From Micavibrio sp. (GTDB lineage: Bacteria > Pseudomonadota > Alphaproteobacteria > Micavibrionales > Micavibrionaceae), in contig NZAJ01000007.1 of assembly GCA_002687495.1 (NCBI GenBank), forward strand, positions 33,219-65,313: a stretch of DNA of 32,095 nt, given 5' to 3'. The position numbers and the translations under genes are program-made. Below, one piece after another: positions 1 through 32,095 of the stretch (positions within the stretch are counted from its first letter, which is position 1; every line of letters starts with the position of its first letter). The notes below the pieces were generated by a model. That model was not told the DNA's origin and searched no databases. It saw only the letters and a list, made by a program, of their open reading frames with translations.

Positions 1-1065
1 TTTTATAACTTCGACACTATTACTTATGATTATTACCGCGATAATAACGTGGATTTAGAAGCGTTTCTCTCTGGTGAATATGATGTGCGCCTCGAGAACA
101 TGGCTAAGCTTTGGGAGACAGCCTATAACGCCCCGAGCATCAAAAATGGCCAGATCATTAAAGAAGAGATCGCGCATAACCGCCCTGCTGGCATGCAAGC
201 CTTTATCTATAATATACGCCGCGAGGTTTTTCAGGATGAAGCAGTGCGCGAAGCTTTGAGCTATGCATTTGATTTTGAATGGTCTAATGCGCAATTCGCT
301 TATGGTGAGTATATTCGTACCGATAGTTATTTTGAGAATTCCGAACTTAGCGCCTCTGGACTACCTGAGGGAGAAGAGCTGGAGCTTTTAAAACGCCTAC
401 AGGCTGAGTATCCTCAAGCGATCCCTGAGAGCGTTTTCACGCAAAGCTATGTCGTGCCTAAAAGTAACGGCAAAGGCGGCAATAGAGCCAATTTAAAAAC
501 AGCGCAAAAGCTTTTAGATGATGCAGGCTATAAGCTTGGCAATGATGGTGTGCGCGCAAAAGATGGCGTGCGCTTGGAGTTCGAAATCCTAGATTCTAAT
601 CCGCAATTTGAACGCTGGGTTTTGCCTTTCGTGAAAAATCTTGAGCGCATTGGAGTGAAAGCTAATTTCAGAGTGGTTGATACAGCGCAATTCCAAAACC
701 GTGTGACAGAATATGATTTTGATATGGTTATTGGTGGCTTTGGTCAATCGGATTCCCCAGGCAATGAGCAACGTGATTTCTGGGGCAGTGAAAAAGCAGA
801 TATCCCAGGATCACGCAATTATATAGGCATTAAAAACCCAGCGATTGATCAACTGATTGAGGAGCTTATTCAAGCAAAGAGCCGTGAGGATTTGATCATT
901 CACTGCCGAGCACTGGACCGCATATTACTACAGGGTCATTACGTGATACCGATGTGGCATTATAATAAGTGGCGCATAGCTTACTGGTCACATATACAAA
1001 GACCAGAAACGCTATCTGGTATTAGTCCACTTATTACAGATACCTGGTGGGCTGAAGCGCCTTAA
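1..1065 (+). CDS. yejA: YejA-like peptide ABC transporter substrate-binding protein, 3' part
   Basis: This is the C-terminal part of a family 5 (oligopeptide/microcin C type) extracellular solute-binding protein; its 5' end lies outside the window. The frame is open from base 1 (FYNFDTITYDYYRDNN...), so the GTG at 49 is internal and not a start. The segment ITYDYYRDNNVDLEAFLSGEYD, and the C-terminal MWHYNKWRIAYW followed by a WW pair near the end, are typical of YejA homologues. The protein would bind peptides in the periplasm and deliver them to the YejB-YejE permease. Here yejB is not next in line: kdsB follows after 38 bases and yejB lies about 4 kb further on. Assignment to the YejA group is from remembered family sequence, so the exact substrate is uncertain. 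Confidence 0.85.
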   Translation, partial: FYNFDTITYDYYRDNNVDLEAFLSGEYDVRLENMAKLWETAYNAPSIKNGQIIKEEIAHNRPAGMQAFIYNIRREVFQDEAVREALSYAFDFEWSNAQFAYGEYIRTDSYFENSELSASGLPEGEELELLKRLQAEYPQAIPESVFTQSYVVPKSNGKGGNRANLKTAQKLLDDAGYKLGNDGVRAKDGVRLEFEILDSNPQFERWVLPFVKNLERIGVKANFRVVDTAQFQNRVTEYDFDMVIGGFGQSDSPGNEQRDFWGSEKADIPGSRNYIGIKNPAIDQLIEELIQAKSREDLIIHCRALDRILLQGHYVIPMWHYNKWRIAYWSHIQRPETLSGISPLITDTWWAEAP

Positions 1066-1103
1066 AAGAAAAACGTATTTTTGAGTAAAGAAAGAATAAG
1101 ACT

Positions 1104-1946
1104 ATGAAGATTGCTATTGCTATCCCGGCGCGTTATGCCTCTAAGCGCTTTCCTGGTAAGCCCTTAGTTGAAATTGACGGGCAAAGCATGCTGAGCCGTG
1201 TTGTTAAGCTGGCTCGGAAAGTTGCAAAGCCTTTTGAGGATATCGATATCTTTGTCGCGACAGAGGATGAGCGTATCGCAGAGCATGCTCAGAAAATTGG
1301 CGTAGAATGCGTCATGACTTCAGATCTTTGCGAAAGCGGCTCAGACCGCACATTAGAAGCGATCAAAGTGCGCGAGGATAACGGCATAGAGCCACCTGAC
1401 TATGTTATCAATCTGCAAGGGGATGCGCCTTTTACACCGCCAAATGTTTTAAAGGCGATGATTAAAGCCATTGAGGAAAACCCGCATGCGCAAGTTCTCA
1501 CCCCTGTTCATCGTTTGAGCTGGAATGATCTGGACCGCTTACGAGAGAGCAAAAAAGATACCCCCTTCAGCGGCACGACAGCGATCGTGAATAATGAAGG
1601 CTATGCGATGTGGTTTTCAAAAAACATTATCCCTGCCATCCGTAAAGAAGCCTCACTGCGCGAGAAAAGCTCGATCTCCCCTGTATATCAGCATATGGGG
1701 CTTTACGGTTTTCAGCTTAAATTCTTAAAGCATTTCTGTGCGTGTTTACCTGGCACCTATGAGCAGCTTGAGGGCTTAGAGCAATTACGAATGCTAGAAA
1801 ACGGGATTAAAATTACGGCTGTTGAGATTGACGATATCAAAGAAGGTGTTATCCAATCTGGTATTGATACGCCAGAGGATGTGGCACGTGTTGAGCGCTT
1901 ACTGGCCTCTCAAAAGCAGAAAAAACAAGAGAAAAAGGCCTCCTAA
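1104..1946 (+). CDS. kdsB: 3-deoxy-manno-octulosonate cytidylyltransferase (CMP-KDO synthetase)
   Basis: The enzyme couples CTP and KDO to give CMP-KDO for the lipopolysaccharide inner core, in the cytosol. Visible motifs are the N-terminal nucleotide-binding IPARYASKRFPGKPL (residues 7-21), SGSDRTLEA (about 78-86), NLQGDAPF (103-110), HMGLYGF, LEQLRMLENG and the C-terminal IDTPEDVARV. At 280 residues it is longer than the usual 245-260, with a lysine-rich tail (KQKKQEKK) and extra residues before HMGLYGF. The usual QGDEP reads QGDAP here, so it is a divergent member, and a related CMP-sugar synthetase cannot be excluded. It follows the yejA-like gene by 38 bases, and the next gene starts 3 bases after its stop, suggesting co-transcription. 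Confidence 0.82.
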   Translation: MKIAIAIPARYASKRFPGKPLVEIDGQSMLSRVVKLARKVAKPFEDIDIFVATEDERIAEHAQKIGVECVMTSDLCESGSDRTLEAIKVREDNGIEPPDYVINLQGDAPFTPPNVLKAMIKAIEENPHAQVLTPVHRLSWNDLDRLRESKKDTPFSGTTAIVNNEGYAMWFSKNIIPAIRKEASLREKSSISPVYQHMGLYGFQLKFLKHFCACLPGTYEQLEGLEQLRMLENGIKITAVEIDDIKEGVIQSGIDTPEDVARVERLLASQKQKKQEKKAS

Positions 1947-1949
1947 GCC

Positions 1950-2567
1950 ATGACACGATTAATTATTGCACGCCATGGCAACACCTTTGATCCACAGCAA
2001 ACCCCTACCCGTGTTGGCGCACGCACTGACTTGCCTCTTGTTGAAAAGGGCCGCGCTCAAGCTGAAGCGATTGGACAATATTTGAAAGCGAACCAGCTTA
2101 TTCCTGATGTGATTTATAGTTCGCATCTACAGCGCACCATTGAGACAGCGAAAATTGCCGTAAAGGCGAGCGGTGTTTCAAACCCTGTTTATCAGCTCGA
2201 TATTTTTAATGAGATTGATTACGGCCCTGATGAGAATAAAACCGAAGAGCAGGTTATAGCGCGCATTGGTAAAGAGGCGATTGAAAAATGGGATAAGGAT
2301 GCGGATGTCCCTGAAGGCTGGCTGGTTGATCCAGATGAAATCATTAAAAACTGGATTGATTTTGCCGAGCAAATTCGAGCGCATGATGATAATGAGACCG
2401 TGCTTGTTGTTACATCTAATGGCACAGCCCGCTTTGCGCCCTATATCACTGGCGATTATGAAGGATTTAGCAAGGAGCATTCTATCAAGCTTTCCACTGG
2501 CGCTTTAGGGATATTAAATTTCATTGATGATAAATGGCAGATTCAGGACTGGAATTTAAGACTATAA
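1950..2567 (+). CDS. Histidine phosphatase superfamily protein with altered second histidine
   Basis: This is a phosphoglycerate-mutase-like (histidine phosphatase) protein of 205 residues. The N-terminal RHGNT (residues 8-12) carries the phospho-accepting His9. Arg62 in the LQRTIETA motif and the acidic Glu89 in FNEIDYG are in their expected places. The second catalytic histidine, normally in a (T/V)SHG motif, is replaced: the protein reads VVTSNGTARF with Asn157. The protein may therefore be a subfamily with altered chemistry or a binding role. It starts 3 bases after the kdsB stop, so it is probably translated from the same message. A link to sugar-phosphate or envelope metabolism is inferred from position only; the substrate is unknown. 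Confidence 0.8.
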   Translation: MTRLIIARHGNTFDPQQTPTRVGARTDLPLVEKGRAQAEAIGQYLKANQLIPDVIYSSHLQRTIETAKIAVKASGVSNPVYQLDIFNEIDYGPDENKTEEQVIARIGKEAIEKWDKDADVPEGWLVDPDEIIKNWIDFAEQIRAHDDNETVLVVTSNGTARFAPYITGDYEGFSKEHSIKLSTGALGILNFIDDKWQIQDWNLRL

Positions 2568-2589
2568 ATCAATAACTTATCACTTTTAT

Positions 2590-2618
2590 TTGTCATAATT
2601 GCACATTCACTGTACAAT
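2590..2618 (+). promoter_or_regulatory. Sigma-70-type promoter for the TPR gene
   Basis: TTGTCA (2590-2595), a 17-base spacer and TACAAT (2613-2618) make a near-consensus promoter 46 bases upstream of the TPR gene start. It separates that gene from the kdsB unit. Confidence 0.6.
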
Positions 2619-2663
2619 CACTACCATAAGTTAATAAATTATTAGTGTTTTGCGTGGGGTTTT

Positions 2664-3458
2664 ATGAGTTTAGAGTTAAGTGGACAGGTGTATCCAGATA
2701 CAAATATTGGTTACGTTTTAAGTGATGTTTTTGAGGAAGTGAAAGGTCAGATACATAGCGAATATGTACCAAACCTGCTTTTGAAACGCCGCATTGAGGG
2801 GCATACATGCTCTATTGCGCCACATAACGAAAGTGTTGAGACGACAGATAATGAGCAGCTCAACTTGCTGCTTTTCACAAAAGATGAAAGTGATTTTGTA
2901 ACGACGCGTTATATATCACCGGAAAGCGAGTATGGACTTGCTATTCTCTCAGAAAATTTTGATGAAGCACTTGCAATCGCAGATGATAATTTGCGCGCCA
3001 ATCCTAATGATTTCAATGCACTCTATGATAAAGCTTATGCCAATGACGCCTTGGGCAAGCATGAGGAATCACTGAGGCTATATCAGCTCTGCACAAAGCT
3101 AGATGCGAATAGCGCTGTTGCGCATAGATCTATTGCACATTCACTGGCTATGTTGGGCCGCGATGAAGAAGCGCAGGCTAGTTTTGATAAAGCGGCGGAG
3201 CTGTCTGGTGATGTTATTGATCAGTATAATTTATATAGAGTTCATATGCATAATGAGAATGATGAAAAAGCGTTTGAGTTTTTTGAGCGTGCAGTTGGTG
3301 GCTCACCCCGCTCATGGGAGGGTTTAGTTTTCCAAGACCATATCAAGGATGCTATGAGTGTTAACCCATTAAAGCAGGAGCCTGCAAAAACGCCAGCGGC
3401 AAATGATGCTGATAACTTCAGCAAGATTACTTGCCCAAGCTCAATAGCATTGCACTAG
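2664..3458 (+). CDS. TPR-repeat protein of unknown function
   Basis: The protein has 264 residues and no signal peptide or membrane segment. Residues from about 90 to 215 form three to four tetratricopeptide repeats, seen as the recurrent spacing in YGLAILSENFDEALAIADDNL, ALYDKAYANDALGKHEESLRL, AHRSIAHSLAMLGRDEEAQAS and the degenerate HNENDEKAFEFFERAV. The N-terminal 90 residues do not match anything I recognise. TPR arrays hold protein partners, so a scaffold role is likely but the partner is unknown. The ATG is preceded by GTGGGG at a short distance and by a good promoter. slyX follows after 28 bases. Confidence 0.75.
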   Translation: MSLELSGQVYPDTNIGYVLSDVFEEVKGQIHSEYVPNLLLKRRIEGHTCSIAPHNESVETTDNEQLNLLLFTKDESDFVTTRYISPESEYGLAILSENFDEALAIADDNLRANPNDFNALYDKAYANDALGKHEESLRLYQLCTKLDANSAVAHRSIAHSLAMLGRDEEAQASFDKAAELSGDVIDQYNLYRVHMHNENDEKAFEFFERAVGGSPRSWEGLVFQDHIKDAMSVNPLKQEPAKTPAANDADNFSKITCPSSIALH

Positions 3459-3486
3459 AGAAGCAAATAGCTTACATAGTGCTTTT

Positions 3487-3735
3487 ATGAGCAATGAAAA
3501 TTACCGCATAACCGCCATGGAAGAAAAGCTCGCGCATTTGGAAAAGATGTGTGAAGAGCTTAGCGATCTCGCTAATGAGCAAGGCACTATGATTGGCTAT
3601 CTCAAGGCCAAACTTAATGTCGCGCATTCTAAACTTGAAGCTTTAGAGCAAGATGTTCACTCACAATCTGGCGATAACGATCAAGGATTATCGGTTAGCG
3701 AAATCGCAGCGCGCGATAAACCACCACATTATTAA
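3487..3735 (+). CDS. slyX: SlyX family coiled-coil protein
   Basis: This small 82-residue protein has a leucine/glutamate-rich coiled coil at about residues 10-56 (EEKLAHLEKMCEELSDLANE, then a second helix from YLKAKLNV). It ends in KPPHY, the characteristic C-terminus of SlyX proteins. SlyX is a widely conserved small proteobacterial protein with no established biochemical role. It lies 28 bases after the TPR gene in the same orientation and converges with the chemoreceptor gene, whose stop is 9 bases away. The assignment rests on length, coiled coil and the PPHY end. Confidence 0.8.
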   Translation: MSNENYRITAMEEKLAHLEKMCEELSDLANEQGTMIGYLKAKLNVAHSKLEALEQDVHSQSGDNDQGLSVSEIAARDKPPHY

Positions 3736-3744
3736 TCCGTCATC

Positions 3745-5022
3745 TTAATTGCGGATATCAGAGAGGAATTTTTCAACCTCTTGTTTGAGATGCTGTGCTT
3801 TTTCCGAAAGTGATGATGAAATATCACCTAAACGGTCAGATTCATCATTTGTTGCATTAGCACTATTATAAACACTTTCCGCTGAACCCATTACATTTTG
3901 AACGCCTTGCGCTGCATTTTGCGCGCCACCTGCGATCTCTTGTGTTGCTGCACCCTGTTCATTCATGGCTTCGGAAACACTAAGAAGCATTTGCGCCATA
4001 TCATTTATGATCGCTTCAATCTCCTCTATTACGAGGACTGTAGAGCCCACAGACGATTTCACGGATTCCACTTGCTCACTGATCTCGGCTGTTGCCTCTG
4101 CTGTCTGTGAAGCGAGTGATTTTACTTCATGTGCGACAACGCTAAAACTTTTGCCAGCCTCGCCTGCGCGCACAGCTTCAATAGTTGCGTTGAGTGCAAG
4201 CATATTCGTTTGACCTGCAATATCATTAATCAGCTCAATCACGCCATTAATGCGTTCTGCTGATTCTTGTAATGCCGTGATCGCGCTTGTTGCTTCACGA
4301 GATTTTTCTACTGCGCGGCTAGAAACCTCGCTTGAGCGGGCAATTTGCTGTGTCACGCCATTAATCGAAATTGAGAGTTGTTCCGCTGAATTTGCTACAG
4401 AGTTCGTATTATCTGCAGAATGTTCTGCACTGGTTTTTAATGTATCAGAGTGCTGTAAGCTTGTTTGCGCCACACCGCCTAGTGTATTGGCTGCGGATGA
4501 GAGGTTAGAGACGGAACCTTGCAAATCGGCTAAGAAATCCTTTATGCGCGCATCAAATATATTAATGCCGCTTTCAAGCTTATCAGCACGCGCAGCGCGG
4601 CAAGCATCTTCCTCTCGTTGTTTAACATGCAACCTTTCATTTTCTGCAAGTTTTTGCACAAAGGTTTGCAAAGTGCGCGCCATATCGCCGAACTCATCAT
4701 GTCTTTCCACATAAGGAATATCGGTTTCCAAATCTCCAGCAGAGACTGTTTTCATTGCTTGCGTTAGCTTCCAGATTGGCCTGGCAACACGACGCAGGAC
4801 AATAACAAGCGCAAAGATTACTACAAATGTTGACACAACACCTAAACCAATTGAGCCATAAAGCTCATATAACGCCATATGCGAGGCGGTTGATTGATAA
4901 TCTTTCCATGCTAAAAGCATAAGCATAGCATTGGCTAATGTGCCCATAAACGCCAACATCACAACAATGAGAATAATGAGATCGCGAACTTTAAGATTTA
5001 TACCGAGCATCTTTTTCGACAT
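3745..5022 (-). CDS. Methyl-accepting chemotaxis protein with almost no periplasmic domain
   Basis: This is a 425-residue chemoreceptor-type signal transducer. Two membrane helices (about 14-38 and 55-77) are separated by only about 16 residues, so there is no room for a normal periplasmic sensing domain. A HAMP linker follows (about 78-130), then the long cytoplasmic four-helix hairpin. The kinase-contacting tip reads [20 protein letters not shown] (268-287), followed by [10 protein letters not shown]. It would signal to CheA/CheW or a similar system; none of those genes is in this window. Sensing probably concerns the membrane or an intracellular cue, which is inference. The ATG is supported by AAGGCGG about 9 bases upstream. 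It is transcribed divergently from yejB. Confidence 0.9.
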
Positions 5023-5159
5023 GCGTTTTTACCGCCTTCATAGTTTTTTATTAAGGATGTTAACGCAGTAAAACTGATTCTATCAGAGATGGGGGTGAAT
5101 ATCAGCAATTTAAAAAATGGGGCTGCACAGGCTGTGTTTAAGGCGCTATTGTAGTTTTT

Positions 5160-6263
5160 ATGGCGATATATATCTTTAAAAGACTGCTTCTTATGCTTCC
5201 GACATTGCTCGGGATTTTACTGCTGAGCTTTGTCATTATCCAGTTTGTACCGGGCGGGCCTGTTGAGCGCATGATTGCTCAGCTTCAAGGTCATGGAACT
5301 GAGGCGACGGCACGCTTTGGGGGCGGCGCTGGCGGTGATGCTGGCGCATCAATGGGCGGCGGCGCGGCGGGCAGCGCGTCAAAATATCGCGGTGCGCAAG
5401 GCTTAGACCCAGAGTTCATAGCAGAGTTAGAAGCGCTTTATGGTTTTGATAAGCCTGCATATGAGCGCTTTTGGATTATGCTGAAAAATTATGCGAGCTT
5501 TGATCTCGGCACGAGCTATTATCGTGATATTGGCGTCGCAGAGCTTGTAATTGAAAAAATGCCGGTATCGATTTCTTTAGGGCTATGGTCGACATTGATT
5601 ATCTATCTTATATCCATCCCGCTGGGCATTAAAAAAGCTGTTAGGGATGGTAGCGCTTTTGACGTCTGGACAAGCGCCGCTGTATTTATTGGCTATGCGA
5701 TCCCCTCTTTCATGTTCGCGATTTTATTGATCGTACTTTTCGCAGGGGGGCGTTACCTCGACCTATTCCCTTTACGTGGCCTTATTTCAGATAATTGGCA
5801 GGATATGAGTTTCATCGAGCTCGCACTGGATTATATGTGGCATATGGTTTTGCCAGTCGCTGCGATGGTGATTTCCGGCTTCGCCTCATTAACCTTGCTC
5901 ACCAAGAATTCATTTTTAGATGAGATTGGAAAGCAATATGTATTAACCGCAAAAGCCAAAGGCCTTGGCGAGCGTCAAGTTTTATATGGGCATGTCTTTA
6001 GAAATGCTATGATCATTGTGATTGCGGGCTTCCCTGCCGCTTTCGTGCATATCTTTTTTACAGGCTCGCTGCTTATTGAGGTTATCTTCTCGCTCGATGG
6101 GCTAGGCTTATTGAGTTATGAAAGCGTGATTAACCGCGATTACCCCGTTGTTTTAGGCACGCTTTATATCTTTGCCCTCATCAGCCTTGTCATGCATCTT
6201 ATCCGTGATTTGGTTTATGTGATGGTTGATCCTCGCATTGATTTTTCATCAAGGGGGGCGTAA
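5160..6263 (+). CDS. yejB: YejB-like peptide ABC transporter permease
   Basis: This is an inner-membrane permease of the peptide/microcin C importer type (BPD_transp_1, DppB-like). The N-terminus is diagnostic: a first membrane helix (IYIFKRLLLMLPTLLGILLL) followed by PGGPVERMIAQLQ. A glycine/alanine-rich stretch (about residues 46-75) and a short periplasmic domain precede the membrane core. The cytoplasmic EAA-type loop, AKGLGERQVLYGHVFRNA, which docks on the ATPase, lies near residues 264-281. The length, 367 residues, is normal for YejB. yejE begins 6 bases after the stop, so the two form a transcription unit. No strong ribosome-binding site precedes the ATG. Confidence 0.92.
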   Translation: MAIYIFKRLLLMLPTLLGILLLSFVIIQFVPGGPVERMIAQLQGHGTEATARFGGGAGGDAGASMGGGAAGSASKYRGAQGLDPEFIAELEALYGFDKPAYERFWIMLKNYASFDLGTSYYRDIGVAELVIEKMPVSISLGLWSTLIIYLISIPLGIKKAVRDGSAFDVWTSAAVFIGYAIPSFMFAILLIVLFAGGRYLDLFPLRGLISDNWQDMSFIELALDYMWHMVLPVAAMVISGFASLTLLTKNSFLDEIGKQYVLTAKAKGLGERQVLYGHVFRNAMIIVIAGFPAAFVHIFFTGSLLIEVIFSLDGLGLLSYESVINRDYPVVLGTLYIFALISLVMHLIRDLVYVMVDPRIDFSSRGA

Positions 6264-6268
6264 TCGAT

Positions 6269-7300
6269 ATGGCATTTTCTCCGATCACACAGCGCCGCTT
6301 CGCACAGTTTAAAGCCAATAAAAGAGGCTATTGGAGCTTATGGCTTTTTATGCTGCTTTTCGTTTTAACGCTTGGAGCAGAGCTTATCGCTAATGACAAG
6401 CCGATCTTGATCTCTTTTAAAGATCATTATTACTTTCCTGTCTTCAAAGCCTATCCTGAAACAGTCTTTGCCGGTGAAGATGGTTTTGAAACCGAGACCG
6501 AATATCGCGATGAATTTGTCGCAGATATCATCAATGAGCATGGCTGGATGCTCTGGCCGCCGATACGTTTTTCTTATGATACAATCAACTATGATTTAAG
6601 CGCCCCTGCCCCAACCTCTCCTGATGGCACAAACTGGCTCGGCACGGATGATCAGGGCCGTGATGTCATGGCACGCGTTATCTATGGTTTTCGTATCTCT
6701 GTCCTTTTTGGTTTGAGTCTTACCTTTATTAGCTCTCTGATAGGGGTTGCGGCTGGTGCGGCGCAAGGCTATTACGGCGGCAAGCTTGATCTTGTCATGC
6801 AGCGCATTATCGAGGTTTGGGCTTCTATGCCATCGCTTTATATCCTCATCATCTTCTCTTCTATTTTTATTCCGGGCTTTTGGACATTGCTTGCGATCTT
6901 ATTGCTGTTTAGCTGGGTCAGCCTTGTTGATGTGGTACGCGCAGAATTTCTGCGTGCACGTAATTTTGACTATGTCCGCGCTGCGCATGCTTTAGGCGTA
7001 TCAAACCTCACCATCATTCGCCGTCATGTGCTGCCTAATGCGATGGTGGCGACAATCACATATATGCCGTTCATTTTAACAGGCTCAATCACGGCTCTAA
7101 CATCGCTTGATTTCTTAGGGCTTGGTTTGCCGCCAGGTAGCCCCTCTTTAGGGGAGTTACTCGCGCAAGGGAAGAATAACCTCCATGCGCCGTGGCTTGG
7201 CTTTACTGCTTTCGCTTCACTGGCTCTTATGCTCAGCCTATTAACCTTTATTGGTGAGGCTGTGCGCGATGCTTTTGATCCGCGTAAAACGGCACTTTAA
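6269..7300 (+). CDS. yejE: YejE-like peptide ABC transporter permease
   Basis: This is the second permease of the Yej-type importer, 343 residues, DppC-like. The N-terminus has a cytoplasmic stretch rich in basic residues (QRRFAQFKANKRGYWSLW), then the first membrane helix. A periplasmic insert of about 80 residues contains the WPPIRFSYDTIN segment common in YejE. Then comes NWLGTDDQGRDVMARVIYG, the typical entry to the permease core. The EAA loop YVRAAHALGVSNLTIIRRHV lies at about 233-252 and contacts the ATPase. Six bases separate it from yejB. The expected partner ATPase, yejF, is encoded more than 2.5 kb away on the other strand. Confidence 0.92.
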   Translation: MAFSPITQRRFAQFKANKRGYWSLWLFMLLFVLTLGAELIANDKPILISFKDHYYFPVFKAYPETVFAGEDGFETETEYRDEFVADIINEHGWMLWPPIRFSYDTINYDLSAPAPTSPDGTNWLGTDDQGRDVMARVIYGFRISVLFGLSLTFISSLIGVAAGAAQGYYGGKLDLVMQRIIEVWASMPSLYILIIFSSIFIPGFWTLLAILLLFSWVSLVDVVRAEFLRARNFDYVRAAHALGVSNLTIIRRHVLPNAMVATITYMPFILTGSITALTSLDFLGLGLPPGSPSLGELLAQGKNNLHAPWLGFTAFASLALMLSLLTFIGEAVRDAFDPRKTAL

Positions 7301-7325
7301 ATGACATCATAATGCACCCCAACTT

Positions 7326-7354
7326 TTGACATAACACTAAACACTATGTTAACA
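7326..7354 (+). promoter_or_regulatory. Weak candidate promoter upstream of the 287-aa gene
   Basis: TTGACA (7326-7331) is followed after 17 bases by TTAACA (7349-7354). The -35 is perfect but the -10 is poor, so this is only a candidate. Confidence 0.3.
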
Positions 7355-7388
7355 CTTTAAAATCTATGATCAAATTGGATTTTAAATA

Positions 7389-8252
7389 ATGATTAAAAAA
7401 CATTCTGATTTAAAGCTTGAAGCCTTTCTAAGTAAAACTGACAGAGACTTTAAAATTTCTGAACTGCTATATAAGCTTCACTCCCCTGCTATGCCGCATA
7501 AGCGAGAAATCAGTGACCCGCCATATTCTGAACAGCTTAAAGTTTTGTCGTTTCATGAGGTGAAACGTAAATATAAAGCTACTTTTAATGAGCTGTCCGC
7601 ACAAAATTGCTTTGCTCTTGTAACTTATAGAGGAAACCCCTTAGGCTTAATGATTCCAATACATTGGATCCCTCAGCTAAAAAAAAGACTTTCTCTTTCG
7701 AATGTAATAAGTACACCGGTTAAAGAGATGAATAGATCTGGCCATAAGAGCTTTATTCAACTGGATATGGCGGATATTCTTATTCGGTATCTGAACAAGA
7801 AAGCAGTTGGCGCCCTTCTTTCACACAGGCATTTAAAAGACGTTTTAGAATATGCCAAAGACATGCCCCAGCAAAATGCGGCTGATACAAACAGTCATGT
7901 TCTCGCTATATCTGAGTCTTCTTTGCATAGCCTGATCATTGCTGTATTCAATTTTAACGCTATGCCATACACAAACAGAGATATCCCAACTATCCATAGG
8001 ATTACAAAAATAAATACAGAAGATATTATTCTTACAAATCAACCGCACATAATAGATGCACTTATTTCCAAGCAAGACATTGTCAATCTTAGACGTGTAA
8101 ATCATAAAAGTGAGAAATTCAAATCAAGCATATATGCCGCATACACACGAGCTATAGATGCAAATGAAGCAACGGTTTTCAGAACAAAAAGTGATTATTT
8201 AGCAATGGTTACTGATACTATTTCAAACATGCTTACTTTGGAAAATAAATAA
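7389..8252 (+). CDS. Unknown protein with a Phd/YefM-like segment
   Basis: This 287-residue protein is not recognised as a whole. Residues 52-91 (VLSFHEVKRKYKATFNELSA then CFALVTYRGNPLGLMIPI) have the strand-helix-strand pattern of the Phd/YefM antitoxin fold, in which a short helix is followed by a strand ending in a small-residue turn and a hydrophobic run. The remainder is mixed alpha/beta, with no signal peptide or membrane helix. It is more AT-rich than the flanking yej genes and is rich in Lys, Asn and Ile, which could mean recent arrival. No toxin-like gene is adjacent, so a toxin-antitoxin role is not supported; the segment may simply be a DNA-binding or dimerisation module. Confidence 0.6.
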   Translation: MIKKHSDLKLEAFLSKTDRDFKISELLYKLHSPAMPHKREISDPPYSEQLKVLSFHEVKRKYKATFNELSAQNCFALVTYRGNPLGLMIPIHWIPQLKKRLSLSNVISTPVKEMNRSGHKSFIQLDMADILIRYLNKKAVGALLSHRHLKDVLEYAKDMPQQNAADTNSHVLAISESSLHSLIIAVFNFNAMPYTNRDIPTIHRITKINTEDIILTNQPHIIDALISKQDIVNLRRVNHKSEKFKSSIYAAYTRAIDANEATVFRTKSDYLAMVTDTISNMLTLENK

Positions 8253-8285
8253 GCATTATAGCTATACTGATTTTATATTGCTGTT

Positions 8286-9512
8286 ATGCGTGCAGTGATT
8301 CATAATAGTTATATGAGCACTATACGAAATTCAATTGCGGCATTAGAAGATGAAATCACAGGCTATCGCCGTGCGTTACATGAAAATCCAGGCACAGCCT
8401 ATGAGGAGTTTTTTGCGAGCGATCTTGTCGCGGAAAAACTTACCGAATGGGGCATTACGTTTGAGCGCGGCATAGCGCAGACTGGCATTGTTGCAACCAT
8501 TAAAGGGCAAACAAATAAAAGCGGCAGAGCCATCGCTTTGCGCGCGGATATGGATGCACTTGATATCGTCGAAGCCGAAAACAAAGATCACCGCTCCAAA
8601 ATTGAAGGCAAGATGCATGGCTGTGGGCATGATGGGCATACAGCATGCTTACTTGGCGCGGCAAAATATCTATCCGAGAATAATGCTTTTGACGGCACTG
8701 TTCACCTTATCTTCCAGCCTGCCGAAGAAGGGCATGGCGGCGCATATAAAATGCTAGATGAAGGGCTGTTAAGCAAGTTTCCATTTGATGCTGTTTTTGC
8801 GCTGCATAACTGGCCGAGCTTGCCTAAAGGGACGATTGCTTTGCGTTCTGGCCCTATCATGGCGGCGGCAGATCGCTTTGACATCACGATCAAAGGCGCT
8901 GGCGGACATGCCGCCTACCCTGAGCGATGCCTTGATCCAATTATTATCGGCAGCCATATCGTGCAAGCCTTACAAACCCTTATTAGCCGCTCAATAGATC
9001 CGCAGCAGCCTGCCGTTATTTCCATCACTAATTTTCATGCAGGGACTGGCGCTTTCAATGTCATTCCTGATGAAGCGCATTTAAATGGTACCTTGCGCAG
9101 CTTTGACCCAAAGATACGTCAAAAGCTGACTGAACGCATCACCCAGATTTGTGAAGACACAGCCAAGCTTTATGGCGCAACTGCAGAATGTGTTTTTGAT
9201 GAAGGCGGCTATGATCCTACGATCAATAGCGAAGAAGAAAGTACATTTTGCGCAGAGATTGCCCGCTCGATAGTTGGTGCAGATAATGTGAATGAAAGCA
9301 TTAACCCTTCAATGGGCGCAGAAGATTTTGGCGCTATGCTCGCGCAACGCCCTGGCTGTTACATCTGGATGGGGCAAGGCGAAGCAGATCCGCAGAGTAA
9401 TCACAATCAAGGACTACACACACCGCGTTATGATTTTAATGATAGTATCATTCCGCAAGCCATTGAATATTGGGCGCGCGTTGTTGAACGTTACTTACCG
9501 CTAGAGCGCTAG
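8286..9512 (+). CDS. M20-family amidohydrolase (hippurate hydrolase / N-acyl amino acid amidohydrolase type)
   Basis: This is a metal-dependent amidohydrolase of the M20D type, 408 residues. Such enzymes release an amino acid from N-acyl derivatives in the cytosol. Motifs seen are YRRALHENPG (28-37), ALRADMDAL (84-92), MHGCGHDGHTA with metal ligands Cys113 and His115 (110-120), QPAEEG with the catalytic glutamate pair (144-149), GGHAAYP in the dimerisation domain, and the C-terminal MGAEDF. Two starts are possible: ATG 8286, or ATG 8313 (MSTIRNS...). Neither has a clear ribosome-binding site, and the second fits the family length as well. Substrate is not predictable; acting on an N-acetyl amino acid would be compatible with the arginine genes further on, but this is speculation. 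A strong terminator follows. Confidence 0.9.
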   Translation: MRAVIHNSYMSTIRNSIAALEDEITGYRRALHENPGTAYEEFFASDLVAEKLTEWGITFERGIAQTGIVATIKGQTNKSGRAIALRADMDALDIVEAENKDHRSKIEGKMHGCGHDGHTACLLGAAKYLSENNAFDGTVHLIFQPAEEGHGGAYKMLDEGLLSKFPFDAVFALHNWPSLPKGTIALRSGPIMAAADRFDITIKGAGGHAAYPERCLDPIIIGSHIVQALQTLISRSIDPQQPAVISITNFHAGTGAFNVIPDEAHLNGTLRSFDPKIRQKLTERITQICEDTAKLYGATAECVFDEGGYDPTINSEEESTFCAEIARSIVGADNVNESINPSMGAEDFGAMLAQRPGCYIWMGQGEADPQSNHNQGLHTPRYDFNDSIIPQAIEYWARVVERYLPLER

Positions 9513-9546
9513 CTCCCCACTCTACTGTAAGAACACCAGCCAATAA

Positions 9547-9572
9547 AAAAGCCGCTCAATAAAGCGGCTTTT
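9547..9572. terminator. Bidirectional intrinsic terminator between amidohydrolase and rpsU
   Basis: A perfect stem, AAAAGCCGCT pairing with AGCGGCTTTT around a six-base loop (CAATAA), lies between the convergent amidohydrolase (+) and rpsU (-). The A and T runs on both flanks let it act in both directions. Confidence 0.88.
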
Positions 9573-9599
9573 CAATAATGCGTTGGCTATTTCCAAATC

Positions 9600-9806
9600 C
9601 TAGAAACCGTCGCGTTCGCGGCGTTTACGATCCATCTTACGTGAACGACGGATAGATTCAGACTGTTCGCGTGCCTTCTTTTCAGATGGCTTTTCGTAGT
9701 AGCGACGAAGCTTCATTTCGCGGAAGATACCTTCACGTTGCATCTTCTTTTTCAAAGCGCGTAGAGCTTGTTCTACATTGTTATCGCGTACGTTTACACT
9801 AACCAC
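9600..9806 (-). CDS. rpsU: 30S ribosomal protein S21
   Basis: This is small-subunit protein S21, 68 residues, very basic. The sequence contains [19 protein letters not shown] and [15 protein letters not shown], followed by an arginine-rich tail, all standard for the family. The start is GTG ([10 protein letters not shown]); an SD-like GGAG lies about 9 bases upstream and an ATG in another frame just ahead is not used. A near-consensus promoter and a leader of roughly 110 bases precede it, so the gene is probably expressed on its own. The bidirectional terminator ends it. Confidence 0.97.
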
Positions 9807-9873
9807 AGTGCATCACTCCATTTCTAATGTTGTGCCGATTAAAATATTTAAGCGGCGGATTTAAAGTCCTTCT

Positions 9874-9895
9874 TACCTACCCGCTGGGGTTGGTA
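9874..9895 (-). other. Possible hairpin in the rpsU 5' leader
   Basis: In the rpsU leader RNA, TACC pairs with GGTA around an inner CCC/GGG stem, giving an interrupted hairpin of about 22 bases some 70 bases before the start codon. The role is unknown; leader control of ribosomal protein genes is common, but this structure is not one I recognise. Confidence 0.35.
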
Positions 9896-9924
9896 ATTGC
9901 AAGTAAAATGTTGCTTAAAGTATA

Positions 9925-9954
9925 ATTATAGCCTGTTTTCACGCTTTTTGGCAA
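9925..9954 (-). promoter_or_regulatory. rpsU promoter
   Basis: On the - strand, TTGCCA (9949-9954) and a perfect TATAAT (9925-9930) are separated by 18 bases, upstream of rpsU. The predicted start near 9918 gives a leader of about 110 bases. Confidence 0.75.
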
Positions 9955-9982
9955 ATTTAAGTCCTAGCCAATTAAGGCCGGT

Positions 9983-11599
9983 TTAGCTGGCTTTTCGGGT
10001 CTTTAAATTCAGCGCAGCTTCTAGCAAAGCCTTTGTATATTCTTGCTTTGGATTTTCAAAGATATCTTGAGCGTTACCCATCTCAACGACTTGGCCATCC
10101 TTCATCACAATCAATTCATGTGCCATAGCTTTGACCACGCGAAGATCGTGACTGATAAAGAGATATGATAAATTATATTTAAGCTGCAGCTCTTTTAGCA
10201 GCTCAACCACTTGCGCTTGCACGGAGACATCCAGCGCACTTGTTGGCTCATCCAGTACAATGAATTTCGGTTTGAGCGCTAGCGCACGTGCGATCGCTAT
10301 ACGCTGGCGCTGCCCACCAGAGAATTCATGCGGATAGCGGTGGCGCGTTTCAGGGTCCATATGCACTTCTTGTAGTGCTTTTATGACGAGCTCTTCACGC
10401 TCGGCTTTAGAAATATCTTTGCGATGGATTTCCAGCCCCTCGCCAATAATTTGCCCGACACTCATACGCGGCGAGAGCGAGCCGAACGGGTCTTGAAAAA
10501 CGATCTGCATATCAGCTCTTAGAGGCAGAAGCGCCTTACGGTTTAAGCCGTCAATTTGCTGCTCTTGAAAACTTATCTGACCTTCAGAGCTAATAAGGCG
10601 CAAGAGTGCAAGCGCAAGCGTTGATTTACCAGAGCCGCTTTCACCCACGACGCCTATTGTTTGCCCTTGATGCGCTGTAATATCAATATTATCGACCGCC
10701 TTCACTACTTCTAAGGGCTTACCAAAAAGGGATTTTTTGGATGTGAAATGCACCTTCACGCCAGCGCCTTTTAAAATCACAGGCGCTTCAGGGTTCGCCG
10801 GAATAGCCTCACCTTTAGGCTGCGCCCCTAGAAGCATTTTCGTGTAATCATGCTTAGGGTTTGCAAAAACGGCTTTCGCTTCACCCTGCTCGACCATTTC
10901 ACCATTTTTCATCACACAGATTTTATCAGCCATTTTCTCCACCACTGAGAGATCATGCGTAATCATAATTAGCGCCATGCCGAGCTTTTCTTTGAGCTCT
11001 TGCAAAAGTTCTAAAATTTGCGCCTGAATTGTAACATCGAGCGCGGTTGTCGGCTCATCAGCAATTAACAAATCAGGGTCATTTGCCAAGGCCATAGCGA
11101 TCATAACGCGCTGACGCTGGCCGCCAGATAATTCATGCGGATAAGCATTTAAACGTGTTTTTAAACGTTCTAGCCCTACCAAATCCAAGAGCTCTAAGAC
11201 GCGCTGCCTTGCTTGGCTTTTCTTCATCTTTTTATGAAGAAACAGCACTTCGGAGATTTGCTTTTCAATTGTATGAAGTGGGTTGAGCGCTGTTAATGGC
11301 TCTTGAAATATAATGCCGATTTTATTGCCGCGAATTGTGCGCATAAAGCTCTCAGGCTGGGCGATCAGCTCTTGGCCTTTAAAAAGGATTGAGCTTTGCG
11401 GCGTGTGTGATGCGCTCGCGGGTAAGAGTTGCATGATTGATAAGGCGCTAATTGATTTACCAGAGCCGCTCTCCCCGACCAAAGCCAGTGTTTGGCCTTT
11501 ATTAAGCGAAAAGCTAATATCTTTAACAGCGTCAAAAACGCCAGAAGGTGTTTTGAAGCTTACAGAGAGGTGTTTAACGCTTAGCAATGATTCATCCAT
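9983..11599 (-). CDS. yejF: YejF-like double-domain peptide ABC transporter ATP-binding protein
   Basis: This is the energising ATPase of the Yej-type importer, with two complete ABC domains in 538 residues. Domain 1 has Walker A GESGSGKS (42-49), signature LSGGQ (157-161) and Walker B LLIADEP (177-183). Domain 2 has Walker A GESGSGKS (319-326), signature FSGGQ (426-430) and Walker B IVLDEP (447-452). The H-loops are in ITHDLSVV and ISHDLRVV. Both halves look catalytically intact. AAGGA lies just upstream of the ATG. The gene is on the opposite strand from yejB-yejE, separated from them by an unknown gene, the amidohydrolase and rpsU. It must therefore be expressed separately, which is unusual for this transporter. 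Confidence 0.93.
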   Translation of the reverse strand: MDESLLSVKHLSVSFKTPSGVFDAVKDISFSLNKGQTLALVGESGSGKSISALSIMQLLPASASHTPQSSILFKGQELIAQPESFMRTIRGNKIGIIFQEPLTALNPLHTIEKQISEVLFLHKKMKKSQARQRVLELLDLVGLERLKTRLNAYPHELSGGQRQRVMIAMALANDPDLLIADEPTTALDVTIQAQILELLQELKEKLGMALIMITHDLSVVEKMADKICVMKNGEMVEQGEAKAVFANPKHDYTKMLLGAQPKGEAIPANPEAPVILKGAGVKVHFTSKKSLFGKPLEVVKAVDNIDITAHQGQTIGVVGESGSGKSTLALALLRLISSEGQISFQEQQIDGLNRKALLPLRADMQIVFQDPFGSLSPRMSVGQIIGEGLEIHRKDISKAEREELVIKALQEVHMDPETRHRYPHEFSGGQRQRIAIARALALKPKFIVLDEPTSALDVSVQAQVVELLKELQLKYNLSYLFISHDLRVVKAMAHELIVMKDGQVVEMGNAQDIFENPKQEYTKALLEAALNLKTRKAS

Positions 11600-11736
11600 A
11601 TATCCTTTTTAACGGACTGCTTCATCAGAGTATAGAGCGTTTTAAAAGTTATAAACGCAACCGCCCTCTTAATGATAAATTATAGCACTCACCGCGCGCG
11701 CTATTGCTTAGTTACCTTTTATTAAACTTTACCCCC

Positions 11737-11742
11737 TATAAT
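11737..11742 (+). promoter_or_regulatory. Candidate -10 box for the unknown 127-aa gene
   Basis: A perfect TATAAT lies 36 bases before the start of the 11778 gene, but no convincing -35 is found at the right distance. Ten bases on, CATAAT (11747-11752) is an alternative. Confidence 0.35.
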
Positions 11743-11777
11743 TAGCCATAATAATTACAAGCTTTTGGGGGCACGAC

Positions 11778-12161
11778 ATGGGCGTTTTATACAGAGTAAT
11801 CAGAGATATGATTAACAGAGATAAGGCTGAAGCGGTAGATTTTAATATCGACAAACATTCTCTCTGCTTAGAGGAAGTAGAGCCTTATATTATAGATCAT
11901 TCTGTATTGCAAAATGTACGGGAGCTTAACGAAAAGCAGCAACGAACATTAACTTCAGTTGCTGCGGACTATTGCAACACTTATGGACAAAATCCCAAAG
12001 CCGCTATAGAGGGTTATAAAAGTTTAAGCGACGCGTTTCGTGCTAATGCGAGCGATACGCAAGCAGCGCCAGATGCACCAGCGCATACACAGGATGCGCC
12101 ATCAGCGGACACAAATATCAATCCTCCCCCAACTATTCCGATCCAACCAGCTAGACAATAA
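11778..12161 (+). CDS. Unknown protein with Ala/Pro-rich disordered tail
   Basis: This 127-residue protein is not recognised. The first 90 residues are predicted mostly helical (VLYRVIRDMINRDKAEA and later LNEKQQRTLTSVAADYC). The last 35 residues are a low-complexity tail of Ala, Pro, Asp and Thr (DAPAHTQDAPSADTN then PPPTIPIQPARQ) and are probably disordered. There is no signal peptide. It is preceded by a GGGGG run 7 bases before the ATG that may serve as ribosome-binding site. The 437-aa gene starts 20 bases after its stop, and both share a disordered C-terminus, so they probably form one unit. Confidence 0.65.
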   Translation: MGVLYRVIRDMINRDKAEAVDFNIDKHSLCLEEVEPYIIDHSVLQNVRELNEKQQRTLTSVAADYCNTYGQNPKAAIEGYKSLSDAFRANASDTQAAPDAPAHTQDAPSADTNINPPPTIPIQPARQ

Positions 12162-12181
12162 ATGGTTTGAGGTCGCGAAAT

Positions 12182-13495
12182 ATGCCAACATCTCCTCAAA
12201 ATCCGTCGGAAAATCCAGATGCTATTATAAATCATTATAAGGGCAGCAATGGCGATGAATACGATACCAATAAAGTCAATAGAGCGAATGCTTATGCACT
12301 TGTTATGAGCGCTAAAGTTGGTTCAGAACTCTTAAAAGCCCAAATAGTCACAGCCAAATTATTTGGCAAAATGTGTATTGTTTCATCAGCAGCAGGTACA
12401 GCCGCTGTCGCCGGCTTACTCGAAGCCATGGCTACGCGACAGAATGAAATAGCTAAACTTGCGTTGGATACACATCTTATATCTGAAGAAACATATGAGG
12501 CTTATCTTGAGTTTAACAGGGAACTTATAAATGTTATGCATACGGAGAATATTGTTGGCCAAGGACCAGCTGCCCTAGCGACGGGCATTCTTTTAGAGCT
12601 TCACACGCGAGATGCATTTAAGAAGTTTTCCGATGAACATCATTTACCCAGCGTTGTACATGATGCATTAAGTATGTCCATTATTCCAACAGACTCTTTT
12701 GCAGAAGAACTCGATAATAGTCTTCAGGATGCACTTTTAGACAACTCTGATCCCCTACCTCCCGAGCTAGAAGCGCTAGCAAAAGCTAAAGAAGCCCTTA
12801 TAACAGCAACCGAAATCGCTTCAAAACCACCACGGAAATATGATTTCAATATGGAGCAGATTCTTACAGATGAACAAGAAGCGGAAATCATCAGTCAGAA
12901 TAGTGAAAATAAAAACAATGCGTTACTTGGCTATTTACAAGAATTATACAAAGTGATGGAAAACCCTGATACGGCGATAATGCTTATGGATCGCATAGAC
13001 CCAGATGATACTTTTGAACTCGCCCTAAATTTTGCAATACATAACAATGATATCAGCGGCATGGATCCACGCTGGCAAGAGCTTAAGGATTTAAGAGATA
13101 GATCTAGCAGAGGTGGAAGCCGTAATCCTGAGAGAATTGCAGCGCAACAAGCATATAACAGGCTAAAACAAGAACTAAAAGAGGATCCTGAAGCCTGTAA
13201 ACAGGCTATAATTCTTAATATCAACGGTGAAGCTGCTGGCCCTCAAGAGCCTATTTTTGATATTGCAGAGAATGCCCCCACCGAGCAAAAACTTAAATCT
13301 TCAGGTATCGAGCAGGAACAACATGTTAAAGTCAGCTCAACGGATCCTGATAAAATGCTTCCACAAAGTGTTAATCGTGATATTGTTATAGAAGTTGCAG
13401 CAAATGGCAATGAGCGCAGCATGAGCCAAACAGATCTTGATGTTAACGCTAACCAGCAGCCTGCACTTAACAATAACACAATAAGCATGAGCTAA
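12182..13495 (+). CDS. Unknown large helical protein with disordered C-terminus
   Basis: The protein is not recognised. The start chosen is ATG 12182, because GAGGT lies 8 bases upstream; an in-frame TTG at 12167 is less likely. The product is 437 residues. After a polar N-terminus comes a helical region, with one apolar stretch, MCIVSSAAGTAAVAGLLEAM (about 65-84), that could be a membrane or buried helix. The middle is rich in acidic helices. The last roughly 90 residues, rich in Gln, Asn and Ser, look disordered. The next gene starts 6 bases after its stop. The arrangement resembles an accessory or effector-type cluster, but no family evidence supports a function. Confidence 0.65.
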   Translation: MPTSPQNPSENPDAIINHYKGSNGDEYDTNKVNRANAYALVMSAKVGSELLKAQIVTAKLFGKMCIVSSAAGTAAVAGLLEAMATRQNEIAKLALDTHLISEETYEAYLEFNRELINVMHTENIVGQGPAALATGILLELHTRDAFKKFSDEHHLPSVVHDALSMSIIPTDSFAEELDNSLQDALLDNSDPLPPELEALAKAKEALITATEIASKPPRKYDFNMEQILTDEQEAEIISQNSENKNNALLGYLQELYKVMENPDTAIMLMDRIDPDDTFELALNFAIHNNDISGMDPRWQELKDLRDRSSRGGSRNPERIAAQQAYNRLKQELKEDPEACKQAIILNINGEAAGPQEPIFDIAENAPTEQKLKSSGIEQEQHVKVSSTDPDKMLPQSVNRDIVIEVAANGNERSMSQTDLDVNANQQPALNNNTISMS

Positions 13496-13501
13496 GCTTT
13501 T

Positions 13502-13843
13502 ATGGCTGACGAAAATGATTTGCCGCCCGTCGAGGACTTACCTGTTCTCAATGATGCGACGGACACAATGGATATGTCGATAGCAGTCGGTGGTTCAGGA
13601 AGAATTTACATCTTTCATGAGAAGCCTTTTGCTGAGCCACTAATAGGTGTTGAATATAATACAGAGTCAGGGCTTTTTGTGTTTATTTCTGAAGAAGGTC
13701 GTTTGCAGCCTATTGGCCTCACAATCCCCCCTCAAATCGCAGAGTCCCTTGAACAGCAAAACTTTATTACACTGACATATCTCGTCGATAAAATAGAAAA
13801 AGACGTTATCGAGCTGCCTCTTGTAACGCAAAAATATCAATAG
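13502..13843 (+). CDS. Unknown small beta-rich protein
   Basis: This 113-residue protein is not recognised. The first 25 residues are acidic and probably flexible (DENDLPPVEDLPVLNDATD). The rest alternates hydrophobic and polar residues in beta-strand fashion (GRIYIFHEKPF, LIGVEYNTESGLFVFISEEG, FITLTYLVDKI), suggesting a compact beta domain. There are no membrane helices, signal peptide or cysteines. It starts 6 bases after the preceding unknown gene and is therefore the third member of the 11778-13843 unit. Confidence 0.6.
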   Translation: MADENDLPPVEDLPVLNDATDTMDMSIAVGGSGRIYIFHEKPFAEPLIGVEYNTESGLFVFISEEGRLQPIGLTIPPQIAESLEQQNFITLTYLVDKIEKDVIELPLVTQKYQ

Positions 13844-13872
13844 ATGTAAATTGCATACTACCCACCAATTCA

Positions 13873-13901
13873 TTGACATAACAATAAATCCTCATTATAT
13901 A
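13873..13901 (+). promoter_or_regulatory. Promoter upstream of the interrupted 13920/14034 gene
   Basis: TTGACA (13873-13878), a 17-base spacer and TATATA (13896-13901) point to transcription starting near 13908, just before an ATG at 13920. This supports 13920 as the original start of the frame that is now read from 14034. Confidence 0.55.
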
Positions 13902-14033
13902 TACTCAAAATAGCGATAAATGAGTAAATATGAAAAAATTTAAGGAACAACGAAGAGAGGCAATGGCTTTATTAATAAAGCTTATGAGGCGCTATATTAC
14001 TGCTATACAAGTAAAAAACTCTCTCAATCGAAC

Positions 14034-14462
14034 ATGCCTCACTCGCTGTTAGCCCAAAAGCTCGTCCATGAGCTTCTTCCCGAATATAAGAATTATTGTA
14101 ACACCTCTAACGGAAGCTTTAATGATTACAAACTGTCTGAATCATTCGCCGATTTAGCCAATCAAAATGTTTTAAAATTAAGAATGGCCTTGCATATTAC
14201 CTTAAGCACAATGGCGAGAAGACTTTGCGATCTTGACGAAGCCTTAGGCGTTACAACACCTCAATATGTTCGCACTTATGTTGACCTGCCATACGATATC
14301 TCTGTCGACCTTATAAAAAACCAAGATCTTCGCAATAATCTTAGAGATATTTTTGGGCTTTCAAATAAGCAATTTGATGAGATAAACCTCAGGGATTTAA
14401 CGCACTATAATCATCAGCCTGTAACAGCCCAAGACACGCCTGCCCTTTATGCTGTTAAATAG
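14034..14462 (+). CDS. Unknown protein, probably the remainder of a gene interrupted by an early stop
   Basis: The intact frame from ATG 14034 gives 142 residues of unknown family, mixed helical, with no signal peptide. No ribosome-binding site precedes this ATG. Reading upstream in the same frame, it is open back to 13944 (ending FINKAYEALYYCYTSKK just before the ATG). It meets a TAA at 13941-13943, and seven codons before that is an ATG at 13920 (MSKYEKI) sitting 19 bases after a good promoter. The simplest reading is a gene of about 180 codons that acquired a nonsense codon at position 8. It could be a pseudogene, restart internally at 14034, or reflect a sequencing error. Confidence 0.5.
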   Translation: MPHSLLAQKLVHELLPEYKNYCNTSNGSFNDYKLSESFADLANQNVLKLRMALHITLSTMARRLCDLDEALGVTTPQYVRTYVDLPYDISVDLIKNQDLRNNLRDIFGLSNKQFDEINLRDLTHYNHQPVTAQDTPALYAVK

Positions 14463-14484
14463 ATATAGATGCGTTTAGATAAGG

Positions 14485-15798
14485 TTATTTCTTAACTCTC
14501 AACACATCGTAAATCTTATCTGTGATACCTGGGTGGACAGCTTGCATTTCTGTCAGTTCAAGCTCGTGAAGTTTGCAGTTTTTATTCTCTGCCATTTTCA
14601 CGATTGCGCCAGTCACATGGTGCGCTTCACGGAATGGAAGATCCAGTTTCATGACCAGCCAATCAGCCAATGCTGTTGCTGTTGTATAGCCATCTTCTGC
14701 GGCGCTAAGCATTGCATCAGTGTTGAAAGTTGCAGTTTCAAGCATGCCTTTCATCGCCTGAATACAGAGCATAATCGCATCATAGCTATCAAATACAGGC
14801 TCTTTATCTTCTTGTAAGTCTTTATTATATGCGAGCGGCAAGCCTTTTAGCACCGTCATCATTTGAATGAGATTTCCGTTCAAGCGGCCTGTCTTCCCGC
14901 GCACGAGCTCGGCTGCATCCGGGTTTTTCTTTTGCGGCATGATCGATGAGCCTGTTGACCACTGATCCGAGAGACGAATAAAGCCAAATTGCGGCGTTGC
15001 CCAAAGGATAATCTCTTCAGCGAGCCTTGAGAGGTGAAGCCCTGTTTGCGCTGCACAGAATAAGAACTCATTAGCGAAATCACGCGCACTTACGCCGTCC
15101 AAAGTGTTTAAAGTCGGGCGATCAAAGCCAAGTTTTTTCGCGGTAAAATCACGATCAATCGGGTATGGTGTGCCTGCAAGCGCGGCGCTGCCTAATGGAC
15201 ATTTATTTAGCCTGCTTTGGCAGTCCATAAAACGGAGCTTATCGCGATTAAGCATGCAACCATATGCATCGAGATGCTTGGCAAGTGTGATAGGCTGTGC
15301 AGCTTGAAGATGCGTGAAGCCCGGCATCACATCACCAGCATGTTTTTCGCACAGCTTAGAGATTACATTTTGTAGCGCTTCAATTTGTTCAATCACATTA
15401 TCGATTGCTTCGCGTGTCCATAGGCGGAAATCTGTTGCAACCTGGTCATTACGGCTGCGGCCTGTATGCAAGCGCCCTGCTGGCTCGCCGATAATATCTT
15501 TTAAGCGGCTTTCAATATTCATATGAATATCTTCAAGATCACGTCTAAACACAAACTCACCAGCTTCGATCTCGCCAGCGATTTGCTTAAGGCCTTTCAT
15601 GATTGCATCGCCATCATCTTTGCTGATAATGCCTTGCTTAACCAGCATCTCGCAATGAGCGAGTGAGCCGCGAATATCTTGCGTCCACATGCGTCTATCA
15701 ATATCGATAGAGGCGTTAATTTGTTCCATGATATCGGACGGCTTTTCTTCGAAACGACCGCCCCACATTTGATTTGAATTTGTTTTTTCTGTGCTCAT
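14485..15798 (-). CDS. argH: Argininosuccinate lyase
   Basis: This enzyme splits argininosuccinate into arginine and fumarate, the last step of arginine synthesis. Motifs present are MWGGRFEEKPSD at the N-terminus, HTGRSRNDQ (111-119), FTHLQ with the family's conserved histidine (161-165), and the superfamily signature GSSIMPQKKNPD (283-294), whose flexible loop carries the catalytic serine. The length, 437 residues, is slightly below the usual 455-470, mainly at the C-terminus, but all active-site elements are present. It stands alone on the - strand, about 2.3 kb from argG, with no clear ribosome-binding site or promoter visible upstream. Confidence 0.97.
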   Translation of the reverse strand: MSTEKTNSNQMWGGRFEEKPSDIMEQINASIDIDRRMWTQDIRGSLAHCEMLVKQGIISKDDGDAIMKGLKQIAGEIEAGEFVFRRDLEDIHMNIESRLKDIIGEPAGRLHTGRSRNDQVATDFRLWTREAIDNVIEQIEALQNVISKLCEKHAGDVMPGFTHLQAAQPITLAKHLDAYGCMLNRDKLRFMDCQSRLNKCPLGSAALAGTPYPIDRDFTAKKLGFDRPTLNTLDGVSARDFANEFLFCAAQTGLHLSRLAEEIILWATPQFGFIRLSDQWSTGSSIMPQKKNPDAAELVRGKTGRLNGNLIQMMTVLKGLPLAYNKDLQEDKEPVFDSYDAIMLCIQAMKGMLETATFNTDAMLSAAEDGYTTATALADWLVMKLDLPFREAHHVTGAIVKMAENKNCKLHELELTEMQAVHPGITDKIYDVLRVKK

Positions 15799-15856
15799 TT
15801 TTAGATATCTAGCATAGGGCTTGCGGAATTTACAGCGCTTATTTCATATATTTTCA

Positions 15857-15885
15857 TTGACATAAAACATTCACCTCTATAGTTT
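15857..15885 (+). promoter_or_regulatory. Promoter for the six-cysteine secreted protein
   Basis: TTGACA (15857-15862) is followed by TATAGT (15878-15883, 15-base spacer) or TAGTTT (15880-15885, 17-base spacer). It lies in the divergent interval between argH (-) and the secreted-protein gene (+). Confidence 0.5.
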
Positions 15886-15918
15886 TCTCAAATCAAACAA
15901 AGAGTTGAGGTCATAATA

Positions 15919-16326
15919 ATGCGCTATAGTAAGATTTTCAAAAGCACAGCACTCGCACTCGCGCTGTCAACGCCAGCTCATGCAATCATAAACATGAAAA
16001 AAGACGATCCAACCGCTCAATCATGCGGAGAAGGTTTGGCGAAAGTCTTTATTGATAGAGCCGAAATAGTTAGAGAACGCCTAGATGCCATGTGCGACAC
16101 TTCACCGAATGCAGCGTTCTGCCAAGACGTCAGCGCACTTAACCAAAACACTATCCAAGCTGTGCAAACCTTAATATCCGAATGCGGTATCGCTCCGAGT
16201 AAGAGACCTATCAGCTTGCCCGAGCATGCCTGCAAAGCTGGAGAGATTGAGATTAAAGCCAGCAATTCTGCCAGCCAAGAACAATCTGAAGCACTTGGTT
16301 ACCTCAGCCGTTTCTGCCCAAACTAA
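15919..16326 (+). CDS. Small secreted protein with six cysteines
   Basis: This 135-residue protein is not recognised. It has a clear signal peptide: basic start MRYSKIFK, hydrophobic ALALAL, and a cleavage site AHA (residues 20-22) before IIN. The mature protein is about 113 residues and has six cysteines (positions 36, 59, 68, 89, 105, 133), enough for three disulfides in an oxidising periplasm. Helical segments predominate. A ribosome-binding GAGGT lies 9 bases before the ATG and a promoter is visible upstream. It converges with the 166-aa gene, whose stop is 15 bases away. Function is unknown. Confidence 0.7.
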   Translation: MRYSKIFKSTALALALSTPAHAIINMKKDDPTAQSCGEGLAKVFIDRAEIVRERLDAMCDTSPNAAFCQDVSALNQNTIQAVQTLISECGIAPSKRPISLPEHACKAGEIEIKASNSASQEQSEALGYLSRFCPN

Positions 16327-16341
16327 AATGAACAGCTATCA

Positions 16342-16842
16342 TTATTGCGGTAGGAATGTCAGGCGGATTTTATCATAAGCGTTGCCTGCATCATCTTCAG
16401 CTATAAAATCACTATAGCTTGCCACGCCTTGATCCATATAGCTGCTGTGAAGCTCAATGGTTACATCTCGATTGACAGGATAGAAAACATGCATACGCGG
16501 GTCGCGCGGATATTGCATGCGCACTTTCGTCACAGCAGGGTTTGAGTGGGTAAAATGCGCAGTGATTGGCGGATTGACCTTTATGCTCATATCCATCATA
16601 TAAGGCGCGCCGTTAATAATAACATTAAAGCCGTCATATTCAGGCATAACGACAGCGGAATGATCGTGAAGCTCGGCCAGCTGATCGCTTTTATGTGCCG
16701 TTTGCACATGCGGTGTATTCATCGCATCGATGTCTCGTGGGTTTTGCGCCTTAAAATATAAAAACGCTGCTATTAAAATCACGAGAACATAAGCAATATT
16801 TTTATATTGCTGTGATGTTTTATTTTGCTGCCCCTCACTCAT
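16342..16842 (-). CDS. Unknown membrane-anchored protein
   Basis: This 166-residue protein is not recognised. A short polar N-terminus is followed by one membrane helix, IAYVLVILIAAFLYF (about 16-30). The rest, rich in His, Met and beta-strand patterns (FNVIINGAPYMMDMSIKV, MHVFYPVNRDVTIELHSS), should therefore face the periplasm. Histidine and methionine are frequent in the exported part, which would suit metal contact, but there is no recognisable motif. It starts 17 bases after the PhnA-domain gene stop and is the last gene of the argG unit on the - strand. Confidence 0.6.
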   Translation of the reverse strand: MSEGQQNKTSQQYKNIAYVLVILIAAFLYFKAQNPRDIDAMNTPHVQTAHKSDQLAELHDHSAVVMPEYDGFNVIINGAPYMMDMSIKVNPPITAHFTHSNPAVTKVRMQYPRDPRMHVFYPVNRDVTIELHSSYMDQGVASYSDFIAEDDAGNAYDKIRLTFLPQ

Positions 16843-16859
16843 ATAATTAATATATACGA

Positions 16860-17306
16860 TTATAGCTTTTTCACGAAGCAGCTTTTCAGAACGAGGCCTT
16901 TAATCTCTTTTGTACGGCAGTCGATAAGCTCAGGGTCATTGGTCAGAGATATATTCTTTACTGTTGTGCCGCGCTTCACCGTTTGCCCAGCGCCCTTCAC
17001 GTCCAAATCTTTAATGACAGTGACATCATCACCGCTTTGCAGCTCTGTACCATTACAATCAACGCACTTCACAGCGGCACCTTCGCTTAAGGATTCCCAA
17101 AGCGCTGGCGCGATCCCCCAATCACTCTCAGCCAATTCTTTCGCATCTTCTTCGCTCATATTCCAAAGCTCCAAAAGTGGCTCTCCTGCCTCCTCGCTAA
17201 AACCATTTAAGTACCAGCCATCGGAGTTAGGATCGAACTCGATTTCGAGCTTAACTATGTTATCTTTTTGGTGGCTAGCGGGTATTGATGCGGTGAGCTT
17301 GGACAT
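16860..17306 (-). CDS. PhnA-domain protein
   Basis: This is a 148-residue protein whose C-terminal 63 residues match the PhnA (YjdM) domain: LQSGDDVTVIKDLDVKGAG, TVKRGTTVKNISL and the closing VLKSCFVKKL. Before this domain a single CVDC pair (81-84) remains where PhnA proteins often have a zinc ribbon with two such pairs. The N-terminal 80 residues, containing an acidic helix (ELWNMSEEDAKELAE), are of a longer type. Despite the name, PhnA has no proven role in phosphonate breakdown. It lies between two unknown genes downstream of argG on the - strand with short gaps (18 and 17 bases). Confidence 0.8.
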   Translation of the reverse strand: MSKLTASIPASHQKDNIVKLEIEFDPNSDGWYLNGFSEEAGEPLLELWNMSEEDAKELAESDWGIAPALWESLSEGAAVKCVDCNGTELQSGDDVTVIKDLDVKGAGQTVKRGTTVKNISLTNDPELIDCRTKEIKGLVLKSCFVKKL

Positions 17307-17324
17307 GGATATTTCCTTTTATAT

Positions 17325-18047
17325 TTAGAGTAAGTTATAGGCTCTGAAGAAGGGTTTTGCAGACTCAACCTCTGCTCGTTCATGAAATGTTATCCCTGAT
17401 ATTAGCGATATACTACCATCTTGCAAAGGCGTTAAAGACGCACGCAGTTCATCACGGATATTTTTCTTTCTGCCGATTTGGTAAAACATTTCAGATATTT
17501 TATCCGAATTCCTTTCATTTTGCCCTGTTCTATTTTCTTCTTCCCCATAGGGCAGCTCCATATCTAATACATCTCTCAAATGATGATCAGCCTCAATGAG
17601 CTCAAGTAACTTTTTATGCGGGACAACGAGTGTAGAATGTTCTTGTCTGCCAAGATAAATACGGGCATTTGGATAAAATGACTTATCAATATGCACATAA
17701 TTTCCTGCTGTATGATTGCTTTTAGTGGCACGCAGTTTAAAGCTTTCAGAGAGATATTGAGGGCGTTCTGTCACATATGTTGCCGCTTCTAATCTCGCTA
17801 ACGCAAAACCCAAATCATTCAACGTTTTGGCTTGCGGATCATCGCCAGCACTCGAAATAAGCTCGCCTGACTTTCCCATTGTGATATTCAGCATTTCCAC
17901 GCGCTTGCCACTTTCTTTTGAAAAATCGGCAGCGCGAGGAATATCAAAAACCTTAGTCGGGAAATCTATGTCCAGCACATCGCGCACAGTTACTGCATGC
18001 GCGAGGCGCTTTAAATTTTCAATAGCTTGTGGGTTATACTCAACCAA
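17325..18047 (-). CDS. Unknown cytosolic protein downstream of argG
   Basis: This 240-residue protein is not recognised. There is no signal peptide or membrane helix. Segments such as AGNYVHIDKSFYPNARIYLG and SISLISGITFHERAEVESA alternate strands and polar turns; a conserved-looking His is in each, but no catalytic motif is identifiable. The start is a TTG at 18047, with an AAGGGA sequence 15 bases upstream, further than usual. The same frame is closed by a TAG shortly upstream, so the start is uncertain only by a few codons. It lies 24 bases after argG and is probably co-transcribed with it. Confidence 0.6.
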   Translation of the reverse strand: MVEYNPQAIENLKRLAHAVTVRDVLDIDFPTKVFDIPRAADFSKESGKRVEMLNITMGKSGELISSAGDDPQAKTLNDLGFALARLEAATYVTERPQYLSESFKLRATKSNHTAGNYVHIDKSFYPNARIYLGRQEHSTLVVPHKKLLELIEADHHLRDVLDMELPYGEEENRTGQNERNSDKISEMFYQIGRKKNIRDELRASLTPLQDGSISLISGITFHERAEVESAKPFFRAYNLL

Positions 18048-18071
18048 ATTCTTACGCAGTATCCCTTGCTA

Positions 18072-19319
18072 TTAAGCAGCTTTACCAAGCTTTTTAGCAG
18101 GTGTTTCGCCGCGGACATTTGTATTGTTGCGCAAACGCACAGCGTTGATTTTGATAAAGCCTTCAGCGTCTTTTTGGTTATAGCCGCCCTCTTCATCCAT
18201 AGAGGATTGTAGCGGATCATAAAGCGCGTTTTCAGATTTACGTGCGACCGGATAAGCGCGGCCTTTAAAGAGCTGGACTTTAACTTCACCATTTACAACT
18301 TCTTGTGCTTTATCCATGAAAGTCATGAGAAGCTCAAATTCTGGAGAGAACCAGAAACCATTATATATAAGCTCTGCCACTTTAAGGCTCATTTGATCAC
18401 GAAGCTTCATCACTTCGCGGTCCATCACAAGACCTTCGAGATCGCGATGTGCTTGACGAAGCACTTCACCGCCTGGTGTTTCATAAACGCCGCGAGACTT
18501 AATGCCCACAAAGCGATCTTCCACCATATCTAGGCGGCCAATACCGTGCTTAGTACCAAGCTCATTCAGCTTTTCGAAAACAGCCAAGTCGCCTGTTGTT
18601 GCTGAACCATCTGCTTCCACTTTCACAGGGATACCCTCTTTGAAGTGAATAGTGATTTCTTGCACTTCATCAGGCCATGCAGAGATTGTTGATGTGCGTG
18701 AATATACGTCTTCTTCGCACACTGCATTTGGATCTTCCAAGATGCCAGCTTCGTGGGAAATGTGAAGGAGGTTGTCATCTTCTGAATATGGTTTTTTATG
18801 TGTTGCTGTTACAGGGATGCCATATTGCGCCGCATAGTTAAGCATATCTGTACGGCCTTTGAAGCGTGTCAGGAACTCATCCATTTTCCATGGTGCAAGC
18901 ACTTTGATATCTGGCTTAAGCGCATAGTAAGATAGCTCGAAACGAACCTGATCGTTTCCTTTACCTGTTGCACCATGACCAACATATTCTGCGCCTTCTT
19001 TCTCAGCAATTTCAATCTGGCGCTTCGCAATAATTGGACGCGCTACAGATGTGCCGAGCAAATAGCGTCCTTCATAAATCGCTTGAGATTTGAATGTTGG
19101 ATAGATGTAATCGCGAACAAATTCTTCTTTAAGGTCTTCAACATAAACCTTGCTTGCACCCACTTTTAGAGCTTTTTCGCGCGCAGCTTCAAAATCTTCT
19201 TCCTGACCAACATCGGCGATATAGGCGATCACTTCATAGCCCTCTTCGATGAACCATTTCAAAATGATTGATGTATCAAGACCACCTGAATAGGCGAGTA
19301 CGATTTTACCTTTGCTCAT
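18072..19319 (-). CDS. argG: Argininosuccinate synthase
   Basis: This enzyme joins citrulline and aspartate using ATP, the penultimate step of arginine synthesis. The N-terminal ATP-binding loop AYSGGLDTS (9-17) is perfect. Other family stretches are [29 protein letters not shown] and the region with [10 protein letters not shown]. The length, 415 residues, is typical. AAAGGAG lies 11 bases before the ATG, and a promoter with TTGTCC and CATAAT is found just upstream. It heads a - strand unit with three further genes of unknown or unclear role. It is separated from both argH and the argCBDF operon. Confidence 0.97.
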
Positions 19320-19346
19320 AGCTGTAGCGCTCCTTTATTTAAACCA

Positions 19347-19376
19347 ATTATGTTGCAACGGCCTTTTGTAGGACAA
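19347..19376 (-). promoter_or_regulatory. argG promoter
   Basis: On the - strand, TTGTCC (19371-19376) and CATAAT (19347-19352) are 18 bases apart. Transcription would start near 19340, leaving a short leader of about 20 bases. No leader peptide fits there, unlike at the argCBDF operon. Confidence 0.55.
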
Positions 19377-19400
19377 CTGGTTGAAAAATGAAAGAAAAAA

Positions 19401-19429
19401 TTGACTCAGGCCCATCACTCAATTATACA
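19401..19429 (+). promoter_or_regulatory. Promoter for the 110-aa unknown gene
   Basis: TTGACT (19401-19406), a 17-base spacer and TATACA (19424-19429) lie 28 bases before the start codon of the 19457 gene, back to back with the argG promoter. Confidence 0.5.
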
Positions 19430-19456
19430 TAATGCGAAACATCAAAGGATATGTAA

Positions 19457-19789
19457 ATGAGCAGCACAATAAAAAGTAAAAACTTGTTAAGCCTTGGCTT
19501 TGCCGTGAGTGCGGGAAGCTGGGAGCAAGATATTGATCTTGAATATAATGCCTATTTTTCCATGTCTTTCACAAATGCAAGTCTATGTGAGCAATTTGGT
19601 GACAATACCGTGTTTAGCATTGAAGAGCTCTATGCCGCTCGCCAAGAATTGAACAGGCACATCACCGAGATTGACGCGGATGTTACAAAAACAGCTTTAG
19701 GACGCAGCGCTATTAAAGAGCAATTGGCTCAAACTGCACAGATCATTGATGACACAATTCAGAAATTCTCTGGTCTGATACATCACTAA
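19457..19789 (+). CDS. Unknown small protein
   Basis: This 110-residue protein is not recognised. The first half contains aromatic-rich strands (WEQDIDLEYNAYFSMSFTN); the second half is helical and likely forms a long amphipathic helix (EELYAARQELNRHITEIDAD then AIKEQLAQTAQIIDDTIQKF). It has no signal peptide or membrane helix. The ATG is well supported by AAAGGA 7 bases upstream and a promoter. It is a single-gene unit divergent from argG. Confidence 0.65.
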   Translation: MSSTIKSKNLLSLGFAVSAGSWEQDIDLEYNAYFSMSFTNASLCEQFGDNTVFSIEELYAARQELNRHITEIDADVTKTALGRSAIKEQLAQTAQIIDDTIQKFSGLIHH

Positions 19790-19822
19790 ATCAATTATTT
19801 TTACATAATGTTGTATTTATTG

Positions 19823-19851
19823 TTGACAGAATGCTTATATAAGCGTTACAA
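19823..19851 (+). promoter_or_regulatory. Weak candidate promoter for the 64-aa gene
   Basis: A perfect TTGACA (19823-19828) lies 61 bases ahead of the start codon, but the -10 at 17 bases (TTACAA) is poor; TATAAG at 19838-19843 is an alternative with no good -35. Confidence 0.3.
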
Positions 19852-19889
19852 CACCTATCCATAAAACACGGACAAATAGAGGTTAAACA

Positions 19890-20084
19890 ATGAAAAGACG
19901 CGGCCCAACAATTCCAACTAACCCAATTACAAGCAAAGCTGATTTCTCGGTTGTAAATAAAGATCAACTTGCAGCCGTTTTAGCAGACCACGCTATTCCC
20001 GCTTCACAGCATGTTAAAAGCAAGCCATCAGATTTTGAAGAAAGTATTGCTCTTAGGTATCAACCAGGCAATTTTCAATTATAA
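19890..20084 (+). CDS. Unknown 64-residue protein with its own terminator
   Basis: This small protein is not recognised. It has a basic N-terminus (MKRRGPTIPTNPITSK), no membrane helix, and a helix at about 24-36 (KDQLAAVLADHAI). The start is convincing: GAGGT lies 9 bases before the ATG. An intrinsic terminator begins 10 bases after the stop, so it is a self-contained transcription unit. These signals make it more credible than length alone would. Function is unknown. Confidence 0.65.
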   Translation: MKRRGPTIPTNPITSKADFSVVNKDQLAAVLADHAIPASQHVKSKPSDFEESIALRYQPGNFQL

Positions 20085-20093
20085 TGCCCATAT

Positions 20094-20126
20094 AAAAAAG
20101 CGCTCATAATGGTGAGCGCTTTTTTT
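20094..20126. terminator. Intrinsic terminator after the 64-aa gene
   Basis: AGCGCTCA (20099-20106) pairs perfectly with TGAGCGCT (20113-20120) around the loop TAATGG, with five A's before and seven T's after. It ends the 64-aa gene (+) and, being symmetrical, probably also the PLP-enzyme gene (-). Confidence 0.9.
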
Positions 20127-20150
20127 ATCTCTTCGTTTAGAGCAGCCCTT

Positions 20151-21455
20151 TTAGGCTGCTTTTTCTTTGGCGAATACGCTTGAAAATGCATTATCCAAAT
20201 CAGCGATCAAATCATCTGGGTGCTCAAGACCGATAGACAAACGCACAAGGCCGTCTGTTACACCGAACTTATTACGAAGATCAAGCGGCACACCTGAATG
20301 GGTTGTCGAAGCCGGGTGACATGTCAAACTTTCTGAACCACCAAGAGAAACCGCCGATTTGAAGAGGCTCAAGGCATTGATCAAACGGAACACGCGCTCT
20401 TTCGGCTCATCCAAAACGAATGAGAATGTCGAACCTGCGCCAGTACATTGACGCTTATAAACCGCTTGATAAGCAGGGTCTGTGATATGTTCAGGGTGTA
20501 GCACTTTGGCTTGGATATAAGGGTTTTTCGCAATCCAGTCCGCTACTTTTGCGGCGCTATCAGCGGCACGTTCCATGCGGATTGTGAGTGTTTCTAGCGA
20601 GCGAGAAATCATCCAGCATGTGTGTGGGTCTAGGTTAATTCCTAAAGCTGAGCGTAGGCTACGAATAGGCTGACAGACTTCGCGGCGGCCACATACTGCA
20701 CCGGCAACAAGGTCAGAATGCCCACCCACATATTTAGTGAGTGAGTACACAGCCAGATCAATACCTTGCGGCACTGCTTTTTGGAAGACAGGCCCCATAA
20801 GCGTATTGTCACACACTGTTAATGGACGGTGACCAAACTCTTCTTCGATTTGATCAACCACACGCACCAATGCAGCAAAATCAACCATTGAATTTGTAGG
20901 GTTGCCTGGTGTTTCAATGAAGATCATTGCAAGGCGGCCTTCTTTTGCAGCGGCGCGGCAGCTCTCTAGCATACCTTCTTCATCTAGGCCATTATCAAAC
21001 TCTGATGTCTTGATGTTAAATTCTGGCAAGAATTTACGGATTAATGTTTCTGTACCGCCATAAAGAGGCGCGCTTTGTACAACGACATCGCCAGGGCGAA
21101 GATATGTCAGTAGCACTGATGAGATTGCGCCCATACCGCTAGCAAATGCGATACAGCGTTCTGCGCCTTCGAGCAAAGCGATACGATCTTCAATGATCTC
21201 AACATTAGGGTGATTAAAACGTGAATAGATTAGCCCGCCCACGCTATCGTCTGGAGCTGGCTTACGCCCTGCCATAATGTGGAAGAACTCTTCACCCTCT
21301 TCCGGTGTTGAATAGGCAAAAGTCGATGTTAAGAATACTGGTGGTTTAACCGAGCCTTCGGAGAATTCCGGGCTATAACCATAGCTCATCATCAAGCTTT
21401 CTGGCTTAAATTCATGGTCACCTATTTTGGTCTTTTTGTATTTCTTTTCGCTCAT
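20151..21455 (-). CDS. Cys/Met metabolism PLP-dependent enzyme (cystathionine gamma-synthase/lyase family)
   Basis: This is a 434-residue fold-type I PLP enzyme of the Cys/Met metabolism family. PLP binding is shown by YSRFNHPN (77-84), the phosphate-binding FASGMGA (104-110), the stacking Tyr132 in PLYGGT, Asp216 in VCDNT, and the Schiff-base Lys241 in SLTKYVGGHSDL. The C-terminal VRLSIGLEHPDDLIADL is typical. It is longer than the usual 380-400, with an N-terminal extension and an insertion around GRKPAPDDSVGG. Members include cystathionine gamma-synthase, cystathionine gamma-lyase, methionine gamma-lyase and O-acetylhomoserine sulfhydrylase; the sequence does not decide between them for me. 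A small membrane-protein gene lies 11 bases upstream in the same direction. Confidence 0.9.
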   Translation of the reverse strand: MSEKKYKKTKIGDHEFKPESLMMSYGYSPEFSEGSVKPPVFLTSTFAYSTPEEGEEFFHIMAGRKPAPDDSVGGLIYSRFNHPNVEIIEDRIALLEGAERCIAFASGMGAISSVLLTYLRPGDVVVQSAPLYGGTETLIRKFLPEFNIKTSEFDNGLDEEGMLESCRAAAKEGRLAMIFIETPGNPTNSMVDFAALVRVVDQIEEEFGHRPLTVCDNTLMGPVFQKAVPQGIDLAVYSLTKYVGGHSDLVAGAVCGRREVCQPIRSLRSALGINLDPHTCWMISRSLETLTIRMERAADSAAKVADWIAKNPYIQAKVLHPEHITDPAYQAVYKRQCTGAGSTFSFVLDEPKERVFRLINALSLFKSAVSLGGSESLTCHPASTTHSGVPLDLRNKFGVTDGLVRLSIGLEHPDDLIADLDNAFSSVFAKEKAA

Positions 21456-21466
21456 TGCTCTTCACT

Positions 21467-21703
21467 CTACTTGTATAAATTCTTAAGCCATATTTTCTTG
21501 ATTAATGGCAAGCTGAGCGTTGATAGCATATAAGCGCCTGCCGGCACAAGGGCATGTAGCCATGCTTGCTCGACTTTCAAGAGATGGAGATAAAAGCATA
21601 CAACGCCATACGTTATTAGAACGATGATAAGGCGGCGTGTCCAAGAGGTCTCCCACGCCTTGTCCGCTTCAACACGTGCATTTCTTTTTTGAATATCTTC
21701 CAT
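21467..21703 (-). CDS. Small membrane protein, two predicted helices
   Basis: This small inner-membrane protein belongs to a type common among proteobacteria but without known function. I place the start at ATG 21703 (MEDIQKRNARVEADKAWETS), with AAGGG 9 bases upstream, giving 78 residues; a GTG at 21745 would add 14 residues. The soluble, charged N-terminal 25 residues precede two hydrophobic segments (RLIIVLITYGVVCFYLHLL and ALVPAGAYMLSTLSLPLI). The C-terminus is basic (KKIWLKNLYK). It precedes the Cys/Met PLP enzyme by 11 bases, so the two are probably co-transcribed. Confidence 0.7.
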   Translation of the reverse strand: MEDIQKRNARVEADKAWETSWTRRLIIVLITYGVVCFYLHLLKVEQAWLHALVPAGAYMLSTLSLPLIKKIWLKNLYK

Positions 21704-21838
21704 ATATCTTAGCCCTTCATCATTGCACGCTTCTATAACACGCACGCTTATATGCCCTTATATCGTGGTAGCTCTTTTGCGCCTAAAAATCCAGATCTAT
21801 TAAAAAGCCGCGTATTTTCAACCCTATACTTAATAACT

Positions 21839-21867
21839 TTGACTAAAAGATATATTTTATATATAAA
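21839..21867 (+). promoter_or_regulatory. Promoter for the 137-aa unknown gene
   Basis: TTGACT (21839-21844), a 17-base spacer and TATAAA (21862-21867) form a near-consensus promoter about 35 bases before the gene. Confidence 0.65.
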
Positions 21868-21901
21868 AGTGCTAATTTAAACACACCTTATAAGGGTTAT
21901 G

Positions 21902-22315
21902 ATGTTTCTTAAACGTAAAAAAGACACCGCCGCCGAGAAGGAGCGCGAAAAATTACTCAAAGAATATTCTCGCGCTGCATTTTTACTCTCACAAAATATG
22001 CACTTTATTAATGCCGTGGGCATCGAGGGCGTGGGCGATAAAGTTGTTACGCAAACATCAAGTAAGTCTCAGCAACTTACATATCGCTTTAAAGTTAGAA
22101 GCGGTTTCGATATCACAGACTATGAATGCTCCGAGCAAGATTTCAAAGTTATGCTTTCACATACGGCGAATGCCGCAAATGATTTACGCGCCCTTGAAAC
22201 GAAAATAGGCGAAAAACAATTTGATAATAGAACTCAGAGAAATGCAGAGCGTGCATACCGCATTCTTCGCGATACTGAAAAGCTCGGGCAACTTGTTATG
22301 ATTTACGAGTCTTAA
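21902..22315 (+). CDS. Unknown small soluble protein
   Basis: This 137-residue protein is not recognised. Two adjacent ATGs occur (21899 and 21902); the second has AAGGG at a workable 5-base distance. The N-terminus is highly charged (FLKRKKDTAAEKEREKLLKE) and helical, a short beta region follows (QLTYRFKVRSGFDITDYEC), and the C-terminal half is helical (NAERAYRILRDTEKLGQL). It has a clear promoter of its own and converges with the end of argF 14 bases away. Function is unknown. Confidence 0.6.
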   Translation: MFLKRKKDTAAEKEREKLLKEYSRAAFLLSQNMHFINAVGIEGVGDKVVTQTSSKSQQLTYRFKVRSGFDITDYECSEQDFKVMLSHTANAANDLRALETKIGEKQFDNRTQRNAERAYRILRDTEKLGQLVMIYES

Positions 22316-22329
22316 GCTTATTACTCTGC

Positions 22330-23241
22330 TTACTCTGCGCCGATTGTCACGCCCGCATGTTTCATACACCAAGCAAGAATAGCTTTTTGTGCATGCAGGC
22401 GGTTTTCCGCTTCATCATAAATCACACAAGCTGGTGTTTTCAAAACAGCAGGTGAAACCTCTTCATTCTCATGAATAGGCATGCAATGCATAAAAATCGC
22501 GCTATCTGCTGCTTCACTCATAAGCTCTGGTGTGACCTGATAAGGCATGAATTTCTCGATTGATTTTCCTTCTTGCCCCATAGAAACCCAGGTATCGGTT
22601 ACGACGACATCGGCATTCCAAACCGCATCATTCGGAGATTCACGATAAGAGACATGATCATTGGCTATATCAGGGGCGATATCTTCTGGCGTAGAAATCA
22701 CAAGCTCGAAATCAAAGATAGGCGCTGCTTGCTCAAAAGTTTTCGTCACATTGTTATAATCACCAAGCCATGTGATCTTTTTACCTTGAACGCCGCCGAG
22801 CTTTTCCTCAATCGTCATCATGTCCGCCATAATCTGGCATGGGTGAGATTTATCAGTCATGCCGTTAATAACCGGCACCTTACAATAGCTCGCAAACTCT
22901 TCTAAACGCTCATGATCACTCATACGGATCATAATTGCATCCACATAGCGCGAGAGCACATTGGCAGTATCTTCTAGGCTTTCAGCACCTGAAAGCTGGA
23001 TATCACCGACATTCAAAATTACTGTATGGCCGCCAAGTTGCTTCATTCCAACTTCAAAGCTGATGCGTGTTCTTGTTGATCGTTTATCAAACATCATGGC
23101 TAAAGATAAGCCTTCAAGAATTTGCGGCGGGTTAAATTTCTGCGCCTTTAGCTCATGAGCGTGGGCGAGAATTTTCTTCAGCACTTCGGGTTCGAAATCC
23201 TCAAGATCCATAAAATGTCTTGGCTCTATACTCATTTCCAA
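22330..23241 (-). CDS. argF: Ornithine carbamoyltransferase
   Basis: This enzyme transfers the carbamoyl group from carbamoyl phosphate to ornithine, giving citrulline. Carbamoyl-phosphate sites STRTR (55-59) and HPCQ (133-136) are present. The ornithine-loop motif D-x-x-x-SMG (216-222) marks it as a true ornithine enzyme, not the acetyl- or succinyl-ornithine type. HCMP (252-255) is the HCLP motif with Leu to Met, and AENRLHAQK contains the conserved late arginine (281). At 303 residues it is normal for the anabolic enzyme. It is the last gene of the - strand operon and lies 12 bases after argD. Using free ornithine implies that deacetylation happens earlier in this organism's pathway. Confidence 0.96.
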   Translation of the reverse strand: MEMSIEPRHFMDLEDFEPEVLKKILAHAHELKAQKFNPPQILEGLSLAMMFDKRSTRTRISFEVGMKQLGGHTVILNVGDIQLSGAESLEDTANVLSRYVDAIMIRMSDHERLEEFASYCKVPVINGMTDKSHPCQIMADMMTIEEKLGGVQGKKITWLGDYNNVTKTFEQAAPIFDFELVISTPEDIAPDIANDHVSYRESPNDAVWNADVVVTDTWVSMGQEGKSIEKFMPYQVTPELMSEAADSAIFMHCMPIHENEEVSPAVLKTPACVIYDEAENRLHAQKAILAWCMKHAGVTIGAE

Positions 23242-23253
23242 ACTCTCCTACCC

Positions 23254-24450
23254 TTAAAGCTCGCCGAGTGTTTTTTCGATGATGGCGAGTGCTTCATCGA
23301 CTTCTGATTCACTAATGATGAGTGGCGGCGTAATTCTTAAAGTGCCCTTACCAGCTTGCGTCGCCATAAGGCCATTTTTCTGTAAGCCTGAGAGAAGGTC
23401 TTTAATATCAAAGGCCGTATCTACCCCGATCATCAGCCCCTTACCTTTAATTGCAGTGATCTTATTTGAGCTGCGTTTAATCGCTTCTAAGCCAGAGAAG
23501 AAACGCTCAGACATTGCATTTACATGCTCTAAGAAGCCCTCTTTCATCATCTCTTTCATCACAGCTGCGGCCACAGCGCAAGCTAGCGGATTACCGCCAT
23601 ATGTCGTGCCATGTGTGCCAGGAACAAGAACCTTACCGAAGCGCTCTTTTGCACCCATTGCACCAACAGGGAAACCTGCGCCCATACCTTTTGCCCATGC
23701 AGCGATGTCTGGCTCAACGCCAAAAGCTTCATAAGCATGTAATGTACCTAGACGGCCAAAGCCTGCTTGAACCTCATCAAAGATTAGCGCGATATTTTGC
23801 TCATCACAGAGTGCGCGCAGCTCTTTTAAGAATGCGCCATCGGCAGGGCTTAAACCGCCCTCACCTTGCACTGGCTCAATAATGATCGCGGCTGTTTTAT
23901 CACTGACAAGTGCCTTAACAGAGTCGATATCATTAAAGGTCGCGAAATGCACGCCCGGCAGATATGGTTCAAAGAATGCTTGCGAGTTACGCTTTTCTGT
24001 TACAGAAGCAGAACCATATGTACGGCCATGGAAGCTCTGATGGAAAGCGATAATCTCGTTACAGTGAGGCCCTTTTTCATCATAGGCCCATTTACGGGCA
24101 CATTTTAAAGAGGCTTCTACACTTTCCGTGCCTGAATTTGAAAAATAAACCAAATCCATACAGCTTGTTTCAACAATAAGATCCGCAGCTTCTAGCTTTT
24201 CCTTTGTTGCGTAAGATGCTTGCACAGCCATCAAGCGTGCTGCTTGTGTTTGCAATGTTTCAAGCATTACCGGATGGGCATGCCCAAGCGAAGCGACAGC
24301 AATACCTGCTGCACAATCTAGATATTTCTTACCGTCTGTATCCCACGCATAGCAGCCCTTACCGTGATCCATAACGACAGGCTGAGGATTATAAGTTTTA
24401 ATAAGCTTTTTAAAGCTGTCCTCAATAATTTTTTCTGCTTCTGTGCTCAT
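23254..24450 (-). CDS. argD: Acetylornithine aminotransferase
   Basis: This is a class III PLP aminotransferase that converts N-acetylglutamate semialdehyde to N-acetylornithine. Motifs include FSNSGTESVEASLKCARK (103-120), FHQSFHGRTYGS (136-147), IEPVQGEGG (191-199), FDEVQAGFGR (224-233) and the PLP-binding Lys254 in AWAKGMGAGFPVGA. The length, 398 residues, is standard. Its ATG overlaps the stop of the preceding unknown gene (ATGA at 24447-24450), indicating translational coupling; argF follows after 12 bases. Related enzymes such as succinyl-diaminopimelate aminotransferase share these motifs, but position settles the role. Confidence 0.95.
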   Translation of the reverse strand: MSTEAEKIIEDSFKKLIKTYNPQPVVMDHGKGCYAWDTDGKKYLDCAAGIAVASLGHAHPVMLETLQTQAARLMAVQASYATKEKLEAADLIVETSCMDLVYFSNSGTESVEASLKCARKWAYDEKGPHCNEIIAFHQSFHGRTYGSASVTEKRNSQAFFEPYLPGVHFATFNDIDSVKALVSDKTAAIIIEPVQGEGGLSPADGAFLKELRALCDEQNIALIFDEVQAGFGRLGTLHAYEAFGVEPDIAAWAKGMGAGFPVGAMGAKERFGKVLVPGTHGTTYGGNPLACAVAAAVMKEMMKEGFLEHVNAMSERFFSGLEAIKRSSNKITAIKGKGLMIGVDTAFDIKDLLSGLQKNGLMATQAGKGTLRITPPLIISESEVDEALAIIEKTLGEL

Positions 24451-24869
24451 GATACAAACCCTCTTGCTTTCACTTCCTCAGCTTTTATCTGATCAAAAAA
24501 AGTACGGAAATCTTCATCCGTCTCTTCAAAATACTTTTTCGTTACATTCTCTAATGTCGTTTTACAATCCAACTTATATTCTTTTTGGTAAAACTTAGAC
24601 AAATTCAGAAACAAGAGTTTATAAGGTTCTTTTCCCTCATATTTAATGCGAAACTCTTGTCGTGTGTCGATACTAATCTCTATAAAAATTGAATTTGTTT
24701 TCGCAAAACCAAATACAGTCGCGCTAATTGCATCTTCATCATTATCGTAGCTATCTTTAAACTCAGAGATATATGTATTTATTATTTTCACAGCCTCATC
24801 CACATCAACATCATGCTGATCCTGGACACCCTCTGTCGAACATTTATACCATAGGTGTTTTTTACTCAT
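24447..24869 (-). CDS. Unknown acidic protein inside the arginine operon
   Basis: This 140-residue protein is not recognised. It is acidic, soluble and mixed alpha/beta, with no cysteine cluster or nucleotide-binding motif; segments such as TVFGFAKTNSIFIEISIDTR look like a beta sheet, and NVTKKYFEETDEDFRTFFDQ is helical. It is locked into the operon on both sides: its ATG overlaps the argB stop by one base (TAATG), and its TGA overlaps the argD ATG (ATGA). Such double coupling suggests co-production in fixed ratio with ArgB and ArgD. A regulator, chaperone or subunit of a pathway enzyme are all possible, and nothing in the sequence chooses between them. Confidence 0.75.
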   Translation of the reverse strand: MSKKHLWYKCSTEGVQDQHDVDVDEAVKIINTYISEFKDSYDNDEDAISATVFGFAKTNSIFIEISIDTRQEFRIKYEGKEPYKLLFLNLSKFYQKEYKLDCKTTLENVTKKYFEETDEDFRTFFDQIKAEEVKARGFVS

Positions 24870-25774
24870 TACTTTTTCCCTTCCACTAATTTTTGCGCCT
24901 CTATTTCATTCTCATAGGCTTCGCGATCACTTTCCATGATCAGCATTGTGCCTGGGCCGACTGGCTCATAGATTTCATTTTTAAGCGCATTATCACGCAA
25001 GCCGTTAATGAGGTGAATGCGACGAACGCCTGCCTCTAACGCGGCCTTACAATTATCGAGCTTAACTTTCATGCCACCAGTCACAGCGCCAGAAGCAATA
25101 TGCCCATCAATCTCTTGATCCGTGATCAGGCCTTTAACTTGCCCATCAATTTTCACGCCATCAACATCAGAGAGGAAAATAAGCTTATGAGCTTTAAGCG
25201 CTGTGGCCATAGACATCGCGATTTTATCAGCATTGATGTTACAGATATCGCCTTGCTCGCTAATGACGATGCATGACACTGCTATAAAATCTACAGCCTT
25301 AAAGAGGCGATTTATAGGCCGCGTATGTGCGCGAGTGATTGCACCGGTAAAAAGATCTTCTGGTGTTTTTGGCACAACATCAACATCCGCCCAATCTGAA
25401 GGCACAGCATTCAAGCTTAGCCCTGAGAGATTTACTTTTTGCATAGCAGCGCTAATTGAGAGCGAGAGGTCGCCGCCAACTACATGCTTCATCACAGCCA
25501 TATTTTCGGCCTTATTTATGCGCAAGCCATCTTTCTTTTCAACGCCGACACCACGCTTTAAGCTCTCTTCATCCATGGCGCGACCACCGCCATAAATCAG
25601 CAGAACCTTAATCCCTTGAAGCGTTAGCTCGCGGATATTCGAAAGCAGATTTTCTAGTGCCTTTTCATCCTCGATAACTTTACCGCCTGCTTTAATCACA
25701 AAGAGATTGTCACGAAACTTACTCTCGTAGAAAGCATTGATAAAAAATTCAGGGATGTTGTTTTTCTTTTTCAT
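24869..25774 (-). CDS. argB: Acetylglutamate kinase (divergent)
   Basis: This amino-acid-kinase-fold enzyme phosphorylates N-acetylglutamate. Key elements are VIKAGGKV (26-33) with the phosphate-contacting lysine, a glycine-rich loop YGGGRAMDEE (61-70) where most family members read HGGGPQI, NINADKIAMSMATAL for the substrate region, FLSDVDGVKI, and TGGMKVKLDNCKAALEAGVRRIHLING. The length, 301 residues, is usual. The altered glycine loop makes it an unusual member; neighbours argC and argD support the role strongly. argC precedes it by 44 bases and the unknown 140-aa gene begins within its stop codon. Confidence 0.9.
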   Translation of the reverse strand: MKKKNNIPEFFINAFYESKFRDNLFVIKAGGKVIEDEKALENLLSNIRELTLQGIKVLLIYGGGRAMDEESLKRGVGVEKKDGLRINKAENMAVMKHVVGGDLSLSISAAMQKVNLSGLSLNAVPSDWADVDVVPKTPEDLFTGAITRAHTRPINRLFKAVDFIAVSCIVISEQGDICNINADKIAMSMATALKAHKLIFLSDVDGVKIDGQVKGLITDQEIDGHIASGAVTGGMKVKLDNCKAALEAGVRRIHLINGLRDNALKNEIYEPVGPGTMLIMESDREAYENEIEAQKLVEGKK

Positions 25775-25818
25775 GGCTTTGATGTCCTCTTATTTACTTA
25801 CAGCCGTTATTTCCTGTT

Positions 25819-26829
25819 CTATGGATAGAGCGTGCCGAGTTGCAGCAACCCTTCGCCTTCATCTAATCCGAACATGATATTCATATTTTGCACTGCGCAG
25901 CCTGCTGCACCTTTCACCAGATTATCAATCGTGCCTTGTGCGATAATGGTGTTGTCCGCACCCTTTACAAAGCTGAGATCAACAAAGTTTGAGCCAACAA
26001 TATTTGCCAGCGCAACATTATCAATCAACCTTACAAAAGGTGCATCCTCATAAGCTTGTTCCGCGAGATCGAGTGCATCAACATCTGTTTTCAAACGGAT
26101 AAAAGCATTGGCAAAAATACCGCGTACAAATGGCCCTGATGACGGCACAAAGTTCAGCTGCGTTTCATCGATTTGTGCAGCACGCGTTATCTCTGGGATG
26201 TGGCGGTGCTTATTAATGTTATAGCTTTTTAGGTTATGGCTTCTGATGGGGTGATGCGTGCCGTCTGTTGCCGTTTTACCCGCGCCGCTAGACCCTGTCA
26301 CCGCGAAGATATCTGCGCTTTCAATTAGCCCTGCAAATGGGTAAAGCAGCATTTGTCCAAGCAGTGCAAAACAGCCGGGATTGGCAATTGTTGAGCTTGC
26401 AGCAATTTTATCTAAGCCTGTGATTTCCGGCAGGCCGTAAACGACGTCTTTCAAGAGCTCAGGATATTTATGCTCCTGATAAAAGCGCTCGTAAGTGCTC
26501 GCATCATCAAGGCGATAATCAGCAGAAAGATCAATCACTTTGACTTTGCCATGCAGATCAGCAACCACGTCTTGCGCTGTTTTATGTGGCAGGCATAAGA
26601 ATACAACATCACTCTCTGCGCCGACTGTTTTGTGATCGGTATTTGTAATGCTCAAATCCAAATGCGCAAGATGCGGATAAACATCGCCGATCTCCACATC
26701 ATCGTGCTGGCGTGAGGTTAGATAGCCAATCTCGATATTAGGATGGGCGAGCAAGAGCCTTAAAAGTTCAAGCCCTGTATAGCCTGTAATGCCAATGATT
26801 GAAGCCTTAATGGTTTTATTATGCGGCAT
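25819..26829 (-). CDS. argC: N-acetyl-gamma-glutamyl-phosphate reductase
   Basis: This enzyme reduces N-acetylglutamyl phosphate to the semialdehyde with NADPH. It has the N-terminal dinucleotide fold GITGYTGLE (13-21), the catalytic cysteine in NPGCF (Cys153), SSGAGK, HRHIPEI, and the C-terminal KGAAGCAVQNMN. I place the start at ATG 26829 (MPHNKTIKASIIG), with GGAG 8 bases upstream; a longer frame from 26868 would put unneeded residues inside the preceding gene. The chosen start overlaps that gene's stop by 11 bases. The product has 336 residues, normal for the family. Confidence 0.95.
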   Translation of the reverse strand: MPHNKTIKASIIGITGYTGLELLRLLLAHPNIEIGYLTSRQHDDVEIGDVYPHLAHLDLSITNTDHKTVGAESDVVFLCLPHKTAQDVVADLHGKVKVIDLSADYRLDDASTYERFYQEHKYPELLKDVVYGLPEITGLDKIAASSTIANPGCFALLGQMLLYPFAGLIESADIFAVTGSSGAGKTATDGTHHPIRSHNLKSYNINKHRHIPEITRAAQIDETQLNFVPSSGPFVRGIFANAFIRLKTDVDALDLAEQAYEDAPFVRLIDNVALANIVGSNFVDLSFVKGADNTIIAQGTIDNLVKGAAGCAVQNMNIMFGLDEGEGLLQLGTLYP

Positions 26830-27871
26830 TTTTATACTCCGTAGCCCAACGCGCGATAATAAGATCAAGCCACTGATTATCAGGCTTGAAAGCGTTATAG
26901 GTGAGGATATTTAATCTTTCTTTCAAGATGTCTTTACCAACCTGATTATCTGTCACTGGACCGCTCATCATATCGATTGGCAGACCAATACGCTGGCATT
27001 CTTGCGCTAGGCCGACAGCGCCGATTGGATCACGCGCACAGCCGATATGAAAGCGCACATGTTTCTGAATTTCTGGGTCACAGAGAATAGCATCAACACC
27101 GTATTTACCCATCAAGCCATCACCAAACTCAATCATGATTGCATCTGGGTTTGACTTTGAGAGATGATCAAGTGCGCCTTTTGCCACGCCGACCATCGTT
27201 TGACCATCAATATTAGCCGTAGAAGCAACGCCGCAATCTGTAAAGGATACTGCTTCATATACGCCGTAATCACTCATTTTATAAGTATCACGGTGTGCGC
27301 CAACGCCTGTTAGTTTTGCGCCAGCAAGCTTCATGCCCATACGGGTCAGTGTCTTTGTAATTTCGACTGCGACTGTTGTCTTACCGCTATCCATTGAGGT
27401 ACCGGTTGTGATAATCAAAGGCGCACATTTCTTTAGGGATGTAAGCGGCTTGAATTTGCATGCTTGATTGATATTTAGCAATTTCCCTTTACGCTCAACG
27501 CCGCCAAGCACACGCACGCGCATAGGCTCGCCAACTTCTTTTAGATTGGCTGAAACGCACACACCTGCAACGCCACCAAAGTTAAGCAAATGGATCACAT
27601 CGTCCACTTTGAGTGTTTTCGGGAGGTTACCAACAAAGCCTTGCAGCGCCATACGGTTACCCAGCGCCACAGCGATCACATCGCCTTTTTTGATTTTGGA
27701 CATACGCCCTGTTGGCAATTCTAATTCATTATAGACATTTTTATCGTCTAAGACCTGTACGGCCAGCACTGTACCCATTTCACAGGACAGCTTATCAGTT
27801 AGCTTCTCTTCAGCTTTTAGCTCCAAGTTTTTGGTTACTGAGGAGATTTTATCAAATTGTATTTTGCTCAT
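26819..27871 (-). CDS. Dethiobiotin-synthetase-like P-loop protein heading the arginine operon
   Basis: This 350-residue protein of unclear function is the first structural gene of the operon. Residues about 30-125 look like a small beta domain (GTVLAVQVL, GDVIAVALGNRMALQGFVG). Then comes a P-loop, GTSMDSGKTT (157-166), with five residues between the first glycine and GKT, as in dethiobiotin synthetase (GTDTEVGKT). Later elements DAIMIEFGDGLMGKYGVDA and IGCARDPIGAVGLAQ fit the same class. The fold pattern recalls DUF1611 proteins; one described member, DgcN, acetylates D-glutamate (from memory). With no argA or argJ recognised in the window, a role in making N-acetylglutamate is an attractive but unproven inference. 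It overlaps argC by 11 bases and follows the attenuator-like leader. Confidence 0.8.
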   Translation of the reverse strand: MSKIQFDKISSVTKNLELKAEEKLTDKLSCEMGTVLAVQVLDDKNVYNELELPTGRMSKIKKGDVIAVALGNRMALQGFVGNLPKTLKVDDVIHLLNFGGVAGVCVSANLKEVGEPMRVRVLGGVERKGKLLNINQACKFKPLTSLKKCAPLIITTGTSMDSGKTTVAVEITKTLTRMGMKLAGAKLTGVGAHRDTYKMSDYGVYEAVSFTDCGVASTANIDGQTMVGVAKGALDHLSKSNPDAIMIEFGDGLMGKYGVDAILCDPEIQKHVRFHIGCARDPIGAVGLAQECQRIGLPIDMMSGPVTDNQVGKDILKERLNILTYNAFKPDNQWLDLIIARWATEYKNAA

Positions 27872-27922
27872 TTCACATGCTCTATCAAAAATAAAAGTTT
27901 AAACACAATGCAACTCTTTGCG

Positions 27923-27938
27923 CTGTCTTTCAAGACAG
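27923..27938 (-). other. Hairpin in the arginine operon leader
   Basis: CTGTCT pairs with AGACAG around a TGAA tetraloop. It lies about 52 bases before the first structural gene. No U-run follows, so it is not a standard terminator. Confidence 0.45.
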
Positions 27939-27945
27939 ACAATCC

Positions 27946-28028
27946 AATTAAGCGTGCAATTTTTCGAGTTTTTTTTTGAAACGAGATGGGCAAGAGAAAG
28001 TGCCCGCTTAACCGGTAAAGGGTTAGCG
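27946..28028 (-). promoter_or_regulatory. Switchable RNA structure of the arginine operon leader
   Basis: In the - strand transcript, CGCTAACC (28028-28021) pairs with GGTTAAGCG (28013-28005) with one bulge. A second stem, GGGCA (28005-28001) with TGCCC (27992-27988), follows directly. The segment GGTTAAGCG can instead pair over its full length with CGCTTAATT (27954-27946), counting two G-U pairs, so the two foldings exclude each other. The first arm contains the last arginine codon and stop of the leader peptide. A ribosome stalled on the Arg codons would block it. No canonical terminator is visible, so the output mechanism is unknown. Confidence 0.6.
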
Positions 28029-28070
28029 AGGGCGTCGTCGGAAACTTAAGTTGTTTACGTTTTTGCTCAT
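28023..28070 (-). CDS. Arginine-rich leader peptide of the argCBDF operon
   Basis: A 15-codon reading frame encodes MSKNVNNLSFRRRPR and ends with TAA at 28023-28025. Codons 11-13 and 15 are CGA CGA CGC and CGC, so four of the last five residues are arginine. It lies about 150 bases upstream of an arginine biosynthesis operon on the same strand and runs into a hairpin made from its last Arg codon and stop. This matches the classical amino-acid attenuator design. A TTGACA element upstream would place the transcript start near the ATG, so the peptide may be translated from a leaderless or nearly leaderless message; no ribosome-binding site is visible. It is too short for ordinary gene finding. 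Confidence 0.7.
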   Translation of the reverse strand: MSKNVNNLSFRRRPR

Positions 28071-28076
28071 GAGCGT

Positions 28077-28105
28077 AATTAACGCCACTATCATTCTCTT
28101 GTCAA
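28077..28105 (-). promoter_or_regulatory. Candidate promoter of the arginine operon
   Basis: On the - strand a perfect TTGACA (28100-28105) is followed after 17 bases by TTAATT (28077-28082). The -10 is weak, as might suit a regulated promoter. A further upstream alternative has TTATAG/TATAGA near 28125-28131. Confidence 0.5.
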
Positions 28106-28127
28106 GTTTTTCGTTAAAAGCTATTCT
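28099..28127 (+). promoter_or_regulatory. Promoter for the tandem-domain secreted protein
   Basis: TTGTCA (28099-28104), a 17-base spacer and TATTCT (28122-28127) lie 41 bases before the gene. Its -35 shares bases with the -35 of the arginine operon promoter on the other strand. Confidence 0.55.
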
Positions 28128-28168
28128 ATAAGCATTAGCTTTATTAAAAAAACAACGATAAGAAGATC

Positions 28169-29329
28169 ATGATAATTTTCAAAAAAGCCCTTCAAACTTT
28201 AGTTCTCTCAGTTGCTGTTTTCACCCTCCCTTTTGACAGCATCGCTTTCGCGGAAGAGATTTGGGCGGTCTATCGCGATCCGGACAATTTATATGAAGCA
28301 AGAATTCCACATGAATATACGAAACAGGAATACTCTATCAATTTGGGCACAGGATACCAAGCAAAGTCAGACGTTATTACTGCAGAAATAAGCGATGTAA
28401 ACAATCCAGACAATAAGCGAACTTACAGCATAAACTACACTCAAACACTTGGGACTAACCTGACAGGTCAGGACAAGGATGTTCTTATGGAGAAGTTAGT
28501 AAATTTACATCTGGATAGCTATGCAGCCTATAACGGCCAATTGCTAAACCGCAAAAACTTTCAGGCTACAGGCAACATTAAAATTGCTGATCTTTATATT
28601 AAATACACACCTGAAGCGGATAAAGATATGTATACCCGCATACGTATATACATATCCAGCACAGCAAAAGCCGTACAAACGATTACCGGCCCACAATCTG
28701 CTATGTTCTCGTTCCGCTCTAAAGACTATTTTAATTCCTTAAACTTGAGACCAGGCTTTAAAGAAACAGCCACATCTATGTTTGACACATGGAAAAGCTA
28801 CACATCAGATTTAAATATTTTCACTGCAAAACTCCCTGAAGTTGATGGCTTATATTATTACCAAGAGCCTGAAAAATTTAGCGCGGATAATTACGAAGCC
28901 ATAGTCACAAATTTTTACGACCCTATGCTTCGTCAGAATTTAGCTTATAGAATTTATGGCTATAAATTAGCAGGGACAGACGTTAATGAAAGTATCGCAA
29001 CAGCTTTATTAACTAAACGGCACATCCAAAACAACAACGCTATCGTTACGGCCGCAGACTTCACTTACGAGGGAAATGGAAATATTCAAGTTATCTTCCC
29101 AATCCCACCTACTCCGCAAAATAAGAACGCGACATTTGCGCGCTTATATGCGCGCTATTCGGGTGAGCACCTTGTAGTTCAGGAAGCTTGGGCCAATGAG
29201 ACCGTCATAACATCTGAGTTTTTAAACAATGTTATTAGCAATATATCCTTTCACCCAGACGGCGTAGAGCTTAACAGTGCTAAAAATACTGAAGCCCCAG
29301 CCAGCGAAGCAGCTGCTGCAGCAGAATAA
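28169..29329 (+). CDS. Secreted protein with two tandem copies of one domain
   Basis: This 386-residue protein of unknown family has a signal peptide with likely cleavage after AFA (residue 28). The mature part consists of two related domains of about 160 residues. The first starts W32AVYRDPDNLYEARIP and ends YFNSLNLRPG (187-196). The second starts W208KSYTSDLNIFTAKLP and ends FLNNVISNISFHPDG (351-365). Each opens with W-x-x-Y, then N-x-(Y/F)-x-A-(R/K)-(I/L)-P and ends with an amphipathic helix and a closing strand. This recalls PsbP/Mog1-like folds, though I cannot confirm it. An Ala/Glu-rich tail follows. It is presumably periplasmic and is transcribed divergently from the arginine operon. 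Confidence 0.7.
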   Translation: MIIFKKALQTLVLSVAVFTLPFDSIAFAEEIWAVYRDPDNLYEARIPHEYTKQEYSINLGTGYQAKSDVITAEISDVNNPDNKRTYSINYTQTLGTNLTGQDKDVLMEKLVNLHLDSYAAYNGQLLNRKNFQATGNIKIADLYIKYTPEADKDMYTRIRIYISSTAKAVQTITGPQSAMFSFRSKDYFNSLNLRPGFKETATSMFDTWKSYTSDLNIFTAKLPEVDGLYYYQEPEKFSADNYEAIVTNFYDPMLRQNLAYRIYGYKLAGTDVNESIATALLTKRHIQNNNAIVTAADFTYEGNGNIQVIFPIPPTPQNKNATFARLYARYSGEHLVVQEAWANETVITSEFLNNVISNISFHPDGVELNSAKNTEAPASEAAAAAE

Positions 29330-29340
29330 TTACACCAGCA

Positions 29341-31137
29341 TTAAAGCGGCTGCATCGCTTGCTCTAGCCATGCTACACAGTCAGTATCATCAAGCTGAGG
29401 CGCCACAATTTCATAGCATTTCTTATGATAGTCATTTAGCCAAGAGCGCTCATCATCATTCAAAAGCGCTATATCAATGAGCTTTCGATCGAAGGGAGCA
29501 AAGCTGATCGTTTCAAACTCCAGCATAGCCGCGCCTGTACCATCGCAAAGCTGCTCGCTATCTTTTGTTAAGATCAGATTTTCCGTACGGATACCAAAAG
29601 CGCCTGCTTTATAATATCCGGGCTCATTAGAGATAATCATTCCAGCTTCAAAGGCTGTTTTACCGCGCGGTGAAATACTTGCTGCCTCTTCATGCACTGC
29701 CAAATAGCAGCCCACTCCATGCCCTGTGCCATGAGCAAAATCAACACCATCCGCCCAAAGCGGCGCGCGCGCTAAAGCATCAATTTGCGCCCCCACACTA
29801 CCATAAGGAAAGCGCGCACGCGCAACAGCGATATGGCCTTTTAAAACTTGCGTAAAACGAAGCTTTTCCTCAGCCGTTGGCGCCCCGCCTATAGCCATCG
29901 TGCGTGTGATATCGGTTGTACCCGCTATAGCATTTTCAGCATCTAAATATTGTGCACCGCTATCGAGTAAGAGCAGTCCCTGCCCCTGTATTTTAGCGCA
30001 GCTTTTCTCTTGAGCACGGTAATGAATAATCGCGCCATTGCTCGCAAAACCACAAATAGCGGGAAAGCTCTCATCTCTAAAAGCAGGGCTTTGTTTTCTA
30101 AACTCTAAAAGTTTATCGGCTATTTCACATTCTGTTTTGTTTTGCGCATGCGCATCGAGCCAATGCATAAATTTAACTAAAGCCAGCGCATCTATTTCAT
30201 GGGCTTTTTTCATCGCCTCAGCTTCACGCTCTGTTTTACAGGCTTTAGGCGCAATACATGGATCAGCTTTTGCGATCACTTCTTTAGAGAGCAGCTCTAA
30301 GGATTGCTTAAACCAAATTGGCGCATGCGATTCATCGATCATCACAGGTTCAGGGAGATGCGTCATTAAATCCGGCAAATATTCGGGCGCTTTGCATGTA
30401 AATATCTCAGCCATAGCTTGATGGATATTTTCCGGCAAGCGAGAGGGCTCAATCACCCAATCAATAGGCCGTCCATCAGCATAAATAACCGCATAGGATA
30501 AGATCGCTGGCGTACATGGTATATCTGCTCCGCGCATATTTAAAAGCCAACAGATAGAATCAGGCAAGCTTAAGATACAAGACTGCGCGCCCGCTTCCTG
30601 AAGACAGTCTTCAATATATGCTTTCTTAGCCACAACACTCAGCCCACTGATAGCTTCAGGGAATATTTCAATTTGCGAGCTTCCTCGGATCGGCTGAGCG
30701 CTCCAGATCGTATCGAGTGGATTGCTTTCCAAAGGCTTTAACACCACACCAGCTTTGCTTAAGCGCTCGATTTGCGCTGGTGTGTGAAGCCATGGGCTGT
30801 AGCCAATGACTTTACCTTTAGCATTTTCATTCAGCCAATTTTCAAGCGGCTCTTTGATCATATCGCTAATCTCATAGCAGCTTTGATCAACCTCTTGCTT
30901 GAGTTGCAATGTATAGCGCCCATCACTTTGCACCAAGGCTTTATCATCTAGGATCACAGCGATACCGGCCGATCCAGTAAAGCCCGTTATCCATGCTAAA
31001 CGTTCGGCATAAGGGGCCACGAACTCGCCTTGATATTCATCAGCGCGTGGCACAATAAAGCCAGCCACATCTTGATTTTGCAATTCAGCGCGCAGCGCCT
31101 TTAATTTTTCAGATATAGTATTCATATTTGCCATCAT
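29341..31137 (-). CDS. pepP: Xaa-Pro aminopeptidase (aminopeptidase P, long form)
   Basis: This M24B metallopeptidase removes an N-terminal residue that precedes proline. At 598 residues it has the three-domain eukaryote-like layout: two creatinase-type N-terminal domains (about 1-300), the pita-bread catalytic domain (about 310-535) and a short C-terminal M24C domain. Metal ligands are visible: Asp392 in LLDSGAQY, Asp409 in TTDITRT, His473 in HGTGHGVG, Glu505 in SNEPGYY and Glu519 in IRTENL. The start is ambiguous among three close ATGs (31137, 31134, 31125); none has a strong ribosome-binding site. It has no signal peptide, so is cytosolic. It is divergent from the J-domain gene. Confidence 0.95.
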   Translation of the reverse strand: MMANMNTISEKLKALRAELQNQDVAGFIVPRADEYQGEFVAPYAERLAWITGFTGSAGIAVILDDKALVQSDGRYTLQLKQEVDQSCYEISDMIKEPLENWLNENAKGKVIGYSPWLHTPAQIERLSKAGVVLKPLESNPLDTIWSAQPIRGSSQIEIFPEAISGLSVVAKKAYIEDCLQEAGAQSCILSLPDSICWLLNMRGADIPCTPAILSYAVIYADGRPIDWVIEPSRLPENIHQAMAEIFTCKAPEYLPDLMTHLPEPVMIDESHAPIWFKQSLELLSKEVIAKADPCIAPKACKTEREAEAMKKAHEIDALALVKFMHWLDAHAQNKTECEIADKLLEFRKQSPAFRDESFPAICGFASNGAIIHYRAQEKSCAKIQGQGLLLLDSGAQYLDAENAIAGTTDITRTMAIGGAPTAEEKLRFTQVLKGHIAVARARFPYGSVGAQIDALARAPLWADGVDFAHGTGHGVGCYLAVHEEAASISPRGKTAFEAGMIISNEPGYYKAGAFGIRTENLILTKDSEQLCDGTGAAMLEFETISFAPFDRKLIDIALLNDDERSWLNDYHKKCYEIVAPQLDDTDCVAWLEQAMQPL

Positions 31138-31188
31138 GCTTTTTTTTGCTAATCTTGCCTAGTTGAAAAACTTAAAAAAAGAGTATCT

Positions 31189-31650
31189 ATGCCTTATCTT
31201 CTTCTTGCCCTTGGCTGCCTTATCGGTCTTTACACGCTTTACCGCTTTATGCTCAAAGCGAATATACACCAAATCAAAGCGCTATTTCTCTCCTGTGCGC
31301 TCATTGCGATGGTGATTGCCTTGCTTTTCATGGCGGTTACTGGACGCTTAGCAGCCGCACTAGCGCTTATGGTGGCGATGGCGCCTGTCATTAAATTCAT
31401 CATAGATGCTTGGAATGCTGATAAAAAGCAAAAGCAGGATGAAGAGAGCGCCGCGCCAAATTATGAGGTTAGCTCTGTTAGTGAGGCCTATCAAATATTA
31501 GGCTTAGAGGATGGCGCGAGCGCCGATGAGATTGAACAAGCACATAAGCGTTTAATCAAAAAAGTGCATCCAGATGCAGAAGGTTCAGAGTGGATGGCGG
31601 CAAAATTAAATGCTGCTAAAGACCTGCTTCTTGATAAAAAGGATTCTTGA
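31189..31650 (+). CDS. Membrane-anchored J-domain protein
   Basis: This 153-residue protein has three hydrophobic segments (about 2-20, 31-50 and 52-75) and a C-terminal J-domain facing the cytoplasm (about 96-150). The J-domain includes AYQILGLEDGASADEIEQAH and the essential HPD tripeptide at 127-129. J-domains stimulate the ATPase of DnaK-type chaperones, so it probably recruits DnaK to the inner membrane. The layout, short helices then a compact J-domain at the end, resembles the alphaproteobacterial and mitochondrial Tim14/Pam18 type; it is not DnaJ itself. AAAGAG sits just ahead of the ATG. galU follows after a 137-base gap. Confidence 0.85.
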   Translation: MPYLLLALGCLIGLYTLYRFMLKANIHQIKALFLSCALIAMVIALLFMAVTGRLAAALALMVAMAPVIKFIIDAWNADKKQKQDEESAAPNYEVSSVSEAYQILGLEDGASADEIEQAHKRLIKKVHPDAEGSEWMAAKLNAAKDLLLDKKDS

Positions 31651-31676
31651 TAAAAAAGTTAAAAATAGAGAAAAAC

Positions 31677-31706
31677 TTGAAATCTCTCGAAAAATTTTCG
31701 TATGTT
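31677..31706 (+). promoter_or_regulatory. Candidate galU promoter
   Basis: TTGAAA (31677-31682), an 18-base spacer and TATGTT (31701-31706) lie about 80 bases before galU. The spacer contains the palindrome CGAAAAATTTTCG (31688-31700). Confidence 0.4.
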
Positions 31707-31787
31707 AATGAGCATTCGTTGCGCTGCAATATATTGAAAAGCGCATTTGCCAACTAAGAAACCCAAAGAAAGAGAGATGTTATTTCT

Positions 31788-32095
31788 ATGACTCAATCAT
31801 CCTATAACCGCCCTATTCGCAAAGCTGTTTTCCCTGTGGCGGGGTTAGGCACACGCTTCCTTCCAGCGACAAAAGTTATGCCGAAGGAAATGCTTCCGAT
31901 TAATGACCGTCCGCTTATCCAACATGTTGTTGATGAAGCGAAAGAAGCCGGCATCGAAGAGTTCATCTTCATTACTGGCCGTCACAAGAACATGCTTGAA
32001 GAGCATTTTGATTATCAACCAGAGCTTAAAGCGACGCTACAAAAGCGCGGCAAAGACGACATGCTTGAGAAAGTAGAAGAATCTGAAATGCCTGC
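31788..32095 (+). CDS. galU: UTP-glucose-1-phosphate uridylyltransferase, 5' part
   Basis: This is the first 102 codons of GalU, which makes UDP-glucose from UTP and glucose 1-phosphate; the gene runs off the window. The start ATG at 31788 gives [19 protein letters not shown]. The nucleotide-binding signature [19 protein letters not shown] follows directly. Then [20 protein letters not shown] and [15 protein letters not shown] are as in other GalU proteins. UDP-glucose would feed cell-envelope polysaccharides. An AAAGAGAG run lies about 11 bases before the ATG. Confidence 0.95.

Follow-up and report, generated by a model that had tools for sequence, protein, structure and literature searches.

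A probable ribosome-mediated arginine attenuator before the arginine operon of Micavibrio and its relatives

The arginine operon and the region upstream of it

The DNA described here, hereafter the window, is a stretch of 32,095 nucleotides from Micavibrio sp., a genus that is placed under Bdellovibrionota in the NCBI taxonomy. Its minus strand carries a predicted operon with the gene order P-loop gene (26819..27871), argC (25819..26868), argB (24869..25774), an ORF of 140 amino acids (24447..24869), argD (23254..24450) and argF (22330..23241). The argC gene, which scores over the TIGR01850 cut-off, overlaps the first gene and has an uncertain start codon, the argB-type acetylglutamate kinase falls below the TIGR00761 cut-off, and the ORF between argB and argD has no Pfam or NCBIfam match. 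The first gene encodes a P-loop protein distantly like DUF1611_C; this domain matches 12 of 12 first-gene members at E values up to 5 (best 2.8e-4), with the window copy under the Pfam cut-off, and Foldseek relates the structural model (pLDDT 91) to generic P-loop folds of the SRP and dethiobiotin synthetase types. ArgJ was found in none of seven genomes of the genus. The DUF1611 protein DgcN is reportedly a D-glutamate N-acetyltransferase, and the first gene may therefore supply the N-acetylglutamate step. Arginine leaders were not seen by eye before argG, argH or the metY-like gene of the window. A basic protein encoded at 9600-9716 (minus strand) resembles, by eye, part of ribosomal protein bS21.

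Upstream of the operon and on the same strand, a short ORF (MSKNVNNLSFRRRPR) extends over 15 codons from an ATG at 28070 to a TAA at 28023, and 151 bases separate its stop from the first operon gene. A sequence-only reading of this DNA had described the frame and its Arg-Arg-Arg-Pro-Arg tail as an arginine attenuator about 150 bases before an argCBDF operon; frame, tail and distance are as claimed, whereas argC is the second gene and the P-loop gene the first. The putative sensor codons are CGA CGA CGC CCT CGC (28026..28040, minus strand), and the locus therefore has the short upstream ORF with a codon run for the operon's own amino acid that characterizes attenuators.

A candidate promoter, P1, precedes the ORF. 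Its -35 box TTGACA (28100..28105, minus strand) is located 35 nt 5' of the leader AUG, and the probable -10 region TTAATT (28077..28082, minus strand) is a weak match, with TATAAA, TATAAC or CATAGC in relatives; a consensus promoter scanner did not report P1 in the window. Among 39 leaders, the distance from the start of the -35 box to the AUG is 35 nt in five, 36 nt in 24 and 37 nt in six (35/39), and the four exceptions are L048, L218, L222 and the doubtful L076, the first two of which each have an upstream in-frame ATG that would fit this spacing. As for how the leaders were collected, 14 of the 39 entered through other routes, namely 12 through a scan demanding TTGAC 22-42 nt upstream, L222 by eye and L152 through a covariance model, and of the 25 found without any promoter criterion 23 have TTGACA at this distance of 35-37 nt from the AUG. 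Ten of these 25, the window included, offer a choice of in-frame ATGs, and one was picked by hand before the promoter distances were taken. In the window the second in-frame ATG is situated eight codons 5' of 28070, and promoter geometry points to 28070 rather than the upstream ATG as the leader start. Since the TTGACA spacing is that expected if the A of the AUG is the transcription start, translation of the leader is probably leaderless. In 36 of the 39 leaders a C or T immediately precedes the AUG.

Motif recurrence suggests a possible second promoter, P2 (TTGAAA-N17-CATTGT; 27905..27933, minus strand). Of the 24 leader loci, 21 have the pattern TTGNNN-N17-CATNNT 53-123 nt before the first gene (limit of 130 nt), compared with one of the 13 leader-free loci (L052), and the background is 0.158 per kb. 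The element is probably a second promoter or a part of the leader, and if it is a promoter it would bypass the attenuator and allow attenuator-free expression. With respect to known regulators, the C-terminal domain of ArgR (PF02863) was found in none of 99 genomes of the family, the incomplete window genome included, while 8 of 14 controls were positive, and as far as the search for this domain goes, control of the operon by ArgR is unlikely.

The arginine codons and the distribution of the leader

While the bodies of the leader peptides vary, the Arg run is kept, with tails such as RRRPR, RRRTR, RRRSR, RRLTR, RRRRR and RRRRRN, and further RRPR, RRRETR, RRRS, RRRPL, RRQRRK, RRRRRTI and RRFRRRCA. 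The frame, the position of the AUG and the Arg codons stay constant as the DNA diverges, and a conserved codon run within an otherwise variable peptide is again a property of attenuators. The codon usage of the run is also peculiar, as CGA makes up 57 of the 94 Arg codons in the last eight codons of 25 leaders compared with 22 of 383 in 31 window genes, and the run begins with CGA CGA in 21 of the 25; the nominal p-value for this enrichment was set aside because the leaders are related. ARAGORN finds 23 tRNA loci in the incomplete window genome, among them tRNA-Arg with the anticodons ACG, CCG and UCU. Under the wobble rules CGA is read by the ACG (inosine) tRNA, and given this tRNA-Arg set decoding of CGA would depend on it. 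If the leader is indeed an attenuator, one rare codon would be strongly preferred as its sensor.

Of 28 near genomes, 12 gave a match to the first gene. Its relatives occupy 204 places in named contigs; the analysis retained the top 79 loci, among which 36 reach an identity of 60% or more (L044-L079). When the 400 nt 5' of the gene were scanned without regard to promoters, 24 of these 36 loci proved to have a short ORF ending in an Arg-rich tail, a count that omits the frame LFRPRKRKA of L079 and includes the doubtful L076. If a box resembling TTGACA is also demanded at 35-37 nt from the ATG, 23 loci remain, or 24 of 37 with the window added. In order to estimate chance occurrence, 909,982 bases, with both strands of the window and the 36 loci counted, were scanned for promoter-coupled ORFs of 8-30 amino acids with at least three Arg in the last nine residues; the 29 matches comprise 24 at the operon position and five elsewhere.

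Across the order, argC exceeds the curated cut-off in 55 of 142 genomes, and the others may be arginine auxotrophs, incomplete, or carriers of a low-scoring argC. The leader is firmly present in 36 of the 55, spanning 11 genera, and tentatively in two more (G055, G091). The firm cases are G000, G001-G004, G006 and G062, the last with its leader on a contig separate from argC, plus 29 from an order-wide scan for TTGAC-preceded leaders; L076/G498 (MIRTRRDRNRR) and G048 (MSMRTARLLRRR) were removed from this count. Relatives that keep the operon without the leader had been named in the sequence-only reading as evidence against it; all seven genus genomes searched (G000-G006) have the leader, whereas 17 of the 55 argC genomes lack it, and it is therefore not universal in the order. 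In ten of the 36 the leader stands directly before argC (for example MNNNTNRRRRR, MLTQAYIPARRRRRTI, MNLVHITYPASRRRRGK and MTQTKHILSPVCRRFRRRCA), in G098 the leader MDKNCTYQSRRRIS is about 800 nt before argC with another gene intervening, and in G067, without an argC over the cut-off, the leader MQKTAPLLRRRTR precedes argF. The leader thus tracks arginine genes as the next gene changes from the P-loop gene to argC or argF. At the level of the class, a strict leader pattern matches nine of 385 genomes, three of which (G000, G006, G015) have this leader, and the other six were judged by eye to be GC-rich coding coincidences.

Two mutually exclusive helices

The RNA after the Arg codons can pair in two ways. 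Element 1, the 5' arm of hairpin 1 (CGCTAACC; 28021..28028, minus strand), consists of the last Arg codon, the stop and CC, and it pairs with element 2, the shared 3' arm (GGTTAAGCG; 28005..28013, minus strand), whose alternative partner, element 3 (CGCTTAATTGG; 27944..27954, minus strand), is found 50 bases further on. Covariation was evaluated in an alignment, A2, of the window and 13 relatives (14 of the 25 leaders), which were picked because an element 3 of the CGCTTAAT type is visible in them; the 11 leaders without it (L051, L054, L055, L057, L059, L060, L063, L065, L068, L070, L076) are omitted. Among the rows of A2 the pairs L045/L046 and L050/L062 are close by eye, and relatedness is ignored by the covariation shuffles and preserved by the slid controls.

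Helix 1:2 has 84.7% paired cells against at most 43.2% in slid controls, and its covariation of 0.302, compared with 0.147 when shuffled, was reached by none of 500 shuffles. Thirteen cells are altered on both sides (shuffled mean 3.0), and the numbers of both-side-changed pairs (31/500) and of pair types (380/500) are within the shuffle range. For helix 2:3 the paired cells amount to 86.4% (slid controls at most 50.4%), the covariation is 0.442 versus 0.220, again reached by 0/500 shuffles, and 21 cells are altered on both sides where shuffles average 7.5; both-side-changed pairs (52/500) and pair types (48/500) are within the shuffle range here too. RNAalifold recovers helix 2:3 unaided. Mutually exclusive helices, one of which overlaps the leader ORF, are consequently supported by the 14 of 25 leaders used, and the two pairings of the 3' arm that the sequence-only reading had picked out both stand, each with covariation behind it. 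The comparison of related genomes that it had proposed for the Arg codons and the stems yields a conserved Arg run and compensatory changes in both stems among these 14 sequences.

A covariance search had likewise been proposed there. The model built from the 14 A2 sequences matches 31 of the 142 order genomes at E 0.01 or better, and 12 matches were inspected: six have the leader (L014, L140, L146, L148, L152, L155), five resemble chance matches (L149, L154, L156, L157, L158) and L160 is doubtful. Against the opposite strand of the window site the model scores 21.9 bits versus 90, as an inverted repeat would.

The 2:3 duplex of the window reaches -21.5 kcal/mol compared with a shuffled mean of -11.1 (z -4.4), and across the 20 leaders in the duplex test, from which L063, L065, L068, L070 and L076 are omitted, z extends from -4.8 to +0.9, without excess in L054, L055, L057 and L073. 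When partners are swapped, the native partner outscores all 26 swaps in three of the 14 core sequences (L045, L050, L058), and swaps score better than it five times for the window, 13 times for L067 and eight times for L072; in clade 2 the native partner outscores all 10 swaps in L059 and L060 only, with two better swaps for L051, two for L054, four for L057 and nine for L055. Several duplexes include further pairs between the U-rich tract downstream of hairpin 1 and A-rich bases located 5' of element 3. A loop-based alternative pairing of AGAGATCAA with TTTGATCTTT and similar segments, noticed by eye in L051, L054 and L059, was not counted as support; its duplex is strong in L059 (z -4.8) and L051 (z -2.6), and not in L054. 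Taken over its full 199 nt, the leader does not exceed its shuffles in stability (z -0.12); the case for the proposed structures rests on covariation.

The effect of a ribosome was approximated by folding with the covered bases kept unpaired, under an assumed footprint length. The mean probability of 2:3 is then 0.76-0.83 with the A site at Arg1 to Arg3, 0.53 at the last Arg, falling to 0.30 at the stop, and that of 1:2 in the nascent RNA is 0.61 when free, 0.36 with Arg1 in the A site and 0 from Arg2 to the stop, the last by construction of the mask. These values suggest that a ribosome waiting on the Arg codons would favor 2:3 and that its release would permit 1:2. Without a mask the full leader gives 2:3 an average of 0.55 versus 0.26 for 1:2, and three of the 14 sequences (L047, L048, L058) scarcely form 1:2 even when nascent.

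Proposed mechanism, alternative explanations and known systems

Conservation of the leader and its Arg codons, the promoter spacing, both helices and the U-rich tract are results of comparison, and on these grounds we consider the leader very probably a ribosome-mediated arginine attenuator, with the operon genes most likely switched on when the cell is short of arginine. The interpretation given in the sequence-only reading is largely borne out. We infer leader translation, stalling, termination and the response to arginine in the following way. Transcription would begin with the A of the leader AUG or a base adjoining it, as the promoter geometry implies, and a ribosome would load at the leaderless end and trail RNA polymerase through the Arg codons, mostly the rare CGA. 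With ample charged tRNA-Arg it would get to the stop and depart, element 1 would pair with element 2, and in this OFF state polymerase would tend to halt at the ensuing U-rich tract. With arginine short, the ribosome would wait on the Arg codons and cover element 1, so that element 2 would stay free and could later pair with element 3, 50 nt downstream, in the ON state in which the operon is read. Element 3 and the A-rich bases before it could lock up the 3' arm and the U-rich tract together.

The output step admits more than one reading, and intrinsic termination, Rho or RNA stability is possible; the Rho-dependent or translational output suggested in the sequence-only reading may likewise apply. 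The sequence-only reading had reported the absence of a U-tract, which is only partly right because a U-rich tract (ACUUUCUCUUG; 27991..28001, minus strand) follows hairpin 1; it is imperfect in the window, where it is interrupted, has at most six U in eight, is matched by 19% of the positions further downstream in the window leader, and also falls within a small hairpin, GGGCA/UGCCC (28005-27988). Unbroken runs of five or six U follow hairpin 1 in six relatives, and over the 14 sequences the best 8-base stretch past it has 4-7 U (mean 5.7), with 6.6% of downstream positions equally U-rich on average and 29% in L056. A terminator scan of 27850-28250 reported only the small hairpin and did not call hairpin 1. 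A separate 3:4 terminator, as in the trp-type arrangement of four segments, can be set aside, as the same scan shows none past element 3; from there to the P2-like box alifold finds no consensus stem in the gappy alignment of 14 sequences, and the segment folds in each sequence singly at -6.7 to -19.2 kcal/mol.

Because element 3 is made after the U-tract, 2:3 cannot be a classical antiterminator of hairpin 1, and the conservation of element 3 would not readily be accounted for by intrinsic termination at hairpin 1 as the whole output. Helix 2:3 may instead block the re-forming of hairpin 1, close the C-rich stretch to Rho, or alter RNA stability. Rho and RNase G act in the control of Salmonella speF, whose upstream orf34 contains Arg codons (PMC6386406). 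For the output alone we see a considerable though not leading possibility that the same sensor acts through Rho-dependent termination or RNA decay, in that 1:2 would expose the C-rich, untranslated RNA ahead of the gene to Rho or RNases and 2:3 would close it. The stretch between elements 2 and 3 is indeed rich in C (111 C against 61 G in the 14 sequences), unlike the first gene (213 C, 264 G), and 2:3 has been conserved even though intrinsic antitermination would require it to form earlier; on the other side, all 14 sequences have at least four U in eight past hairpin 1, and an excess of C over G is a weak sign of Rho loading, with 7 C and 7 G in L048. We advance tentatively, as a somewhat doubtful proposal, a layout that joins these features: a leaderless ORF would end within its own OFF hairpin, a downstream element would trap the 3' arm and the U-rich tract once polymerase has passed, and one ribosome stalled on rare CGA would set termination as well as a subsequent step (Rho or decay), the whole standing in for ArgR across much of the family.

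Other explanations concern the sensor itself. Fungi have an arginine-sensing arrest peptide, the arginine attenuator peptide, and the leader could by analogy be an arrest peptide sensing free arginine, or a small protein acting in trans, and not a codon-counting device. The trp leader peptide of S. meliloti acts in trans (PMC7298713), yet in the Micavibrio leaders the residues outside the Arg run are unconserved and the run itself varies (RRRPR, RRQRRK, RRRRRTI, RRFRRRCA), and we find this account quite improbable. A riboswitch or protein-binding RNA with an incidental frame would fit two exclusive structures with covariation, but it is slightly less probable still, considering that divergence of the DNA has left the frame, the place of the AUG and the Arg codons intact and that Rfam gives no match at gathering scores across the window and none at E up to 5 for 27860-28130, where no known leader, T-box or riboswitch was recognized. 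A chance ORF with chance complementarity would suit a leader that folds no better than its shuffles, but is negligible given 24 look-alikes at the operon position against five elsewhere in 910 kb and the covariation of both helices.

The proposed ribosome-mediated attenuator can be set beside several known systems. To our knowledge leader-peptide attenuation of biosynthetic operons is not usually listed for arginine, and an arginine-codon attenuator of an arginine biosynthetic operon was not found in the open-licence literature, which is weak evidence of novelty. The enterobacterial trp, his, leu, thr and phe attenuators combine a run of cognate codons in a short leader with rival hairpins before an operon for the same amino acid, features that the Micavibrio leader shares, and they differ from it in a 3:4 terminator distinct from 1:2 and in a Shine-Dalgarno start. 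Mycobacteria reportedly have leaderless polycysteine ORFs, said to have been described by Canestrari and colleagues in 2020, which are similar in that a leaderless short ORF repeats a single amino acid in a row and lies ahead of the operon concerned with it, and differ in the amino acid, cysteine, and the phylum, Actinobacteria. In T-boxes uncharged tRNA binds the RNA directly and there is no leader ORF, and arginine T-boxes are thus unlike the Micavibrio leader in mechanism and like it in controlling arginine genes at the RNA level.

A 2005 survey (PMC1262725) names T-boxes for arginine, and its authors detected no conserved terminator hairpin in the mycobacterial polycysteine leaders. A published counterpart in the alphaproteobacteria is trpLE(G) of Sinorhizobium meliloti (PMC7298713), a ribosome-dependent attenuator with a 14-amino-acid leader ORF at the RNA 5' end and two exclusive structures, which provides a precedent for a leaderless arrangement; it has tryptophan codons and a terminator/antiterminator pair, whereas the Micavibrio leader has arginine codons and a proposed OFF hairpin with the stop codon in its 5' arm, and the segment from element 3 to the P2-like box yielded no consensus stem. 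Arginine sensing by leader codons is found in two other settings. In Salmonella, consecutive Arg codons of orf34 (34 codons; speF starts at nucleotide 516) sense arginine through alternative RNA structures, and the target is ornithine decarboxylase, not arginine synthesis, with Rho and RNase G as effectors (PMC6386406). In Staphylococcus aureus, Arg codons of the rbfL leader peptide sense arginine limitation, and there the ribosome, once paused, masks the RBS of a biofilm regulator, and arginine shortage lowers expression (PMC13009471).

If the proposed attenuation holds, it would explain how arginine synthesis is controlled in bacteria without a detectable ArgR, and the leaders of the 36 argC genomes together with the one argF case would provide 37 natural variants for tests of the mechanism.
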